From: Silvibacterium acidisoli
GTDB lineage: Bacteria; Acidobacteriota; Terriglobia; Terriglobales; Acidobacteriaceae
Length of the DNA: 64,000 nt
Direction of reading: 5' to 3'
NCBI GenBank assembly: GCA_022870745.1
Contig: CP085323.1
Coordinates: forward strand, 3,968,001 to 4,032,000
Part shown: positions 1-64,000 of the stretch, piece after piece
How positions within the stretch are numbered: position 1 is the first letter of the stretch
How the letters are laid out: each line of letters opens with the position of its first letter
Translations under genes and position numbers: made by a program
The notes under the pieces: generated by a model
Told to the model about the DNA's origin: nothing
Database searches by the model: none
The model's input: only the letters and a program-made list of their open reading frames with translations

Positions 1-1579
1 CGTATTCCTGAGAGAGACGCAGCATTGCAGCCGGAGAGGTGGTCAGCATCGAGTAGAGCTTGCCGGCCGGCAAATCATAACGTGAGGTTGCGTATGCAGC
101 TTCATCCAGCAGGTCTCCGCAGGCTGTCAGCGGAGAGTCGCTTCCGATGGCGGCGAGCTCGAAACCATTTACCAGTTGTGGCAGAGGTATTGCGCCGAAC
201 AGGAACTGGTTGGAGCTGGGACAGAATACAAGCGCCACGCCTGAGCTCTGTAAGGTTGCGATGTCATCGTGACCGACAGCTAAGCCGTGAACGAGAATCG
301 TTCCGCTGCGCATCAATCCAAGGTGATGTAGATCCCGCAATTCCGCTGCGGCCGATGCACTAAGCCCTTCGCAGGCGTGGAGAATAAACGGAATGTCGGA
401 CTGAACGCTCTCCTGGGCCCTGAGGCCTTCGGGATCGAATGCTGGGGAATGAATCCAACGCATCCTGTCGACCACACGAACGGGGAAGCTGGGATCGAGC
501 ATTCCGGGCGAGATGGGATTGTGGTGACATACCGTCGTCACTCCGCAGAGAAGATTTCTTACTGCTCCCCAGCGCACGCGCACATCGTGTGGAACCATCC
601 GGTGAAGAGCAATCTCGTCGGCGTAACGTGAGTGAATGTCATTCGCCCACTCCCTTGTGTCTTGGTACGGTCCCTCGCCGAGTTGCCGGAAAAGGCTGAA
701 ATCAAGGTGATCGTGAGCGTTGATCAGCCCAGGCAGCAACATGTATCCATCAAGCGAGAGCTCTCGAGCTTCAGCTTTGTTGTCCTGTTGAAGGAAGCTG
801 ATCTTTTCCCCGTTGATCCCAAGCGTGGCCTGCAATCCAAGATCGCTTGTGATCGCGCAACGCGCTCCAGAGATGCTGTACTCCGCAGCCAGAGGGTCGT
901 GCGTGAGCTGAAGCAGGTAAAGCGCAGGATCATTCTTGATCTTTTCGAAGGCGTCGATTCGTCCGGCATCATTGAATAGGAAGCGCTCAGCTTCAGAAAA
1001 TGGAACTTCCAAGTCGGTCCGAAGATGAAGAGCTTGTTGTTGCAATAAGGTGCGGATGTTCGAGAGGCATCGATGGTTCCATTGAATCGATACCTCTTCA
1101 CCCTCTGTATGGAACGAGCGCTTCCATGCGAACTTATCTGCCGTGCCTGGATGCATGTCTACAAGGAACATCTGCCCTTCGGGCCGCAGTAACCGCTTCA
1201 TCTCGCAGCAGAAAGCGTGAAGGTCCTGCACGTAACTCAGAACGAAGGAGCAGACGATAACATCCACGCTCCGATCGGCCAGTGGAACCGTCGTGCAGTC
1301 TGAGCGGTGCAGCTTGCTATGTTGCGGAAGGCGCAGGCGAGCGAGTTCCAGCATCTGCTCCGAGTAATCGACACCGTGCAGAGAGGAAGCGCCTTTACGC
1401 ATGAAAAGATCAAAGTGCCTGCCGGTGCCGCAACCTGCATCCAGGATGGTCTTTCCATCCAGCGATGGCAATAGGGCGTCCAGCAGTCGAGCTTCGAGCG
1501 TGCAGAATGGATTGCTTGCGTCGTTGTAAACAGCGGCCCAGCGATTGAAAACATCCGGTGTTGGAGACGCGGAAATCAC
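1..1579 (-). CDS. SAM methyltransferase-amidohydrolase fusion protein (3' end outside window)
   Basis: One uninterrupted minus-strand frame encodes two enzymes. Residues 1-145 are a class I SAM-dependent methyltransferase: the SAM-binding loop DAGCGTG is at 47-53, followed by a GVDYSEQML segment. Residues from about 225 onward are an amidohydrolase of the ATZ/TRZ (cytosine deaminase-like) superfamily: PGLINAHDHLD carries the metal-binding HxH (H289, H291), with later ligands likely H401 (HACEG), H431 (VHG) and D481 (GSDSP). I read every codon between the two domains and found no stop, so the fusion is real unless there is a sequencing error. The start is a GTG that overlaps the TGA of the preceding radical SAM gene (GTGA), which implies translational coupling. 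The C-terminus lies left of base 1; 526 residues are visible. Substrate unknown. By context it acts last in the radical SAM operon, probably as a methylating and deaminating or hydrolysing step. No ATG-started frame of this length reveals it. Confidence 0.85.
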   Translation of the reverse strand, partial: MISASPTPDVFNRWAAVYNDASNPFCTLEARLLDALLPSLDGKTILDAGCGTGRHFDLFMRKGASSLHGVDYSEQMLELARLRLPQHSKLHRSDCTTVPLADRSVDVIVCSFVLSYVQDLHAFCCEMKRLLRPEGQMFLVDMHPGTADKFAWKRSFHTEGEEVSIQWNHRCLSNIRTLLQQQALHLRTDLEVPFSEAERFLFNDAGRIDAFEKIKNDPALYLLQLTHDPLAAEYSISGARCAITSDLGLQATLGINGEKISFLQQDNKAEARELSLDGYMLLPGLINAHDHLDFSLFRQLGEGPYQDTREWANDIHSRYADEIALHRMVPHDVRVRWGAVRNLLCGVTTVCHHNPISPGMLDPSFPVRVVDRMRWIHSPAFDPEGLRAQESVQSDIPFILHACEGLSASAAAELRDLHHLGLMRSGTILVHGLAVGHDDIATLQSSGVALVFCPSSNQFLFGAIPLPQLVNGFELAAIGSDSPLTACGDLLDEAAYATSRYDLPAGKLYSMLTTSPAAMLRLSQEY

Positions 1580-3039
1580 AGGCTTTCCCGCTTCGGTTTG
1601 CGTAGGTCTATGAAGCGTTGAGCCCACACAAGTTCGTATGGCGCGCTGTATACACCGGTCGCATAACGCCACGCGCTCAGGGTTTGCAGCAAGTATCTTC
1701 CCCAGCGCGGCGCGCGAATGTCCTGCACGGTAGGCCAGCGTGAGGCTACCACTGTCTCGAAATTGTCGATCAGGCGTTTGGTCTCGCGCTTCATCCATGG
1801 AGCCCTTGTGTCCACGCGTAAAGTGAAGTCCATCCACTCTTTGCTGGCCCACTCTGCGGGGCTGGAGGGGAAGCTGACTTTGTCGTCCACATCGCCGTAC
1901 ATCGCGCCTCTCTGTGGGGTCGGCGTGTAGTGTTGAATGATGATCTCGGCGTCAGGGTTGATGCGTTTGATCTTGCGGACAAATGCGAGCGTTTCGCGGG
2001 TATCGCGTTCAGGGTCCTTTGGATTTCCGACAACGAAAGAGAACTCGGGGATGATGCCCACCTCGCGCGTGCGGCGCGCCATGATGAGAGTTTCTTCCGT
2101 GGTGATACCCTTTTGCATTTCCTGTAGAGCCCAGTCTGAGCCTGACTCCGCGCCGAAGAAAATCATGGCACAGCCGCCACGCTTGATGGCGCGCATGGTG
2201 TCATCGCTGTACCTGGACATGATGTCCACCCTCGCCTCGCACCACCAGCGAAGATTCAGTCCCGCAATACGATTCATCAGTTCGACAGCGTGATCCTCAC
2301 GCAGGAAGAAGTTCATGTCGTAGAACTGGACGGAGTCAGCGCCGTACTTTTCCACCAGATGAGTGAGGATCGCTTCGGTGCGGGCCGGAGACTCAAACTT
2401 TTCCGTCCTTCCGTAAGCAGCGTGCACTCCGCAGAAGCTGCAGTTAAAAGGGCAGCCGATGCTGGCGTGATGTACCGCGGTGCGTTTGCCAAAGAACGAA
2501 GGGCGCAGGTATTTCTCGACGGGCAGACGATGAAACGGCATCCATGGGAAGCTGTCCGGGCCTTTCATGGGGCGCTCCGCGTTACTGCGATGCATGCCGA
2601 ATTTGTCCTTGTACGAGAGGCCCAGTATCGTGTCAGGCGTTCGTAGTCCGCGTATTGCTTCGATCAGCTCGAGCAGCGTTTCTTCGCCCTGCCCTCGCAC
2701 AGCATAGTCAACATATCTCGCGTTGAGCGTGGCTTCTGGATAGATGGAAGGGAAGTAGCCTCCCCATGCGATAGGGATCTGGGGACGTAGCTTTCTGATC
2801 TCGCGGCAGACTTCCATCCCCGCGGCCATCTGGGGTCCGGGCATGACGGAGACGCCCAGCAGTTCCACATGATGGGTGTCGATGAGGTGAAGCAGCGTCG
2901 AGAGTGGATCGTCGTCGACGTTGCCATCGACGATCTCGTACTCCTCGCGTCCCTCAAGCACGGCCGCAAGCGCCATCACCGCCAATGGAAGGCGGCGGCT
3001 ACGCGGCTTCACGGCGCGTGGGTGGAAGAGCAGGATCAA
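1576..3039 (-). CDS. B12-binding-domain radical SAM protein (fifth in operon)
   Basis: 487 residues. The N-terminal ~130 residues look like a cobalamin-binding Rossmann domain (ILLFHPRAV start, GVSVMPGP, WGGYFPSIYPE, VRGQGEETLLEL). A radical SAM TIM barrel with the [4Fe-4S] motif C196-x3-C200-x2-C203 (GCPFNCSFC) follows. The GAESGSD segment is typical of BchE/HpnJ-like members. The start is TTG, sharing bases with the TGA of the upstream methyltransferase gene (TTGA overlap). The next in-frame Met is 22 residues in and would cut the first beta strand, so TTG is preferred. Known reactions of this superfamily are radical methylation, cyclisation or C-C bond formation in lipids and secondary metabolites; the substrate here is unknown. 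It resembles the two proteins at 6745-8307 and 8301-9842 more than the pair at 3842-6729. Confidence 0.9.
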   Translation of the reverse strand: MILLFHPRAVKPRSRRLPLAVMALAAVLEGREEYEIVDGNVDDDPLSTLLHLIDTHHVELLGVSVMPGPQMAAGMEVCREIRKLRPQIPIAWGGYFPSIYPEATLNARYVDYAVRGQGEETLLELIEAIRGLRTPDTILGLSYKDKFGMHRSNAERPMKGPDSFPWMPFHRLPVEKYLRPSFFGKRTAVHHASIGCPFNCSFCGVHAAYGRTEKFESPARTEAILTHLVEKYGADSVQFYDMNFFLREDHAVELMNRIAGLNLRWWCEARVDIMSRYSDDTMRAIKRGGCAMIFFGAESGSDWALQEMQKGITTEETLIMARRTREVGIIPEFSFVVGNPKDPERDTRETLAFVRKIKRINPDAEIIIQHYTPTPQRGAMYGDVDDKVSFPSSPAEWASKEWMDFTLRVDTRAPWMKRETKRLIDNFETVVASRWPTVQDIRAPRWGRYLLQTLSAWRYATGVYSAPYELVWAQRFIDLRKPKRESL

Positions 3040-3845
3040 GGTTGTGCCCCTTCCGTCTTTTCAAAGTGGAGCAGCATGTGATCACCCAGTGTTCTCAATA
3101 AGGGGAGCCGCGAAAAAAAACTGTCCAGTCCAATCATCATGCGAAGCAGCCATGGGTGGTTTGCAATCCACGATTCAACATAAGACGGCGGCACGAAGAG
3201 ACCGATCGCTCGAACTTCCCGCAGCGTAAAAAATGGCGCGAAGATAGTTTGTAACTGAGAAAGCGACCAATAGAACACGTCGACAGAATTGCCTTGAAGC
3301 GAAGTACGATGCCGCCCAGGCCAGCGCCGAAAAGCCTTGGCTGGCTTCCCGTGCAGCAGGTACCAGGCGGTCTCCCAAATGCAGACGCGTGTGGAGAGGC
3401 AGAAGACCAGTGGCGTACCGATGGTCGTTCTGCTGGCCAGCAGTGCAGCGATCGCAGTGAGATTCTCGACGCAATTGAGCCCTGAGAAGTTCGAGAAGAC
3501 TCCGTCAAAAGTCTCCTCGATTCTGCTCAGGTCTTCGGTGCGCATCTGCTGGAAGCGGAGGTCTGCCAGCGGCGCTTCGCGAAGCTTGCGGAACCGTGCT
3601 CTAGCGATCATCTGCTGCGACGCGTCGAGCGCGAGAACACGCCAACCTCTGCCGGACAGTTGAAGAGCGTCCTCTCCTGTGCCGCAGTTGAGTTCCAGAA
3701 TTCTTGGCCGCCCTTTGAATATCCGAAAAGCGTCAGTAAGTACGGCGGATCGCTGGGCCCGGCCTATGAGAGTGTTCGTAAAGTCGCTGTCGTATGTCTT
3801 TGCAAGCGTGTCGAAGGCCTGCCCTGCTGAAGTGGTCGCGATCAT
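3036..3845 (-). CDS. class I SAM-dependent methyltransferase
   Basis: 269 residues. The SAM-binding glycine loop ELNCGTGED is at about residues 50-58, preceded by an ILELNC strand and followed by an acidic ALDASQQM motif II, as in UbiE/Methyltransf_11/25 enzymes. The C-terminal ~100 residues are hydrophobic and aromatic and may form the acceptor pocket. Its ATG overlaps the stop of the upstream radical SAM gene (ATGA), and its stop overlaps the TTG of the next one, so it is an integral operon member. It probably methylates O, N or an activated C of the same pathway intermediate; the acceptor is not predictable from sequence. Confidence 0.88.
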   Translation of the reverse strand: MIATTSAGQAFDTLAKTYDSDFTNTLIGRAQRSAVLTDAFRIFKGRPRILELNCGTGEDALQLSGRGWRVLALDASQQMIARARFRKLREAPLADLRFQQMRTEDLSRIEETFDGVFSNFSGLNCVENLTAIAALLASRTTIGTPLVFCLSTRVCIWETAWYLLHGKPAKAFRRWPGRHRTSLQGNSVDVFYWSLSQLQTIFAPFFTLREVRAIGLFVPPSYVESWIANHPWLLRMMIGLDSFFSRLPLLRTLGDHMLLHFEKTEGAQP

Positions 3846-5239
3846 GCTTCAACCTCGCTGGCGCTCTCAAGGAGGTTGAATCTTGCAAGACGTACTTCTT
3901 CCGTAAGCTTCTGAATCTCGCTCCCGTCCTGATTTACTTCTCCACGCAGTTTGGCCAGGCGAACTTCACTGCGCAACAACTTGTCTGCAAAGCTGTAGTA
4001 ACGACGCGAATGGCGGCCTCGGATGATAATCTCCCGGTCGGAGCTCTTATCCCATGGTGCCAGCTGTACCAGGTCTTCCTTTACTTTCTGATAGTAGGGC
4101 GTCCCCTTGATGGGATAAGAAACCGTTGTGAAGAAGATGTCGGGCTGCGTGAGGCTGACATGCTTTACGGTCGCTTCAATATCTTCGAGCTCTTCGCCGT
4201 CATAGCCCCACATCAGAAACATTCCGCTCTCGATTCCACGGGAGCGGGTGAGTTCGACAGCGTTCTGCACCTGATCGAGCTTCACGCCCCTCTGCATGGA
4301 GTCGAGTATTCGCTGTGAGCCGCTTTCCGATCCAATCCAGACGCGAAAACAACCCAACTCGGCAAGCAGATCCATCGCTTCACTATTCAGGCGATCGGCG
4401 CGGGAGATGCATTCGAAGGGAATGCGCAACCCGCGGCGCTTCATCTCCGAGGCATAAGTCCTGAGCCACGAATGATTGATCGTGAATACGTCATCCGAAA
4501 CCCAGACCATGTCCGGCTGATATTCACCGAGAAGCCATTCCACCTCATCGACCACGCTTACCGGATCGCGCCGCCGATGTGTGTTGCCATAGACCTGGTG
4601 ACTGCACCATTGACAACGGTAAGGGCATCCACGTGCGGTAATGAAGTTGACTGAGCCTTTGCCGTGGTATTTGCGCCAGGTATCGACATACTGATGAATA
4701 TTCACAGCCTTGCGAGCAGGCCACGGCTGCTCATCGAGGCTTGCGATCTGTGCGCGTTGTGCTGTCTGCCGCAGTTGCCCGTTTTCGAGGTACGCGATCC
4801 CCGCAATCTGATCAATCTTTTCGAGAGCGCCGGCCTTGATGGCCGTCATCAATTCTTCAAGCGTCAGTTCACCTTCGCCCATCACGACAAACTGTGCACC
4901 CGCATCAAGATATTCTTTGGCGTACGCACCAGGTTCCGGGCCCCCGACAATGGTTTTCCAACCGGCGGCGCGGGCGATGCCCAGAAGTTCGACAACATTC
5001 GCGCGCGTCATGAGATTGGCATAAATGCCGAGCGTGGAAGGAGGCCCCGACTGTAGCCGGTCGACTAATGCAGCACGCGAGGAGAAAGTCGTATCGAAAA
5101 CCTCGACATCGAAGCCTTTTGCCTGGAGATGAGAACAAAGATACAGAATGCCCAATGGCGCGTAAGGCTTCATGATCTGCATCTCTTTGGGGTCTTCGTA
5201 TAAGAAGTAGCCATGCGTCAGCAGGAGATCGGGAGTCAT
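3842..5239 (-). CDS. B12-binding-domain radical SAM protein (third in operon)
   Basis: 465 residues. The N-terminal cobalamin-binding-like domain (about 1-140) contains LLLTHGYFLYED, PYAPLGILYL and VVMGEGELTLEEL. The radical SAM core carries C205-x3-C209-x2-C212 (GCPYRCQWC), then VSDDVF and WIGSESGSQ. The C-terminal ~50 residues are charged and probably helical. The N-terminus (LTHxYxL...KxMxPYAPLG) closely matches the neighbour at 5236-6729, so the two are paralogs, probably acting on related substrates or at consecutive steps. ATG start overlapping the TGA of the upstream gene by 4 nt; stop overlapping the next ATG. Confidence 0.9.
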   Translation of the reverse strand: MTPDLLLTHGYFLYEDPKEMQIMKPYAPLGILYLCSHLQAKGFDVEVFDTTFSSRAALVDRLQSGPPSTLGIYANLMTRANVVELLGIARAAGWKTIVGGPEPGAYAKEYLDAGAQFVVMGEGELTLEELMTAIKAGALEKIDQIAGIAYLENGQLRQTAQRAQIASLDEQPWPARKAVNIHQYVDTWRKYHGKGSVNFITARGCPYRCQWCSHQVYGNTHRRRDPVSVVDEVEWLLGEYQPDMVWVSDDVFTINHSWLRTYASEMKRRGLRIPFECISRADRLNSEAMDLLAELGCFRVWIGSESGSQRILDSMQRGVKLDQVQNAVELTRSRGIESGMFLMWGYDGEELEDIEATVKHVSLTQPDIFFTTVSYPIKGTPYYQKVKEDLVQLAPWDKSSDREIIIRGRHSRRYYSFADKLLRSEVRLAKLRGEVNQDGSEIQKLTEEVRLARFNLLESASEVEA

Positions 5240-6729
5240 GCCACACCTCCTTTCGCCGTCAGCATCTGCAGCGGAACAAAATGTTCATTTCGTGCCTGAC
5301 GCTGTAGCAAATTGCCGGATTGAGCGGGATGCCGTCTCTCTGCAGGCTCCATCGCGACGATTGCCGCCCAGAGGGCTGCAACCGCATGTTCATTGGCTAC
5401 ACCGTGTCCCCAGCCGCGAACCTCTTCGTGAAGCGCATCGCGAATCATGCGGTAGAGCTTGTCGGAATATTCTCCAGGAAAGATGACGCAGAGGTCGTCG
5501 CTATCCTGCCAGTTGCGCTTTGCGGCGAGCTCTGCCTGGATGCGTTCATAGAACAATGTGCCGGGCAGTGGATAGGAAATGCTTACGCCGATATCGTTAG
5601 GGCGAGCTTTTCGAACCAGCTCGACGGTTTCCATCAGCTCGCTCCATCCCTCACCGGGGTAGCCCAACTGCAGGAAGAAGCATGCCTTGATTCCGCGCTG
5701 CTGGAGACGTTTGGTCGATGTAAGCACGTCGCTTACCCGTAGATGCTTGTCCATGGCATCCAGCACCTTCTGTGAGCCGGACTCCACTCCCATCCATACT
5801 TCGACACATCCGCTCTTGGCGAGCAGGGCAGCGACCTCATCGGTAATAAGGTCTGCGCGTGCTTGAATCTTGTAAGGGATGCTCGCCCGATGCGCCTCTA
5901 CGTCATGTGCGAAGTCACGCAGCCAGCGGCGATTCAAAGCAAAGATATCGTCGCTGAACCATACATGCTGGACGCCATAAACTTCCTTCAGCTCCTTCAG
6001 TTCCAGAGCTACATCCTGTGCAGGCCGTACCTGATAGCGGTTTCCGGAGATCGGCTTGGCGCACCAATTGCAGGAGTAAGGGCAACCGCGGCTGGCCACG
6101 ACGTTGGCGGAAAAATGGCCATGAGCGTTTGTCCACGCCTGCCTATATGGCGCCATGTCGATAAGTCGTCGTGCCGGGCGGGGCATGGCTGACCACTCGC
6201 CGTTTCTGACCCTGCTGGAACCGCTTCGGCAGATCTCGTTGCTGGCGGGATCGCGCCATATCAGTCCAGGAGTTGCCCGTGGATCGCGGCCAGCCATGAG
6301 GTGCCCGCAAAGCTCGACCAGGACTTCTTCTGCCTCGCCCGTCAGGATGTAGTCCACACCACCTTGAAGGTATTCGGCGGCGAAGTCCGTTTCATCGGAT
6401 CCATGGGCGACGACGATCGCTCCAACCAGCTTGGCAAGCTTCGCGATCTCTTGCGCTGTTTGGCGCATTGACAGCAGGCACATCTTTGAAAGGAAGTTGA
6501 AGTCGTCCTCATAAATGACGACGATGTTAGGCTTCGTTTCCTTGAGGACTGGACCGAGATGATCGATGGGGTTAAGCAGCGTGCTGTCGAACACACGCAG
6601 TGTGATCCCTGCTTGTTCGAGCGCAGTTGCCGCGTACAGGGTTCCCAGCGGCGCATAGGGCTGCATCTTCCTGAGTTGCTTCTGATCGTTCCCCAGGTGG
6701 TACGAATGTGTGAGAAGGACATCAGTCAT
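5236..6729 (-). CDS. B12-binding-domain radical SAM protein (second paralog of the 3842 gene)
   Basis: 497 residues. The cobalamin-binding-like N-terminal domain starts VLLTHSYHLGND and contains PYAPLGTLYA and LTGEAEEVLVEL. The radical SAM core has C216-x3-C220-x2-C223 (GCPYSCNWC), then WFSDDIFALN and WMGVESGSQK. It differs from its paralog at 3842-5239 by a longer segment between B12 domain and barrel and a different C-terminal tail. The ATG lies 15 nt after the stop of the upstream gene; this is the only non-overlapping junction among the operon genes. Function beyond radical SAM chemistry is not known. Confidence 0.9.
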   Translation of the reverse strand: MTDVLLTHSYHLGNDQKQLRKMQPYAPLGTLYAATALEQAGITLRVFDSTLLNPIDHLGPVLKETKPNIVVIYEDDFNFLSKMCLLSMRQTAQEIAKLAKLVGAIVVAHGSDETDFAAEYLQGGVDYILTGEAEEVLVELCGHLMAGRDPRATPGLIWRDPASNEICRSGSSRVRNGEWSAMPRPARRLIDMAPYRQAWTNAHGHFSANVVASRGCPYSCNWCAKPISGNRYQVRPAQDVALELKELKEVYGVQHVWFSDDIFALNRRWLRDFAHDVEAHRASIPYKIQARADLITDEVAALLAKSGCVEVWMGVESGSQKVLDAMDKHLRVSDVLTSTKRLQQRGIKACFFLQLGYPGEGWSELMETVELVRKARPNDIGVSISYPLPGTLFYERIQAELAAKRNWQDSDDLCVIFPGEYSDKLYRMIRDALHEEVRGWGHGVANEHAVAALWAAIVAMEPAERRHPAQSGNLLQRQARNEHFVPLQMLTAKGGVA

Positions 6730-6744
6730 GGTGGAGACTCCGCG

Positions 6745-8307
6745 CTAGCATGCAGCCGCCTGCTCAGGAAGATCCTGGCCTGTAACAAGTGACCGGCGAG
6801 AAGCAAGTGGGCCCGACAACTTCGATACCCAAAGCTCCCAGGGAAAGCCATAGTGACTGGAACGAACACGCCAGCGCACGGGATGTTTTACCAGCATGCG
6901 TACGCCGGCGTTTTTGAACGATTCGCGATCATGCCTGCGATGGACCTTTCCATTCAGCAGGAAGTAATCGAGCATTCTCTTGAGGCGTTCCAGCTCTTCT
7001 CCATGAAGCCAAGGGAGGGCGTTTGCGCTCAGTGGCAGCTGGATCCATTCCTCGAGCGTCTGAGGTTCGCGTACGCCTAACTCGCGTAGCTGCGGCCAGA
7101 TGGGAATTCCCGGATACGGTGTAAACAGGTTCGGTGAAAATTGCACATTGTCGTAGCGCTGAACAATGTCGCTCATGGTCTGGAAGGTCTCAATGCGATC
7201 GTCTTCTGTCTCGCCCGGATATCCGAGGATGAGATTGAAGTTGATATGGATGCCGGCGATATGTGCCTTGCGGGCTGTCTCGTAAATGTCATCTACACGC
7301 TGATGTCGCTTGTTCATCAGGCGAAGAACGCGTGCCGAGGTGGATTCCGTGCCAAAGCCCATTACCTTCACGCCACTCTGGCCCAGCAGGTTCACTTCGT
7401 CCTGTGTCATGCGGCAAAGAAAGTCGGTGGATGCCTGGAAAGTCCATTGGAACTTTACGCCGGAATCGAGAATGCCGCGTGCGATGGCCAGGGCCCTCTT
7501 CACATCGACGGGAAAGTTTGAGTCGAGCAGTGCAACTTCATCGATACGGTGGCGACGAACCAGGTCAACCAGTTCATCCACGACACGGCTCGCATCGTAA
7601 GCGTTGAAGCGCCGGCGATAGACGACCATGTCTGTGCAGTAATTGCATGCGTATGGGCAGCCTACGCTCGTGGCGTATGCCAGCTTGCGGTGTCCATTGA
7701 GCGGCTCGTATGCGTCAAAGTCTGCGAGTTCATATGCAGGTGGAGCGAAGCTGCCGATTGGCGCTACAGTGCGGTCGGGATTCGCCTGTACCTCGTTGCC
7801 CTGCTTCCAATGGATGCCCGCGATCGATGCGACGGAGTGGTCCGCAGAGAAGGCCTGCGCCAGTTCCAGCATCGTAATTTCACCCTGTCCACGCACCACG
7901 ATGTCGACATAAGGTTCGCGGACGGTTTGAACCGGTTCGAGGGAAGGATGCCATCCACCGAAGATGACCGGAAGCTCAGGCCGGTTCGACCGGACGGCCT
8001 TCGCGGCAGCAATCGCGCCACGGATCATGGGACCTGTCAGGACGGAGATGCCGAGGCACAACGCCTCAGAACTCTCACGCACCACGCGGGCGAGAAAATC
8101 CGTGTGGATGCTGGCATCAATCAGCACGACCCTGAAGCCGGCATCACGGAGAACCCCAGCCAGTGCCAGTAGTGAAAGTGGAGCGCCGAGGGGCGGACCA
8201 TCGTACGGCGGATAAAACAGCACGACTTTGTCGCGGCCCGGCAATGGCCGTCCAACCGGAGCGCCGGATGCGCTGCGAATCGCCCCAACCGGCAGCACAT
8301 TCAGCAT
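6745..8307 (-). CDS. B12-binding-domain radical SAM protein (second gene of operon)
   Basis: 520 residues from the ATG at 8307. The frame stays open for another 104 codons upstream, but that stretch lies inside the neighbouring gene and has no family similarity, so the internal ATG, overlapping the TGA of the upstream gene by 7 nt, is taken. The B12-binding-like domain starts near KVVLFYPPYDG (27-37) and has VIFGGWHPSLEP and VVRGQGEITMLEL. The radical SAM motif C217-x3-C221-x2-C224 is GCPYACNYC; then DSNFPVD and GFGTESTSAR, and a C-terminal extension with FTPYPGIPIWPQL. Strongly similar throughout to the protein at 8301-9842 (both have TGPMIR, GGWHPSL, FTPYPG, LEEW), so a recent duplication. 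The shared C-terminal half resembles BchE/HpnJ-like enzymes that work on hydrophobic substrates. Confidence 0.9.
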   Translation of the reverse strand: MLNVLPVGAIRSASGAPVGRPLPGRDKVVLFYPPYDGPPLGAPLSLLALAGVLRDAGFRVVLIDASIHTDFLARVVRESSEALCLGISVLTGPMIRGAIAAAKAVRSNRPELPVIFGGWHPSLEPVQTVREPYVDIVVRGQGEITMLELAQAFSADHSVASIAGIHWKQGNEVQANPDRTVAPIGSFAPPAYELADFDAYEPLNGHRKLAYATSVGCPYACNYCTDMVVYRRRFNAYDASRVVDELVDLVRRHRIDEVALLDSNFPVDVKRALAIARGILDSGVKFQWTFQASTDFLCRMTQDEVNLLGQSGVKVMGFGTESTSARVLRLMNKRHQRVDDIYETARKAHIAGIHINFNLILGYPGETEDDRIETFQTMSDIVQRYDNVQFSPNLFTPYPGIPIWPQLRELGVREPQTLEEWIQLPLSANALPWLHGEELERLKRMLDYFLLNGKVHRRHDRESFKNAGVRMLVKHPVRWRVRSSHYGFPWELWVSKLSGPLASRRSLVTGQDLPEQAAAC

Positions 8308-9842
8308 GCAGCAGCCTCTTCCGGTGTTCTCGCCAGGCGCTTTGCATCGACCGCCGGCTTGCTCTTCGGAATCCTCTTTTTCAACTTGTTGTTCAACCAG
8401 ATGTCGACAGGGAATTGGTAGATGTCGTGATCGAGCCGCCAACGCGCGGGCAGAGATATTGCCTTCTGTGCGAGCCGAATGATCGGAGTACGCGTGTCGG
8501 CCGCAATCGGAATACGATCGAAAGCAAGCCGCAGATATTCGCGTGTGTTCTGAAGGCGTTGATGGCTCTTTCCCTTGAGCCACGGAAGTTCGGTGTAACG
8601 TGGGAAGAAGTCGGCCCACTCTTCGAGGGTCTGTGGCGGCTCGATGCCGATCTCGGCGGTGTGTGCGAATATGGGTGAGCCGGGATATGGGGTGAAGATA
8701 TTCGTCCAGAACTCCGCGCCGGGAAAACGGCGGCAGACGTCGAGCATGAACGTGATGGTTTCCCGCCGCTCCTTCGGGCCTTCACCGGGAAACGCGAAGA
8801 TGATGTTGAAGGATGGGCGAATGCCTGCTTCAAGGCAACGAGCGGCGCTTTCGTAAATCGACTCGAAGTCCTGAAAGTCCTTGTTCATCGCCTTCAGGAT
8901 GGTTGGCGAACCGGAATCGACTCCCTGGCAAACCTGTCGAAGCCCGGCACGCCGCAAGAGCTTCATGTCTTCCAGCGATAAGCGCGAGACGAGGTTGGTC
9001 GTCGCCTGGATACTCCAGGTATAGTGCGAGTTTTCGCGCACGAGGCCTTCGGCGATACCCCTGGCGCGGTCGAGATCGACTAGGAAATTGTCATCGACAA
9101 CCCAGATCATCTCAAGTGCGTAACGCCTGCTGAGGTCAACGGTCTCGGCCACGAATTGTTCAGGGGGAAGGGCATTCCATTTTCTGCCGTAGACGCCGCC
9201 ATTCGTGCAATAGGCGCAGTTGAACGGGCAGGCCAGGCTGGAGGTGTACATGGCCCAACGTCGCCCGCACGAACGCTCGTAAGCGTCGAAATCTGCAAGG
9301 TGGTAGGCCTTTGGAGGCATCTCCACGATGGGCCGAAGCGCGCGCTCGGGAGAGAAGACGATGCGTCCGTCGCGTTTGAAGCCAAGTCCCGCAATGAGGT
9401 CGGGCGCGGCGCCATTCGACAGATGCTGTACCAGCTGCAGCATCGTTTCCTCACCCTGCCCACGAACGACGTAGTCTACATATGGCGCTTCGAGAGTCTG
9501 TTGCGGCAACAACGATGGATGCCATCCGCCGAGAATGACAGGGAAGTCCGGCTTCCAGGCCTTCACCGCTTTTGCGATGGCAACGGTTTCGCGAATCATC
9601 GGCCCTGTCACCAGCGATACGGCAAGACAGAGGGCGTCCTTCACCTCTTCCAGCACGCGCTTCTGAAAGTCAGGGGTGATGGTGGAGTCGATTAGGCAGA
9701 TGGAATAGCCGGCGCGCTCCAGGGGAGTAGAAACGGCAAGAATCCCCAGCGGCGCAGTCGCTTCCGTACTCGCGAACGATGGGAAAAAGAAGACGATTTT
9801 TCGTGAGCTTCGCAGAACAGGCACCTCGATTGCATCGTTCAA
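8301..9842 (-). CDS. B12-binding-domain radical SAM protein (first gene of operon)
   Basis: 513 residues from the chosen TTG. The B12-binding-like domain starts at KIVFFFPSF and contains VILGGWHPSLLPQ and VVRGQGEETMLQL. The radical SAM motif C205-x3-C209-x2-C212 is ACPFNCAYC, so the usual Gly before the first Cys is Ala. VVDDNFLVD and VDSGSPTILK follow; the C-terminal half has FTPYPGSPIFA. The frame is open to 10058, with an ATG at 10007 that would overlap the start of the divergent gene. I prefer TTG 9842 because a good promoter (GTGACA, 17 bp, GATTAT at 9850-9878) places the transcript start at about that codon and the protein then matches its paralog in length. GTG at 9824 is another option. 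Confidence 0.85.
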   Translation of the reverse strand: MNDAIEVPVLRSSRKIVFFFPSFASTEATAPLGILAVSTPLERAGYSICLIDSTITPDFQKRVLEEVKDALCLAVSLVTGPMIRETVAIAKAVKAWKPDFPVILGGWHPSLLPQQTLEAPYVDYVVRGQGEETMLQLVQHLSNGAAPDLIAGLGFKRDGRIVFSPERALRPIVEMPPKAYHLADFDAYERSCGRRWAMYTSSLACPFNCAYCTNGGVYGRKWNALPPEQFVAETVDLSRRYALEMIWVVDDNFLVDLDRARGIAEGLVRENSHYTWSIQATTNLVSRLSLEDMKLLRRAGLRQVCQGVDSGSPTILKAMNKDFQDFESIYESAARCLEAGIRPSFNIIFAFPGEGPKERRETITFMLDVCRRFPGAEFWTNIFTPYPGSPIFAHTAEIGIEPPQTLEEWADFFPRYTELPWLKGKSHQRLQNTREYLRLAFDRIPIAADTRTPIIRLAQKAISLPARWRLDHDIYQFPVDIWLNNKLKKRIPKSKPAVDAKRLARTPEEAAAC

Positions 9843-9849
9843 TGCGAAG

Positions 9850-9878
9850 ATAATCAGCGCCAGGGGCAGAGATGTCAC
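9850..9878 (-). promoter_or_regulatory. predicted promoter of the radical SAM operon
   Basis: On the minus strand GTGACA (9878-9873) is separated by exactly 17 bp from GATTAT (9855-9850), a good sigma-70-type -35/-10 pair. Seven bases later comes TTG at 9842-9840, so transcription would begin at or next to the start codon. This would make the first gene leaderless and rules against the upstream ATG at 10007. Predicted by eye. Confidence 0.55.
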
Positions 9879-9967
9879 CCCAATGTCAGCGTTTTGTAAC
9901 TGTTTCCTGGGTGGGAAAGCGCCTGTGAGAAGGAGTTTTACAGCGATGACATTTCTGTGACGCGGCG

Positions 9968-9997
9968 GTGACGATTCTTCTGGCTGGAAGACATAAT
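9968..9997 (+). promoter_or_regulatory. predicted promoter of the GT87-like gene
   Basis: GTGACG (9968-9973), 18 bp, CATAAT (9992-9997), then 8 bp to the ATG at 10006. The short distance suggests a leaderless or nearly leaderless mRNA; there is no clear Shine-Dalgarno sequence. It faces away from the radical SAM operon promoter, so the ~130 bp between them is a divergent control region. Confidence 0.4.
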
Positions 9998-10005
9998 CTC
10001 GTTCC

Positions 10006-12084
10006 ATGCCTTCGCTGCCGATCTCTCGCATTGTGTGCTGGTTTGAGCGTGCAGCCATCTTATTGGCTGGGCTATTCCTGCTGTCGCATACGATGCCAAA
10101 GGCATGGCGAAACCTGGATACGGACTTCCCGAACTATTATCTGGCGGCGCGAATGGTGCATGAGGGGTATGACACATCGCGCATGTACGAATGGGCCTGG
10201 ATACAGAGAGAGAAGGACCATCGTGCGATCGATATTCGCGTGATCGGAATGCTCCCTATCACTCCGTTTTCGACGTTGGCAATGTACCCTTTGGCCCGGA
10301 TGGAGCCGCTGAAGGCAAAGCGTATCTTCATCCTTCTAAATCTTGCGTTTCTCGTTCCCCTTGCATGGATGCTGAGGTCGATGACTTCTCTCAGCTACCA
10401 GAAGATTTCGTTGATTATTCTCCTGAGCTTCCCGCTGCACCGCAATCTTCTGTACGGGCAGTTCTACATTCTGCTTTTGTTGCTTATCGTTGCCGGATGC
10501 TTCAGCTATCTCCGCGGCCATTCAGCAGTTGCGGGTTCGCTCATCGCGGTTGCCGCTTTGTGTAAAGTGTTTCCTGCGCTGCTGTTCGTGTTTTTTCTTC
10601 AGCGGAGAGACTGGCGTGCTCTTCTCTCCGGTGCAGTCACAGCGGTCGTGGCCTGCGCGGTCTCCATCGCGGCCTTTGGCTGGAGCGTTCATCGAACCTG
10701 GCTTCAGGAGATTTTTCCATGGGTAGCGCGCGGAGAAGGATTAGGCACTTACGCTACGAGCGATTCCATCTCCGGATTGCTTCATCGGCTCTTCCTCCCC
10801 GAGCCGCAGTGGAATCCCCATCCCTGGCATAACTCGCCACTTGCCTATGCCGTGCTGATGGCAACTGCACAGATGCTGGTGCTGGCGCCAGCGATTCTGC
10901 TGCTGCGGAGAGATAACTCAGATCAGAAGCGGACTCTTCTGATCTGGTCTGCGCTGTTGACCGCGGCCTTAGCCGTTTCGACGATTCCGGCGTCTTACAA
11001 CTTCGTTCTGATGATCTTTCCAGCGTGTGTAGCGGTCGCGGTGCTGCAGGAGAAAGGTAGGACCTGCCTCGCCGCGCTGTTGCTGCTCGTCTATGCGCTG
11101 ATCGGTCTGCCGATACCAGCTACGCACGCGGCGCTGCATGCTTCGCGTTTGCCATTGATGCTTATCGTGCTTCTGACCCTGTGCACGCTCTTGCGCCTGG
11201 AGGCAGAGCGTTCGAAGCCGGATTGGATGAACTACGCCTGGGGCGCATGCATGATCCTTGGCATCGCTTTTGCGATACCGATGACCTTGCGTCAACAAGT
11301 TGGAGAGAGGAAGGAGTTTCCGTATCGCGTTCCGACGCAGGCATCAGGCTTTCTCTACGCTAATCCTGCCGCAACAGAGGATGGAATTGAATTCTCTCTA
11401 TTCACCACGCAGGGTTACAAGCTGATCTCCGATCGCGAAACAATCCCTACACCCGAGGACAACGCTGCCTTCGACGATTTGTCCTTTACTTCGTTCCCTG
11501 GGCATACAATCGTCGAGCGTGCAGGAGGCAAAGGATCGAACCTGATCGATCCCCTGAGTCCCGGACAGGTTGTTGTAGCAAACGCGGAGGCTCCTGCAGT
11601 CTCAACCGATGGGAAGAACCTCGCCTTTCTTCGCTCTGAACATGGGCGTGGAGAACTGGTTTATCGGCGCTTGTTCCGGGGCAGTAACGACGAGGTTGTG
11701 TTAACGCCACCCAACCTGAATGTCTATGAGTTCTCATTCCTATCCATAGACAACTACGCATTTTCAGCCAGCGAGGGAGATGGTCCACCGCGAATCTATC
11801 TGTCGCAGGGCTCGCTTCGGAATCAAGCAATAGTTTTCAATGCTTCCAGGTATCCTGCGTTATCGCCCGATGCACGATTCCTCGCCTATAGCCGATTCGA
11901 ACATGGATCATGGAACTTATGGGTGCGGGACCAGCGTACGGGGCAGAGCCGCCGCATCGCCGACGTGCCATGCAATCAGATAGAGCCCTCGTGGGAGAAA
12001 GATTCGAAGACCATCCTCTACGGAACCGATTGTGGAAGAAGCATATGGTTCACCGCAGTTGCGCGACGCAGAGTTGTACCCTGA
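10006..12084 (+). CDS. GT87-like (DUF2029) membrane glycosyltransferase with C-terminal beta-propeller-like domain
   Basis: 692 residues. Residues 1 to about 430 are polytopic: a first membrane helix near the start, a periplasmic loop with DTDFPNYYLAARM resembling the acidic first loop of GT-C mannosyl/arabinosyl transferases (GT87 family), and about ten further hydrophobic helices. Residues about 440-692 are soluble and contain repeat units such as LSPDARFLAYSRF, SWNLWVRD, TGQSRRI and IEPSWEKDSKTILYG, which resemble TolB/PD40 propeller blades. The likely reaction is sugar transfer from a polyprenyl-phosphate donor on the outer face of the inner membrane, with the propeller in the periplasm binding the acceptor or a partner. 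Divergent from the radical SAM operon; whether it decorates that operon's product is unknown. Confidence 0.75.
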   Translation: MPSLPISRIVCWFERAAILLAGLFLLSHTMPKAWRNLDTDFPNYYLAARMVHEGYDTSRMYEWAWIQREKDHRAIDIRVIGMLPITPFSTLAMYPLARMEPLKAKRIFILLNLAFLVPLAWMLRSMTSLSYQKISLIILLSFPLHRNLLYGQFYILLLLLIVAGCFSYLRGHSAVAGSLIAVAALCKVFPALLFVFFLQRRDWRALLSGAVTAVVACAVSIAAFGWSVHRTWLQEIFPWVARGEGLGTYATSDSISGLLHRLFLPEPQWNPHPWHNSPLAYAVLMATAQMLVLAPAILLLRRDNSDQKRTLLIWSALLTAALAVSTIPASYNFVLMIFPACVAVAVLQEKGRTCLAALLLLVYALIGLPIPATHAALHASRLPLMLIVLLTLCTLLRLEAERSKPDWMNYAWGACMILGIAFAIPMTLRQQVGERKEFPYRVPTQASGFLYANPAATEDGIEFSLFTTQGYKLISDRETIPTPEDNAAFDDLSFTSFPGHTIVERAGGKGSNLIDPLSPGQVVVANAEAPAVSTDGKNLAFLRSEHGRGELVYRRLFRGSNDEVVLTPPNLNVYEFSFLSIDNYAFSASEGDGPPRIYLSQGSLRNQAIVFNASRYPALSPDARFLAYSRFEHGSWNLWVRDQRTGQSRRIADVPCNQIEPSWEKDSKTILYGTDCGRSIWFTAVARRRVVP

Positions 12085-12109
12085 AGATCTCTGCCGGACC
12101 TACCGCGCT

Positions 12110-14779
12110 TTATTCGTATCGTAGTGCCTCAAGCGGATCGACTTTGCCCGCCCGGCGTGCTGGAACCCAACACGCCAGCAATCCCACGCCCACGAACAGC
12201 GCTCCTACAATGATCAGCGTCGCGGGGTCGTCAGGATGTACGTCGTAAAGAAATGATTTCAGCACCCGCGACAAAGCTGTTGCCAGCACGACACCAAGCA
12301 GAACGCCTCCAACTATCACTCGAAATCCTTCGCCGAAGATCAGCCTTCGAATGTGTCCTTGTTGCGCACCGACCGCACTGCGAATCGCCAGTTCCCGGCG
12401 ACGCGAGGCTACTGAGAGAGAAAGCACGCCGTAGATTCCTATGAGCGTTAGCAGGCTTCCAACCACTGAGAAGCCGATCAGCAGGCGCATTGCGAAGGTT
12501 CGTGACGCCAGCGATTCATCACGAATCTGTTCCAGCGTCTTCACGTTTTCGATTGCGGCAGCAGGATCCACGGAACGCATCGCTCTCTCCACGGCAATCA
12601 GTACCGACCGCGGATTGGCAGTGGTACGTACAACAAGATGTTTTGAGAATGCTCTTGCCTGCCAGAGCGAAAGGTAAATCTCCGGCGAGGCCTGTTGCGT
12701 CAGGTCGTCTGTCCGTCCATCTGCAATAACTCCGACGATCTGCATGCCGGGCTTATCCCGTCCGTCGAGCCAGAACTTTCTCCCGATGACGTCGCCGTGA
12801 GGAAAGAAGCGGTTTGCAAATGCCTGGTTTACGATCGCTACCTTGGGAGCGTTGTCGTCATCGGAGGGACGGAATCCGCGTCCGCCGGTTAGCGTTACGC
12901 CCATCAGATTGAAATAGTCTGGCGTCACCGCACGTAACGGCACTGCTGTCTTATCGCTCTCCTTTTTCGCGGGGGGCTGACCTTCGATTTCCATGGTCGC
13001 TGGCCAGTTGTTCCCCGTCAGCGGAACGCCCCAGGCAAAGGCCGCATATTGCACGCCGGGAACGGCTGCAACACGTTCCAGCGCCTGTCGATGGAAGCTG
13101 GTCCAGCTTGCCGGATCCTGCGTCTCCGTAACACTCATCGTCAGAATCTGCCCAGTCCGGTATCCCGAAGGAACCTCCGCGATCTTCAGCATGGTGCGGA
13201 TCAGAAGTCCCGTGCCAACCAGCAACGCCAGCGTGAGCGAAGTCTGAAGCATGGCAACTGCCCGCAATAGCCGTCGCTCTCCAACGCCTGCTGTCCCTTT
13301 CGGTCCAGCGTTCTTCAGTACTTCCATCGGGTCCAACCTGAGCACGCGCATTGCCGGAAGAATTCCTGCGAAGAAGGCCGCGAGCACCGCTGCTCCCAGG
13401 CCCCATCCCAGTACCGCCCAGCCAGCCGTGACTGCATCGAGTCTCGGAATAGCGTGGCCAGCGATTACTTTGAACAATTTCACCGCGCCGAAAGCAAGCC
13501 CAACACCGAGAGCGCCACCGAAGATAGCCAGCAGCAAGCTCTCCACCAGCACCTGTCTCAGAAGAGCAAATCGTCCCATACCCATCGCGATGCGCACTGC
13601 GTACTCCTGTTGTCTTTGCAGTCCTCGCACAAGCAATAGCGCCGCCACATTGCCGCAGGCGATCAATAACACCAGCGTTGCTGCACCGAGCAGGGGAAGA
13701 AGCAGTCGCTTCCCATCCCGATTCATCTCATTTGTCAGTGATTCCAGTTGCGGCGCGAATCCCTCAAAGGTTTTTTCCATTAGCGCTTCGCGTGCCGTCA
13801 GTACAGCGAGCTCCTGTTGTCCTCGCTGCGGATTGACTCCATCCCGCAGCCGCGCTACGACATTCCAATACGGATCCTTAAGATACTTCGGGTCAGGCTC
13901 CGAAGGGACCCAGAAGTCGACCGTCGCATTGACATCGTAGTTCGGCTCCTTTGCTGCTCCCGGTGAGGGCAGGAAGCGCACACCCGGCTCCATGATTCCG
14001 ATGACGGTCGGGGGGGCAGTCCAGCGGCTGATGCGCACGGTTTTGCCCACAATATTCGGATCACCGTTGAAGGCCCGCTGCCAGAATTCGTGGCCCAGCA
14101 CGATCGCCTTCACAGGGCCTTGCCCGAAGTCGGAGTCATTAAAGCCGCGTCCAACAGCAGTCTTCAGACCCAGGAGCCCGAAGTAGTCCTTGCTGATCTC
14201 CATTCCTTGCATGGACTGGCTGCCGTCATTGCGAATGAGAAAATTGAAGGTCCATCCGTATCCAGCAACACCGTCGAACGAAGTCGCATTCTTCTTCCAG
14301 TCCAACCATTGCTGCGCGGCCCATCCGCGCGAGCTGTCCATCTTTTGTCCATCGTCGCGTCCGGCGTTTACCAGCACCAACTGTTCCGGCTTCTGGTATG
14401 GCGGCGGTGTGAGCAGCACGCCCTGGATGAGGCTGAACACCGCGGAGGTTGCTCCGATGCCCAACGCCAGCGTCAGAGCCGCGAGCAATGTGAAGCCGGG
14501 GGATTTTCTCAACATGCGCAGAGCGAATATGAGATTTTGCAGGATGGTTTCCATGTCGGGTAGTCCTTTCTCGGCGTGGTAGCTCTCACACAGCGCCTCG
14601 ACAGATCCGAACTTGATTACAGCTGTTCGCCGGGCCCGTTCCGGCGTCATCCCCTGGCGTATGTTTGCTTCCGTTTCGAGGGCCAGGTGCTGTTCGATTT
14701 CTTCGCGCAGCCGCCGTTCTCCGCTTCGTCGAGCCAGAAAATTCCACCCACGCAGCGACAACCGCCGAAACACTCTCAT
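12110..14779 (-). CDS. ADOP-type ABC transporter permease (duplicated MacB/FtsX), copy 1
   Basis: 889 residues. The order is a permease-prefix helix-rich domain (about 1-75, with REEIEQHLALETEANIRQG), a first membrane helix (LLAALTLALGIGATSAVFSL), a large periplasmic MacB-like domain, an FtsX block of three helices near 360-480, a second periplasmic domain, and a final FtsX block that ends PARRAGKVDPLEALRYE. This is the layout of the acidobacterial duplicated orphan permease family, which lacks an adjacent ATPase; no ABC ATPase gene is seen here either. The substrate is unknown; relatives are linked to lipoprotein or peptide export. ATG start. Stands alone on the minus strand, convergent with the GT87 gene. 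Confidence 0.92.
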   Translation of the reverse strand: MRVFRRLSLRGWNFLARRSGERRLREEIEQHLALETEANIRQGMTPERARRTAVIKFGSVEALCESYHAEKGLPDMETILQNLIFALRMLRKSPGFTLLAALTLALGIGATSAVFSLIQGVLLTPPPYQKPEQLVLVNAGRDDGQKMDSSRGWAAQQWLDWKKNATSFDGVAGYGWTFNFLIRNDGSQSMQGMEISKDYFGLLGLKTAVGRGFNDSDFGQGPVKAIVLGHEFWQRAFNGDPNIVGKTVRISRWTAPPTVIGIMEPGVRFLPSPGAAKEPNYDVNATVDFWVPSEPDPKYLKDPYWNVVARLRDGVNPQRGQQELAVLTAREALMEKTFEGFAPQLESLTNEMNRDGKRLLLPLLGAATLVLLIACGNVAALLLVRGLQRQQEYAVRIAMGMGRFALLRQVLVESLLLAIFGGALGVGLAFGAVKLFKVIAGHAIPRLDAVTAGWAVLGWGLGAAVLAAFFAGILPAMRVLRLDPMEVLKNAGPKGTAGVGERRLLRAVAMLQTSLTLALLVGTGLLIRTMLKIAEVPSGYRTGQILTMSVTETQDPASWTSFHRQALERVAAVPGVQYAAFAWGVPLTGNNWPATMEIEGQPPAKKESDKTAVPLRAVTPDYFNLMGVTLTGGRGFRPSDDDNAPKVAIVNQAFANRFFPHGDVIGRKFWLDGRDKPGMQIVGVIADGRTDDLTQQASPEIYLSLWQARAFSKHLVVRTTANPRSVLIAVERAMRSVDPAAAIENVKTLEQIRDESLASRTFAMRLLIGFSVVGSLLTLIGIYGVLSLSVASRRRELAIRSAVGAQQGHIRRLIFGEGFRVIVGGVLLGVVLATALSRVLKSFLYDVHPDDPATLIIVGALFVGVGLLACWVPARRAGKVDPLEALRYE

Positions 14780-15318
14780 GGAAGTCTTTCTGCCTTCGGC
14801 GAGAGAGATCGCACCCGGCCCATGGTTTCAACCTCTGGGTAACCAACAGAAGAGTGCCACATCTTCCTTTTGGAATGCAACAGGAATTCGCCGCATAGGC
14901 GGCAAACAGGAAAGTTTACCGGCTGGCATGACTGAGTTTGTATTCGTATACCGAGCAAATATTTTTGGGGGCCAAAGCTGACGATCCACGGGTGTTGTGC
15001 GGTACTGCTTCGGGTTTCGAATTTGTCTTATCGACGACAATTTTGCTGTTGACATTGTCGATTGACGGTCTCTACTCTTCGCGTCCAGTAAACAGCTCTC
15101 AAGTTTGCATCACGCTGTTTGGCGGTATCGCGGTCGAAGTGCCCGACGGTGTTGTTTCAACACAACGCTGCTCTGTTCCTGCGGAGCGAGCGATATTCTT
15201 CATGCTTTTCTCGGGCCGCATTCTGCTGCGAAGGATGAGGACTGGCGGTAGTTCACCGGGACCCTGTTTCTGGGCCGAGTTTCCTGGAGCGAAACAAAGG
15301 ACGATGTTAGGAGGTTCT
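14780..15318. other. intergenic region with divergent promoters
   Basis: 539 bp between the divergent ADOP gene and the TonB receptor. The receptor frame is open back to 14938, but that stretch has no recognisable domain and precedes a good signal peptide and ribosome site, so I treat it as untranslated. It holds a candidate promoter at 15049-15078. No RNA gene or repeat was recognised. Confidence 0.5.
15049..15078 (+). promoter_or_regulatory. candidate promoter of the Oar-like receptor gene
   Basis: A perfect -35 TTGACA at 15049-15054 is followed after 18 bp by TACTCT, a weak -10. It would give a leader of roughly 230 nt before the ATG at 15319. The long leader could itself be regulatory. 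Predicted by eye only. Confidence 0.35.
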
Positions 15319-18300
15319 ATGCAACGCAGTTTTTCAGTGTTGCTTGGCCTGGTCGTGATCGCAATCCTTGCCTTGCCGGCGCGTGCTCAAGACAACGCAA
15401 CAATCACCGGAACGGTGCTTGATACCTCGGGAGCCGTGGTCACGAATGCGAGTATCGTGCTGTCGAATGTCTCGACAGGCCAGACGCGCGAGACGGTATC
15501 GAACTCTGTCGGTATTTACGTCTTTGCCAATGTTGGTGTGGGCCGCTACAACTTGACTACGGTTGCACCGGGCTTTGAGAAGTTTACTGCCACAGGCATA
15601 ACAGTGAACGTTGGGCAGGCGTTGAAGGAAGATGTGAACCTGCAGGTGGGCGGCGCCGGGCAGACAGTAACCGTTCAGGCAAATGCGTTGCAGGTGCAGT
15701 CAGAAACGAGTGAGCTGAGCACACTGATAAGCGGGGAGCAGGTGGCGCAGCTGGCCACGAACGGACGAAACGTGACTGCATTGGCTGCGCTCGGCATGGG
15801 TGTCTCAAACAACCTGCCTTCGTTCAGCGGCGTGAATGCGCTGACTTCCGCCAACGGCATCAGTTTCAACGGCACCCGCACCAGCCACAACATCTATATG
15901 CTGGACGGAGGGGAGTTGAACGATCGTGGCTGCGGCGGATGCTTCAGCTCTCTACCCTCCATCGACGCTCTTTCCGAGTTCCAGACGCTGGATAGCAACT
16001 ACGGGCCCGATTACGGCATCGGTTCCGGCGGAACGATTCTGATGGTGATCAAGTCGGGCACCCGGAAGTTTCACGGCGGTGCGTGGTACTTCAATCGCAA
16101 CGAAGACTACGATGCGAATAACTACTTCACTAACCTGGCGGGACAGAGCCGGCCTGAGTTCCGGCTGAACGAGCCCGGTTTTAACTTCGGCGGCCCGGTC
16201 TTCATTCCGCACGTGTACAACACCTCGCGTAATCGAACTTTCTTTTTCGTGAATGAGGAGTGGCGACGACTCATTCAGGGTAGTACGCCATCGACGGTGA
16301 ATACGATCATGGCCGACAACTTCCCGGTGGCAGGGCAGTCGCTCGCCTACAACGTACCCTCCGGTGGAACCACGCCAGTTGTGCCTGCAACCTCAGATCC
16401 GGCAAGGCTGGCTCTTTACACTCTGGATGGCCTGACGGCCGGGAGCCCTTTCCCGAATAACGTGATCCCTGCGAACCTGATCGATCAGAACGCGGTGCTT
16501 GAGGTGAACGCGGGCACGTTTCCGAAACCCAACCTGGGAACCAGCCAATACATCTCTTCCATTCCACAGCCGACAAATGTGCGCGAAGATGTGGTGCGCA
16601 TCGATCATGCCATCACCAGCAAAGTCCAGTTAATGGGCCACTTTCTGCATGACGGTGTGACGACCTCATTCTTTCCTCCACTTTGGCAGGGCGCAACCTA
16701 TCCGACGGTGGGGACAGCCATGTCCAACCCGTCCTACTCGTCAGTGATCAAGGTGACAGAGACGATCTCACCGAACATGCTGAATGAGACCGGCTTCTAT
16801 TACAGCGGAAACAAGATCACGCTTACGCCCGTGAATGGCCCTGGCGGCTCGTTTGTCCAGCCAAGCGGCTGGACGGCTACATCCTTTTTTCCGGCAGCGA
16901 ACAACGACATGCTGCGTATGCCACAGATCAACCTGAATGGATCGCCTCTTAACGTTCAATGGAGTTCAAGCTACTTTCCATGGAAAAACGGATACGAAGG
17001 TTTTGAGCCTCGTGATGACTTCTCATGGACCAAGGGCGTTCACCAGATGAAGATGGGATTCAGCTGGCTGCACGACTACAAAAACCAGCAATTGCAAGCC
17101 AATACCCAGGGAACCGCAACCTTCAACTCGAGCACCTTCTCAGGTGACTCATACATCAACTTTCTGATGGGAGATGCCGCAAGCTTTCAGCAATTGCAAT
17201 ATCTTGCAGGCAAGCACTGGGTGAATAACAACTACGGCTTCTACTTCAACGACAACTGGCATGTGATTCCGCGGCTGACGCTGAATATCGGCTTCCGGTT
17301 CGATGGTATGCCGCACGCCTTTGAGCGCTACGATCAGTTTGCGAACTTTGTACCTGCGGATTACGACACCACGCTCGGCTATCCTTTGAATCCGGATGGC
17401 ACATTGAACGCGAGCTACCTCACGAACGTCAACGGCGGCTCGTTTTATCTGAACGGCATACGTGAGGCAGGCGTAAATGGTTTTGCACGTGGAGCCGTCG
17501 AAAACAAGTACTACACGTGGCAACCACGCGTAGGGTTTGCTTATGACCTGCTCGGCAATGGCAGGACAGTCTGGCGCGGCGGCTTCGGAATCTTCTATGA
17601 ACGAGTCCAGGGCAACGACGTCTACAACGCGGCGCTCAACCCACCCTTCGCTTATCAGCCGCAGGCAACGAACGTTTACTTCTCCGATCCAAACACCAGT
17701 GCGTTGACCGGCCAGACCACGTCCGCGACCTTCCCATCAACGTTGAACAACATTCAATACAGTTTCCGGCCTCCCGGCACCGCCATGTTCAGTATGGGTG
17801 TGCAACAGCAGGTGGCGCCCGCGGTAATTGCTGTCCTGCAATATGCCGGATCGATTGGCTGGGACCAGGACGATGACCGCTCGATCAACACGCTGCCGCT
17901 GGGAAACGTGGCGAACAGGCAGGGAGTTGCGAACGGTACGCTGAATGCAAACCTCTACCGCATCTATCCTGGTTTCAGCACGATTACCCAGGAAGAGAAC
18001 CAGTCGAACTTCAGCTACCATTCGCTGCAGGCTGGACTGCGCATCGAAAACAAACACGGTGTGACACTGCAGCTCGCCTACACTTATTCTCATGAGATCG
18101 ATGAGGTGAGCAATGATCTCAGTGGGCTTTCCAACCCCTTCAGTACTGCGTATGACCGCGGATCCGGGCTCTTCGATCGCAGGCACATCTTCAACGCGAA
18201 CTATATTTACAGTCTCCCGTTCTTCACTACGAAAGGCAATTTGCTGACGCGCACGGCCCTGGGCGGATGGCAGGTGTCAGGCGTCACAGTTGTCGAGTCA

Positions 18301-18726
18301 GGATCTCCGCAGCCGCTCACATACACTGGCTCGGATACGCTGGGGCTGGGCGGAGGCACGACGAACCGGCCGGATCTGGTTGCTGGCGTGAGTTATCCGA
18401 AGAAGCGCCTGGAGTGGTTCTCCACCAGTTCTTTCGCCAATCCGCTGGCGCCATGGAATGGCGGACGCAATCAGGGATTTGGAAGTGCAGGGAAGGACGC
18501 GGTGGTATTGCCCGGCCTGTTCAATACCAATCTCTCGCTGTTCAAGACATTCCCACTGGCACCCAACGAAGGCGCACTTCTGGAGCTGCGTTTTGAGTCT
18601 TTCAATACCTTCAACCATACGGAGTTCAATGCGATCGATGCGAATACCGCGGACTCCAATTTCGGCCAGGTTACGGGCTCCTACGATGCGCGCACATTGC
18701 AGTTGGGGGTCAAGATCAAATTCTGA
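15319..18726 (+). CDS. Oar-like TonB-dependent outer membrane receptor
   Basis: 1135 residues. The start ATG has a strong ribosome site (TAGGAGG, 5 nt upstream) and begins a signal peptide (MQRSFSVLLGLVVIAILALP, then ARA-Q). Residues about 27-105 form a carboxypeptidase-regulatory-like domain (ITGTVLDTSGAVV, VGRYNLTTVAPGF); then a plug domain with YMLDGGELNDRG, and a long beta-barrel with many Gly/Asn-rich strands ending QLGVKIKF (terminal Phe). This is the acidobacterial Oar/TonB-dependent family, usually used for uptake of plant or microbial glycans or peptides. It stands alone without an adjacent hydrolase operon, so the ligand is unknown. Convergent with the TPR gene, 18 nt away. Confidence 0.92.
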   Translation: MQRSFSVLLGLVVIAILALPARAQDNATITGTVLDTSGAVVTNASIVLSNVSTGQTRETVSNSVGIYVFANVGVGRYNLTTVAPGFEKFTATGITVNVGQALKEDVNLQVGGAGQTVTVQANALQVQSETSELSTLISGEQVAQLATNGRNVTALAALGMGVSNNLPSFSGVNALTSANGISFNGTRTSHNIYMLDGGELNDRGCGGCFSSLPSIDALSEFQTLDSNYGPDYGIGSGGTILMVIKSGTRKFHGGAWYFNRNEDYDANNYFTNLAGQSRPEFRLNEPGFNFGGPVFIPHVYNTSRNRTFFFVNEEWRRLIQGSTPSTVNTIMADNFPVAGQSLAYNVPSGGTTPVVPATSDPARLALYTLDGLTAGSPFPNNVIPANLIDQNAVLEVNAGTFPKPNLGTSQYISSIPQPTNVREDVVRIDHAITSKVQLMGHFLHDGVTTSFFPPLWQGATYPTVGTAMSNPSYSSVIKVTETISPNMLNETGFYYSGNKITLTPVNGPGGSFVQPSGWTATSFFPAANNDMLRMPQINLNGSPLNVQWSSSYFPWKNGYEGFEPRDDFSWTKGVHQMKMGFSWLHDYKNQQLQANTQGTATFNSSTFSGDSYINFLMGDAASFQQLQYLAGKHWVNNNYGFYFNDNWHVIPRLTLNIGFRFDGMPHAFERYDQFANFVPADYDTTLGYPLNPDGTLNASYLTNVNGGSFYLNGIREAGVNGFARGAVENKYYTWQPRVGFAYDLLGNGRTVWRGGFGIFYERVQGNDVYNAALNPPFAYQPQATNVYFSDPNTSALTGQTTSATFPSTLNNIQYSFRPPGTAMFSMGVQQQVAPAVIAVLQYAGSIGWDQDDDRSINTLPLGNVANRQGVANGTLNANLYRIYPGFSTITQEENQSNFSYHSLQAGLRIENKHGVTLQLAYTYSHEIDEVSNDLSGLSNPFSTAYDRGSGLFDRRHIFNANYIYSLPFFTTKGNLLTRTALGGWQVSGVTVVESGSPQPLTYTGSDTLGLGGGTTNRPDLVAGVSYPKKRLEWFSTSSFANPLAPWNGGRNQGFGSAGKDAVVLPGLFNTNLSLFKTFPLAPNEGALLELRFESFNTFNHTEFNAIDANTADSNFGQVTGSYDARTLQLGVKIKF

Positions 18727-18744
18727 TCGGGAGCATTTCACCTA

Positions 18745-19989
18745 CTAGGGCAGGGCCGCATTCGAATTATGCCCGTTTCCTGATGCGGCGGAAGCTTTGC
18801 CCGATATTTTCGCGATGAGCGATTCGTCATCCTTCGCATGCAGCGAGCGTGTTTTTGCGAATTCGGCGGCGGCCTTCTGCTGTTGACCCAACGCCTTGTA
18901 CACCCTTGCGAGACGATAGTGAGCATCGGGCTTAAGGGGGTCCATCTGCTCGGCGCGCAGAAGCGCATCCAGCGCCTGCTGGTTCTGCTGGCGATCGGCG
19001 TACACGCAACCAAGATCGAAATACGCCAGCCGCAAATTCTTGTCTAAGCTCAGGGCGGTATCAAGATATTGTTCTGCAGCCGTATCGTCGTTGCTGTGTA
19101 GCGCGATGTCGCCAAGATAGGCAACGGCCAGCGCGGACCTCGGATTGTTACGGAGCTCGGCCTTGAATTCCGGAACAGCTCGTTCGTAATCGTGGCTGGT
19201 GTAATAGAGGTAACCGAGTTCGAAGTGAAGCAATGGTTCGCCTGGTGAAGTTCGTTCGGCCGTTTCCAGTTCAGCGATCGCCGCGGCTTTCTGATCCATC
19301 GAATCGTAAGCCTCGGCAAGCATCATGTGAGCCTGCACGGCGTCCGGATCGATAAGGAGAATTTTCTTGAATTCCGCTAGCGCGCAGTCGTACTGCTTGC
19401 TCCAGAGACAGCTCTTGGCGAGCACGCCCCGTAATTCCAGATTGCCGCCGTCTGACTCGACCGCTTTGCGAAGAAAGGGAATGGCATTCGCATAGCGATG
19501 CGAGCCAAAGTACGACATGCCCATAAGCACAGGGATACGATTATCACGCTGCCCCAGCGGACCGAGAGAACGAAAGGCGATGATCGCCTTTTCGAATTGA
19601 CCCAGTTTAAACTCGGCCAGGCCGAGGTCCAGCGCCACCACCGGCTGATGTGGATCGAGAACAAGTGATCGTCGATATTCCACGATGGCTCCGGGAAGAT
19701 TTTCTTCACGGGCCAGTGTTAACCCCAGGCTCGCATGCGCCGATGCGTTACGAGGCTCCAGCGCGATAAGCCGCCGCCAAAGAGGTTCTGCCTCCGCGAA
19801 GCGGCCGGACCCCATAAAGGCTGTGGCATCTTGTGCAAGATCCTTATCCTTGCCGCCGGGCTGTTGGGCCCGCGCGGGAAGCATCACCCAACTGAAAGCG
19901 AGCGTGCAGGACAGTAGGTAAGGCACGCATAAATCTGCAGCGCGTGTAGAGCGCATGGTCGAGGAACGATGCCAGGGCAGCGTTTTCAT
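18745..19989 (-). CDS. exported TPR-repeat protein
   Basis: About 414 residues from the ATG at 19989. The N-terminus has a basic stretch and a signal-peptide-like core (LLSCTLAFSWVMLPARAQ), so it is likely periplasmic or lipid-free secreted. The rest is about ten consecutive tetratricopeptide repeats, seen as recurring A-x2-LG, LDP and YY/FDLG units at ~34-residue intervals. No catalytic domain. Such proteins act as scaffolds in envelope or secretion complexes. The frame is open to 20115; ATG 19956 is an alternative start that still keeps the signal core. Minus strand, convergent with the receptor gene. Confidence 0.85.
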   Translation of the reverse strand: MKTLPWHRSSTMRSTRAADLCVPYLLSCTLAFSWVMLPARAQQPGGKDKDLAQDATAFMGSGRFAEAEPLWRRLIALEPRNASAHASLGLTLAREENLPGAIVEYRRSLVLDPHQPVVALDLGLAEFKLGQFEKAIIAFRSLGPLGQRDNRIPVLMGMSYFGSHRYANAIPFLRKAVESDGGNLELRGVLAKSCLWSKQYDCALAEFKKILLIDPDAVQAHMMLAEAYDSMDQKAAAIAELETAERTSPGEPLLHFELGYLYYTSHDYERAVPEFKAELRNNPRSALAVAYLGDIALHSNDDTAAEQYLDTALSLDKNLRLAYFDLGCVYADRQQNQQALDALLRAEQMDPLKPDAHYRLARVYKALGQQQKAAAEFAKTRSLHAKDDESLIAKISGKASAASGNGHNSNAALP

Positions 19990-20354
19990 CGTGCAGAGTT
20001 TACTGCCTGACGATCCCTGTGTCGCGCTGAAAGTCGGATTCCTAATCAGCACATCCCGCTGCGTGGGAACTGTAATGACTGATGCGCAATGACGACACCG
20101 GGGCGAACAGATCAATGCCCATTGTGAGCAGGACGTGTCGGGTTATCCGATCGGTTATCGGCGAAAGCTTAACACCATTACGGTCTGATTTTTACTTTAT
20201 GGAGAGCGGCACGACGTGTGATCGCGTCGCGTCGGTGACTATCCTGTTACCCGCGCGGATCCATTGAGAGTTACCTGCAGGTGTAATGGCCCGTTACCTC
20301 GTTAACTACCTGTCAAACCTGGGCGAATATATAAAAACTTCACCGAAAAAAATG

Positions 20355-20383
20355 TTGCAAATTGGAATCGGCGACCTTAAGTT
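20355..20383 (+). promoter_or_regulatory. candidate promoter of the EPS locus
   Basis: TTGCAA (20355-20360), 17 bp, TAAGTT (20378-20383). Both hexamers match the sigma-70 consensus only partly, but they lie in an AT-rich stretch at the right place and would give a leader of about 230 nt before the antiterminator ATG at 20625. Confidence 0.3.
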
Positions 20384-20536
20384 ATCAGCACATGTCCTTC
20401 TTCGATTTTTAGGTGTCGTATCCCTACCCCGCTTGTTGGCGACAAACGAACAATCGTTTTTCCCTCCCCAACAGCGTCACGACTTATAGCACTGCATAAG
20501 TAAAGCAAGGAAGCAATAAAACTCAAATAAGTTAGC

Positions 20537-20568
20537 CGGCCTGCTAAGTCGGCAGGCCGAAGGCCTGC
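20537..20568 (+). promoter_or_regulatory. leader with two mutually exclusive hairpins
   Basis: GGCCTGC occurs at 20538-20544 and again at 20562-20568; its complement GCAGGCC lies between them at 20552-20558. The middle arm can pair perfectly with either copy: an 8 bp stem including C20537-G20559 with a 7-nt loop, or a 7 bp stem with a 3-nt loop. The two pairings exclude each other, as in an attenuator or protein-switched leader. No T-run follows, so it is not a plain terminator. Confidence 0.4.
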
Positions 20569-20624
20569 GATCCCCCCGCTGAAGTCCCTGGATAACTACC
20601 GCAACACACCGGGCAGAGAGGATC

Positions 20625-21221
20625 ATGCAATCAGGAGCGAAGCGACAGAACTCTATCTCCACCGTATCGCGCTGCATTCCGCAGGCGGTCGAGAGAATCG
20701 ACGAACATCGGCGAAACTGGCACGCGGTGTTTACGGTTCCCAACAACGAGAGGGCGGTCGCTGGGCGATTGATTGACTCTGCTATAGAGACGTTCCTGCC
20801 CACCTTTGAAACTGTAAGAGTATGGAAAAACCGCCAGCGGGTCACTGTCACACTACCGCTTTTTCCTTCATATCTGTTTGTGCGGATCGCGAAGACAGAG
20901 CGCTATAAGGTATTGGGCGACCCTGGAGTGATACGACTCGTTGGGCGCCCTGGGGAATACGCATCGATACCCGACGATGAGATAAGCCTGCTTCAGTCGA
21001 CGGCTCGCAGAGACATGGAGCCGGTTCACGACTTCATCGTGGGAGAGCGCGTGCGGGTGAGGAACGGTTCGATGAAGGGAGTAGAAGGAATACTCTCGAG
21101 GGCAAACAACCGGTGCCGGTTCATTCTCACGATATGGCAGCTGAACCTCCACGTGGCTATTGAGGTCAATGTCAACGACATCGAACGCATCACGCACGAG
21201 GACGCGGTACGCGAATCCTGA
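20625..21221 (+). CDS. NusG/RfaH-family (UpxY/LoaP-like) transcription antiterminator
   Basis: 198 residues. The N-terminal NGN domain (about 28-125) starts NWHAVFTVPNNERAV, continues with a FLPTFETVRVWKNR segment and has the PSYLFVRI strand, all typical of NusG paralogs. A KOW-like domain follows at about 145-190 (VGERVRVRNGSMKGVEGIL). A paralog rather than housekeeping NusG is indicated by position: it is the first gene of a long polysaccharide locus, where RfaH, UpxY and LoaP proteins allow RNA polymerase to read through the long operon. AGAGAGGA lies just before the ATG. It probably acts on its own 5' leader. Confidence 0.85.
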   Translation: MQSGAKRQNSISTVSRCIPQAVERIDEHRRNWHAVFTVPNNERAVAGRLIDSAIETFLPTFETVRVWKNRQRVTVTLPLFPSYLFVRIAKTERYKVLGDPGVIRLVGRPGEYASIPDDEISLLQSTARRDMEPVHDFIVGERVRVRNGSMKGVEGILSRANNRCRFILTIWQLNLHVAIEVNVNDIERITHEDAVRES

Positions 21222-21276
21222 TGAAGAGTGGATCTGACCGAGTGTCCGCGCATGACTTACTCAAGGGAAGGACAAT

Positions 21277-23538
21277 ATGAGCGCCAACCGCCTTTTGCCG
21301 GGTGAATCATCTCTGCCCGAGACCACCACAGATCTGACTTTGACTGATCTCCTGATGGTTTACCGTCGCAGGAGCCATATCATATACGGAACGACGTTGT
21401 TGATCGTGGCGCTGATGGCCGCCTATTGCATACTCTGCACCCGGCGCTATGAGGCGACGGGATCGATACAAATCCAGAGAGACAATCCTGGATCGGTTGA
21501 GCTGGGCGGTATCGGCCGCAGCAACGCCAACGATCTATCGGATTCACTTTCGATCAATCTTGAAGTGCAGACACAGGCGGAGATCCTGCAGTCATCCAGC
21601 CTCGCCCTGCAGACTATTAAAGATCTGCACCTCGATTCCTCTTCCGACTTTCGCCCGCACTGGAACCCTATCGGGTGGGTGATGGGACTCATGTCGCCAC
21701 GCGGGGAAGCAGATCCGACTGGCGGCGACCTCGAAAGTTCTCCTTCGCGCAGGGCGCACGATCTTGCGGTTTTTAAGAAGAACCTGAAGATCAAGCCGGT
21801 TGCCGGCACTCGTATCATCAGCGTTTCTTATCTGAGCAGTGACCGCGCACTGTCTGCAAAAGTAGTGAACACGTTGATTCAATCGCTGCTGGACTACAAC
21901 TTCCACAATCAGTACACGGCAACCAATACGACATCGAAGTGGCTCAGCGAGCAGCTGGCGACCCTGCGTAAGCAGAGTGAGGATCTGCAATCCAGAGTTG
22001 TAAATCTGCAACGCGAATCCGGTGTGTACAGCATGGGCTCAGTGGATTCGCAGGGCAGGGAGCAGGCGTACTCGGCGGTTATCGATGAGTTACAGCAGGC
22101 CACTACCGCCCTGGCCTCTGCCGAGCAAAATCGGATTCTCAAGGAAGCCGTCGCCAAGGCAGCTGAAGCGGGCAATGGAGAAATGCTCTCCAGCCTTGCC
22201 GGAAACTCGATTGGTCCTGGCGCCAATGTCAACAGCTCCCTGACCGTGATTCAGAATCTTCGTCAGCAGGAAGCGTCTGAGCAGGCTGCTCTAGGCGAGG
22301 CCAGGGCAAAATACGGACCCGCTTATCCAAAGATCGCCGAGTTGGAAGGCAACATCAGCGGACTGCAGCACGCAATCGATCAGGAATCGAATCGTCTGAA
22401 GCAGAGAGCGCAGAACGACTTCATCATCGCGCGCCAGACGGAACAAAAAACGAGAGACGATTACGATCATGCCAAGCAGCGTGCGGACGTGCTCAACAGC
22501 AAGGCCATAGAGTTCGCAATCGTTCGCCAGGAAGCCGAGCAGAGCCGCTCGTTGTATGAAGATCTCTTGAGAAGAGTGAACGAAGCGGGCGTGCTGGCAG
22601 GCCTGCAGTCCTCGAACATCAGCGTTGTGGATCCGGGCAGGACTCCTGCCAGACCTGCAAAGCCTAGTGTTCCTCTTTACATGGCGGGTTCCCTGGTAGG
22701 TGGATGGCTTATCGGCCTCTTCGCAGCCTTGTTAACCGACACCCTCGACCGCAAGATCAACACCGTGACCGACCTCGAGCGCATTCATGGCGGCGTGCTC
22801 CTTGGCGCGCTTCCGTTCGATAAGAAACTGTCACGCGGACGTACTTTGCATCTTCCACTCGAAGACGATTTACAGCCCTCCCCCGCTTATATAGAAGTCA
22901 TCAATTCAGTTCGTACTCATCTGTTCCTTTCTGGCGACGAGAGACCCCAGGTCGTACTCGTTACGAGTGCCATCGCCGGTGAAGGGAAGTCGACATGCGC
23001 GATGACCCTCGCTGCAATCTCCGCCCGAAGCGGGAAGAGAACACTGATTGTGGACGCCGACCTTCGGCGTGGAACAGTCGGAAGCCGCGGAAACATTCCG
23101 TCAAGTCCGGGATTGAGCGAACTGCTGCAGGGGGAGATCGGTGCCCCTCCGATTTATCACATTCAACATGCAGGTCCGCTCTATGCCGTTCCGGCGGGCA
23201 AGCCTCCAGTAAATCCCGCCGATCTTCTCGCTTCATCGACTATGCTCGGGTGGCTTGACATCTGGCGTCGCGAATACGACTGCGTCATTATCGACAGCGT
23301 GCCGGTACTGCCTGTCGCAGACGCCATCGTTTTGAATACACTCAGCGATTTCACAATTCTGCTTGCACGCCGTTACATGAGCGAAGTCGCACAGATCGAA
23401 CGCAGCTACAGCATCCTGCAGCGTGGCGGTCAAAAGCATGTTGGGATCGTGATGAATGGTCTTGATCCCAAGGACAGCGTCTATTACGGCCACGCCGAGT
23501 ATGGATCGGTTCACAGCGTTCTCGCAAAAGGAGCCTAG
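21277..23538 (+). CDS. Wzc-like polysaccharide co-polymerase / BY-kinase
   Basis: 753 residues. Order: cytoplasmic N-terminus, membrane helix (TLLIVALMAAYCILC, about 40-54), Wzz-type periplasmic domain with long coiled-coil helices (about 200-440), GNVR-like segment (YEDLLRRVNEAGVLAGLQSS), second membrane helix (about 470-490), then a bacterial tyrosine kinase domain: Walker A GEGKST (568-573), Walker A' DAD (593-595) and Walker B CVIIDS with D673. The C-terminus has only three tyrosines (YYGHAEYG), fewer than the usual Tyr cluster. It controls chain length and export of the exopolysaccharide with Wza encoded next. Confidence 0.92.
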   Translation: MSANRLLPGESSLPETTTDLTLTDLLMVYRRRSHIIYGTTLLIVALMAAYCILCTRRYEATGSIQIQRDNPGSVELGGIGRSNANDLSDSLSINLEVQTQAEILQSSSLALQTIKDLHLDSSSDFRPHWNPIGWVMGLMSPRGEADPTGGDLESSPSRRAHDLAVFKKNLKIKPVAGTRIISVSYLSSDRALSAKVVNTLIQSLLDYNFHNQYTATNTTSKWLSEQLATLRKQSEDLQSRVVNLQRESGVYSMGSVDSQGREQAYSAVIDELQQATTALASAEQNRILKEAVAKAAEAGNGEMLSSLAGNSIGPGANVNSSLTVIQNLRQQEASEQAALGEARAKYGPAYPKIAELEGNISGLQHAIDQESNRLKQRAQNDFIIARQTEQKTRDDYDHAKQRADVLNSKAIEFAIVRQEAEQSRSLYEDLLRRVNEAGVLAGLQSSNISVVDPGRTPARPAKPSVPLYMAGSLVGGWLIGLFAALLTDTLDRKINTVTDLERIHGGVLLGALPFDKKLSRGRTLHLPLEDDLQPSPAYIEVINSVRTHLFLSGDERPQVVLVTSAIAGEGKSTCAMTLAAISARSGKRTLIVDADLRRGTVGSRGNIPSSPGLSELLQGEIGAPPIYHIQHAGPLYAVPAGKPPVNPADLLASSTMLGWLDIWRREYDCVIIDSVPVLPVADAIVLNTLSDFTILLARRYMSEVAQIERSYSILQRGGQKHVGIVMNGLDPKDSVYYGHAEYGSVHSVLAKGA

Positions 23539-23542
23539 AAGT

Positions 23543-24442
23543 ATGCGCCTCAGACTATATGTCTTCGCCATCCTCATCGGGAGCCTGAGTTTCTGTTTAA
23601 GGGCCCAGCAACCAGTTCAGGAAACAAAAGAGAGCCTGCTCATAGGCCCCGGAGATGTGCTGCACATCCAGGTGTTCGACAACCCTAACCTTGAGCAGCA
23701 TGTGCGGGTGACCGACGCCGGAGATATCACGCTGATCATGGGAGGTAAGGTGCATGTAGCGCAGTGCACTCCCGCCCAGGCTGCGAACGTTATCGAGTCA
23801 GCGCTCGTCTCTGGACGCTTCTTCCTGCACCCCAAGGCCGATGTGGTGGTCGAGTCTTATGAGACGCAAAGTGTCACCGTGATCGGTGAAGTGCAGGATC
23901 CGAGCTACTACCGCATCAACACGCCAACCTCAATCATTGAGATTCTTGCAATGGCTGGAGGTCTCACCACAGCCGCAGATCGCAAGATCACCATCGAACG
24001 CCGCACGACACACGACCAGGTCCCGTATTTTCTATCGAATGATCCGAGTGTCGCGGCTAAGACCGCAGTGCTGGTCTACCCGGGCGATCTTGTCATCGTG
24101 CCGAAGGCCGGCATCGTTTACATCCTCGGCGACGTAAACAGGCCAGGCGGATATACGATCAGCGACAACGAAGCGAAGCTTACGGTTCTTGAACTGGTTG
24201 CACGCGCCGGAGGCACGACGCACTCTGCCGTACCTTCACACGCCAAGCTCATACACAAGACGGACAGCGGATACGTAACCACTCCTCTGCAGTTGAGCGA
24301 CATTCAGAAGGGTAAAAGCCCGGACTTTGCGCTGGCTACAAACGACGTCATCTACGTTCCATACAGCTATCTCAAGAATGCTGCCAACCAGGGATCGAGT
24401 ATCGCTTCGTCTGTGGCAGGCGCGTCTATCTATCGCTACTAA
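23543..24442 (+). CDS. Wza-like polysaccharide export protein
   Basis: 299 residues. The start ATG 23543 is preceded by AAAAGGAG and begins a signal peptide (MRLRLYVFAILIGSLSFCL, cleavage near RAQ); the frame runs further upstream only as overlap with the kinase gene. A polysaccharide-export domain (LLIGPGDVLHIQVFDNP, residues about 34-115) is followed by two SLBB-like beta-grasp repeats (SVTVIGEVQDPSYYRI and VYILGDVNRPGGY). No lipobox Cys. It should form the outer-membrane/periplasmic export channel that pairs with the Wzc-like kinase, 4 nt upstream. Confidence 0.92.
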   Translation: MRLRLYVFAILIGSLSFCLRAQQPVQETKESLLIGPGDVLHIQVFDNPNLEQHVRVTDAGDITLIMGGKVHVAQCTPAQAANVIESALVSGRFFLHPKADVVVESYETQSVTVIGEVQDPSYYRINTPTSIIEILAMAGGLTTAADRKITIERRTTHDQVPYFLSNDPSVAAKTAVLVYPGDLVIVPKAGIVYILGDVNRPGGYTISDNEAKLTVLELVARAGGTTHSAVPSHAKLIHKTDSGYVTTPLQLSDIQKGKSPDFALATNDVIYVPYSYLKNAANQGSSIASSVAGASIYRY

Positions 24443-24477
24443 ACAAGCAGAGTGCTTGGCACTGCTCGAGGCATGAG

Positions 24478-25476
24478 ATGTCCAACTCATTGACAGTGAG
24501 TGTAGTGATTCCAACGCGCAATCGGCCCAGGCTGGTTGTTCGTGCAGTATCCAGCGCGCTGAATCAGACTTATCCCTGGCTCAATATCGTGGTGGTTGTG
24601 GATGGTCCCGACGAGGGCACAGTTGCTGCTCTTCACGCACTCGGGGAAGAGAGAGTCAAGGTCGTAGCGCTCAAAGAGAATGTCGGTGGGAGCCAGGCCA
24701 GGAACGTCGGTGTCGAAGAGGCTACGGGTGACTGGATCGCGTTTCTTGATGACGATGACGAATGGTTGCCGCAAAAAATAGCTCGCCAGATGGATGTGGT
24801 GGCAACGCTCAAAGACAAGCGCGCAATCGTTGCCTGCCAATTCGTAGAGAGATCTGGCGAGACAGCGCGCACGTATCCGCTTCGCTCTCCCGAGAAGGGT
24901 GAGACGATCGATAGTTACATGTGTCATCCGCGGGGCCTGCGCAGCGGCGGCGAATTGTTACAGACCTCAACGCTCATCGCTCCGAGGGCGCTTCTGCTGG
25001 ACGTGCCGTTCCGCCGCGGATTGAAACGCGGCCAGGAGTTTATCTGGCTGGTAGAGGCGGGCACGCGCGGCGCGGCAACTTTGCATCTCGTTCCGGAAAC
25101 CCTGTCGTTCTTCAACGCCGATGGATTTTCCGACGAGGTTCGCATCAGCAAGAAGCCGAACTGGCAAAGCTTCTATGGCGCACTACAGACGATTCGGCAT
25201 CTCTTTCGGCCAGACGCCTATGCTTACTGCATCGCCACACGTGTTCTTACCGATGCGATTGCCTGTGGCGAGTCAATGAAAGTGAAGTTGTCTTTGCTCG
25301 AAGACTGTCTCCTCAGCGGCGGAGCAACACCGAAGTGCCTGGTTGTCTATCTCTATATCTGGTTCATGCCGGATGTAACACGCCGCAGGATCGGTAAGCA
25401 GCTTAGAGCACTCAAGCGCACCCTCAACCCAAGAGCACGTTTGCCGCGGGAGACATCTGTAACTCTTCCCGGATAG
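24478..25476 (+). CDS. family 2 glycosyltransferase
   Basis: 332 residues, GT-A fold. Nucleotide-sugar binding strand VVIPTRNRP (9-17), VVVDGPDEG (39-47), QARNVGVEEATG (73-84) and the metal/nucleotide DxD-type motif FLDDDDEW (89-96) are all present. It adds one sugar to the growing EPS repeat unit at the cytoplasmic face; donor and acceptor cannot be read from sequence. The C-terminal ~100 residues are less conserved. Same strand as, and 35 nt after, the Wza-like gene. Confidence 0.9.
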   Translation: MSNSLTVSVVIPTRNRPRLVVRAVSSALNQTYPWLNIVVVVDGPDEGTVAALHALGEERVKVVALKENVGGSQARNVGVEEATGDWIAFLDDDDEWLPQKIARQMDVVATLKDKRAIVACQFVERSGETARTYPLRSPEKGETIDSYMCHPRGLRSGGELLQTSTLIAPRALLLDVPFRRGLKRGQEFIWLVEAGTRGAATLHLVPETLSFFNADGFSDEVRISKKPNWQSFYGALQTIRHLFRPDAYAYCIATRVLTDAIACGESMKVKLSLLEDCLLSGGATPKCLVVYLYIWFMPDVTRRRIGKQLRALKRTLNPRARLPRETSVTLPG

Positions 25477-25593
25477 CCGGCATGAATTTCTGGAAAACGC
25501 GGACAGCATTCCCTCTCGCCGACGCGCCCGAAAATGGAACCACAATGTTTCGACATTAACGGCGATTAGCCCACAGAGGATACAGAGGACTTC

Positions 25594-26694
25594 ATGAAAC
25601 GGCCTGCTCTTCTCTTTGTTGATCTCAACAGGTTTTTCGGTGGTGGCCAGGTTTATCTCACCCAACTGGCCGACCTGCTCAAAGGCACGGCAGATCTCTA
25701 TGCCTTCTGCATCAATCCGGAAGTTGCCGAGCTGCTAAAGAGCCGTGGCGTTAAAGCAGTCTCATACCGTTGGGCGGCAGGTGCAGGCAAGCCGGTGCAT
25801 CTCCTGCTCTGCTTCTTCTACTGCATCTGGTTTCGCGTCTTCCATGGAGTGAATATCATCTGGGCGAATGGCATTCCAGACATCGTGACCATGCCTCTGG
25901 CACGGATGATGGGATGCAGGGCATTCATTACCCGCCACCTGACATTTGAGATCGAGAGTCAGCATTGGTACAAGGGGCTGAAGCGTCGATCCGCAGAATT
26001 CCTTTACCGGCTGTTTGCCAGGACTGCTCATAAGGTTGTGTGCGTTTCGCACGCCGTAGCTGTAGATGTGCGCACGATCGTTCCACCGGAGAAGATGGTT
26101 GTCATTCAGAACTGGGTTACGGAGATCCCAGAGCTCCTGCCTCGCAATGGCCGGGGAGACAAGGTGATACGCCTCCTCTACGTGGGGCGTCTGCAGAAAT
26201 ACAAAGGCGCGTCATCGATACTGGCGGCCATGCGCCAGTTCAGCCGCCGGGTGCCGGGAACACATCTCAGCCTCACGATCGTTGGCGAAGGAAGGCACAG
26301 AGAAGAGTTGGAGACCGAGGCCGAAGGTCTTGACGTCACCTTCACAGGATTCCAGGCTGACCCGACTCCGTACTACCGTCGCGCCGATGTTTTTCTCAAT
26401 CCCTCTATCGGCCCTGAAGGTCTTCCGCTCGTTTCGCTTGAAGCCATGTCGCACGGTCTGAGCTGCATTTTCAGCGATCTGCCGGTTCACAAGGAGATTA
26501 CCGGCGAAGGCAAGGCCGCGCTGCTCTTTCGCGCGGGAGATGTGGATGATCTGACAAACAAGCTGACGATTCTGCTTACCTCGCGTGAGTTGCTTGACGA
26601 GTACGGACGCACAGCACGAGCGCAGATTGAGACACAACATGCCGCACCTGTCGCACGGGAGAAGTATCTCTCCTTGTTGGCTATGACAGCTTGA
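25594..26694 (+). CDS. family 4 glycosyltransferase (first of three)
   Basis: 366 residues, GT-B fold. Glycine-rich acceptor loop FFGGGQVYL (14-22), central VVCVSHAVA (148-156), donor-domain entry LLYVGRLQKYKG (194-205) and the E-x7-E signature GPEGLPLVSLEAM (273-285) are clear. It retains configuration and transfers an unknown sugar onto the EPS lipid-linked intermediate. AGAGGA precedes the ATG. A 117-bp gap separates it from the GT2 gene; nothing was recognised in that gap. Confidence 0.9.
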   Translation: MKRPALLFVDLNRFFGGGQVYLTQLADLLKGTADLYAFCINPEVAELLKSRGVKAVSYRWAAGAGKPVHLLLCFFYCIWFRVFHGVNIIWANGIPDIVTMPLARMMGCRAFITRHLTFEIESQHWYKGLKRRSAEFLYRLFARTAHKVVCVSHAVAVDVRTIVPPEKMVVIQNWVTEIPELLPRNGRGDKVIRLLYVGRLQKYKGASSILAAMRQFSRRVPGTHLSLTIVGEGRHREELETEAEGLDVTFTGFQADPTPYYRRADVFLNPSIGPEGLPLVSLEAMSHGLSCIFSDLPVHKEITGEGKAALLFRAGDVDDLTNKLTILLTSRELLDEYGRTARAQIETQHAAPVAREKYLSLLAMTA

Positions 26695-26784
26695 AATGAG
26701 GATGTTCGATGTACACAGCCGCCTCGTAATGATGCGAGATGATGAGGCGGTTTCGGGACCCCGGGTACCAGGCAAACAAGGATT

Positions 26785-27954
26785 GTGACCGCCAAGATGG
26801 AAAAACAGCAGGATGGCCGAATCAAGCGACTCGACGGCATACGTGGGTTGGCGATCGTGCTCGTATTTCTGATTCACGCCAGGATCAGCCGATTTGGCTG
26901 GGTCGGTGTGCCGATGTTCTTCGCTTTGTCCGGCTACCTCATTACAGGGATTCTGAGACGCGCGCGCGAGGACCGATCTTTCTGGGCGCCCTTTTACATC
27001 AAGCGCGCGACCCGTATCTTGCCGCCTCTACTTATCCTGTTTCTCATCGCCGCTCTCTTCTGTGATGTGGCCTGGCGGCAGGTGGGGTTGTATCTGGCTT
27101 TTTTTGCAGCCAATATTGCTGAGACCATCCATCGCGGGAAGACAGGCCCTCTTTCCGTACTGTGGTCGCTCGCTGTGGAAGAACAGTTTTACCTGCTCTG
27201 GCCATTTGCGATTCGCTACCTCTCACGCCGTGCGCTAATGATTTTTTTGACGGCTGCACTGCTACTCGAACCCTGCTTGCGCGGTTTCTTTACACCATAT
27301 TTTTCGACGATGTTTCCGATCTTCTACCTGACGCCCTTTCAACTTGATGGACTGGCTGCAGGCAGTCTTCTCGCTTTATTGCTTGAGAACTCCGCTACGA
27401 AGGTTGCGCTCAAGTACTGGTCAGGACGGAGCCTCGCGATCAGCCTATTGGCGCTGGTGATGCTCTCTTTCTATCCCGCTTTTGACCGGGATCAGAACAG
27501 CGTCATCTTCAACTCTTTTGGTTACACGATTGTCTACCTGGCTTCAGCAAGCCTGGTCGGATTTGTATTACTCAATCCTGAGAGCCGCCTCAGCAGTGTA
27601 TTCGGCTCACGCCCTGCGGTATTCCTCGGGGCTATCAGTTATGGATTCTATCTTTTTCATCTGGCCGGCATTACCTTCACAGACCAGATTGCACATGCTA
27701 TCCAATACCGGCATCTTCGCACTCTGTCCCCCCTGACATTCGCGGCAGTAACGATCTTCAGCTGGCTGTCTTTCCGTTTTTACGAGCAGCCCATCATCGC
27801 CTGGGGAAAGAATTTGGCTCTCCGGTCGAATCGCTCAGGATCTTCCTTTCGCCAGTCAGCGTCCGTGTCTTCCTCGGGGATCTCGTTATCCGCGAGTGGG
27901 CACGAAACAGAGATCAAATCGGCCGGTACCCTGCCTGAACAGGCAATGCTTTGA
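26785..27954 (+). CDS. acyltransferase family 3 (OafA/YrhL-like) membrane protein
   Basis: About 389 residues with around ten hydrophobic helices. Family motifs: RLDGIRGLAIVLV with a downstream His (FLIHARI) near the N-terminus, GVPMFFALSGYLI, and SLAVEEQFYLLWP. It should O-acylate a sugar of the EPS, probably with acetyl groups. There is no SGNH domain, unlike the second acyltransferase of this locus. The start is either GTG 26785 or ATG 26797; the AAGGA before them is too close to the first and somewhat far from the second, so the choice is open. Confidence 0.88.
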   Translation: MTAKMEKQQDGRIKRLDGIRGLAIVLVFLIHARISRFGWVGVPMFFALSGYLITGILRRAREDRSFWAPFYIKRATRILPPLLILFLIAALFCDVAWRQVGLYLAFFAANIAETIHRGKTGPLSVLWSLAVEEQFYLLWPFAIRYLSRRALMIFLTAALLLEPCLRGFFTPYFSTMFPIFYLTPFQLDGLAAGSLLALLLENSATKVALKYWSGRSLAISLLALVMLSFYPAFDRDQNSVIFNSFGYTIVYLASASLVGFVLLNPESRLSSVFGSRPAVFLGAISYGFYLFHLAGITFTDQIAHAIQYRHLRTLSPLTFAAVTIFSWLSFRFYEQPIIAWGKNLALRSNRSGSSFRQSASVSSSGISLSASGHETEIKSAGTLPEQAML

Positions 27955-27997
27955 TCGCTTCACCAACAAGACACCGATCCCACTGGAGGCTGTCCCA

Positions 27998-29185
27998 ATG
28001 AGAGTCGCAATCCTTCATTACTGGTTTTTGTTGCATGGCGGCGGAGAAAATGTAGTTGAGGCCTTACTGGAGATCTTCCCGGATGCTGACGTGTTTTGCC
28101 TTTTCGCGGATGAAGGTAGCTTGCCCAAGGATCTCGCTCCCAGCAAACTGCATCTCTCCGACCTGTCCAGAATTCCGTTCGCGAAAAGGGTCAACCGCGC
28201 GATTTTCCCCTTCTACTCGGCGGCGGTGGGCAGCTTCAATTTTCGCGGCTACGACCTGGTGATCTCATCTGACTCGGCACCGGTCAAGGATATCGTCACA
28301 CCCATAGATACAATTCACATCAGCTACTGCCACACGCCGGGCCGTTTCATATGGGACCTTGCTCCGAACTTCACAGCGGAGTTGCCCTGGTACCTGCGCA
28401 GCACCTTTGCGTATGTTGCCTCCCGCGCCCGCACCGCCGATTACGTGGCTGCCCAGCGTGTCACACACTTCGTTGCCAATTCTGAGTACGTGAGAAAGCG
28501 GATCGCTCACTACTACGGGAGAGATGCGGCTGTCGTCTATCCTCCGGTTGATACCTCGAAGGGATACATCTCCGAGGACACGGAGGATTACTATCTTTCG
28601 GTCGGCCGGCTTGTAGGCACAAAGCGGGTAGACATTCTTATTGAAGCCTTCAACAAGATGAAACGAACACTCTACGTCGTTGGTACGGGAAGAGAAGAGA
28701 AGAAACTGCGCGCCATGGCTGGTCCCACCATCAAGTTTTTGGGCCGCGTGTCCGACGAGGAGCTGTGGGATTATTACGCAAGGTGCCGCGCGTTTCTGTT
28801 TGCCGCCGATGAGGATTTCGGAATCGTTCCCGTAGAAGCGCAGGCCTTCGGCCGTCCGGTTATCGCATACGGACACGGAGGATCGCTGGAGACGGTACGC
28901 GTTGCAGATCGTCTCGGCCACTCCGATACGGGTGTCTTCTTCGATCGTCAGGACGCAGTCTCTGTGATCGAGGCGATTGACCGCTTCGAGGCGCGGGAGC
29001 ACACGTTCTCTCCTCTCGAAATTCAGAAACATGCGAGAACCTTCGACAAATCGATCTTCAAGAACAGAATCAGAGATGTGATCGATGCCTTCGTCACCGA
29101 CCCTGGCACCATCCCGGCGGTAACCAGCATCTCGGGGGGGCCGAGCCTTGCCGCTGTGCCCAGCATGATGAGGGTAGCGCGGTGA
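27998..29185 (+). CDS. family 4 glycosyltransferase, WbaZ-like (second of three)
   Basis: 395 residues from ATG 27998, which has CTGGAGG upstream; the longer frame to 27896 overlaps the acyltransferase gene. Motifs: LLHGGGENVVEAL (11-23), CHTPGRFIWD (111-120), VANSEYVRKRI (159-169), SVGRLVGTKR (201-210) and DEDFGIVPVEAQAFGRP (271-287). The CHTP and EDFGI motifs resemble WbaZ-type mannosyltransferases, so mannose transfer is possible but inferred. Its TGA overlaps the GTG of the ligase/polymerase gene by 4 nt. Confidence 0.88.
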   Translation: MRVAILHYWFLLHGGGENVVEALLEIFPDADVFCLFADEGSLPKDLAPSKLHLSDLSRIPFAKRVNRAIFPFYSAAVGSFNFRGYDLVISSDSAPVKDIVTPIDTIHISYCHTPGRFIWDLAPNFTAELPWYLRSTFAYVASRARTADYVAAQRVTHFVANSEYVRKRIAHYYGRDAAVVYPPVDTSKGYISEDTEDYYLSVGRLVGTKRVDILIEAFNKMKRTLYVVGTGREEKKLRAMAGPTIKFLGRVSDEELWDYYARCRAFLFAADEDFGIVPVEAQAFGRPVIAYGHGGSLETVRVADRLGHSDTGVFFDRQDAVSVIEAIDRFEAREHTFSPLEIQKHARTFDKSIFKNRIRDVIDAFVTDPGTIPAVTSISGGPSLAAVPSMMRVAR

Positions 29186-30489
29186 GGAGACGGGCTCCTG
29201 TCTATCTCAAGGTCATCACCTGGGTACTGCTCTTCCCCATGCTCTATTTCGGCGTGCGTGGAATGTTTTCGATTGATCGCGAGGCTTCCAACAACGCAGC
29301 CATCGACCCATCAAATGCCACCACCCCGGCGTCGGACACGATGCGTCTCCGCCTAGAACGGGCCGCAGCTTACGGCACATTCTTCGCGGCATTGGTATTC
29401 GCATTTCCGGCAGTGAGCCGACTCGCAAGGCGCAACTACATATTGTGGACATTGCCTGCGCTGGCGCTCGCTTCGACATTGTGGTCGCAGGACAGGGTGA
29501 AGACTGCGTCCATGGCTATTCTCGCCACCTGCCTGACCGCATTTTCGTTCTACCTCGTGGAGCGCTTCGAACCCGACGAGCTTATCGAATTACTGAATCT
29601 TGTTGGGATGATCCTTACGTTTTCGAGCTATCTTATCGTCGCCCTGATTCCTTCCGCGGGCATTCGCTTCATCGATGACTCGCGAGCCTGGCAGGGAATC
29701 TTCGTACATAAGAACTACCTCGGCGTTAGCATGGTGTTCTTCCTCGCGATCTCATACTACGCACGGCCACGGACGGCCATTACCCGCGCCCTGCGCGTCT
29801 TCTACCAGTTGTCGATGCTTGGTCTGGTCGTTATGTCGCAGTCGCGTACTTCGTGGATTGAACTCGCCCTGCTCTTCCTGTACCTCGGCTTCGAGCATCA
29901 GTACATACAGGTGGGGAAAAATGAAAGAGCGCTTCTGCTCGCCGCCGCCGCCGTGATCGCCGTATTGACGGTGTCTTCCCTTATCTACTATGCGTCTACT
30001 GTATCGGTGGCCCTGGGCAAGTCTGGCGATCTTACCGGGCGCACAGTAATCTTCCAGGCGCTGCTTCCCGAGATATGGAAGCGGCCTCTCGAGGGCTTTG
30101 GCTACCAGGCATTCTTTCTTGGAATGCATGGAGAATCGGCTCACATCGTAATGACCAGGGGCCTGAAAGATGTGAGCAACGCCGAGAACGGCGTGCTGCA
30201 GATGTGGCTTGAACTAGGGCTGCTCGGAACAGGCCTGATGCTTTTCATCATTTACAGGGCATGTCGATATGCGATGGCCAGCATGGCTCATCGTCCGTCC
30301 CGCTCCATTCGCCTGGCCTGCGCGATGGTGTTTCTTGCAATTCTCGGTACGATGAACGGCGCGAAATTCATGTTCCCGGACAGCATCGACTGGATGCTCT
30401 TTGTCGTGTCTTACGTTCAGTTAGCCGAACACGTTCGTCAGCCAAGCATGGCGCTGGCGCGTTCAAGGATGCTTGCATGGTCGTACTGA
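29182..30489 (+). CDS. O-antigen ligase / polymerase family (Wzy or WaaL-like) membrane protein
   Basis: 435 residues with about ten membrane helices and one large extracytoplasmic loop containing VHKNYLGVSMVFFL, where the conserved charged residues of this family lie. SQSRTSWIELALL and GRTVIFQALLPEIW match the Wzy_C signature. In a locus with Wzx and Wzc but no LPS core genes it most likely polymerises lipid-linked repeat units in the periplasm (Wzy role). GTG start coupled to the previous stop. Its last 13 bases overlap the flippase gene. Confidence 0.82.
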   Translation: MRRRAPVYLKVITWVLLFPMLYFGVRGMFSIDREASNNAAIDPSNATTPASDTMRLRLERAAAYGTFFAALVFAFPAVSRLARRNYILWTLPALALASTLWSQDRVKTASMAILATCLTAFSFYLVERFEPDELIELLNLVGMILTFSSYLIVALIPSAGIRFIDDSRAWQGIFVHKNYLGVSMVFFLAISYYARPRTAITRALRVFYQLSMLGLVVMSQSRTSWIELALLFLYLGFEHQYIQVGKNERALLLAAAAVIAVLTVSSLIYYASTVSVALGKSGDLTGRTVIFQALLPEIWKRPLEGFGYQAFFLGMHGESAHIVMTRGLKDVSNAENGVLQMWLELGLLGTGLMLFIIYRACRYAMASMAHRPSRSIRLACAMVFLAILGTMNGAKFMFPDSIDWMLFVVSYVQLAEHVRQPSMALARSRMLAWSY

Positions 30490-31742
30490 CGGAGGAGATT
30501 CGTAAGCTCCGCAGCAGCCGCATGACGAGTAACGCAGCCTGGATGATGCTGGGTCAAGGCGTTAGCGTCGTATTACAGGCAGTTTATTTCGCCATCCTGG
30601 CCAGGCTCCTGGGACCGGCAAACTACGGCGTGTACGCCGGCGCATTCGCCTTCACCAATATTGCTTCCCAGTACAGCACTTTGGGAGCAGGCACGGTATT
30701 CATGAGATATGTTGCCGGCCGACGCGCTGAGTTTGCTGTTTACTGGGGAAACATTGTCGTACTCACGCTGGTGATCGGCAGCCTGTTGGTCGTTGCACTA
30801 GGCGTTGCCGGCCATTACCTGTTGAATCCAGCCAGCGCATCCATCGTGGTGTTGGCAGCTATATCCAATTGCCTGTTCTTTCAGTTCTGCTCCGAGATGG
30901 GACGCGTCTTTCAGACCTTCGAGAAGATGCGCTTCACCGCCATGATCAATATGCTGACCAACTTCATGCGGACAGCAACCGCCGGGGCCATGATGTTCAC
31001 CCTGCATCGTGCGACGGCTTACCAGTGGGCGGTGGCTTCGACCGCCGTGTCCTTTGTCGCCGCATGCATTGCCATCGGTTGCATCACCTACTATTTCGGA
31101 CCTCCGCGGATTCTGCCCCTGATGTTTCCCAAGCATTCAGGGGAAGGACTTGGTTACGCTTTCGCCGGTTCAACCAGCAGCGCTTACAACGACCTCGACA
31201 AGGCCATGCTCAGCCACTACGGCATGAACCTCGCCAATGGCATTTACAGCCTTGCTTATCGTGTCATCGATGTCGCTACCATCCCGATATTGGCGATACG
31301 CGAGGCTGCAATGCCCCGGCTGTTTGAGCGTGGCAGGATGGGCACCGGCGCAATGGGTCAGTTATCGCGCGCTCTCCTCTCACGTGCTGTTCCTCTCGGA
31401 GCTGCATTGTCGCTGGGCGCGTTTCTGGTCGCGCCGATCCTGCCTCGTGTCGCTGGCCATAACTTCTCTGAAAGTGTTCTCGCACTGCGTTGGCTGGCGA
31501 TCATTCCTTTGTTCCGAAGCATTCATCAGATGGCAGGCAGCGCTTTGACGGGTTTCGGAATGCAGCGCTATCGCACCACCTCCCAGCTCATCGCGGCCGC
31601 TCTCAACTTCATCCTTAACCTCTACCTGATTCCAAGGCATGGATGGCTGGGCGCGGCATGGTCGAGCATCGCGACAGACGGCATGCTCGGCGCATTGAAT
31701 CTTGCTCTATTGCGAAGGGTGCAACTACGTGCAGCCCGGTGA
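30477..31742 (+). CDS. Wzx-type polysaccharide flippase
   Basis: 421 residues from ATG 30477 with AAGGA 7 nt upstream. The earlier frame from 30261 is a shadow inside the ligase gene. About twelve to fourteen membrane helices, with the family start WMMLGQGVSVVLQAVYFAIL, then ARLLGPANYGVYAGAFA. It should flip the undecaprenyl-linked repeat unit across the inner membrane for the Wzy-like protein next door. Confidence 0.9.
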   Translation: MVVLTEEIRKLRSSRMTSNAAWMMLGQGVSVVLQAVYFAILARLLGPANYGVYAGAFAFTNIASQYSTLGAGTVFMRYVAGRRAEFAVYWGNIVVLTLVIGSLLVVALGVAGHYLLNPASASIVVLAAISNCLFFQFCSEMGRVFQTFEKMRFTAMINMLTNFMRTATAGAMMFTLHRATAYQWAVASTAVSFVAACIAIGCITYYFGPPRILPLMFPKHSGEGLGYAFAGSTSSAYNDLDKAMLSHYGMNLANGIYSLAYRVIDVATIPILAIREAAMPRLFERGRMGTGAMGQLSRALLSRAVPLGAALSLGAFLVAPILPRVAGHNFSESVLALRWLAIIPLFRSIHQMAGSALTGFGMQRYRTTSQLIAAALNFILNLYLIPRHGWLGAAWSSIATDGMLGALNLALLRRVQLRAAR

Positions 31743-31746
31743 CTCC

Positions 31747-32955
31747 ATGAGTGCCCAGCGACAAACTTCCGATCCGCTTGTCTCGACGCGCCCCGGCAAC
31801 GCCGCTCGCTCAGAGGCCGCGAAGACCGTCCTCATTTACAGGGATGAACTGCTACCGACCTCCGAGACTTTCATTCAGACACAGGCTGCGGGCCTGCAGC
31901 GATATCGCGCACGCTATGTCGGTGTCGTCCGCTCCAGCCCCTCCCTGCCAAATCTGGAAGATGCAGTTCTGGCAATCCCGCCGGCACACCCATCGTTCAA
32001 GACGCTTCGCATCGGCTTCTATTACAAGACCGGCTTTGCGCCGCGCTTCTATCGCGAGATCGCCGCATCCGGCCCTTCTCTCATTCATGCGCATTTTGCA
32101 GCCAGCGGGCAAAATGCCCTGCGGCTGGCGCGGCGGCTGGGGGTGCCGTTGATCGTCACCCTTCACGGATATGACGTAACCGTGGCGCGTGACTATCGAG
32201 CGTTTCTGGGCCAGCTGTGGAAAGACGCTTCCGCCTTTATCTGCGTTTCGGACGCCATCCGGCAGAAGGCTCTGGAGGTGGGTTTCCCCGAAGACAAACT
32301 ACGTGTTCTCTACAACGGTATTTCTCTTGTGCCTTCTCCACCAACCTACAAAGAACCAGGCATGATCCTGTTCGTAGGCCGGCTCGTAGAAAAAAAAGGT
32401 TGCAGCTACCTGCTGCGTGCCATGCGAGCTGTCGCAGAGAAGTGTCCCGAAGCGCGATTGATACTGATTGGCGATGGCCCGCTTCTGGCCGAGTTGAAGA
32501 AGGAAGCGAACGAACTGCGAGTCCCTTGCGACTTTCTGGGCAGCCAACCCAAACACATTGTACGTAGATACCAGGAGCGTGCCAGCATTGCATGCGTGCC
32601 GAGCGTCACCGCCAGCAACGGAGATTCTGAAGGCCTGCCCACAGTCGTGCTGGAGGCGATGAGGGTCGGGGCCATGGTGGTGGCAACAAACCATAGCGGT
32701 ATCCCCGAAGCGGTCGTCGATCGATCTACTGGACTGCTCGTTCCTGAAAAATCTTCGGATGCCCTGGCAGAAGCTCTGATTGAAGCGATCCAGAATGAGG
32801 ATCTGCGCAAACATTGTGTCCGGCAGAGCTTGGTGTCTCTGGAAGCAAGATTCGATGCTGTAAAACAGGCTGCATTGTTGGAACAGATTTATGACGAAGT
32901 GATCCATGCGCATCGGTCTGACCTTAGCAGGCGGGGGGCGCTGCGCACCGGCTGA
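31747..32955 (+). CDS. family 4 glycosyltransferase (third of three)
   Basis: 402 residues from ATG 31747, 4 nt after the flippase stop; the open frame upstream to 31702 lies inside the flippase gene. Motifs: HAHFAASGQNALRLA (115-129), VTLHGYDV (137-144), FICVSDAIRQKAL (165-177), FVGRLVEKKG (209-218), IGDGPLL (241-247) and NGDSEGLPTVVLEAM (291-305). Typical retaining GT-B enzyme acting on the cytoplasmic EPS intermediate; donor unknown. Confidence 0.9.
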   Translation: MSAQRQTSDPLVSTRPGNAARSEAAKTVLIYRDELLPTSETFIQTQAAGLQRYRARYVGVVRSSPSLPNLEDAVLAIPPAHPSFKTLRIGFYYKTGFAPRFYREIAASGPSLIHAHFAASGQNALRLARRLGVPLIVTLHGYDVTVARDYRAFLGQLWKDASAFICVSDAIRQKALEVGFPEDKLRVLYNGISLVPSPPTYKEPGMILFVGRLVEKKGCSYLLRAMRAVAEKCPEARLILIGDGPLLAELKKEANELRVPCDFLGSQPKHIVRRYQERASIACVPSVTASNGDSEGLPTVVLEAMRVGAMVVATNHSGIPEAVVDRSTGLLVPEKSSDALAEALIEAIQNEDLRKHCVRQSLVSLEARFDAVKQAALLEQIYDEVIHAHRSDLSRRGALRTG

Positions 32956-33034
32956 TGGAAGCTCTTCTTTCCCAGGTGGTAGTTCGGGCTGAAACTCATT
33001 GCGGAGCAATTTCTTGAAAGCGAGTTCTCATACC

Positions 33035-35035
33035 ATGGCCATTGCTCAGGAAGTCGAGCAGATAAGCGTCGCAGTCGCGGCACAAAAGACGAGCAGGGAG
33101 ACACTTCCTCCCGGCGTTCCATCTCGCCCCGGCAGGCCAGCCTACCGAAAGGATATCGATGGCCTCAGGGCAGTTGCCGTACTGAGCGTCATGGCCTTTC
33201 ACATGGGGCTGTCAGGGTGTCTTGGCGGATTCGTCGGAGTGGACGTCTTTTTTGTTATCTCCGGGTATCTCATCAGCGCAATCATCGTTTCCGATCTGTC
33301 GAGCGGGCGCTTCTCCATAGCCGCGTTTTATGAGCGCCGCATCCGCCGCATCTTCCCGGCTCTCTTTGCAATGCTGATGCTGTTCTCCGCATGCACGCTC
33401 TTCACCTTCTTTCGTGTGGAGATGGTGGAGTATGCGAAGTCTCTGCTTGCAGCCGCCACCTCTGTCTCGAATTTCTTCTTCTGGCAGCACTCCGGCTATT
33501 TCGATTCTCCGAATTCCTATCCGCTCCTGCATACCTGGTCGCTCGCCGTGGAAGAGCAGTTTTATCTCTGCTTCCCACTACTCCTGCTGCTCATAGATAA
33601 GGTGTTTCCGGGTCGCATGCGGGCGACAATAATCGCTCTCTCGGTGTTGTCCTTTGCTTCCAGCGTTGTGTTCGTCTCTTTAAACCCTGTTACGGCCTTC
33701 TACATGCCATACACGCGGGCGTGGGAACTTCTGCTTGGCACGCTGCTTGCGACAGGCAACTTTCCCAGACTGCGTGCAGCCTGGCAGCGCAACCTGGCTT
33801 CGTTCACAGGACTCGCTTGCATTCTTACTGCCTGCCTGGTTTACCGTCCCACAACTCCATTCCCAGGCTGGAGCGCTCTCCTTCCATGTATCGGCTCGGT
33901 GCTGGTCATCCAGGCCGGGCAGGACGGCGATTCGCTCGTTTCGAGATGCCTGTCCTGGAGGCCGCTGGTTTTCATCGGACTCATCTCCTATTCGCTTTAT
34001 CTGTGGCACTGGCCCATCATCCTTCTGCACAAATCCGGCATTCTCCTTCCAATGACTGCCATGCCTCCTAAGCTGGTAAGTCGAATCGAGCCCAGGCACT
34101 TCGATGACATTATTGAGGTCTCGTTGTCGCTGCTCGCTGCCGTACTTTCGTGGAAGTTCATTGAGCAGCCATTCCGCGTCGGACGGTTGCGCTGGTCTGG
34201 GAAGCGGCTCTTCGCCTTTGCCGCGGCCGTGGTGATCCTCTGTGTCGCGTTCTCGGCGTCCGCCATCTACACAGGAGGGTTTCCGGGACGCATGCCGGCT
34301 GCAGCGGAGCGCATCGCTTCCTATCATTCTCCGCAGGAGCCCTTTCGTCGCGGGAGTTGCTTCATCACTCCCGAATACAGCATGAAAGATTACGACTACC
34401 AGAAGTGCCTCCACCTGGATCCGGAAAAGAAGAATTACCTGCTGGTTGGCGACAGTCACTCTGCGGCATTGTGGCCTGGGCTTTCCCAGGGGCTGGTATC
34501 GGCAAACGTCATGCAGGCCAGCGTCGCCGCATGCAGGCCTTTCGTGAGTCCGCAGGGCACCGCCGATTGCCGCACTATGACCAGCTACATCTTCCAGACC
34601 TTCATTCCGCAGCATCCGGTTGACGGAATTTATCTGCACAACAGGTGGGAATCGCAGGACATTCCTGGACTGACGGAAACCATCCTCTGGGCGAAGCAGA
34701 ATCACATTCCTGTCGTGCTGTTCGGACCCGTTCCCGAGTATGACGCGCCGTTGTCGCGCCTGCTCGCCTACTCGATCGCTTGGAAAGATCCCAGCTATCC
34801 TGCCGAACATCGAATTTCCGAACCTGAAATCATGGACGCGAAACTGCAGGCACTCGCAACAAAGCTGAACGTGCACTATATCTCGCTTTATAAAGCGTTA
34901 TGCGGCAAGGAGCATTGCGTGGAGTATGTTGATGCTTCGCATCAGACTCCGATCATGGGTGATTCAAACCACTTCACCGAGAGCGGTTCGGTGTATGCAG
35001 TTCGCCGAGTCATGGGACTCGGTGAGCTTCCGTAA
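33035..35035 (+). CDS. acyltransferase family 3 protein with C-terminal SGNH domain
   Basis: 666 residues from ATG 33035 (TTG 32999 gives 12 more residues). The N-terminal half is an OafA-like membrane acyltransferase: YRKDIDGLRAVAVLSVMAFH, GGFVGVDVFFVISGYLI, YERRIRRIFPAL, HTWSLAVEEQFYL. The C-terminal half, from about 420, is an extracytoplasmic SGNH hydrolase-like domain with GDSH (472-475) and a catalytic DSNH pair (D643, H646). This two-part design is known for O-acetylation of cell-surface sugars, where the SGNH half hands the acyl group to the acceptor. It probably decorates the EPS made by this locus. Confidence 0.9.
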   Translation: MAIAQEVEQISVAVAAQKTSRETLPPGVPSRPGRPAYRKDIDGLRAVAVLSVMAFHMGLSGCLGGFVGVDVFFVISGYLISAIIVSDLSSGRFSIAAFYERRIRRIFPALFAMLMLFSACTLFTFFRVEMVEYAKSLLAAATSVSNFFFWQHSGYFDSPNSYPLLHTWSLAVEEQFYLCFPLLLLLIDKVFPGRMRATIIALSVLSFASSVVFVSLNPVTAFYMPYTRAWELLLGTLLATGNFPRLRAAWQRNLASFTGLACILTACLVYRPTTPFPGWSALLPCIGSVLVIQAGQDGDSLVSRCLSWRPLVFIGLISYSLYLWHWPIILLHKSGILLPMTAMPPKLVSRIEPRHFDDIIEVSLSLLAAVLSWKFIEQPFRVGRLRWSGKRLFAFAAAVVILCVAFSASAIYTGGFPGRMPAAAERIASYHSPQEPFRRGSCFITPEYSMKDYDYQKCLHLDPEKKNYLLVGDSHSAALWPGLSQGLVSANVMQASVAACRPFVSPQGTADCRTMTSYIFQTFIPQHPVDGIYLHNRWESQDIPGLTETILWAKQNHIPVVLFGPVPEYDAPLSRLLAYSIAWKDPSYPAEHRISEPEIMDAKLQALATKLNVHYISLYKALCGKEHCVEYVDASHQTPIMGDSNHFTESGSVYAVRRVMGLGELP

Positions 35036-35095
35036 CGGAGACCAACGGGTTTAGCTCTGTCTTGGGAAAGCGTCAAGGACAGATGGGGAGGTCAA

Positions 35096-36532
35096 GTGCA
35101 GAGATTCATCATGGGGAAAGTTGCGGTGGCTGTTGCAATCCTGCTGGCCAGCGGTGTCGCATCGGCTCAGAACGATGGAGGCAAAGACTCTGTCGTAGCC
35201 GATGTGAAGGTATCGGTCAGTCCTGGACCAGCATTGCCAGCAAACTTTCTCGGGCTATCCCATGAATGGCCGACGGTGCGCAGCATCATGGGTTATTCGG
35301 GCATCGGAGTGAATACGGTTTACAGGCAACTCATTGCCAACCTGACCGCCTACGGCAACGATCCGATTTTCATTCGTATCGGCGGCAACAGCGCGGATAC
35401 GACCGGCGTACCTGGCGGCGATCGCGTGAAACCGCTGGAAGAGTTCTGGCTGGCAACGCACTCGCCTATCACCCTCGATCTCAACTTCGGGTCGAACGAT
35501 CTGGAACTGGCCAAGAAGCAGATTCAGTTCTACCTGAGCCAGATGCCTCCTGGTTCCATCAAGGCCTTCGAGATCGGCAATGAGGCTGACGCCTATCCAA
35601 AGAGGAAGATGCGTGCCGCGGTCTATCAGGCAAGCGATTACGTCTCCGAATTCGACCAATGGAAGACGGCGATCCTGCCCATGCTGCCAGCCGGGGTCAA
35701 ATTAGTCGGGCCTTCGTGGTCAACGACAACTCCAGTGCTTGTTGATCAGTTTCTTCCGAAGGAAGCATCGGCCCTCAGTATTTTCAGCGTTCATTACTAC
35801 GCGGGGAATCCTTACTCTCATCCGCCGCCGGACTACCTGCTCAAACCAGGTGCGGCAACCAATGGGCCGACGCAATTCCAACATGCAATCCAGGCCGCTC
35901 ACGATCACGGCGTTTTGTTTCGGGTCAACGAATTCGGTTCTTTCTTCGGAGCTGGCGCTCACGGGTTGAGCGATGCTTTCTCCGCCGCTCTATGGTCGAT
36001 CGACAGCATGTTTGAGTATTGGAAAGCCGGAGCCGACGGTATTGACTGGGAAGCCGATGGAGTCGGGTTCTGCTCACCATTCATCACCGAACGAACCCCG
36101 GCACAGCCTCCGTATACCTACACTCTGCAGAGCGCAAGGCCTTACTACTACGGATTACTGTTCTTCCAGGCATCCAGTCCGAAGGGCTCAAGGCTTATGC
36201 CGGTGGAAGTGAAGACCTCTGCCAATGTGAAGGTGTGGGCTACGTCTGACAATTCGCATACGGTCCGCGTAGCGATCATCAATAAAGATGAGTCGGCACG
36301 AGGGCACATTCACATTCACCTGGCAGGATACAAACAGGCCACGGTGACACGCCTCGTAGCGCCATCGTTCGATGCAATGAATGGTGTGTTGTTTGCGGGG
36401 CAGACGCTGGACGGCAGCGAAGACGGAAAGCTGGTTGGACCCAGGCAGTCTGAAACTCTGGTTGGCCATGACGGGGAGTTCGATTTGACCACCGGGGTGA
36501 CGAGCGCAGCGCTCGTCACCTTCTCCCGGTGA
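35096..36532 (+). CDS. secreted GH79-like glycoside hydrolase
   Basis: 478 residues. The GTG start is supported by GGGGAGG five bases upstream and opens a signal peptide (MGKVAVAVAILLASGVAS, then AQ). The catalytic (beta/alpha)8 domain has IRIGGNSADTT and two candidate catalytic glutamates: acid/base E163 in EIGNEAD and nucleophile E279 in RVNEFGSFFGAG, as in clan GH-A family 79 (beta-glucuronidase/heparanase-like). A beta-sandwich-like C-terminal region (about 370-478) follows. It lies at the end of the EPS operon, so trimming or release of a uronic-acid-containing polysaccharide is a reasonable guess. Tail to tail with a paralog at 36565-39348. Confidence 0.82.
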   Translation: MQRFIMGKVAVAVAILLASGVASAQNDGGKDSVVADVKVSVSPGPALPANFLGLSHEWPTVRSIMGYSGIGVNTVYRQLIANLTAYGNDPIFIRIGGNSADTTGVPGGDRVKPLEEFWLATHSPITLDLNFGSNDLELAKKQIQFYLSQMPPGSIKAFEIGNEADAYPKRKMRAAVYQASDYVSEFDQWKTAILPMLPAGVKLVGPSWSTTTPVLVDQFLPKEASALSIFSVHYYAGNPYSHPPPDYLLKPGAATNGPTQFQHAIQAAHDHGVLFRVNEFGSFFGAGAHGLSDAFSAALWSIDSMFEYWKAGADGIDWEADGVGFCSPFITERTPAQPPYTYTLQSARPYYYGLLFFQASSPKGSRLMPVEVKTSANVKVWATSDNSHTVRVAIINKDESARGHIHIHLAGYKQATVTRLVAPSFDAMNGVLFAGQTLDGSEDGKLVGPRQSETLVGHDGEFDLTTGVTSAALVTFSR

Positions 36533-36564
36533 TATTGGTTAGGGCCCGGTCTTCAGAGCTACGA

Positions 36565-39348
36565 CTACTTCGAGAAGACAGCCAGAACCGCGCTGGTTGG
36601 GGATACAGGGATGAGAAACTGTCCATTGCTTCCCTGGATCGTCTCCTGGGTCTGCGCGCCCTGCGGCGTTCCATCCGTTGTCGTGTCGAACGTCTGACCG
36701 CCGATGGTTACACCACTCGTGGACTGGTACGACGTCGCCAGGAGCCGCGTAATTCTGGCGGAGTTGTAGCCAGGCATCGATACGACCACCGGGCCGCTCT
36801 GCGACTCGTCCTTGTTGATGATGACCAGGCTGTTCACGCCGCTGGCGTTTACCGTGGCCCAGCACTTCAGGTTTGCGGCCGTGGTGACGGTGGTTGGAAG
36901 CAGGCTTGAGTTGCCGCTGGTCGCCTCCTGGAACAGGAGCATGCCATAGTACAGCGGATAAATTCCTACAATGGTGTACGTTGTCACGTTGCCAACCATC
37001 GTCCCGTTGAACATGAACGCAGAATCGTAATTGCCGCTGCTTGTCTCCCAGTTCACGCCATCCACACCGACATTGGCGTATTCGAACATCGTATCCATTG
37101 CCCAGAGCGCCGACTCGAATGCGTTGCTTATGCCGGGGATGCCGGCTCCGAAGAAGCTGCCGATCTCATCCACGCGGAACTTCTTGCCGGCCGCATGACT
37201 CGATGCCACGGCAGCCGCCATTGACTTCGGTCCGTTGGTCGCAAAGGCTGGAGTCAACAGAACGTCCGGTGCAGGGTTGGATGTCGGGCTGCCACCGTAG
37301 TAATGCTGAGCGACGACGGAAAGCGATGGGCCGGCGCTGGCCAGAAACGCCGGGAGATTCGTAAGGCTTACGGTCGATGCCCAGGCTGGCGCGGCAAATC
37401 CTGTTCCAGGCGGAAGCACCGGCGAAATCGCGCTGCTCCATTGGTTGTAGTCGGTGAGGTAGTCGCTGAAGGTGTAAGTGCTGGCTCTCATGCCATTCGC
37501 AAAATACTCATCCGGTTCATTGCCGATCTCCAGAGCTTCGATTGATCCCGGCGGCATGACCGCTGCGTCGTTCTCGGCCTGTGCCAGCGCAAGGGATGGC
37601 TCATCCGAGCCCAGGTTAATGCCGAGAATGAGTTTGTTGTGGAGTGCGGCAGCAAGCTCTGCGAGCGGCTCGTCCGTATCCGCCGTCGGCATGGTCGAGA
37701 CATCAGTGCTGTTGCCTCCCATGCGGACATTTACCGAAGATCCATTGATCGTGAGGTTCTGCAGCATCTGGCGATAGATCTGGTTCACGCCCACTGCCTG
37801 CGAACCCATCAAGCGGTACAGGTTGCCCCACTCGTGCGATAGCCCCATAAAGTCAGGCTGGATCTGCGGGCCCGGAGTTGTGCCGACGCTGACGCTGGCC
37901 AGCTGCGCGACCTGAATGGAGAACGACTGGGAAGAAGAGAATGTGAATCCGCTCGCCTGATCTGTAACAACAGCCACAGCAGTCACTGGATAAATTCCGC
38001 TTAGAGCTCCGGCCGCCAAAGTCAGCGTTAAAGGCCAGGTCACGAGCTTACCCGAGTTGGTGATGACCGGGGTTCCAAATTTCGCGATCACGCCCGCTGG
38101 AAGCGCCGATTGGATGCTCGCCTGTACGCCGGACCCCGTTGAAGAGACACTGACGGGATTGAGCGTCGTAGCGGTCACCGACACGTTGCTCGCAACGGAG
38201 GGGCTGATATTGACCAGTGATTGAGATACCTGCAGCTGGACTCCGATTGTCGGCAGGACAGTAACGCGAAGATAGCTCACGATGTTCAGGCTGTCTCCGG
38301 CGGCCGCCACACTGAAGCTGTAGGTGCCCGGAGTGGCCGTTGAACTCGCCGTCAGCGAAAGCGTTGCCACCCCCGCATCATTGCTCAGTGTCAGGGGATT
38401 TTGATTCCACGCGCCGGTCAGTCCAGATGCCAGTCCCGTTGCCGTTAACTTCACTGCGCCGTAGAAGGATCCTCCGCCGGTAAATGAAAAGTTATCCGCT
38501 GCCGTTGAGCCCTGGGTAACATAGATCTGCGTGGTGGACGGGGTCATTGTCAGCGTGGGCTTGACATACGTGATCGTAAGCGTGCCGTACTGGCTCACGC
38601 TGAACACCTTGCCGGTTTTCGCATCCGTGACCTGGAACTTGACCAGGAACCTTCCCGACCACGCAATCGCCTGCGGGCTTCCAGTCAGGGTGAAGGGAAA
38701 CGAAACCGTCCCGCTTGAGCTAAGTGTCGGGGTGCCTGCGGTTGCTGTAACTCCTGTAGGAAGCGTAGAGGCCAGCGTTGCGACGCAGCCTGGGGCACCC
38801 GGAGCTACCGTTATGCCAGGCAGCAGCTGAGCTGTAAATGAGGATGACGCACTACCCGTCGACTGCATGGTCACGCTTGGCGAAACCGGGACCTGAATGC
38901 CGGCTGTTGCTTTCACCGTAAGGTTGAAGCTGTGCGACACTGTCAGCCCGCTGCCGGAAGCAGTCACGGTGAAGGGGTATACGCCCGCCGCCACGGAGAC
39001 ACTCGGCGTTACGGTGAGGGTTGCCGTTCCCTTACCGCCACTGATTGTGACCAGGCTGGAGTTCCAGCCAGCAGTAACACCAACAGGGAGACCGGAGATC
39101 GACAACGCCACGTTTCCCTGGAATGAGCCACCGGTCGTAAACGAAAACACGCTGCTTCCAGGCGTTCCCTCGACAGCCGAAGGGCCACTGGCCGAGAAGC
39201 TAAGTGATGGAGCCGCAACAGTCTGCGCAGCCGCTGCGATGAAGTCGGAACCAGGAATGGCTACGTTCGTAGGAAGCGCGTAACTGCATGTAGGAAATAA
39301 GAGAGCGAATGCAGCGGTTATAGGAAGCAGACGGACAAAAAGGCGCAT
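36565..39348 (-). CDS. secreted multi-domain GH79-like glycoside hydrolase with Ig-like repeats
   Basis: 927 residues. Signal peptide (LLPITAAFALLFPTCSYA), then about 470 residues of Ig-like/BACON-type beta repeats rich in Ser/Thr/Gly/Val (recurring FSFTTGGSF, GSFYGAVKLTATGL and GTYSFSVAAAG units), then a GH79-like catalytic module from about 480. That module starts VGTTPGPQIQPDFMGLSHEW and keeps VRMGGNSTDV, acid/base E611 (EIGNEPDEY) and nucleophile E728 (RVDEIGSFFGAG). The catalytic module aligns end to end with the single-domain enzyme on the other side (FLGLSHEW/FMGLSHEW, INKDES, ITRLLA/VTRLVA), so one arose from the other by duplication plus domain gain or loss. The repeats may bind cell wall or EPS. 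ATG start; the GGAGG ribosome site lies inside a small palindrome. Confidence 0.85.
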   Translation of the reverse strand: MRLFVRLLPITAAFALLFPTCSYALPTNVAIPGSDFIAAAAQTVAAPSLSFSASGPSAVEGTPGSSVFSFTTGGSFQGNVALSISGLPVGVTAGWNSSLVTISGGKGTATLTVTPSVSVAAGVYPFTVTASGSGLTVSHSFNLTVKATAGIQVPVSPSVTMQSTGSASSSFTAQLLPGITVAPGAPGCVATLASTLPTGVTATAGTPTLSSSGTVSFPFTLTGSPQAIAWSGRFLVKFQVTDAKTGKVFSVSQYGTLTITYVKPTLTMTPSTTQIYVTQGSTAADNFSFTGGGSFYGAVKLTATGLASGLTGAWNQNPLTLSNDAGVATLSLTASSTATPGTYSFSVAAAGDSLNIVSYLRVTVLPTIGVQLQVSQSLVNISPSVASNVSVTATTLNPVSVSSTGSGVQASIQSALPAGVIAKFGTPVITNSGKLVTWPLTLTLAAGALSGIYPVTAVAVVTDQASGFTFSSSQSFSIQVAQLASVSVGTTPGPQIQPDFMGLSHEWGNLYRLMGSQAVGVNQIYRQMLQNLTINGSSVNVRMGGNSTDVSTMPTADTDEPLAELAAALHNKLILGINLGSDEPSLALAQAENDAAVMPPGSIEALEIGNEPDEYFANGMRASTYTFSDYLTDYNQWSSAISPVLPPGTGFAAPAWASTVSLTNLPAFLASAGPSLSVVAQHYYGGSPTSNPAPDVLLTPAFATNGPKSMAAAVASSHAAGKKFRVDEIGSFFGAGIPGISNAFESALWAMDTMFEYANVGVDGVNWETSSGNYDSAFMFNGTMVGNVTTYTIVGIYPLYYGMLLFQEATSGNSSLLPTTVTTAANLKCWATVNASGVNSLVIINKDESQSGPVVVSMPGYNSARITRLLATSYQSTSGVTIGGQTFDTTTDGTPQGAQTQETIQGSNGQFLIPVSPTSAVLAVFSK

Positions 39349-39532
39349 GTTACCTCCGTAACATATGTCTAGGTCAGGATGAGGACGCTATTGCTGGGCC
39401 TTCTCACCCTCGATCACGCGATTCTGGCTGTATCGCAGCTCGACTTATGGTGAGGAAAATTAGGTTGCTGCATCCCTAGGGTAACCATATTGGGTCTTAT
39501 GTATGGCTAATTTTTGGTTACCGTATGTTACC
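39349..39532. repeat. cluster of GTTACC/GGTAAC motifs
   Basis: Intergenic region between the divergent hydrolase and GT14 genes; it continues without other recognised features to 39756. GTTAC-ctcc-GTAAC (39349-39362) is a palindrome that encloses the ribosome site of the minus-strand gene. GGTAACC at 39480-39486 and GGTTACC at 39516-39522 form an inverted pair, and GTTACC recurs at 39527-39532, 10 bp after the previous copy. Spacing by one helical turn suggests a DNA-binding protein; function inferred. Confidence 0.4.
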
Positions 39533-39756
39533 AACGTGTTTTTTGTGGGATCCGGCGCCTGGCGTCGCGAACACCGATAGTGTTGAGGCATGCACTTGTA
39601 CAGGACTTATGGAAAAGAAGATAGGCGGCGCATATCTTCTCTTCAGCTCCGAATCTTATGCAGTTACCGGAGTCTTGGAAACCTGGATCAGCAGCCGATA
39701 CGGAATCGCCCAGCGCCAATCTACAAACAGATTTCAAGGTAAGGAGCCTAAGTCCT

Positions 39757-40626
39757 ATGCGGATCAACTACCTGATTACTGCGTTTGCCAACCAGCTGCA
39801 TCTACGCAGACTGATGAGCGCGTTGCGAACGAATCATGCAGAGATTCGATTCCTTGTGCACTGGGATAAGAAGATGAGTCCGCCCGACCCCTCGAGCTTC
39901 TCTCGTGACGTGCGATTCACTGAGTCCATTCCAGTCTGGTGGGCGGGCTGGAGTCACCAGCAGGCGATCCTCAACCTTGCGCAGGAATCGGTGAAAGAGG
40001 GAGCCGACTGGCATGTCCTGCTCAGCGGATCGGATTATCCCCTGCGATCGAATGAAGAGATCATTCATGAACTGCAGAAGGGAATTGAGGTCATCACGCT
40101 CAGAAAAGGATTCTTTCCGGACAAGCCGAAGGAGAGAGTCCTGCACTACTATTTCGATAATTTCGACCGGCGGAACAAGAACTTCAGATCAGTCCGTTAT
40201 CTCGCAATGGAGCGCGTTCTCAAGTCTGTACACACAAGGAAAGCCCCCTTCGAAAACATCTATCACGGAACAACCTGGTGGGCCCTGTCGAATGATTGCC
40301 TCTCCTATGTTCTTGACTATCTTCGCAATCACCCGGAGATAACGAACTTCTACAGCAATTCCTTCTGTGCGGAAGAGTCCATGTTCCACACTGTCGTCGG
40401 AAATTCCCGCTTCAGTTCGCGCGCAAGGAACGCGTGGATCTATCAGGATTGGTCCGTCAGTCCGGGGCCCGGTCCCCTTACGATGGAGTTTCTGCAATCG
40501 ATGAGCGATCAGGATCGAGAGCAGTTTTTCTTCGCCAGAAAATTCTCCGATTCCTCCGGGCGCCTGCGCGAATATATCGACCAGTTACGGCACGAGCAAC
40601 GGATGCCGTTGGCGGCTGCGCGTTAG
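39757..40626 (+). CDS. GT14-like beta-1,6-N-acetylglucosaminyltransferase (core-2/I-branching family)
   Basis: 289 residues from ATG 39757 with AAGGAG upstream; the frame open to 39658 has no family similarity. Family features are INYLITAFANQLHLRRLM near the start, FLVHWDKK, LLSGSDYPL, and the GTTWWALS and EESMFHTV segments of the branching enzyme fold. In bacteria such enzymes add branches to surface polysaccharides. It is the first gene after the hydrolase pair on the plus strand and likely belongs functionally to the EPS locus. Confidence 0.85.
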   Translation: MRINYLITAFANQLHLRRLMSALRTNHAEIRFLVHWDKKMSPPDPSSFSRDVRFTESIPVWWAGWSHQQAILNLAQESVKEGADWHVLLSGSDYPLRSNEEIIHELQKGIEVITLRKGFFPDKPKERVLHYYFDNFDRRNKNFRSVRYLAMERVLKSVHTRKAPFENIYHGTTWWALSNDCLSYVLDYLRNHPEITNFYSNSFCAEESMFHTVVGNSRFSSRARNAWIYQDWSVSPGPGPLTMEFLQSMSDQDREQFFFARKFSDSSGRLREYIDQLRHEQRMPLAAAR

Positions 40627-40724
40627 CCGTCAAGCCTGATTGCGGTCCGTTTATCTTCTTCTTATGATTGGCGTTTAGCTTTTTACTTACTTGGGGTTGA
40701 TCCTCACGAAGAATTCATAAGGAG

Positions 40725-42215
40725 ATGCTGTACTTGTCCCGCTTCAAATTTCTCATTGCTCTCGCGCTTCTGCATTCTTTTGCAGGTGCATTCGCAGCAC
40801 CCGCTACGCCCGATCAGCCTCAGGTAGTTCTAAAGGGCACGGTGAGCGGCGACCAGAATCATAAGTTCATCATGCTGCCCTTTACTGTCCCTGCCGGTGT
40901 ACACCGTCTCACGGTCGATATTCACTATACGGATCGTGAAAAGCAGACGGTTCTGAACACAGAGATATCGGACCCCATCCGTTTTCGCGGCACCAGCGGC
41001 AGCAACAAGAATCACTTCACCATCTCCGAGAGTGATGCGACTCCGTCCTTCCTCCCCGGCGCCATTCCAGCCGGCACGTGGACGCTTACGTTTGGCGTTT
41101 CGAATATACGCCAGGGGATGACGTCGTCATACGAAGCCGACATCCGCTTCGATAGCCGCATGGACGATAGTTCGTTTACCGATCGTCCACTCGAAACCTC
41201 TGACCGCTGGTATCGCGGAGACCTGCACATGCATACCGCCCACAGCGATGGCACCTGCGCGAGCCAGAGCGGCCGCATGGTGCCTTGCCCCGTATTTTCG
41301 ACCGCAGAGGCGGCCGCAAAGCGTGGACTGGATTTTATTGCGGTCACGGATCACAATGCGACGGCACAATCGAACTCGCTTCGCGAGCTGCAGCCGTACT
41401 TCGATCGCCTGCTGTTTATACCCGGCCGCGAAGTCACCACCATGGCAGGTCACACCAACCTGTTTGGAAGCACGCGCTACCTCGACTATCGTGTCGGCGA
41501 CAGCGCAGTGCCGGACATCAACGCGCTTGCCAGGCAGGCACAATCGCTCGGCGGTATTCTCTCCATCAATCATGCCGATTCGCCTGGTGGCGAGATCTGC
41601 CGCGGATGCAGATGGGAGCCGGATCCGCCCGTCGATATGCATCTCATCGCGGCGATTGAAGTCATCAATGGTGGCGATGGGGAAGGTTATTTTCCAAGCT
41701 TCAATTTCTGGCAGAAGCAGCTGGAAGCAGGCTATCGGCCCACCGCAATCGGAGGCAGCGACAATCACCGTTCCGATTGGCCGATGCAGAAGACAGGATC
41801 GGTCGGCAGCCCGACCACTGTTGTCTATGCCTCAGAGCTTTCCGTTGCTGCGATCCTGGACGGGATTCGCTCAGGTCATGTCTTTATCGATCTCACGGGT
41901 TCGACTGACCGTATCCTCGAGCTTCATGCAGCAGACAGCAATGGCACGGCCGCGATGGGAGATGTTCTCGCCGCGAAGGATGGTGAAGACCTGCGCATCT
42001 CCATCCACGCTCTTCATTGTTCAGCGGATCGCGTTCGACTGCTCCTCGATGGCAATATACCCATCGCAACCGGCACGGAGATTCTAGGGTCTTCTGACCA
42101 GACGGTCACATCCGTTTGGAAGAGCGATGGCAAGCGGCACTGGATCGTCGCTGAGATCGAGGATCAAACTGGTGCCCTCGATCTGCTTGGCAATCCCGTT
42201 TATCTGAACTTCTAA
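40725..42215 (+). CDS. exported CehA/McbA-type PHP-domain metallohydrolase
   Basis: 496 residues. A signal peptide (FLIALALLHSFAGAFA) is followed by a beta-sandwich domain (about 30-150) and a PHP phosphoesterase domain with metal ligands in GDLHMHTAHSDGT (H168, H170), TDHN (H210), GREVTT, INHAD and GGSDNH. This combination is the CehA/McbA family, which includes phosphodiester and carbamate hydrolases. Start choice: ATG 40725 sits directly against AAGGAG, while TTG 40734 is nine bases from it and leaves a cleaner signal peptide, so TTG may be the true start. A strong terminator follows. Confidence 0.85.
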   Translation: MLYLSRFKFLIALALLHSFAGAFAAPATPDQPQVVLKGTVSGDQNHKFIMLPFTVPAGVHRLTVDIHYTDREKQTVLNTEISDPIRFRGTSGSNKNHFTISESDATPSFLPGAIPAGTWTLTFGVSNIRQGMTSSYEADIRFDSRMDDSSFTDRPLETSDRWYRGDLHMHTAHSDGTCASQSGRMVPCPVFSTAEAAAKRGLDFIAVTDHNATAQSNSLRELQPYFDRLLFIPGREVTTMAGHTNLFGSTRYLDYRVGDSAVPDINALARQAQSLGGILSINHADSPGGEICRGCRWEPDPPVDMHLIAAIEVINGGDGEGYFPSFNFWQKQLEAGYRPTAIGGSDNHRSDWPMQKTGSVGSPTTVVYASELSVAAILDGIRSGHVFIDLTGSTDRILELHAADSNGTAAMGDVLAAKDGEDLRISIHALHCSADRVRLLLDGNIPIATGTEILGSSDQTVTSVWKSDGKRHWIVAEIEDQTGALDLLGNPVYLNF

Positions 42216-42233
42216 AACAGCATTGAATTCTTA

Positions 42234-42273
42234 AAGACTGTCACGGCTCATTTAGAGCAGTGACGGTCTTTTT
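42234..42273 (+). terminator. rho-independent terminator
   Basis: AAGACTGTCAC (42234-42244) pairs with GTGACGGTCTT (42260-42270), an 11-bp stem with one G-T pair, followed by a T-run to 42273. It closes the CehA-like gene and probably the EPS region. Confidence 0.85.
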
Positions 42274-42491
42274 ATGGTTTTATTAGTTCGAAAGCGGACC
42301 GGCAACACTTTATATAACGATGCAAAAACCATGCATGGCTCTGGAAAACAGTACCCAGATCGCAGGCTTCTATCTATATAAATCAGCTCAATACGGGGCC
42401 GCATCCGTTAATTTAAGTGACATCAAACAAGAGTTAGATAAAAAGCCGTACTGGGGTTGTATCGCGGACATTAGCTGTTTCAATCTCACGA

Positions 42492-42497
42492 TACAAT
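42492..42497 (+). promoter_or_regulatory. -10 element placing a leaderless start
   Basis: TACAAT is followed by only six bases and then ATG 42504. No convincing -35 and no ribosome site are seen. The geometry predicts transcription from the A of the start codon. Confidence 0.4.
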
Positions 42498-42503
42498 TGC
42501 GGC

Positions 42504-42701
42504 ATGGCATTCGACAGGGTAGTAATGATCGCTTCCATAGATGAGGAGATTGCCCGCCTTGAGGAGATAAAGTCACTTCTCGATGCGAGCTATTCCACTG
42601 CAAAAGTCAGAAAGCAACATTCGATATCAGTTGAGGGAAGGGAACGAATTGCTGAAGCCCAGCGAAGAAGATGGGCGAGGGATAAGTCGCTTAAGGATTG
42701 A
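42504..42701 (+). CDS. small coiled-coil protein with C-terminal RRRW motif
   Basis: 65 residues. N-terminal half is an amphipathic charged helix (IDEEIARLEEIKSLLDA); C-terminal half is basic, with RERIAEAQRRRWARDK. The AEAQRRRWA-type ending resembles a group of short acidobacterial proteins I know only as hypothetical; the basic tail could bind nucleic acid (inference). ATG 42525 is an alternative start. A TACAAT box 6 nt before the ATG suggests a leaderless message. A paralog of the same length follows 40 nt downstream. Confidence 0.6.
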   Translation: MAFDRVVMIASIDEEIARLEEIKSLLDASYSTAKVRKQHSISVEGRERIAEAQRRRWARDKSLKD

Positions 42702-42728
42702 TGATAGTGAGGTTTCTTAAAAACACGC

Positions 42729-42734
42729 TATAAT
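42729..42734 (+). promoter_or_regulatory. perfect -10 box placing a leaderless start
   Basis: TATAAT is followed by seven bases and ATG 42742, so transcription should begin at the start codon. The spacing is the same as at the paralog upstream (42492-42504), which supports both gene calls. Confidence 0.5.
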
Positions 42735-42741
42735 TTCGCAC

Positions 42742-42939
42742 ATGTCCCAGGTCCCCGACCCTGACCTTGCCCTGATAGCTGCGATCGAAGAAGAAATAGT
42801 GCGCTTAGAGCAATCTAAGTCGCTGGTCGAAGCAAACCTGCTCTGGGAAGTGAAAGGATCTCTGCCTGATTGCGCCCAGCGCAATCCTTCATATCAAAAA
42901 TTGTGCAGGCAGTATGGCCTGGATCGAAAAAGAATCTAA
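42742..42939 (+). CDS. small coiled-coil protein, paralog of the 42504 gene
   Basis: 65 residues. The N-terminal helix (LIAAIEEEIVRLEQSKSLVEA) aligns with the preceding small protein, but the C-terminal half differs: it lacks RRRW and ends QKLCRQYGLDRKRI. The perfect TATAAT seven bases upstream and the shared helix argue for a real gene. Function unknown; the two could form a heteromeric coiled coil. Confidence 0.55.
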   Translation: MSQVPDPDLALIAAIEEEIVRLEQSKSLVEANLLWEVKGSLPDCAQRNPSYQKLCRQYGLDRKRI

Positions 42940-43201
42940 GAAGAACTCATCTGGTAATACCTGAACTAACCTGAATTTATCCGCGTAAAACTGCTGGCGC
43001 TTTTGTCGTCAGCCCTGCCTGAATCGCGTCTTTTGAATGGCTGATGTTCGCCGTACAACGGCCTGACGCTGCGATGCCATCTGTGTTGATATCTTCGATG
43101 CGATCTTCCGGGAATCCTGTTGTGGTCAAAGAGCGTGGAACCGTCTCCCTCGAAGGATTTCAAGCCTCATTTCCAGCCGAGGCGACTATAGGTATGCCCA
43201 C

Positions 43202-43663
43202 ATGAGCGCAACGACAAGCAAAAACTCCCGTGCCAGGGCTATCGCGGCATCCAAACAGTTCGCAGTAACGGATTCGCGCCATGATGCGTTTGGAGCCTTT
43301 GCTGCCAGGGCCTCTTCCTGGCTGGGCTCCAAGTGGGCCTTTCTCGGAGCGATACTGATCATCGTCATCTGGGCCTGCAGCGGGCCGTTGTTTCATTTCT
43401 CTGACACCTGGCAACTGGTGATCAACACCGGCACAACCATCGTGACCTTCCTCATGGTGTTTCTCATCCAGAACACCCAGAACCGCGATGCGAAAGCCAT
43501 CAATCTTAAGCTGAATGAGCTGATCTATGCCACTGATGCAGCCGGCGACCAGATGCTCGATATTGAAAAACTGAGCGACGAAGAATTGAACAAGATGCAG
43601 GCCCGATACGAGCAGATCCGCGCGGAGTGCATTCGGCGGGAAGGGAAGATCTCGCAATCTTGA
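43202..43663 (+). CDS. low-affinity iron permease family membrane protein
   Basis: 153 residues. A charged N-terminus, two hydrophobic helices (AFLGAILIIVIWACSGPLF and TTIVTFLMVFLIQNTQNRD), and a charged C-terminal helix with KAINLKLNELIYA match the Fet4-like iron_permease family; QNTQNRD is the family signature. A transport role in bacteria is not well established for this family. The preceding 262 bp (42940-43201) show no other feature. Confidence 0.85.
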   Translation: MSATTSKNSRARAIAASKQFAVTDSRHDAFGAFAARASSWLGSKWAFLGAILIIVIWACSGPLFHFSDTWQLVINTGTTIVTFLMVFLIQNTQNRDAKAINLKLNELIYATDAAGDQMLDIEKLSDEELNKMQARYEQIRAECIRREGKISQS

Positions 43664-43818
43664 ATCGCACCAACCCTCCCGGCTGAACAAACTCATCCTC
43701 TTCTGGTTCCAACAAAAGTGTGCTCATGCATTACCTCCTCGAACCTGTCTGTCTGTAGACTGATCCCACCGAAGATCATCAATGACATTACAACTGGCGA
43801 CAGAAGGAGACCGGAACC

Positions 43819-45090
43819 ATGCCCGACGATGAATTGCTGGGAGGCAGGAAGCATCATGACGTAGCGCGTAGAGAACTGCTGAAGAGTGCTGCTGCTTTCG
43901 GTCTGACTATCACGATGGCGAAGCCGCTTGCAGCATGGGGAGCCGTAGAGGCACACAGCGCGCGTAGCGGACAAACGCTGGCCTATGTGGGGACATACAG
44001 CAGTTCCCTCGATAGCGGAGCGGGCAATGGCAAGGGCATTTATCTTTTCGAGGTAAACGATGCAACCGGCGAACTCACGCCGCTGGGTCTTGCCGCTGAG
44101 CTGCGTAACGCATCTTGGATCGAGTTCGATCGTTCGCGCAGATTTCTTTACGCACTCAGTGAGGTCGCAGACTTCGGCCGCGGTACCGGATCGGTAAGCG
44201 CGTTTGCTGTCGATCGCCCGACAGGCAAGCTGCAGCTGCTCAACACCGTCAGCTCCGAAGGAATTGGGCCTGCCCATCTGAGCCTCGATGCTACCGGCAA
44301 GTATCTCTTCGTCGCGAATTATGTCGGGGGCAATGCGGCCGTGCTGCCGATTCACGCAGACGGCACACTGGGCAGCGCGACGGATGTACACCAGGATGAG
44401 GGATCGCTCGGAAGCAAGGCGGCGGCGCGCGCGCCTGACGGAAGCTTCGCGATCAGCGGCCACGACAAAACTCACGCGCACATGATTCAGCCTGATCCAT
44501 CCAATCGCTTCGTGCTGCAGACAGATCTCGCGCAGGATCGTATCTATGTGTGGCGTTTTGACCCGGTAAATGGCAAGCTCGAGCCATCGAGCGCGAATCC
44601 CTTTGTAACGCTGCCATCGGGCGATGGCCCGCGCCATTTTGCCTTCCATCCCAATGGCCACTGGATGTATTCGCTGCAGGAGGAGGCGTCGACAATTGTC
44701 TTCTTCCACTTCGATCCGTCAACCGGCAGGCTGGTTACGCAGCAGACACTCTCGACATTGCCAAGGGGCTTCAAGGGGACAACCTTCACCTCTGAAATCC
44801 TTATCTCTAAGGACGGCCGCTTTATCTACGCAGCGAACCGGCTTCACGATACCATCGCAATCTTTTCGATCGCAGGGGATGGCCGCCTTACCTACATCAC
44901 CGAAACGTCGACCCTTGGCGACTATCCGCGCTACATCGGCATGCATCCTGATGGGAGATTCCTGTACGCGACAAATCAGAGGAGCGATGCGATTACGGCT
45001 TTCAACGTCGATAAGCAGACCGGCCTGTTGCGCTTTACCGGACGGTACACCGCTGTCGGCAGCCCTGCGTGCATCGTCTTTTTGCGCTAG
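43819..45090 (+). CDS. lactonase family beta-propeller protein (Tat signal)
   Basis: 423 residues. A Tat-type signal (RRELLKSAAAFGLTITM) is followed by a seven-bladed propeller of the 6-phosphogluconolactonase/lactonase family: YVGTYSS, KGIYLFEVN, repeated DG-x-FLYA-x-N blades and GDGPRHFAFHPNGHWMY. Export suggests a periplasmic sugar lactonase rather than the cytosolic pentose-phosphate enzyme. The next gene starts 20 nt downstream, so the two are probably cotranscribed. Confidence 0.88.
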   Translation: MPDDELLGGRKHHDVARRELLKSAAAFGLTITMAKPLAAWGAVEAHSARSGQTLAYVGTYSSSLDSGAGNGKGIYLFEVNDATGELTPLGLAAELRNASWIEFDRSRRFLYALSEVADFGRGTGSVSAFAVDRPTGKLQLLNTVSSEGIGPAHLSLDATGKYLFVANYVGGNAAVLPIHADGTLGSATDVHQDEGSLGSKAAARAPDGSFAISGHDKTHAHMIQPDPSNRFVLQTDLAQDRIYVWRFDPVNGKLEPSSANPFVTLPSGDGPRHFAFHPNGHWMYSLQEEASTIVFFHFDPSTGRLVTQQTLSTLPRGFKGTTFTSEILISKDGRFIYAANRLHDTIAIFSIAGDGRLTYITETSTLGDYPRYIGMHPDGRFLYATNQRSDAITAFNVDKQTGLLRFTGRYTAVGSPACIVFLR

Positions 45091-45110
45091 AGTCGAACGT
45101 GGAGTTGTTT

Positions 45111-45878
45111 ATGCGCAAAGGAAAATTCTTATTCAAGTTGTTGCCTGGAATTGTAGGCACAGTGTTCACGTTACCCATTTTGGCCCAGACGTCTACCCCG
45201 CTTTCCTACGATTGTCATCGCACCTCGAGGCCGATCCATATCGATGGAAAGCTGGATGACGCGGCTTGGCAGAAAGCTCAGTGGACAACCGATTTCGTGG
45301 ATATCGAGGGCGACAAACAGCCGCGTCCAAAGTACCGGACACGGGTGAAGATGCTTTGGGATGATCACTATCTCTATATCGCCGCGGAACTGGAAGAGCC
45401 GGATGTCAAGGCGACTCTGACGCAGCATGACTCGGTGATCTTCCACGACAACGACTTCGAAGTTTTTGTGAAGCCGCTGCCTTCAACAGAGAGTTATTAC
45501 GAGTTTGAGATCAACGCGCTCAATACTGGCTGGGACCTGTTTCTGCCAAAGCCGTACAGCGAAAATGGCAAGCCCGACAACAGCTGGGATATCGAAGGCC
45601 TCAAGACTGCAATATCAGTACAGGGGACGCTGAACAACTCCAGCGATAGGGATCGTGGCTGGACGGTAGAGATTGCTTATCCGCTGGATGCGTTTGCCTC
45701 GCGGCAGACCGTGCCGCACCCGCAGCCAGGTACTGTGTGGCGGATCAACTTCAGCCGTGTGGAGTGGACCAAGGGCAAGCCAAAGGAAGACAACTGGGTG
45801 TGGTCTCCACAGGGAGTCATCAATATGCATGTGCCCGATCGCTGGGGATATCTGCATTTCGCCGGCAAGCCCAAGTAG
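45111..45878 (+). CDS. exported CBM9-like (carbohydrate-binding family 9-like) protein
   Basis: 255 residues from ATG 45111 (GGAG upstream). Signal peptide ending LPILAQ, then a single CBM9-type domain: HIDGKLDDAAWQKA, KMLWDDHYLYIAAELEEPD and FHDNDFEVFVKP are family hallmarks, as is the late IEIAYP/NFSRVEW segment. Such domains bind sugars or haem-like ligands and here make up the whole protein. Its last codons and stop lie inside a 16-bp hairpin. Confidence 0.82.
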   Translation: MRKGKFLFKLLPGIVGTVFTLPILAQTSTPLSYDCHRTSRPIHIDGKLDDAAWQKAQWTTDFVDIEGDKQPRPKYRTRVKMLWDDHYLYIAAELEEPDVKATLTQHDSVIFHDNDFEVFVKPLPSTESYYEFEINALNTGWDLFLPKPYSENGKPDNSWDIEGLKTAISVQGTLNNSSDRDRGWTVEIAYPLDAFASRQTVPHPQPGTVWRINFSRVEWTKGKPKEDNWVWSPQGVINMHVPDRWGYLHFAGKPK

Positions 45879-45903
45879 AAACCGCCAGGTTTCTACTTGG
45901 GCT
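45868..45903. terminator. perfect hairpin spanning the stop codon, likely bidirectional
   Basis: AGCCCAAGTAGAAACC (45868-45883) pairs perfectly over 16 bp with 45888-45903 around a GCCA loop. The TAG stop of the CBM9-like gene is in the left arm. It lies between two convergent genes and has no T-run, so termination in both directions or mRNA 3'-end protection is likely. Confidence 0.6.
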
Positions 45904-45921
45904 CGGGGCGTCGTTATTTCT

Positions 45922-47367
45922 TCATGCGGGAAATTGCCATGGGGCGCGGTAAGGCCGCGAGAGCAGCTCGCTTGCGGCGTTGTCGTTCAGGATCTTCTCG
46001 TTCTCAACGTCCCATTGGATCTTCCGCCCCACCAGCATCGATATGAGTCCGAGATGCCCCGGAAGCGTTGAGTGATGCGCTGTTTCTACCGGTGTGATGG
46101 TAGGCTTGCGCGATTTGACGCTGTCGAGGAAATTGCGCCGGTGTTCGGATGACTCGTAGAGCTTCACCTTGCGAAGATCTTCGGGCAGCGTGTCACCCTG
46201 CAACCACGCTGGATTCGACGCGTCGAATCCAGACCGGTCCACCCAGACCCAGCCGTCTGTTCCGATCCATTTTGTTCCCATGGCGATTGCAGGCGAGCCG
46301 CCTGCAATGGTTATGTTTACGTCGCAAGGGTACTTCGTCACTTCCTTACGATATTTGCATTCAATGTGATATTTGCTCGCCGTGTTCCAAACAGCATTCG
46401 CAGGCGGGAACTCGGCATGCCCATCGATCTCCGAAGGTCCGGTCGAATCGAATCCCAGCCCCCAGTGTGCGATGTCGCCGTGATGACCGATCCAGTCCAT
46501 CAGCTGTCCGCCGCCGGTGTTGTAGTTCCAGCGCCAGTTCTGGTAGACACGCGCATCGATGTAAGGCTCGGCCTTCGAGGGGCCAAGCCACATTTCGTAG
46601 TCGAAGTTCGGCGGAGGCTGGGTGATCGCCAGGTTCCATGCGGGCGTTCCGGGCACAATCTGGGTTGGGTCACTGATCTTGTCGGGCAACGAAGACAGCC
46701 GTTCCAGCAAAGGAGGAACGGTGCCGGGGAAGTCATGGTGACCCTCCGGCAGTCCGATCTCGACACGCACAACATTGCCGATAAGACCGTTGCGGACGAT
46801 TTCCGCGGCCTTATGAAACACCGGAGTCGACCGCTGCCATGAGCCGGTCTGCCAGATAACCTTATTCTTCTGGACGGCTCTCACGATAGCCTGCTGCTCC
46901 GCCACAGTGCGTGCGAGCGGCTTCTCGCCGTAGATGTCCTTCTTTTTCGCCGCGGCATCCGTCGCGATCAATGCGTGCCAGTGATCGGGCACCGCGATCA
47001 TGATCGCATCGACATCTTTTCTTTCCAGCAGTTCCCGATAATCGCGAAATGCCTTGCAGTCCTGGTTCCCATAGTGCTGGTTGACGGTATTTACCGCTTC
47101 CTGCAGGTGATCCTTGTCGAGGTCGCAGGCGGCAACCACCTGGCAGTCTCCCTGCGCCAGGAATGCCTTGGTGTTGGATGGGCCCATCATGCCCCATCCG
47201 ATTACACCGACCGTGATGCGGTTCGAAGCGGAGGCGCGGCTTGTCTGTGCCTGCTCCGTCTGGGCCCAGACGCTTCCGGGCGCCAGCATCGCGGCTCCCG
47301 CTCCCTTTAGAAAAGTACGACGTGTAGGTAGTGCAGCCATGCCTGAATTGGCAAAGTGATTCTTCAC
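45922..47367 (-). CDS. Gfo/Idh/MocA-family oxidoreductase (Tat signal)
   Basis: 481 residues from a GTG at 47367 with GGGAG 7 nt before; ATG 47340 is an alternative. A Tat signal (TRRTFLKGAGAAML, 15-28) precedes the NAD(P)-binding loop GVIGWGMMG (54-62), the catalytic-loop EKP motif (148-150) in YGEKPLA, and a substrate domain with GGGQLMDWIGHHGDI. Periplasmic members of this family occur in sugar-catabolic loci of Acidobacteria, Bacteroidetes and Planctomycetes. Substrate unknown, probably a pyranose. Convergent with the CBM9-like gene. Confidence 0.9.
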   Translation of the reverse strand: MKNHFANSGMAALPTRRTFLKGAGAAMLAPGSVWAQTEQAQTSRASASNRITVGVIGWGMMGPSNTKAFLAQGDCQVVAACDLDKDHLQEAVNTVNQHYGNQDCKAFRDYRELLERKDVDAIMIAVPDHWHALIATDAAAKKKDIYGEKPLARTVAEQQAIVRAVQKNKVIWQTGSWQRSTPVFHKAAEIVRNGLIGNVVRVEIGLPEGHHDFPGTVPPLLERLSSLPDKISDPTQIVPGTPAWNLAITQPPPNFDYEMWLGPSKAEPYIDARVYQNWRWNYNTGGGQLMDWIGHHGDIAHWGLGFDSTGPSEIDGHAEFPPANAVWNTASKYHIECKYRKEVTKYPCDVNITIAGGSPAIAMGTKWIGTDGWVWVDRSGFDASNPAWLQGDTLPEDLRKVKLYESSEHRRNFLDSVKSRKPTITPVETAHHSTLPGHLGLISMLVGRKIQWDVENEKILNDNAASELLSRPYRAPWQFPA

Positions 47368-47490
47368 TATGGACTCCCGGGTCAAAGTAACTGCTGAAGC
47401 GTGCGCACTACGACGTCCCCGCGCAAGCTCGCACATTATAGTCCGGAGAATCTTTCATGAGGAACAGCAAATCGTTGTCCTAAAGGGAGT

Positions 47491-50043
47491 TCATTCGATA
47501 CGCAGCGCCTTGACGGGATCGATCGAGGCCGCGCGCCGCGCCGGGATGAGGCCGGCGATGGCAGCCGTCAGCGCGAGCACCGCAATCGCCACAAACATAA
47601 CCGTCAGGTTCACGCTGGTGATGTCGTAAAGCTGAGACTTCACATAGCGGACGCAGAAGATCGCCACCGGAATGCCGATCGCGAGGCCGGCGACGGTCTG
47701 CATCATGGCACCGCGCATAACCCCGGCAACGACGCGGCTGCGCGCTGCCCCCAGCGCCATGCGGATGCCGATCTCCGGAGTGCGCCGGACGACCGTGTAA
47801 GCGGTCACACCGTAGAGGCCGATGGCGGCAAGCAGCAAAGCAAGCAGGCCGAAGAGAGAAGTAAGGCGCGCAATGAGGCGTTCATCGATAAAGCGATCGT
47901 CGATCTGCTGCTGAAAGGTTTGAAACTTCACGACGGTGAGGTTGGGGTTGATGCTGGCAAGGGTGTCGTCCACGACTTTTTCAAACCCGGCGATGGGGTG
48001 AGCGGTCTGGATGACCAGCGCACCGGCGTACATCGATTGATCTTTTTCGAGAGGCTCGTTCGGGTCGCCAATGCTGCCGGCGCGCTGCGTCAGCGGTAGA
48101 AAATACATGGCGTGGTTTTTCCAGTAGATGCTGGAATAGGTGGTGTCTTCCACCACGCCTACAATCTGGTGCGCCCCATCCATGCCGGCCTCGCCCGGCC
48201 CTGAAAAGCCGAAGCTGTGGCCGATAGGGTTGCGCTTGCCGAAGAACTGCTTGACGAACTCCTGGTTAACCACTGCGACAGGCTGCGAATTCAGCGTGTC
48301 ATGAAGGGTGAAGCCGCGACCCATCACGACATGGGTGCCAACCGAATCGAAATACTCCGGGGTGCCTTTCACCCAGGATGCGCCCTTATTCTGGTCCGGC
48401 TCGCCCTGGATCTTTACGCCCGATCCCCAGTTGTTTGCCTCCATCGGCGTGTAGGTAGCAAGGCCAACCTTGAGAACGCCCGGCAAGCCATGGAAGCGAT
48501 CCACGATGGTCTGGTAGAGAATCTCAACCTCCGTGTTCTTATAGCCCGCTGCCTGCGGATTGATGTGAGCGATGTAACGGTTCCTCGTGTCCAGCTTCAT
48601 GTCCGTGTTCTCGGCCTTGTTCAGGCTCTGCACAAAGAGGCCGGCGGCAACCAATAGAACGAGGGAGAGCGCTGCCTGCAGTACGACAAGTGCCCGTTGC
48701 AGAAACGAGGCTCCGTGAGCGGTCGTACGCGCGTTCGAGCGCAGCGCCTCCGCCGGATACGTGCGTGCAGCCATCAATGCGGGAGCGAGGCCGAAGAGGA
48801 CTCCGGTAACCAGCGAAAGCGCAAAGGCAAAGCCGATGACCAGCGGCGATGGCGAGGCTGTTACCGGCATGTTTTGCTGGTTGGGAAAGGCCAGAGCCAG
48901 GAGCGCATGCGCTCCGACATAGGAGACGATGAGGCCAAGCAGTCCGCCCATGGCCGAAAGAAGTACGCTTTCCGTAAGGAACTGGCGCACGATACGGCTG
49001 CGCTGCGCACCCAGTGCCGAGCGGATGGAAAGCTCAACCCGTCGGCTCATGCCGCGCACCAGCAGCAGGTTGGCGATATTGGCGCAGGCGACCAGAAGCA
49101 CCATCGCCGCGATCCATTGCAGCAGCTTCAGATGATCCCTGTAACCCGCCTGCATATTCTGGATGCCGCCGCCGCCGGGCGAGAGCACCACATGAGTGCG
49201 GGCGAGAGACTGCTTCGCGCGCGGATCGCTATAAGTCTTGAGCGGAGTAAATTCCTGCTTGAGCAGCGCGCTGGTTTTGGCTTGCAGCGCCGGCAGGGAA
49301 GTTCCTGGTTTCACGCGGCCGATGATGTAAGCCCACCGGCTGTCGGGGTCATTGAAATAGGGCGCCCCAGTCACGGAATCCATAAGGTTCATGGGAAGAA
49401 AGTACTTTGGCGGATTGGTATCGATGCGGTCGCCGTAGAATCCCTTGGGCGCGACGCCGATGATTGTTGCCGGTTTTGTATTGATGTAAAACGAGCTCCC
49501 GACAACGCTCGGATCGCCGCCGTAGTCCTGCTGCCAGGCGTCATAGCTCATCACGGCGGTGATGGGAGCGCCCTTCTGGTCGTCGGAGTCGGTGAGCAGG
49601 CGTCCCACCTCAGGAGAAAGACCAAAGACTCGGAAATAATTGCCGGAAACGAATGTCCCCATCACAGACTTCGCCACCGTCTGCGGGCCGGCCCGGCGGA
49701 CAGTGATCGGCCGCCACGCATAACCGGATTCCATCGCTGCCAGTTCCTCGAACTCGGGCAGGTTTTTCTTGAACGTGTAGTACGTGTCGGTGGCGAACAG
49801 GGAGTACGCCCCGTTGTCGTCCCAGCCTCCGTTCACGCAGCAGTCGTCCCTGTCGCCGATTCGTATGAGGGTCTTGGGATCCACGACCGGCAGGTTGTGA
49901 AGCAGGATCGCATTGACGAGGGTGAAGATAGCCGAATTGGCTCCAATGCCAAGCGCGAGAGTAAGCAGCACGGTAGCCGTAAATCCGGGCGTCTTTCTCA
50001 TTTGCCGTAATGCGTAACTCAGATCCTGCAGCAGAACTTTCAT
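47491..50043 (-). CDS. ADOP-type ABC transporter permease, copy 2
   Basis: 850 residues from ATG 50043, chosen because AAGGAGAGG lies just upstream; the frame runs 25 codons further without similarity. It lacks the N-terminal permease-prefix domain present in copies 1 and 3 and begins directly with SYALRQMRKTPGFTATVLLT, ahead of the first membrane helix. Two periplasmic MacB-like domains and two FtsX blocks follow; the C-terminus is IPARRAASIDPVKALRIE. The N-terminal periplasmic domain holds a DRDDCCVNG Cys pair also present in copy 3 (DRNNCCYYNG). No ATPase gene nearby. Confidence 0.9.
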   Translation of the reverse strand: MKVLLQDLSYALRQMRKTPGFTATVLLTLALGIGANSAIFTLVNAILLHNLPVVDPKTLIRIGDRDDCCVNGGWDDNGAYSLFATDTYYTFKKNLPEFEELAAMESGYAWRPITVRRAGPQTVAKSVMGTFVSGNYFRVFGLSPEVGRLLTDSDDQKGAPITAVMSYDAWQQDYGGDPSVVGSSFYINTKPATIIGVAPKGFYGDRIDTNPPKYFLPMNLMDSVTGAPYFNDPDSRWAYIIGRVKPGTSLPALQAKTSALLKQEFTPLKTYSDPRAKQSLARTHVVLSPGGGGIQNMQAGYRDHLKLLQWIAAMVLLVACANIANLLLVRGMSRRVELSIRSALGAQRSRIVRQFLTESVLLSAMGGLLGLIVSYVGAHALLALAFPNQQNMPVTASPSPLVIGFAFALSLVTGVLFGLAPALMAARTYPAEALRSNARTTAHGASFLQRALVVLQAALSLVLLVAAGLFVQSLNKAENTDMKLDTRNRYIAHINPQAAGYKNTEVEILYQTIVDRFHGLPGVLKVGLATYTPMEANNWGSGVKIQGEPDQNKGASWVKGTPEYFDSVGTHVVMGRGFTLHDTLNSQPVAVVNQEFVKQFFGKRNPIGHSFGFSGPGEAGMDGAHQIVGVVEDTTYSSIYWKNHAMYFLPLTQRAGSIGDPNEPLEKDQSMYAGALVIQTAHPIAGFEKVVDDTLASINPNLTVVKFQTFQQQIDDRFIDERLIARLTSLFGLLALLLAAIGLYGVTAYTVVRRTPEIGIRMALGAARSRVVAGVMRGAMMQTVAGLAIGIPVAIFCVRYVKSQLYDITSVNLTVMFVAIAVLALTAAIAGLIPARRAASIDPVKALRIE

Positions 50044-50377
50044 CGCCTCTCCTTCGCGTACCTGGCCCTGCACAGATAGCAAGCATCTTAAGTGCCACAG
50101 TCGTCCTGCGCCACGCACTTCAATAGACAGGCCGTCGATCTTAACGTAACAGCTGCATTTTTTCGTTGCAGGTCTCCCCTCTGCACGCTTCCACCCCGGT
50201 CGAAAGACGGTCTGGATGTCCGCAATCGGACGGCCGATTCCATGAATGGACAGTGATTGCAGGGAAGCGCTGACGGAAACCTTTCAGAAGAAAGGCGGTT
50301 CCCGTTTCAAATCAGGCCATGAATTTGGCACGCGAAATGCGAAAACGAGGGGCAAATCTGTACAGGGGGGGGCCCTC
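50044..50377. other. intergenic region
   Basis: 334 bp between divergent genes. It holds the sigma-54-like site at 50325-50341, a short TCCG-caat-CGGA inverted repeat near 50220, and a G-run just before ATG 50378 that can serve as ribosome site. Nothing else is recognised. Confidence 0.4.
50325..50341 (+). promoter_or_regulatory. sigma-54-type promoter
   Basis: TTGGCACG, four bases, ATGCG matches the -24/-12 consensus (TTGGCACG-N4-TTGCA) with the GG and GC exactly 12 bp apart. It lies 37 bp before the recombinase-like gene. No enhancer-binding regulator gene is next to it. Confidence 0.5.
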
Positions 50378-50830
50378 ATGGCAGTTTACGAGCGAACCAA
50401 GGACTTCATCTCCGCACCCTTCAGCGCCAGCATTATTACCGAGCGCCAGCGTGCGGGATGGCAAATGATATCGATTGAGTGGAGACGGGAACTGCCCGCC
50501 TCCGAGATGCCGAGTGAAGTCAATTCGGATCAGATTCCCTACGGCCTTCGCATCTCCGACGATTGCAAGCGTCTGGAGGTGGACCCCTATGAAAATGCGG
50601 TCATGTTGCAGATGATGGACCTGCTGGTGCAGGACTTCTCTTATGCGAGGATAGTCAGCGATCTCAACGAGAGGGGGCTGCGTATGCGAAACGGAGCTCC
50701 CTGGGACCGGGTTTCTGTCTTCCAGATGATGCCCCGTCTTATCGAAGCGGGACCGCGCCTGTTCGCCGACGATCGGTGGCGGGAGCTGCAGAAACACTCA
50801 AGCCCGGGCGATCCGGGTAATCGATACTAG
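50378..50830 (+). CDS. recombinase-domain-like small protein
   Basis: 150 residues from ATG 50378 behind a G-rich ribosome site; the frame continues upstream to 50246 but those residues are not protein-like. The middle (DLLVQDFSYARIVSDLNERG, then RMRNGAPWDRVSVFQMM) resembles the recombinase domain of large serine integrases, where a helix-turn-helix reads the att site. The catalytic resolvase domain and zinc ribbon are absent, so it is not an active integrase. It could be a regulator derived from one; function is an inference. Confidence 0.6.
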   Translation: MAVYERTKDFISAPFSASIITERQRAGWQMISIEWRRELPASEMPSEVNSDQIPYGLRISDDCKRLEVDPYENAVMLQMMDLLVQDFSYARIVSDLNERGLRMRNGAPWDRVSVFQMMPRLIEAGPRLFADDRWRELQKHSSPGDPGNRY

Positions 50831-50861
50831 TCCCGCCCGGCTCGGCAGAGGCAGCTTCGCA

Positions 50862-51332
50862 TCAAGGCTGGGTGCGGAATAATCTCTTGTACTCGAAGTA
50901 CATGCTCGCTCTCCAGGTCAGGATCATGCCGAAGGCGAGAATGAAGAACAGCCCTGCCGTCTGCTGCAGCGAGATGATCCGTCCGATATAGTCGCGTGCC
51001 AGGTAACGGACGGCGGCAAGCACCAGCACAACCGCGAAGAAAATCTTCGAGCGGCGCATCAGTACCGTCTCTCCCTCGAGAACCAGGCGCGAGGTGCGGA
51101 TCAGGGGATAAGAGAGCAGCAGAGACCCGATAAGAAACGCCCCCAGCGCCCAGGTCAGGGGCACTCGAAATGCGGGCACGAAAAACATGGAGAAGCCTGT
51201 CGCCATACCCAGCGGAGGAATGACGATTGTCTTCATGGTGACGGGGCGACGGCCTTCGCGCAATCGCCAAAGCAGCACGGCAAAAAGGCCCAGAACGGCG
51301 CCGACAGCGGATGTACCCGGAGCAAACAGCAT
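50862..51332 (-). CDS. ccdC: CcdC-family membrane protein
   Basis: 156 residues with four or five hydrophobic helices. Family features: MKTIVIPPLGMATGF after the first helix, RVPLTWALGAFLIGSLLLS, and the ARDYIGRIISLQQTAGLFFI segment followed by a WRASMYFEYKRL tail. CcdC is linked to cytochrome c maturation in Bacillus, although its function is unclear. AGGAGG lies two bases before the ATG. Convergent with the recombinase-like gene. Confidence 0.8.
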   Translation of the reverse strand: MLFAPGTSAVGAVLGLFAVLLWRLREGRRPVTMKTIVIPPLGMATGFSMFFVPAFRVPLTWALGAFLIGSLLLSYPLIRTSRLVLEGETVLMRRSKIFFAVVLVLAAVRYLARDYIGRIISLQQTAGLFFILAFGMILTWRASMYFEYKRLFRTQP

Positions 51333-51424
51333 TTCCTCCTATAGTACCTGCCATCCCCTCGGTTCGCGTGAGCTGCCCGTAAGCCGATCTTCTCGGCTAC
51401 AGGCCCCAGTGCTACGATTGCCGG

Positions 51425-51538
51425 GTGTTCAACTTTGGCAAACCCAAAACCGCGGGCGACTGGATCGTCCATGTCATCGGTGCTCTCATCGCACTCTTCC
51501 TGATCTGGTGGCTGCTGCACTTCATTCTCGGCATCTGA
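51425..51538 (+). CDS. 37-residue single-pass membrane peptide
   Basis: A GTG-started frame of 37 codons. A polar start (FNFGKPKTAGDWI) is followed by one membrane helix (VIGALIALFLIWWLLHFIL) and a TGA. A TACGAT -10-like box six bases before the GTG suggests a leaderless message, matching the two small genes at 42.5 kb. Such peptides often tune membrane protein complexes. No family recognised. It sits opposite and beside the start of ccdC. Confidence 0.5.
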   Translation: MFNFGKPKTAGDWIVHVIGALIALFLIWWLLHFILGI

Positions 51539-51638
51539 GGTCGTTCTTAGCCGTGAACTGAAACTGCGCTGCCCGGACTTCGCATCCAAGTGTCCGAGCG
51601 CCCCTGGCGACGCCAATCGGATCACGAGGAGAATCCCC

Positions 51639-51797
51639 ATGTCTGAACAAAAGAAGTGTCCCCATCCAGCCTGCAGCTGCATTCTTGGAAAGGGCCAATC
51701 CTATTGCAGTGCCTATTGCGAGGGCGCAAAGGGAACGACAACCGTCCTCTGCGAGTGCGGACATGCCGGCTGCAAAGGCGAAGCCCTGAAATCGTAG
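51639..51797 (+). CDS. bacterial metallothionein
   Basis: 52 residues with eight cysteines (7, 12, 14, 23, 27, 38, 40, 45) and two histidines (9, 42). The layout (CPHPACSC ... YCSAYCEGA ... CECGHAGCKG) follows the SmtA/BmtA zinc-binding fold, in which YCS-x2-C and a late GHxGC lie on the zinc finger. ACGAGGAGA precedes the ATG by a normal distance. It should buffer zinc, cadmium or copper in the cytoplasm. Confidence 0.85.
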   Translation: MSEQKKCPHPACSCILGKGQSYCSAYCEGAKGTTTVLCECGHAGCKGEALKS

Positions 51798-51804
51798 TTC
51801 GTTC

Positions 51805-52839
51805 CTATCGCTTCTGCCACCACGCGGCGAGAAACGGTTCTGCCGGCTCGGTGGGTTGCCCCGGAAGGGGCGACCACAGCGGCAGGCCGCGTTCTGCTGC
51901 CAGTGCTGTCATGCGATCTATCGGTTGCCGCCATCCGTGGAGAGCAAGGTTGAACAGGCCCCAGTGGATCGGCATCAGCAAACCGGCGCGCTCCGCACCA
52001 CCCAGCGAAGCATAAGCATCCGCCGCGGCATCCGGCCCCAGATGGATGGACGCCCACGCAGCATCGTAGGCTCCGATTTCCAGCATCGTGAGATCGAACG
52101 GCCCGTACTTCGCTCCGATCTCTGCGAAGCCCGGCCACGGCCCCGAGTCCGCTCCATAGAAGACGCGGTGACTGCTGCCTTCGAGAACATAAGAGCCCCA
52201 AAGCGTTGTGAAGCGGTCCCCAAGCGTGCGGCCCGAGAAGTGACGGGACGGCACGCAGTTTATCGTCAACTCTGCGCCGGAATTCTCTCCCGTGATAGTG
52301 ACGTTCTGCGTCCAGTCCAACTCCGTGATCCGTCCTGCCGGAACGCCAAAGCGGCCCAACAGCTTGCCGACGCCCAGGCCGGTGACCCAGCGCGTGCGCG
52401 AGAGCGCCGGCATTCGGCTCAAACGCGCGATCGTGCGACGGCCGAGGTGATCGTAGTGATCGTGCGAGATAAGTACCGCATCCAGCGGCGGCAATTCCTC
52501 GAGCGCGATTGTGGGCGCGAAGAAACGTTCCGGCCCCACCCATTCAAAGGGAGCTGCACGCCGCTCCCACACCGGGTCTACCAGCACGCGTAAACCGTCG
52601 ATTTCGATCAGGGAACTCGAATGGCCGAACCATGTCACGCGCAGGCCTGAGACCGGCGGCTCGTTGTAGATGCGCCGATCCGTATGAAACGGTCCGAGCC
52701 TGGACTTCGGTTTGGTCTCTTCCTTGTTGCTGAGATACCTGGGGAGGGTATCGAGCATCACTCGCAAGGAGCCGACGTCGGTCGGGATGGGATTCTGGAA
52801 GTGCTTGCCTGTTCTGCGCGCGGGATGGAGAAGGGTCAT
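51805..52839 (-). CDS. MBL-fold hydrolase, NAPE-PLD/RomA-like
   Basis: 344 residues. Metallo-beta-lactamase fold with metal ligands in WFGHSS, the hallmark SHDHYDHLG, CVPSRHFSGR, YGADSGPWP and MPIHWG, in the arrangement of N-acyl-phosphatidylethanolamine phospholipase D-like and RomA/UlaG-like proteins. In bacteria these are predicted phosphodiesterases of lipids; the substrate is unknown. Its stop lies 7 bp from the metallothionein stop, convergent. Confidence 0.88.
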   Translation of the reverse strand: MTLLHPARRTGKHFQNPIPTDVGSLRVMLDTLPRYLSNKEETKPKSRLGPFHTDRRIYNEPPVSGLRVTWFGHSSSLIEIDGLRVLVDPVWERRAAPFEWVGPERFFAPTIALEELPPLDAVLISHDHYDHLGRRTIARLSRMPALSRTRWVTGLGVGKLLGRFGVPAGRITELDWTQNVTITGENSGAELTINCVPSRHFSGRTLGDRFTTLWGSYVLEGSSHRVFYGADSGPWPGFAEIGAKYGPFDLTMLEIGAYDAAWASIHLGPDAAADAYASLGGAERAGLLMPIHWGLFNLALHGWRQPIDRMTALAAERGLPLWSPLPGQPTEPAEPFLAAWWQKR

Positions 52840-52890
52840 GGACGTCTGGTTTGATGGCCCAGGCCCCCCTCGCGATTCAGCTCCTGATAC

Positions 52891-55632
52891 TCAATCAGTC
52901 CTGAGGGCCCGTATCGGATCGATCGAAGCAGCGCGGCGCGCCGGAAGGAAAGCCGCCACCGATACACAGAATGCCAGCAACAAAATCGCGCCTGCAAATG
53001 CCAGCGGATCGTAAGTATTCACCTCGTAAAGCAGTCTGGCCATAAAGTGGCTTGCAATCAGCGCCGCCGGAATACCCATCGCAAGGCCCAGCAGGAGCTG
53101 CCAGAGAGCGCCTCGCAGCATCATGGCCACCACCGCGGGACGGGCCGCACCGAGCGCCATGCGTATCCCGATTTCACTGGTCCGGCGCACCACGAAGTAC
53201 GACATCACTCCATACAATCCCACCGACGCCAGCAGCAGCGCCAGAACTCCGAAGGAGGTGGTGAGTCTAGCCAGAAGCCTGTCCTGGTTGAAGTTTCCGG
53301 CTACCTCGGACCCGTATGTGCTGAAGTGCGTCACAGAAAGATTGGGATCGATAGCCGCAACTGTTCTGCGTGCGAGAGCCTCCGCATCCGGAGGAGCCTG
53401 CAGGAAGTCGAGGATGATGAAGTTGAGAAACATGGAGTTCTTCTCGGCTGCGTCCGCATCGGGCTTCTTGTACCCAGGAAACTGCTGTGACATCGGGCGG
53501 AGAAAGAGGGGAGGCGTCTCGCGACGCGGGTCGGTCATCTTGAAATCTGCAAAGACACCTGCGATTTCGAACATGCCCGAATACTCAGTCGAGCTCACGC
53601 CGAAATGTTTGCCGATAGGGTCCTGGTTGGGAAAGAAGTGTCTTGCGAAAGTCTGATTGACCAGCACCACCTGCTGCGAGGTATTGGTGTCCTGCGTCGT
53701 GAAGTTGCGGCCACGCACGATCGGTACGCCGATGGAATCGAGAAAGTGCGAGTTGGCGCGGTTCCAGATCGAAAAACACGGATCATTCGGGCCCGGCGCT
53801 GGATGACCTTGCAGTGTCACGCAGGAGCCCCACATATTGCCGCCCAGTGGGATATAGCGGACGATTCCGACATTAGCCATACCCGGCAATGCCGCGAAGC
53901 GACTTTCTATCTCGCGGTAAAGCGCAGGGAGGCGATCAACCGTATAGCCCACACCGCCGGGATCGATGGTCGCGATGTAGCGGTTTGCAGTGCTGAGGCC
54001 AAAGTTCTGATGTTCCAGGTTACGCAGCGATCGGGTCATGAGTAGTGCGCCCGCCAGCAGGATCATCGATAAGGCAACCTGCAGAACAACCAGCGACCTT
54101 TGCGGCAGCGACGAGCGGTCCACCGTCGACCGGTTCGCCCCGCGAAGCGCATCGGTAGGCTGCGTATGCGACGACAGCCATGCAGGAGCCGTTCCAAAAA
54201 CAACGCCGGTAAGAATCGAGACGAGGAACGCAAACGCCAGCACCGCCGGTGAAGGAACAGCCTGAACGGGCATATTCTTGGCGGTAGGAAAGGCAAGAGC
54301 CAGCATCGCATGCGATCCGGCATAAGCGACCGCCAACCCGGCTGCTCCGCCGATCAGGCTGAGCAAAACACACTCGGTAAGAATCTGGCGGATAACCCGG
54401 CGTCGCGATGCGCCGAGCGCCATTCGAATAGCCACATCGGCGCGCCTTGCCGTGCAGCGCGCCAGCAGCAGATTGGCAATGTTGGCGCAGGCGATGAGAA
54501 GGACTATCGTCGACAGGATCATCATCAACCGCAGGCCCATGCCCGTCTGCTCTTGCAGCTTCTGAATGCCGCCGCCCGCGGGCGCCAGCACGACATGCTG
54601 CCGCGGAATCACAGCGCTTCCACCATGAGCGGAGTATGTAGGACGGGTAGCCAGCCACTGCCGCAGAACCACCGAAAGCTTCGCCTGCAAGGCTCCAATA
54701 TGGACTCCTGGACCCACCCGCCCCAGTGCATAGAGCCATAGCTCATCATCATCCATCAGGGAGGAGTTGGCGCCCTCGAGAGTGACTTCGTCCGCCAGAG
54801 GCATCCAGAAATCAGGCGGGTTGATAATGATGCGATCGCCAAAGAAGCCGGGCGGGGCGATGCCCGCTACGATGAATGGCTGCATCTGCACATACACGGT
54901 CGAGCCGACGATGGCAGGGTCTGCGGCAAAGTCCGCCTGCCAGGTTTTGTAACTCAGAACAAGCGTTGGCGCTGCTCCGGGCCTGTCGTCGTTCTCGTCG
55001 AAAACCCGTCCTGCATATGCGCCTACGCCGAGCGTGGCAAAGTAGTTGCCGGAAACGTATTCGCTGCGCATCGGCCGTGCCGGTTCAGCTCCTCTGCGCA
55101 CGCTGAAGCCGTTACCTCCCGCCTCGACCGCAGCCAGTTGCTCAAACTCCGGAGCAGCCTGTTTGAGATGAAGATAGAGGTCGTTAGAAAAGAGATCGAA
55201 ATCGCCGTCGTCGTTCTGAAAGCCGTTGTAATAGCAGCAATTGTTCCTGTCTCCGATGCGATAGAGGCGCGAAGGATCGCTTACCGGCAGGGAACGCAAC
55301 AGGATGCCCTGCACCAGAGTGAAGATAGCAGTGTTAGCGCCAATGCCGAGCGCAAGCGTAAGCACCACGGTGAGGGTAAAGCCGGGGTTCAAGCGCAATT
55401 GACGCAGTGCATAGCGGAGGTCCTCGATCAGCAGCTCCAGCCGCAGCCATCCCCACTGTTCTCGCGTCGCATCGGCAACCAGCGGTACATTTCCGAATTC
55501 GTGCATCGCCGATTCGCGCGCATCCGAAGGTGATTGCCCGCGCGCTACACGGTCCGCAATCGCCATCTGCAGATGGCTCTCGATCTCATCCTTCAAGTCC
55601 GATTTGCGCTGCAAAAATCGAAAAAGTCTCAC
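52891..55632 (-). CDS. ADOP-type ABC transporter permease, copy 3
   Basis: 913 residues. GTG start with GAGGTGA upstream. Permease-prefix domain (LKDEIESHLQMAIADRVARG, 14-33), then the DLRYALRQLRLNPGF lead-in, two MacB-like periplasmic domains and two FtsX blocks; ends LPARRAASIDPIRALRTD. Closest to copy 2 in the CC-containing loop and C-terminus. Its promoter region carries two PadR-type palindromes, which fits the frequent pairing of ADOP genes with PadR regulators, though no padR gene is in this window. Confidence 0.92.
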   Translation of the reverse strand: MRLFRFLQRKSDLKDEIESHLQMAIADRVARGQSPSDARESAMHEFGNVPLVADATREQWGWLRLELLIEDLRYALRQLRLNPGFTLTVVLTLALGIGANTAIFTLVQGILLRSLPVSDPSRLYRIGDRNNCCYYNGFQNDDGDFDLFSNDLYLHLKQAAPEFEQLAAVEAGGNGFSVRRGAEPARPMRSEYVSGNYFATLGVGAYAGRVFDENDDRPGAAPTLVLSYKTWQADFAADPAIVGSTVYVQMQPFIVAGIAPPGFFGDRIIINPPDFWMPLADEVTLEGANSSLMDDDELWLYALGRVGPGVHIGALQAKLSVVLRQWLATRPTYSAHGGSAVIPRQHVVLAPAGGGIQKLQEQTGMGLRLMMILSTIVLLIACANIANLLLARCTARRADVAIRMALGASRRRVIRQILTECVLLSLIGGAAGLAVAYAGSHAMLALAFPTAKNMPVQAVPSPAVLAFAFLVSILTGVVFGTAPAWLSSHTQPTDALRGANRSTVDRSSLPQRSLVVLQVALSMILLAGALLMTRSLRNLEHQNFGLSTANRYIATIDPGGVGYTVDRLPALYREIESRFAALPGMANVGIVRYIPLGGNMWGSCVTLQGHPAPGPNDPCFSIWNRANSHFLDSIGVPIVRGRNFTTQDTNTSQQVVLVNQTFARHFFPNQDPIGKHFGVSSTEYSGMFEIAGVFADFKMTDPRRETPPLFLRPMSQQFPGYKKPDADAAEKNSMFLNFIILDFLQAPPDAEALARRTVAAIDPNLSVTHFSTYGSEVAGNFNQDRLLARLTTSFGVLALLLASVGLYGVMSYFVVRRTSEIGIRMALGAARPAVVAMMLRGALWQLLLGLAMGIPAALIASHFMARLLYEVNTYDPLAFAGAILLLAFCVSVAAFLPARRAASIDPIRALRTD

Positions 55633-55936
55633 GTGCTCACCTCGTATCGCCTGGGATGTAGATCATCTACATCATGGGTGTAGACAATCTACCACCCAGT
55701 CAGGAAATCCGGCAAACCAATTCCAGAGACATGAATGAAGAAGCAAGCGGCGTTACATGCCCTCGCATCGCTCCGCACCTGAAGTCGAAAGTTTTGGGGA
55801 GAAAAATAAACAGGGGCGTCAGCGTATGAAGGAACCGGCAGCAGGCCCTATGCATGTCTGAATTTGGGAAGGAGCTGCGGTGCAGCCGGCCGGCTGGCGA
55901 GGCTGCACCATGGTGTCGTTACCTGGCTGCCAGCAG
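55633..55936. other. intergenic region upstream of ADOP copy 3
   Basis: 304 bp. It holds the PadR-like operators at 55655-55695. Apart from these, no gene, repeat or RNA is seen. Confidence 0.5.
55655..55695. promoter_or_regulatory. two PadR-like operator palindromes
   Basis: GATGTAGATCATCTACATC (55655-55673) is a 9-bp palindrome around one base. GTGTAGACAATCTACCAC (55678-55695) repeats the TGTAGA...TCTAC core. Their centres are 22 bp apart, two turns of the helix, 20-60 bp upstream of the ADOP start. Consistent with a dimeric winged-helix repressor such as PadR. Confidence 0.55.
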
Positions 55937-56227
55937 CTACTTGCCCTGAAGCAGGAGGGCCAGCGGAGCAAGCGGGCCGACCGGCCAGAACTGGTACGTT
56001 GCATAACCTCCGGCTACGAGCGGCATGCCGTCCACAGCCGAAGTGGCTTCTTCAACCGATTCCGTGTTCATAAGGAAGATCGGTCCTGTGTCCTTGCGGA
56101 ACCAGAACTGCTCGATCTGCCCCTCCAGATACATCTTCAGTGTGTGGGGAACTTCCTTCGGCATAATTTCCGCGCGCTGTTCCGGTGTCAGGGGAGCGTT
56201 GAGTGTTCCGATTGCCATGACCTTCAT
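55937..56227 (-). CDS. YciI / muconolactone-isomerase-like small protein
   Basis: 96 residues from ATG 56227, with GAGGAGA eight bases before it. A dimeric ferredoxin-like fold is suggested by MKVMAIGTLNAPLTPEQRAE, KMYLEGQIEQFWFR and the repeated beta-strand pattern ending YQFWPVGPLAPL. Members are small enzymes or ligand binders with no firm function. Divergent from the GlxA-type regulator, which may control it. Confidence 0.8.
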   Translation of the reverse strand: MKVMAIGTLNAPLTPEQRAEIMPKEVPHTLKMYLEGQIEQFWFRKDTGPIFLMNTESVEEATSAVDGMPLVAGGYATYQFWPVGPLAPLALLLQGK

Positions 56228-56303
56228 GATGATTCTCCTCTTCGCATCCTTACGATGGATGACAAGAGTAAATCTAGCCAATCAGGCCTCGGGATGGTAT
56301 CGT

Positions 56304-56332
56304 CGTAAACGACAATATCAATGTCATTTACG
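56304..56332. promoter_or_regulatory. inverted-repeat operator next to the GlxA-type gene
   Basis: CGTAAACGACA (56304-56314), 7 bp, TGTCATTTACG (56322-56332): 11-bp arms with one mismatch. It ends two bases before the regulator's ATG and lies about 80 bp from the divergent YciI-like start, so autoregulation or shared control is likely. Confidence 0.55.
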
Positions 56333-56334
56333 CC

Positions 56335-57300
56335 ATGAAAATACTCGTGCTCGCGCTGGAAGGTTTATTCGATACAGGGCTCACCGTTACACTTGATGCA
56401 TTCTCGACTGCAAACTCTCTTGCTGCGAAGCTGATGGGCGGCTCTCCGCGATTCGACGTTACCGTCGTTGGCGTGCGACGGCGGGTTCGATCAGGATTGG
56501 GGCTGACGATCCCCGTGCGAGCCATTACCTCGAGTATGAAGCCGGACTGGATCGTCGTTCCTGCTCTCAAGGCCACAACTCCCGTCACCCTTGCGGCCGC
56601 GCTTGAAAGGCGCGATGTGATCGACGCCAAGCAGCAGTTGCTGAATTGGCATGCGAAGGGTGTGCGTATCGCTGCATCCTGCATCGGCACATTCCTCCTT
56701 GCTGACGCAGGTCTGCTCGATTACAGGCAAGCGACGACGACCTGGTCACTGGCGCCATTCTTTCGCCAGCGCTATCCGCATGTGCAGCTCGACGAGTCGC
56801 GCATGCTTGTGACATCGGATGTGGGAATCACTGCAGGCGCAGCGATGGGGCATCTCGATCTCACTCTGTGGCTGATACGTCAGGCAAGCCCGGAACTTGC
56901 AGGACTTGTCTCGCGCTATCTGCTCGCCGACCTGCGGTCGTTTCAGGCTCCCTACATCATTCCGAATCACCTTGCGCAGGCTGATCCGCTGATCTCCCGC
57001 TTCGAGCGCTGGGCCAGGGAACACCTGAAGGATGGTTTCTCCCTTCAGGATGCCGCAAAAGCCCTGGCAACCAGCGCCCGCACATTGCAGCGGCGCTGTG
57101 ACGCAGTGCTCGGAAAATCGCCGCTGGCTTACTTTCAGGATCTCCGGGTGGAGCATGCGCAGTCCCGTCTGCACGGCAACGATCACGATGTAGAGACCGT
57201 TGCCGCCGAAGTCGGATACGCTGATGGCGCGACCTTGCGAACACTGTTGCGCCAGCGGCTGGGCAGGGGAGTTCGCGACCTTCGCTCCGATCTGCGCTGA
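56335..57300 (+). CDS. GlxA-family regulator (DJ-1/PfpI domain with AraC-type HTH)
   Basis: 321 residues. The N-terminal half is a DJ-1/PfpI domain with the reactive-Cys-like elbow AASCIGTFLLADAG and a preceding VPALKATTPVT strand. The C-terminal ~100 residues are an AraC/XylS DNA-binding domain with two helix-turn-helix motifs (DAAKALATSARTLQRRCDAV and VETVAAEVGYADGATLRTLL). Such proteins activate catabolic or detoxification genes after sensing a small molecule. ATG start two bases after the inverted repeat. Confidence 0.92.
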   Translation: MKILVLALEGLFDTGLTVTLDAFSTANSLAAKLMGGSPRFDVTVVGVRRRVRSGLGLTIPVRAITSSMKPDWIVVPALKATTPVTLAAALERRDVIDAKQQLLNWHAKGVRIAASCIGTFLLADAGLLDYRQATTTWSLAPFFRQRYPHVQLDESRMLVTSDVGITAGAAMGHLDLTLWLIRQASPELAGLVSRYLLADLRSFQAPYIIPNHLAQADPLISRFERWAREHLKDGFSLQDAAKALATSARTLQRRCDAVLGKSPLAYFQDLRVEHAQSRLHGNDHDVETVAAEVGYADGATLRTLLRQRLGRGVRDLRSDLR

Positions 57301-57318
57301 CACACAGGAGACATATCG

Positions 57319-57732
57319 TCAGACGATCGTTTGAACCCAGCGGCTCCGCCAGGCGGGCGCTTCAAATGGATCGGCGAAGTACTGCGTCTCGTGCATCACC
57401 CTGCCGTTACGAAATTCCATGATGCTTACCGTATATGCCGGTTTTCCCTGGTAGGTGATCATGTATTCGGTGATCCAGAGATCGCCTCTCCCGACGATCC
57501 GCCTGACCTCGAAACCTGACGGCTTACCAGGATGGTGACTCCGTAAAGCCTGCAGGTTGCTTCGCCCGACTATCCGCTCTCCCGACTGCGGATAGTCGCA
57601 AACGGCATCGTCTTCGTAGATATCGTGTTCCGCGTCCGCATCGCCATCCGCCGACGCGCGCCAGTGCCGGTCCAGCGCCCTGCGTATCTCTTCATCCTGC
57701 GTCGATGTTTCTGTCTGCTGTTCGTTCTTCAT
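57319..57732 (-). CDS. SnoaL-like (nuclear transport factor 2 fold) protein
   Basis: 137 residues. A charged N-terminus is followed by a cone-shaped alpha+beta fold: ALDRHWRASADGDADAEHDI, VCDYPQSGERIVGRSNLQAL, FEVRRIVGRGDLWITEYMIT and RNGRVMHETQYFADPFEAP. This is the SnoaL/NTF2-like family of small hydrolases, isomerases and ligand binders; no catalytic role can be assigned. Convergent with the GlxA-type gene, 18 nt away. Confidence 0.88.
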   Translation of the reverse strand: MKNEQQTETSTQDEEIRRALDRHWRASADGDADAEHDIYEDDAVCDYPQSGERIVGRSNLQALRSHHPGKPSGFEVRRIVGRGDLWITEYMITYQGKPAYTVSIMEFRNGRVMHETQYFADPFEAPAWRSRWVQTIV

Positions 57733-57811
57733 GCCGCTTCACCTCGTGGAAAACAATCCCGGAGAGCCCGGCAACATTATGTCCGTTTGCGGAGACGGAT
57801 GCCTGCCGAAG

Positions 57812-57842
57812 ACAAAAAAAGAGGCCGGCGGATTCGCCGGCC
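57812..57842 (-). terminator. rho-independent terminator of the second Oar-like gene
   Basis: On the minus strand GGCCGGCG and CGCCGGCC form an 8-bp GC stem with a 4-base loop, directly followed by a U-rich tract (TCTTTTTTT). It lies 19 bp after the receptor's stop codon. Confidence 0.9.
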
Positions 57843-57860
57843 CCTGTTCCATCTTTGCTG

Positions 57861-60800
57861 CTAGAACGAGTACCGCAGTGAAATCTGCTGGATTCTCGGC
57901 TGACTCAGTGTGTGCGTGTAGGCGCCCAGGTTGCCCTTGCCCACCGCGTTCTGGAGCGATGTGACCGGGTTGGTATCGAACCGCACCGAATTCGTAACGT
58001 TAAAGACCTCCCAATCGAAGCGCAGACTCTGCGCATTTGTGATCTTCCACGTCTTCATCAGTCCGCTGTCGATGCCGAAATAGCCATCGCCACGATACTT
58101 GTTGCGCTCACCTACTTCACCCGGCAGCGGATATCTCAGGGGCGACTGGCCCGTATCCGCCAAACCAGAGATGCCGGCTACGAGCGTCGTGGGGTCAGGG
58201 AAAGCATCCGGAATGCCGCCTTTCAGGATGGTCTTCTTCGGTGCGAGCTTGCCGAGTTTGCGTGTTTCGATGGTCATGCTTTGCTTGGGCCATGCAGTCA
58301 TCCATCCGCCAGAGATCTGCAGGCTGAACGGCAGTCCGCTCGTCCAACGGCCAAGACCATTCAACTGCCATCCCCCAAAGATGCCGTTCACGATCTTGTT
58401 GCCCGAGTTGAGAAAGCGTTGCCCGCTTCCGAAGGGCAGCAGATAAACCGCATCGGCCGTCACGATGTGAGTGGTGTCGAAGTCGGCTACTCCCTTGTTC
58501 AATCGCGGATTGAAGGAGTTGATCAGCACCCCTGTCGATGCGTCGGCTGTCGTGCCGATCGATGTGCAACTGGTACAGGTTCGTTCCGTGTCCGAGCCGA
58601 TATCGATCGCACGCGAGAAGGTGTAGCTGAAGTCGGTTTGCAATCCATGGGACATCGCGTGGTGCAGCATGAGCTGCGCGGCATGATAGCTGCTGTATCC
58701 GATGGTGCTGTCAGCATAGAGTGAGCTGAAGGCCGCGTTGTAATAGCGATACAGCTGCCCTCCGCAACCCGGTGAACAGAGCGTGTCCATCAGGTTAAGG
58801 TCGTCGGTCGCGTTCAGAGGCTGCGCTGCGTACTGGTTGTAGATGTTCTGCGTGGCCGAGTTGCCGGCCTTGCAAACGGTTGCGGGGCAGGCAATCTTCG
58901 CGTTAGGTGAGCCCTTGGCGCCGGCCGCATCCGGGAAGAGATCTTCCCAGTACGGAATCTTGGCAACATTGGCCGTTGGAACCTTCGCGTAGGCCTGTTT
59001 TTCAAGCAAGGATGCAGCGGTGAAGTAATCCATGCCGCCGTTCGGATCGACAAGATCCAGGGGCATGCCAAGGTCGCGCTGTACGATCAGGTGGCGGCCA
59101 AGGCGGCCTACGTAAGCGCCCTCCACGGTAAATCCCTTCGGCAGTTCATGCTGAATATCGAGATTCATCGTGTAGGAATAAGGCGTTTGCAGCTTGTCAT
59201 CCATGGCCCAGGCAAATGCCTGGCCGGAAGCCGGCGGCGAGTACGGGTAGGTGATCTTCTGCGCCGGGTTGGGAAGAAGGCTGGGAGGCAGAATATCCGG
59301 AGAATAGCTTGGCAGTGTCGTGGCGCTGGTGAAGCGAGGAGCCGTATCCGGGCTGAAATAGCCGGCCGGCGTAGACTCCGAACCGCCAAGTCCGTAAGAC
59401 CCCAGCTGCGAGAAGTTGCGTACCAGGCCCTCCCCGAAGTGGTCGAAGAACAGGCCGAAGCCGGTGCGGATCGTAGTCTTCTCGCTGAGCGCATACGCGA
59501 TGCCGATACGCGGAGAGAAGTTCTTCCAGCTCATGGGGAAGAACGGCTTGGCGTGGTTAGCCTTGCCCGAGGGCGAGAATGTAAAGTTCGGCTGATCGAC
59601 GATGCCCTTGGCCGCCTGCGATACGCGGTTTTGGGCCCAGTCATGAAGATTGATGGTCGGCTGCACCTGCTGGCCATTGACTTCGTAAGGCGTCTGCAGG
59701 ATGGTGTGCCGGATTCCATAGGTGAGAGTGAGCTTCGGGGTGGCGCGCCACTGATCCTGGAAGTAATACTCCAGCTCGTTTGCCTTGAAGTGCCGCCCGA
59801 TCAGGCTTCCCACAGGCAGCAGGCTCGCAGAGCCATCCCTGTTGTTGTAGTACTGGTAGGCGATCGACTCGGAGGCGACGACGCCTGCCATGCCCATGGC
59901 CAGGCTGCTGTAAGAAGATCCGAAGGACGAGAGCACCGGGGCGAAACCCGCTGCCTTGCCCTCCGGTGACGCCGGATCGAGGGTCTGACCGGTGTTCGAA
60001 ATAGCGTCGAAATTTTCGCCGGAGTTCGCGGAGGCAGAGCTGTAAGACTTGGCATCCGTAGCGATGCTGTCCTTCACGATGCGGTAGTTCGCACCGAACT
60101 GAAAGGTATGCGTCTTATGAGTCCAGGTGACGTCGTCGATGAGGTTGTAGAAAGGAACCTGGACGATCTGGCTGCGTGCGGTTGAGAAGGGAAGTCCAAT
60201 GACGGTCGGGGTGACGTAGCTCTGCTTGCCTGGCCCCTGGTCAGAGTAGCTCTGCCTCGTATAGCCGAAGCGGGCGTCGTTAATCAGGTTGTTCGAAAGC
60301 ATCCACGTCTCGCCTACTCCAAAACCTTTCGTGCCGTCGCTATGCGTGTCCTGGGGAAGCTGCGGCAGAGGTGAGAAAAATCCTGGCGCGCCCGATGTCG
60401 GAAACAATGGCGGCGAGAGCTGCTTGTCATCCTGCAGGTTGCCGCGCGCGAAGAGGCGATTCTTCTGGTTGATGACCCAGTCGAACTTCACGATACCGGT
60501 ATTGAGCGTTGTGGGATTTGGTGCAGACCATGTAAATCCCTGCGTGTTGTAAGAGTCGCCACCCGTCGTATTCGGCAATGGAAACTGCTGCGCCAGCGCG
60601 AGGACGTAGGGATCGAGACCATGCCCCCAGGGGCAGCTCGCGCTGCAGTTCGGATCCAGTTGCGCGAACTGCGACGGAGTGAGCTGGGCAAGATAAGTGC
60701 CCGGACCGACAGACCCTGCTACGTTGGAAGCAGATGCGTCTCCGGTTGTGTATTGAAGCAGGCCGCTGCGCAATGCCTGGCTTGGAACCACGTTTGTGAC

Positions 60801-61766
60801 CTGCTGGTTCTCTGCCGTGCGCTGGCTCTCATAGTTGCCGAAGAAGAAGAGTTTGTCCTTGAGAATCGGACCGCCAACAGCTACTCCAAAGGTATTGCGA
60901 ATGAGCTTTCCGGCGCGGTTCGGGAGATTCTCTTTGAACTGCGATTGCTTGTTGAACCAGTCGTTGGCCGAGAGATCGGTGTTGCGGTTGTACTCGTAAA
61001 GACTGCCTGTGAACTTGTTGGTTCCGGACTTGGTCACCACGTTCACCTGTGCGCCGGAGGTGCGGCCCGACTCTGCGTTGGAGCCGGTCGTCGTTACACG
61101 AAATTCGTCTACTGAATCCAGCGTCGACCGCAGCACGCCATTGAATGCCAGCCCTGTGACCTGGTCGTTGTTGTCGAGGCCATCCAACGTGACGTTGCCC
61201 TGGTCGGATCGCGCGCCTGAGACCACACCGCTGCGGCTGTCTTCAGCTGCCTGCGTCAGGTTATGCCCAAGGTAGAGCACACCGGGCTGCAGGCTCAGAA
61301 GATCGGGCACATTGCGGCCTTCCATCGGCAATGCCTGCACGGTGGCATTGTCGACCGCGTTGCCGATCGTTGCGTCGGTCGTGTTCAGTGCAGAAGCGGT
61401 GGCGACCACGTTTACGGTGGTGCTGTCGGAGACGACCATCGAGAAGTTGATCGTTGCCGGCTGTGCTACCAGCAGCTCAACGATCTTCTCCTGTTTCCCC
61501 ATGCCTGCCGAACTCGCCGTGATGGTGTAGGTGCCTGGCACAAGCTGAGGGAACTGGTATTCGCCCTTCTCATCGGTTGCCATGCTCTGGTGAACAGTCG
61601 CAGCCGCATTGCTGAGCTCTACTGTGGCATTCGGGATGATTGCCCCGCTCACGTCCGTTACGACGCCGCGCACCGAGGTGGTTGTCTGCTGTGCGGACAA
61701 AAGGCAGGGGAGGAAAAACAGGGCAATAAAACAGAGACAGTTACAAATCCGGCGCATGCAGGTCAT
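57861..61766 (-). CDS. Oar-like TonB-dependent outer membrane receptor, second copy
   Basis: 1301 residues from ATG 61766, with GGAGG 11 bases before it; ATG 61757 is also possible and the frame opens back to 61883. Signal peptide (MRRICNCLCFIALFFLPCLL, then SAQ). A carboxypeptidase-regulatory-like domain (VRGVVTDVSGAIIPNATVEL), plug (ARSDQGNVTLDGLDNN, NVVTKSGTNKFTGS) and a long barrel ending with an aromatic (SLRYSF) follow. Larger than the first Oar-like receptor and only moderately similar. Ligand unknown. Single-gene unit with its own terminator; divergent from the amidase pair. Confidence 0.92.
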   Translation of the reverse strand: MTCMRRICNCLCFIALFFLPCLLSAQQTTTSVRGVVTDVSGAIIPNATVELSNAAATVHQSMATDEKGEYQFPQLVPGTYTITASSAGMGKQEKIVELLVAQPATINFSMVVSDSTTVNVVATASALNTTDATIGNAVDNATVQALPMEGRNVPDLLSLQPGVLYLGHNLTQAAEDSRSGVVSGARSDQGNVTLDGLDNNDQVTGLAFNGVLRSTLDSVDEFRVTTTGSNAESGRTSGAQVNVVTKSGTNKFTGSLYEYNRNTDLSANDWFNKQSQFKENLPNRAGKLIRNTFGVAVGGPILKDKLFFFGNYESQRTAENQQVTNVVPSQALRSGLLQYTTGDASASNVAGSVGPGTYLAQLTPSQFAQLDPNCSASCPWGHGLDPYVLALAQQFPLPNTTGGDSYNTQGFTWSAPNPTTLNTGIVKFDWVINQKNRLFARGNLQDDKQLSPPLFPTSGAPGFFSPLPQLPQDTHSDGTKGFGVGETWMLSNNLINDARFGYTRQSYSDQGPGKQSYVTPTVIGLPFSTARSQIVQVPFYNLIDDVTWTHKTHTFQFGANYRIVKDSIATDAKSYSSASANSGENFDAISNTGQTLDPASPEGKAAGFAPVLSSFGSSYSSLAMGMAGVVASESIAYQYYNNRDGSASLLPVGSLIGRHFKANELEYYFQDQWRATPKLTLTYGIRHTILQTPYEVNGQQVQPTINLHDWAQNRVSQAAKGIVDQPNFTFSPSGKANHAKPFFPMSWKNFSPRIGIAYALSEKTTIRTGFGLFFDHFGEGLVRNFSQLGSYGLGGSESTPAGYFSPDTAPRFTSATTLPSYSPDILPPSLLPNPAQKITYPYSPPASGQAFAWAMDDKLQTPYSYTMNLDIQHELPKGFTVEGAYVGRLGRHLIVQRDLGMPLDLVDPNGGMDYFTAASLLEKQAYAKVPTANVAKIPYWEDLFPDAAGAKGSPNAKIACPATVCKAGNSATQNIYNQYAAQPLNATDDLNLMDTLCSPGCGGQLYRYYNAAFSSLYADSTIGYSSYHAAQLMLHHAMSHGLQTDFSYTFSRAIDIGSDTERTCTSCTSIGTTADASTGVLINSFNPRLNKGVADFDTTHIVTADAVYLLPFGSGQRFLNSGNKIVNGIFGGWQLNGLGRWTSGLPFSLQISGGWMTAWPKQSMTIETRKLGKLAPKKTILKGGIPDAFPDPTTLVAGISGLADTGQSPLRYPLPGEVGERNKYRGDGYFGIDSGLMKTWKITNAQSLRFDWEVFNVTNSVRFDTNPVTSLQNAVGKGNLGAYTHTLSQPRIQQISLRYSF

Positions 61767-62176
61767 TACAGTCTTGGCCTCCGGGCAGAGTGGGATATGG
61801 ACTAGAAAGTGGTGATACCGGGCAACGATTCCTCCAGCCCACCGTGTCCGGCGTACGGAGTGGAGATCGTTAATAGCCTTCAACCATCCGGCTGAAGGGG
61901 ATGTCAGGTTGTGCGTTGGCCAAGATCATGGCACGAAGAAAAAATCGGCCAAAGCGAAAAGGTGCGAAATAAGGCCAGCCTTTTCGGGGCGATTAATGAA
62001 AGGTTATTTCGCTCTATTTCGCTTGTGAGCCGTTAGCGGTCGTTTTAGCCTGAGCCCGGTAACACAAACAGTGACAAATGATTGCGGGGCTTGCGCCGGT
62101 TTCAACCGGAACGGGAGAACTGCGCCCGTTGAGGAATCCGCGCTTCACATGTGTCCACATCTGCCGAGGTTTTGAA
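61767..62176. other. divergent intergenic region
   Basis: 410 bp between the receptor and amidase starts. The distal half is AT-rich and contains the long inverted repeat at 61954-62022. No coding frame of its own and no RNA gene is recognised. Confidence 0.45.
61954..62022. repeat. long inverted repeat built from GCGAAA boxes
   Basis: The left arm GCGAAAAGGTGCGAAATAA (61954-61972) carries two GCGAAA boxes ten bases apart; the right arm (62004-62022, TTATTTCGC then TATTTCGC) is its inverted copy with two boxes at the same spacing. Fifteen of 19 positions match, with 31 bp between. Either an operator array for a cooperative repressor or a stem-loop. Confidence 0.55.
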
Positions 62177-63730
62177 ATGATCACAATGACACGAAGGACA
62201 TTTGCGCGCGGAGCTGCCGCTGTCCTGGCGGCACAGTCGACACGCGGTGTCCGGCGGCTGATTGCGGAAGATACCTCGAGCGATCCCGCATCCATGACTC
62301 TCGCCGAGGCCAGCGCACGCCTGCGTACCGGCAGCATCACCTCTGTTCAGCTCGTGCAGTCCTGTCTCGATCGCATCGATATCTACGGGCCGAAGCTCGA
62401 CTGCTTCATCACCGTTATGCGGGAGCAGGCTCTTGCCCAGGCAAAGATCCTCGATGCGGAGCGAAAAGCAGGGAAGCTCCGCGGTGCATTGCACGGTATT
62501 CCGGTCGCATTGAAAGACAACATCGATACCGCCGGGACCCGCACCACTGCGGGCAGCGGCGTCTTCCAGTACCGTGTGCCAGACGAGGATGCGCCGGTCA
62601 CCGCGCGTCTGAAAGCAGCCGGGGCCATCATTCTCGGCAAGACCAACCTGCACGAGTTTGCGATGGGAGCAGGCGAGGCTTCGTTCTTTGGCCCTGCGCG
62701 CAATCCCTGGGCACTCGATCACAGCACAGGTGGTTCTTCCTCCGGGTCGGGCGCGGCGATGTCGGCCGACCTCTGCTACGGAGCGCTGGGGACAGATACC
62801 GCCGGCTCCATTCGCATTCCCAGTTCGTATTGCGGAATCGTCGGCATCAAGCCGACCTATGGTCTCGTGCCCATCCGAGGCATCGCGCCGCTCGCCGTAT
62901 CGCTTGACCACTGCGGGCCGATGACGAAATGCGTCGAAGACGCAGCCATCATGCTGAATGTTCTGGCTGGATACGACAAGCTCGACATCACCAGCGTCGA
63001 TCACCCCAGGGAAGACTACGTGGCGGGAATGAAGCAGCCAGTTGCGGGTTTTCGAATCGGCGTTCCCATCGGTGCTTTCGACCAGGCCAGCAGCGAAGTA
63101 GAGGCAGCGGTTCGGGCAGCAATCGCCGTGATCGCCGGCATGACCAAAGGAGTGAAGGAGGTCAGCCTTCCCGCCCCCAACGATGTTGCGTATCAGAACT
63201 TCGCAAAGTTCGGCGAAGTCTTCGCGTACCACGAACAGTTCTACAAGCTGCAATCCGCGCGCTACCAGGCAATCGACAGAAAGCGCCTCGAAGACAACGA
63301 AGCTAATCACCCCCGCGCCGAAGATTACATTCGCATGCGCTGGGAGCTGGAGACGCTGCGCCGCACGGTCGACGACGCATTTACCGACTTCGACCTGGTC
63401 GTCCTGCCCACGATGAAGACCCCCGCGCCGCCTCTGGACGAGCTCATCCGTCGCGACCTGCAGACCATCGCCGGAACGGTTTCGTCGAGCATACCGAGCA
63501 CTGCATCCGAAGTCGGAACGTACAACGCATACGGCGTGCCCTCGCTCTCGATTCCATGCGGATTCAGCAAGGAAGGGCTGCCCATCGGAATGATGATCTG
63601 CGGGCCGCATTTCTCCGAGAGCAAGGTCTTCGCGCTGGCTCACGCCTATGAGAAGGCAACGCAATGGCACACGAAAAAGCCGCCGGTCACTCCACAGACG
63701 ACAGTGCCTGAGCTGATGACCCACCTCTGA
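62177..63730 (+). CDS. Tat-exported amidase (amidase signature family)
   Basis: 517 residues from ATG 62177 (GAGG nine bases upstream). A Tat signal (MTRRTFARGAAAVLAAQ) precedes an amidase-signature enzyme with the complete Ser-cisSer-Lys triad: K113 in VALKDNID, GGSSSGSG (185-192) with the cis-Ser, and nucleophile S211 in DTAGSIRIPSSYCG. It hydrolyses an amide or ester bond in the periplasm; substrate unknown. A second amidase with the same domain order starts 49 bp downstream, so the two are likely cotranscribed. Confidence 0.92.
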   Translation: MITMTRRTFARGAAAVLAAQSTRGVRRLIAEDTSSDPASMTLAEASARLRTGSITSVQLVQSCLDRIDIYGPKLDCFITVMREQALAQAKILDAERKAGKLRGALHGIPVALKDNIDTAGTRTTAGSGVFQYRVPDEDAPVTARLKAAGAIILGKTNLHEFAMGAGEASFFGPARNPWALDHSTGGSSSGSGAAMSADLCYGALGTDTAGSIRIPSSYCGIVGIKPTYGLVPIRGIAPLAVSLDHCGPMTKCVEDAAIMLNVLAGYDKLDITSVDHPREDYVAGMKQPVAGFRIGVPIGAFDQASSEVEAAVRAAIAVIAGMTKGVKEVSLPAPNDVAYQNFAKFGEVFAYHEQFYKLQSARYQAIDRKRLEDNEANHPRAEDYIRMRWELETLRRTVDDAFTDFDLVVLPTMKTPAPPLDELIRRDLQTIAGTVSSSIPSTASEVGTYNAYGVPSLSIPCGFSKEGLPIGMMICGPHFSESKVFALAHAYEKATQWHTKKPPVTPQTTVPELMTHL

Positions 63731-63779
63731 TTTTCTTTGCTGCAATGAACGACCGACCGTTGAGAAGGAGCCCCAGACG

Positions 63780-64000
63780 ATGAAGATGACGCGACGTGAT
63801 TTTGGATTGCTCGCCGGAACCACCCTGCTTGCAGAAGCCCTGCGTGGAAAGACCTACGCATTTGCGCAACCTCCGGACGTGGATCCTGCTTCACTGCCGT
63901 TTCTTTCCCTGACCGAAGCTTCGGAGAAGATTCACAGCAAGTCGGTGACGTCGACACAACTCGTCAAGGCCACGCTGGATCGCATCAACGAGCTGAACCC
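63780..64000 (+). CDS. Tat-exported amidase, second copy (3' end outside window)
   Basis: The first 73 codons are visible. ATG 63780 follows GAGAAGGAG. A Tat-type signal (MTRRDFGLLAGTTLLAEAL) leads into SLTEASEKIHSKSVTSTQLV, which aligns with the same region of the upstream amidase (LTLAEASARLRTGSITSVQLV pattern). The catalytic triad lies beyond the right edge. A tandem duplicate with probably different substrate range. Confidence 0.85.
   Translation, partial: MKMTRRDFGLLAGTTLLAEALRGKTYAFAQPPDVDPASLPFLSLTEASEKIHSKSVTSTQLVKATLDRINELN

What the first reader, a model, noticed from the sequence alone, without database searches (positions are those of the whole stretch)
1..9878. Translationally coupled operon of five B12-type radical SAM enzymes with two methyltransferase domains and an amidohydrolase
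Five proteins with a cobalamin-binding-like N-terminus and CxxxCxxC are encoded back to back, with 4-7 nt overlaps at most junctions, and nothing else is in the operon except methyltransferase and amidohydrolase activities. They form two paralog pairs (3842/5236 and 6745/8301) plus a fifth, which suggests repeated, position-specific modification of one substrate. I know of no described pathway with this composition. The BchE/HpnJ-like members point to a hydrophobic substrate, perhaps a lipid or a natural product.
Basis: partly seen in the sequence, partly recalled or inferred. Interest (0 to 1): 0.82.

Follow-up and report, generated by a model that had tools for sequence, protein, structure and literature searches.

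The report
Conserved multi-radical-SAM operon, product unknown
An acidobacterium carries a tightly packed set of six radical enzymes, two methyltransferase domains and a deaminase-like enzyme that recurs as a unit in many bacteria, often beside genes for making surface sugars, and no description of what it makes was found.

Summary
The minus-strand operon A1-A2-B-C-MT2-D-(methyltransferase/amidohydrolase fusion) runs past the window's left edge to a sixth radical SAM gene of SPASM type. Five of six junctions inside the window overlap by 4-7 nt. All five window enzymes have CxxxCxxC; four pass Pfam's B12-binding cut-off. The set is no local accident: 27 of 33 distinct loci with at least seven components keep the order, and one genome keeps the complement split over two loci. 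Two modules, B+MT2 and D+methyltransferase+amidohydrolase, recur in Bacteroidota, Chloroflexota, Gemmatimonadota and Proteobacteria. About a third of 99 neighbouring ORFs tallied outside Acidobacteriota match glycosyltransferase, flippase or O-antigen ligase families, and the window's operon lies near Poly_export, Wzz, flippase, WecG and Wzy_C genes. This favours a sugar or lipid-linked sugar substrate over the hydrophobic one suggested; BchE and HpnJ scores are far below cut-off. A dedicated GTP cyclohydrolase II in smaller relatives of the cluster keeps a nucleobase-derived product open. The amidohydrolase may clear adenosyl by-products or act on an intermediate. No PqqD was found in the genome. 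No reaction is shown and no characterised pathway was matched.

The parts
8301..9824 (-). A1: B12-binding + radical SAM protein, first gene of the operon (start uncertain: GTG 9824, TTG 9842 or GTG 9878)
   Evidence: Pfam B12-binding and Radical_SAM; orthologues 58-92% identical; start candidates
6745..8307 (-). A2: B12-binding + radical SAM protein, paralogue of A1 (40%)
   Evidence: lies elsewhere in the genome in G060, G095, G179
5236..6729 (-). B: radical SAM protein with B12-type architecture; cross-phylum core of the system
   Evidence: model matches TsrM, AprD4, MgmA best
3842..5239 (-). C: B12-binding + radical SAM protein, 32% to B, separate cross-phylum clade
3036..3845 (-). MT2: class I SAM methyltransferase, usual partner of B
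   Evidence: Pfam Methyltransf_25; present in 67 of 80 B loci, same strand in 65
1576..3039 (-). D: B12-binding + radical SAM protein, distant HpnJ relative
   Evidence: one cross-phylum clade, SH-aLRT 100
1..1579 (-). E: methyltransferase fused to a COG0402-type amidohydrolase; cut by the window edge (stop at G000:3967690, 310 bases left of window base 1); followed outside the window by F, a SPASM radical SAM gene (G000:3966663-3967799)
   Evidence: start GTG 1579; HxH, HxxE, H and D invariant in 14 aligned relatives
9825..10005 (.). divergent intergenic region between A1 and the GT87 gene, presumed promoter region
   Evidence: position only; no Rfam match at the gathering threshold in the window, so no cobalamin riboswitch called
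10006..12084 (+). GT87-type glycosyltransferase with PD40 repeats, probable associated gene
   Evidence: Pfam GT87; GT87 relatives labelled in 7 of 13 minimal-type loci and in 8 of 40 extended rows

Best explanation
The operon is a conserved radical tailoring pathway working on a sugar- or cyclitol-type building block at an exopolysaccharide/O-antigen-type locus. Inferred mechanism: A1, A2, B, C, D and F cleave SAM to a 5'-deoxyadenosyl radical and each takes a hydrogen from a different carbon of one activated (nucleotide- or lipid-linked) substrate; the cobalamin enzymes then transfer a methyl group or drive a ring rearrangement or dehydration, as HpnJ does on hopanoid-linked glucosamine and AprD4 on paromamine. 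MT2 and the E methyltransferase add methyl groups to O or N. The amidohydrolase either deaminates adenosyl by-products (5'-deoxyadenosine, SAH) that would hold these enzymes up, or deaminates an intermediate. GT87 and the EPS glycosyltransferases, flippase and ligase assemble and export the product. Shown: the operon, its conservation as a unit and its glycan setting. Inferred: substrate, reactions and their order.
For: Order kept in 27 of 33 distinct loci with at least seven components besides MT3 (34 of 40 rows, 7 rows being second copies of a contig by equal length). Genome G287 holds the set split in two: A1-A2-C-MT2-D-E_MT and B-MT3-E_AH-F; A2 lies apart in three genomes looked at. Distance matrices of 21 gene pairs correlate at 0.65-0.92, 0 of 2000 permutations as high for each. 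Glycan setting: of 99 neighbour ORFs from 13 Bacteroidota, Chloroflexota and Ignavibacteria loci, 14 match Glycos_transf_1, 9 Glycos_transf_2, 6 Polysacc_synt, 5 Wzy_C; in the window's genome Wzy_C, Poly_export/SLBB, Wzz, a weak MatE match, GT4 and WecG lie in the 20 kb left of the window. B's best profile match among solved sequences is AprD4 (1.5e-28), solved with paromamine (title). HpnJ makes BHT cyclitol ether from BHT glucosamine (PMC12583986, passages). CobS is encoded. Amidohydrolase ligands invariant in 14 of 14.
Against: No enzyme reaches an NCBIfam cut-off of any family (45 for F), so homology gives no substrate. Neighbourhood is not function; no background rate of EPS genes was measured, and the 99 ORFs are a chosen part of 178. 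The minimal clusters carry a dedicated GTP cyclohydrolase II, which a pure sugar pathway does not explain. The operon is patchy: the one same-genus genome listed lacks E and A1. Distance correlations also arise from shared species history.
Confidence: 0.45

Rival explanations
1. A nucleobase-derived small molecule. GTP cyclohydrolase II (dedicated copy in the minimal clusters, housekeeping copy elsewhere) supplies a diaminopyrimidine that the amidohydrolase deaminates and the methyltransferases and radical enzymes decorate, followed by glycosylation; a logic like toxoflavin's (recalled).
For: RibA was labelled in 12 of 13 minimal-type loci, between MT2 and B where the order was read; in the thirteenth, G083, one search finds it with one stop codon in the match. 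6 of 7 minimal-type genomes searched have this copy besides others elsewhere. One extended cluster, L089, also has a RibA relative beyond GT87, upstream of A1. The amidohydrolase belongs to the class of purine, adenosyl and triazine deaminases/hydrolases. UGT in 13 of 13 minimal-type loci. PNP_UDP_1-type genes near B in seven Chloroflexota-type loci.
Against: The three extended-cluster genomes searched (G135, G155, G187) and the window's genome have only one stand-alone RibA and one longer protein, and the window genome's stand-alone copy has no other component within its 20 kb stretch. No RibA label in L112-L160, the loci that are mostly of other phyla.
Confidence: 0.17
2. A lipid pathway: radical enzymes cyclise, cross-link or methylate a membrane lipid, as ladderane, HpnJ, HpnR or tetraether enzymes do.
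For: Best NCBIfam relatives include HpnJ, BchE and TIGR04072 'lipid biosynthesis'. A type III polyketide synthase operon lies next door in the window's genome.
Against: All far below cut-off (at most 150.3 against 481 bits). No fatty-acid or isoprenoid enzyme was recognised in the recurring set. The polyketide synthase operon has no relatives in the 36 other loci. Many neighbours are glycan genes.
Confidence: 0.15
3. A ribosomal peptide (RiPP) tailored by several B12 radical SAM methylases, as in bottromycin or polytheonamide (recalled).
For: Several B12 radical SAM enzymes with methyltransferase and amidohydrolase recall bottromycin (recalled). F scores, below cut-off, with SPASM peptide maturases, and the linked HprK-like kinase with ScmC, HprK_rel_A and HprK_rel_B, also below cut-off.
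Against: PqqD: 0 matches in the window's genome; 10 of 17 genomes searched have PqqD somewhere, none at the cluster. ORFs under 110-120 aa were not examined, so a precursor was not looked for.
Confidence: 0.06
4. Sub-question: the amidohydrolase acts on a pathway intermediate and not on adenosyl by-products.
For: It is fused to a methyltransferase in the window's genome and relatives and travels with D and E_MT across phyla. Its middle, substrate-facing region is not covered by the alignments to solved deaminases. By single-sequence search the first functionally named solved relative is an 8-oxoguanine deaminase/atrazine-type hydrolase. The window's genome has other PNP_UDP_1 proteins, the class that includes MTA/SAH nucleosidase, so by-product removal need not depend on it.
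Against: By profile the fourth solved relative, and the first with a functional name, is an MTA/SAH deaminase (4f0r). Eight loci without the amidohydrolase carry a PNP_UDP_1-type gene; but seven are one kind of Chloroflexota cluster, the eighth (L118) is far off on the other strand, and the one scanned scores best with uridine phosphorylase, below cut-off.
Confidence: 0.45

Closest known systems
HpnJ (TIGR03471), bacteriohopanetetrol cyclitol ether formation
   Same: Same superfamily architecture; best NCBIfam match of D (96.8 bits); acts on a lipid-linked amino sugar
   Different: Far below the 577.6-bit cut-off; no hopanoid gene recognised in the recurring set
AprD4 (radical SAM diol dehydratase of apramycin biosynthesis)
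   Same: Best solved-sequence match of the B profile; TM-score 0.67/0.73 to the model of B
   Different: 21% identity; NCBIfam NF033070 95.5 against 500 bits
BchE (Mg-protoporphyrin ester cyclase)
   Same: Best NCBIfam match of C, A1 and A2
   Different: 150.3, 121.0 and 126.6 bits against a cut-off of 481.35
TIGR04072 (lipid biosynthesis, ladderane-type) and TIGR04295 (B12_rSAM_oligo)
   Same: B12/radical SAM families that score with these proteins
   Different: At most 114.6 of 360 and 103.5 of 400 bits
COG0402-type amidohydrolases (MTA/SAH deaminase, 8-oxoguanine deaminase, triazine hydrolases; the COG name is recalled)
   Same: HxH, HxxE, H, D ligand pattern; nearest solved relatives 4dyk, 4gbd, 4dzh, 4f0r
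   Different: Middle region not aligned; fused to a methyltransferase here
Bottromycin-type RiPP clusters (recalled)
   Same: Several B12 radical SAM methylases with an amidohydrolase and a methyltransferase
   Different: No PqqD in the genome; precursor not looked for; glycan setting

Membership tests
B12-binding radical SAM enzymes (superfamily) | CxxxCxxC in a Radical_SAM domain | tested here: met
   5 of 5 window proteins
B12-binding radical SAM enzymes (superfamily) | N-terminal B12-binding domain over the Pfam cut-off | tested here: inconclusive
   A1, A2, C, D over it; B below (20.5 of 32.1 bits), though its model matches B12 radical SAM structures over its length
HpnJ | NCBIfam equivalog cut-off 577.6 | tested here: not met
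   D 96.8, C 103.1, B 96.0, A1 92.2, A2 79.1
BchE | NCBIfam equivalog cut-off 481.35 | tested here: not met
   C 150.3, A2 126.6, A1 121.0, D 93.0, B 86.0
Ladderane-type TIGR04072 | cut-off 360 | tested here: not met
   at most 114.6, C
TIGR04295 B12_rSAM_oligo | cut-off 400 | tested here: not met
   at most 103.5, B
AprD4 diol dehydratase | NF033070 cut-off 500 | tested here: not met
   B 95.5
5'-deoxyadenosine / MTA / SAH deaminase | metal ligand pattern HxH, H, H, D of the amidohydrolase fold (pattern recalled) | tested here: met
   invariant in 14 of 14 aligned
5'-deoxyadenosine / MTA / SAH deaminase | NCBIfam equivalog cut-off (NF005557, 522) | tested here: not met
   33.7 bits, on the protein as truncated by the window
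RiPP with PqqD-type recognition | PqqD domain encoded at the cluster | tested here: not met
   0 in G000, none at the clusters of 16 relatives; recognition domains outside PF05402 not tested
RiPP | conserved precursor peptide gene | not tested
   ORFs under 110-120 aa were not screened
Exopolysaccharide locus | export, chain-length, flippase and glycosyltransferase genes nearby | tested here: met
   window genome left flank; tally of 99 neighbour ORFs elsewhere; no background control
Cobalamin-dependent methylase or ring-forming enzyme | enzymatic activity | not testable with these tools
   needs anaerobic enzymology

The most novel reading that the evidence does not exclude
A previously undescribed, cross-phylum surface-glycan pathway in which up to six radical enzymes act in sequence on one sugar or cyclitol, yielding a heavily C-modified (C-methylated, ring-contracted or deoxygenated) residue, with the pathway's own amidohydrolase clearing the adenosyl by-products; the acidobacterial operon is its most elaborate form seen here and B+MT2 the ancestral core.
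Probability: 0.3. Interest if true: 0.85.

Novelty: new variant of a known kind. Interest (0 to 1): 0.62.

Why it matters
Few B12-dependent radical SAM enzymes have a known substrate compared with the size of the superfamily (recalled). Five or six in fixed order, kept in dozens of genomes and recurring as two modules in several phyla, mark one pathway worth solving. Named, apparently cultured strains carry it: the extended cluster in Granulicella sp. dw_53, Edaphobacter modestus and E. lichenicola, the minimal one in Acidicapsa dinghuensis, and parts in Mucilaginibacter species and Rhodanobacter sp. B05. If the substrate is a surface sugar, it would be serial radical chemistry on a bacterial polysaccharide and would explain a recurring, unannotated part of EPS loci.

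Tried and rejected
Hopanoid or chlorophyll-type function from BchE/HpnJ resemblance: scores far below cut-off. RiPP: no PqqD in the genome, precursor not looked for. The neighbouring type III polyketide synthase, methyltransferase and FAD oxidoreductase: no relatives at 1e-8 in the 36 other loci (stretches of 20 kb or less), so set aside as a separate convergent operon. Plasmids: no match for B at 1e-40. Cobalamin riboswitch: no Rfam match in five sources. Dedicated RibA in the window's own pathway: the stand-alone copy has no other component in its 20 kb stretch, although L089 has one near its extended cluster. Paper searches without a relevant result; two searches gave background papers (passages of PMC12583986 and of PMC13142503; every other paper was seen only as a search listing). 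Solved-structure search with MT2 gave generic methyltransferases, with D much the same radical SAM set as with B. The stops that one search reports inside relatives come from its query starting 91 residues too early, in a frame that overlaps D.

Rows dropped and limits: one search left out L041, L081, L082, L091, L095, L097, L099, L102, L108 and L010 as copies or near copies. The tally used 99 of the 178 ORFs listed (13 of 16 loci; L118, L156 and L160 left out), chosen by position around B. One search counts only rows with seven or more components, out of 117 loci compared. The search for related loci kept the best 80 of at least 548 relatives.
Full report
What is there. The window is G000:C1:3968001-4032000 of a 5.36 Mb single-contig genome in the same family (f1) as Acidobacteriaceae bacterium KBS 89 (KBS 89 is taken to be G292 by equal contig length, 1,164,827 bases). 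On the minus strand, in the direction of transcription, lie A1 (8301-9824), A2 (6745-8307), B (5236-6729), C (3842-5239), MT2 (3036-3845), D (1576-3039) and a methyltransferase-amidohydrolase fusion E that begins at GTG 1579 and ends outside the window at G000:3967690. A sixth radical SAM gene, F, with a SPASM domain follows at G000:3966663-3967799. The five window radical SAM proteins carry CxxxCxxC. Four of them pass Pfam's B12-binding cut-off and B does not.

Conservation. A search with E in 299 genomes of the class matched at least part of it in 56, in 24 of 106 genera, the window's genome included; some of these match only one of the two domains. The one same-genus genome listed (G087) has no match, so the operon is accessory. 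A1 was found in 22 of 396 genomes of the phylum at 1e-80. In fetched loci the order A1-A2-B-C-MT2-(MT3)-D-E_MT-E_AH-F recurs: of 40 rows with at least seven components, 34 are in that order and 36 on one strand. Seven rows are second copies of a contig fetched twice, by equal contig length, which leaves 27 of 33 ordered, the window's own locus included. A third methyltransferase with a cysteine-rich N-terminus, MT3, is labelled in 30 of the 40 rows, between MT2 and D where read; the window's genome, L041 and L042 lack it there, and the window's genome has only weak matches elsewhere. In genome G287 the set is split between two loci that complement each other, and in G060, G095 and G179 A2 lies at another place without other components beside it. 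Keeping the complement after separation is stronger evidence for one pathway than order alone.

Spread beyond the phylum. A scan of 84,980 species genomes with the B alignment gave at least 548 relatives, of which the best 80 were kept. They include Bacteroidota (Mucilaginibacter, Niastella), Anaerolineales, Gemmatimonadetes, Ignavibacteria, Alphaproteobacteria and Rhodanobacter at 43-48% identity. MT2 is labelled in 67 of these 80 loci, in 65 on the same strand as B and in 66 within 3.5 kb; several of the other 13 are contig ends. D, E_MT and E_AH form a second module that recurs in those phyla. B, C and D are each one clade in a quick 90-row tree (SH-aLRT 97, 99 and 100), while A1 and A2 are sister groups except for two divergent rows, L139 and L149. 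Pairwise distances among seven components correlate at 0.65-0.92, with 0 of 2000 permutations as high for each of 21 pairs; shared species history contributes to this.

Minimal cluster. Thirteen acidobacterial loci carry a smaller set: MT2, B, MT3, E_AH and a UGT-type glycosyltransferase in 13 of 13, an HprK-like gene in 13, a GTP cyclohydrolase II labelled in 12 and a GT87 gene in 7. Six of seven such genomes searched hold this cyclohydrolase in addition to copies elsewhere, the seventh (G287) has none at its partial cluster, so it looks dedicated. One extended cluster, L089, also has a relative close by. This is not explained by a pure sugar pathway and is the best argument for a nucleobase-derived product.

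Setting. In 13 Bacteroidota, Chloroflexota and Ignavibacteria loci, 99 selected neighbour ORFs gave 14 matches to Glycos_transf_1, 9 to Glycos_transf_2, 6 to Polysacc_synt, 5 to Wzy_C and 4 to PNP_UDP_1. Left of the window the genome has Wzy_C, an HprK-like gene, NTP_transf_5, Poly_export/SLBB, Wzz, a weak MatE match, GT4 and WecG, then a type III polyketide synthase operon that converges on F. A nucleotidyltransferase-like gene is shared by 27 loci outside Acidobacteriota, just upstream of B in several read, and an HprK-like gene is labelled in 29 of 109 rows, copies included. No background rate was measured for these counts.

Function. The B model matches TsrM, AprD4, MgmA and OxsB best, and the B profile's best solved match is AprD4, solved with its substrate paromamine. 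D's best NCBIfam match is HpnJ, which forms the cyclitol ether from hopanoid-linked glucosamine (PMC12583986, passages). According to PMC13142503 (passages) the few known non-methylating cobalamin radical SAM enzymes all form or rearrange rings. Together with the glycan setting this makes a sugar or cyclitol substrate the most likely, but no profile reaches a cut-off and no reaction is shown. The amidohydrolase keeps the metal-ligand pattern. By profile the first solved relative with a functional name is an MTA/SAH deaminase, fourth in rank; by single sequence it is an 8-oxoguanine deaminase/atrazine-type hydrolase. It may therefore clear 5'-deoxyadenosine and SAH or act on an intermediate; its middle region does not align, and the genome has other PNP_UDP_1 proteins that might remove by-products. 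CobS is encoded, so cobalamin assembly or salvage is likely.

What is not known. The substrate, the reaction of any enzyme, and whether minimal and extended clusters make related products. Nine paper searches found no description of this gene set; the library is open-access only, so absence from print is not claimed.

Noticed in passing
L009:15005-18644 (G000:3963005-3966644), just left of the window: Type III polyketide synthase, methyltransferase, FAD-binding oxidoreductase and DUF2147 genes form an operon convergent with the finding; no relatives in the 36 other loci compared.
   Followed up: partly
L055:12862-13731 and similar genes in other minimal-type loci: An extra GTP cyclohydrolase II sits between MT2 and B in minimal clusters, in addition to other copies in the genome.
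   Followed up: partly
L126:9054-10004 and relatives in 26 other loci: A nucleotidyltransferase-like gene of about 316 aa, with no Pfam match or one just over the NTP_transf_2 cut-off, often precedes B outside Acidobacteriota.
   Followed up: partly
L009:3619-4623 and L009:6161-7477: HprK-like kinase and NTP_transf_5 genes near the operon; relatives of both lie beside clusters in other genomes, with no PqqD there in the genomes searched.
   Followed up: partly
window 1580-1852, inside D: The frame of E stays open for 91 codons upstream of its likely start, inside D, and relatives align there with stops: an overlap effect that misleads ORF callers.
   Followed up: yes
L126:12573-13340 and seven other loci: Nucleoside phosphorylase-like genes near B in loci without the amidohydrolase (in L118 far off on the other strand), perhaps a replacement for by-product removal.
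   Followed up: partly
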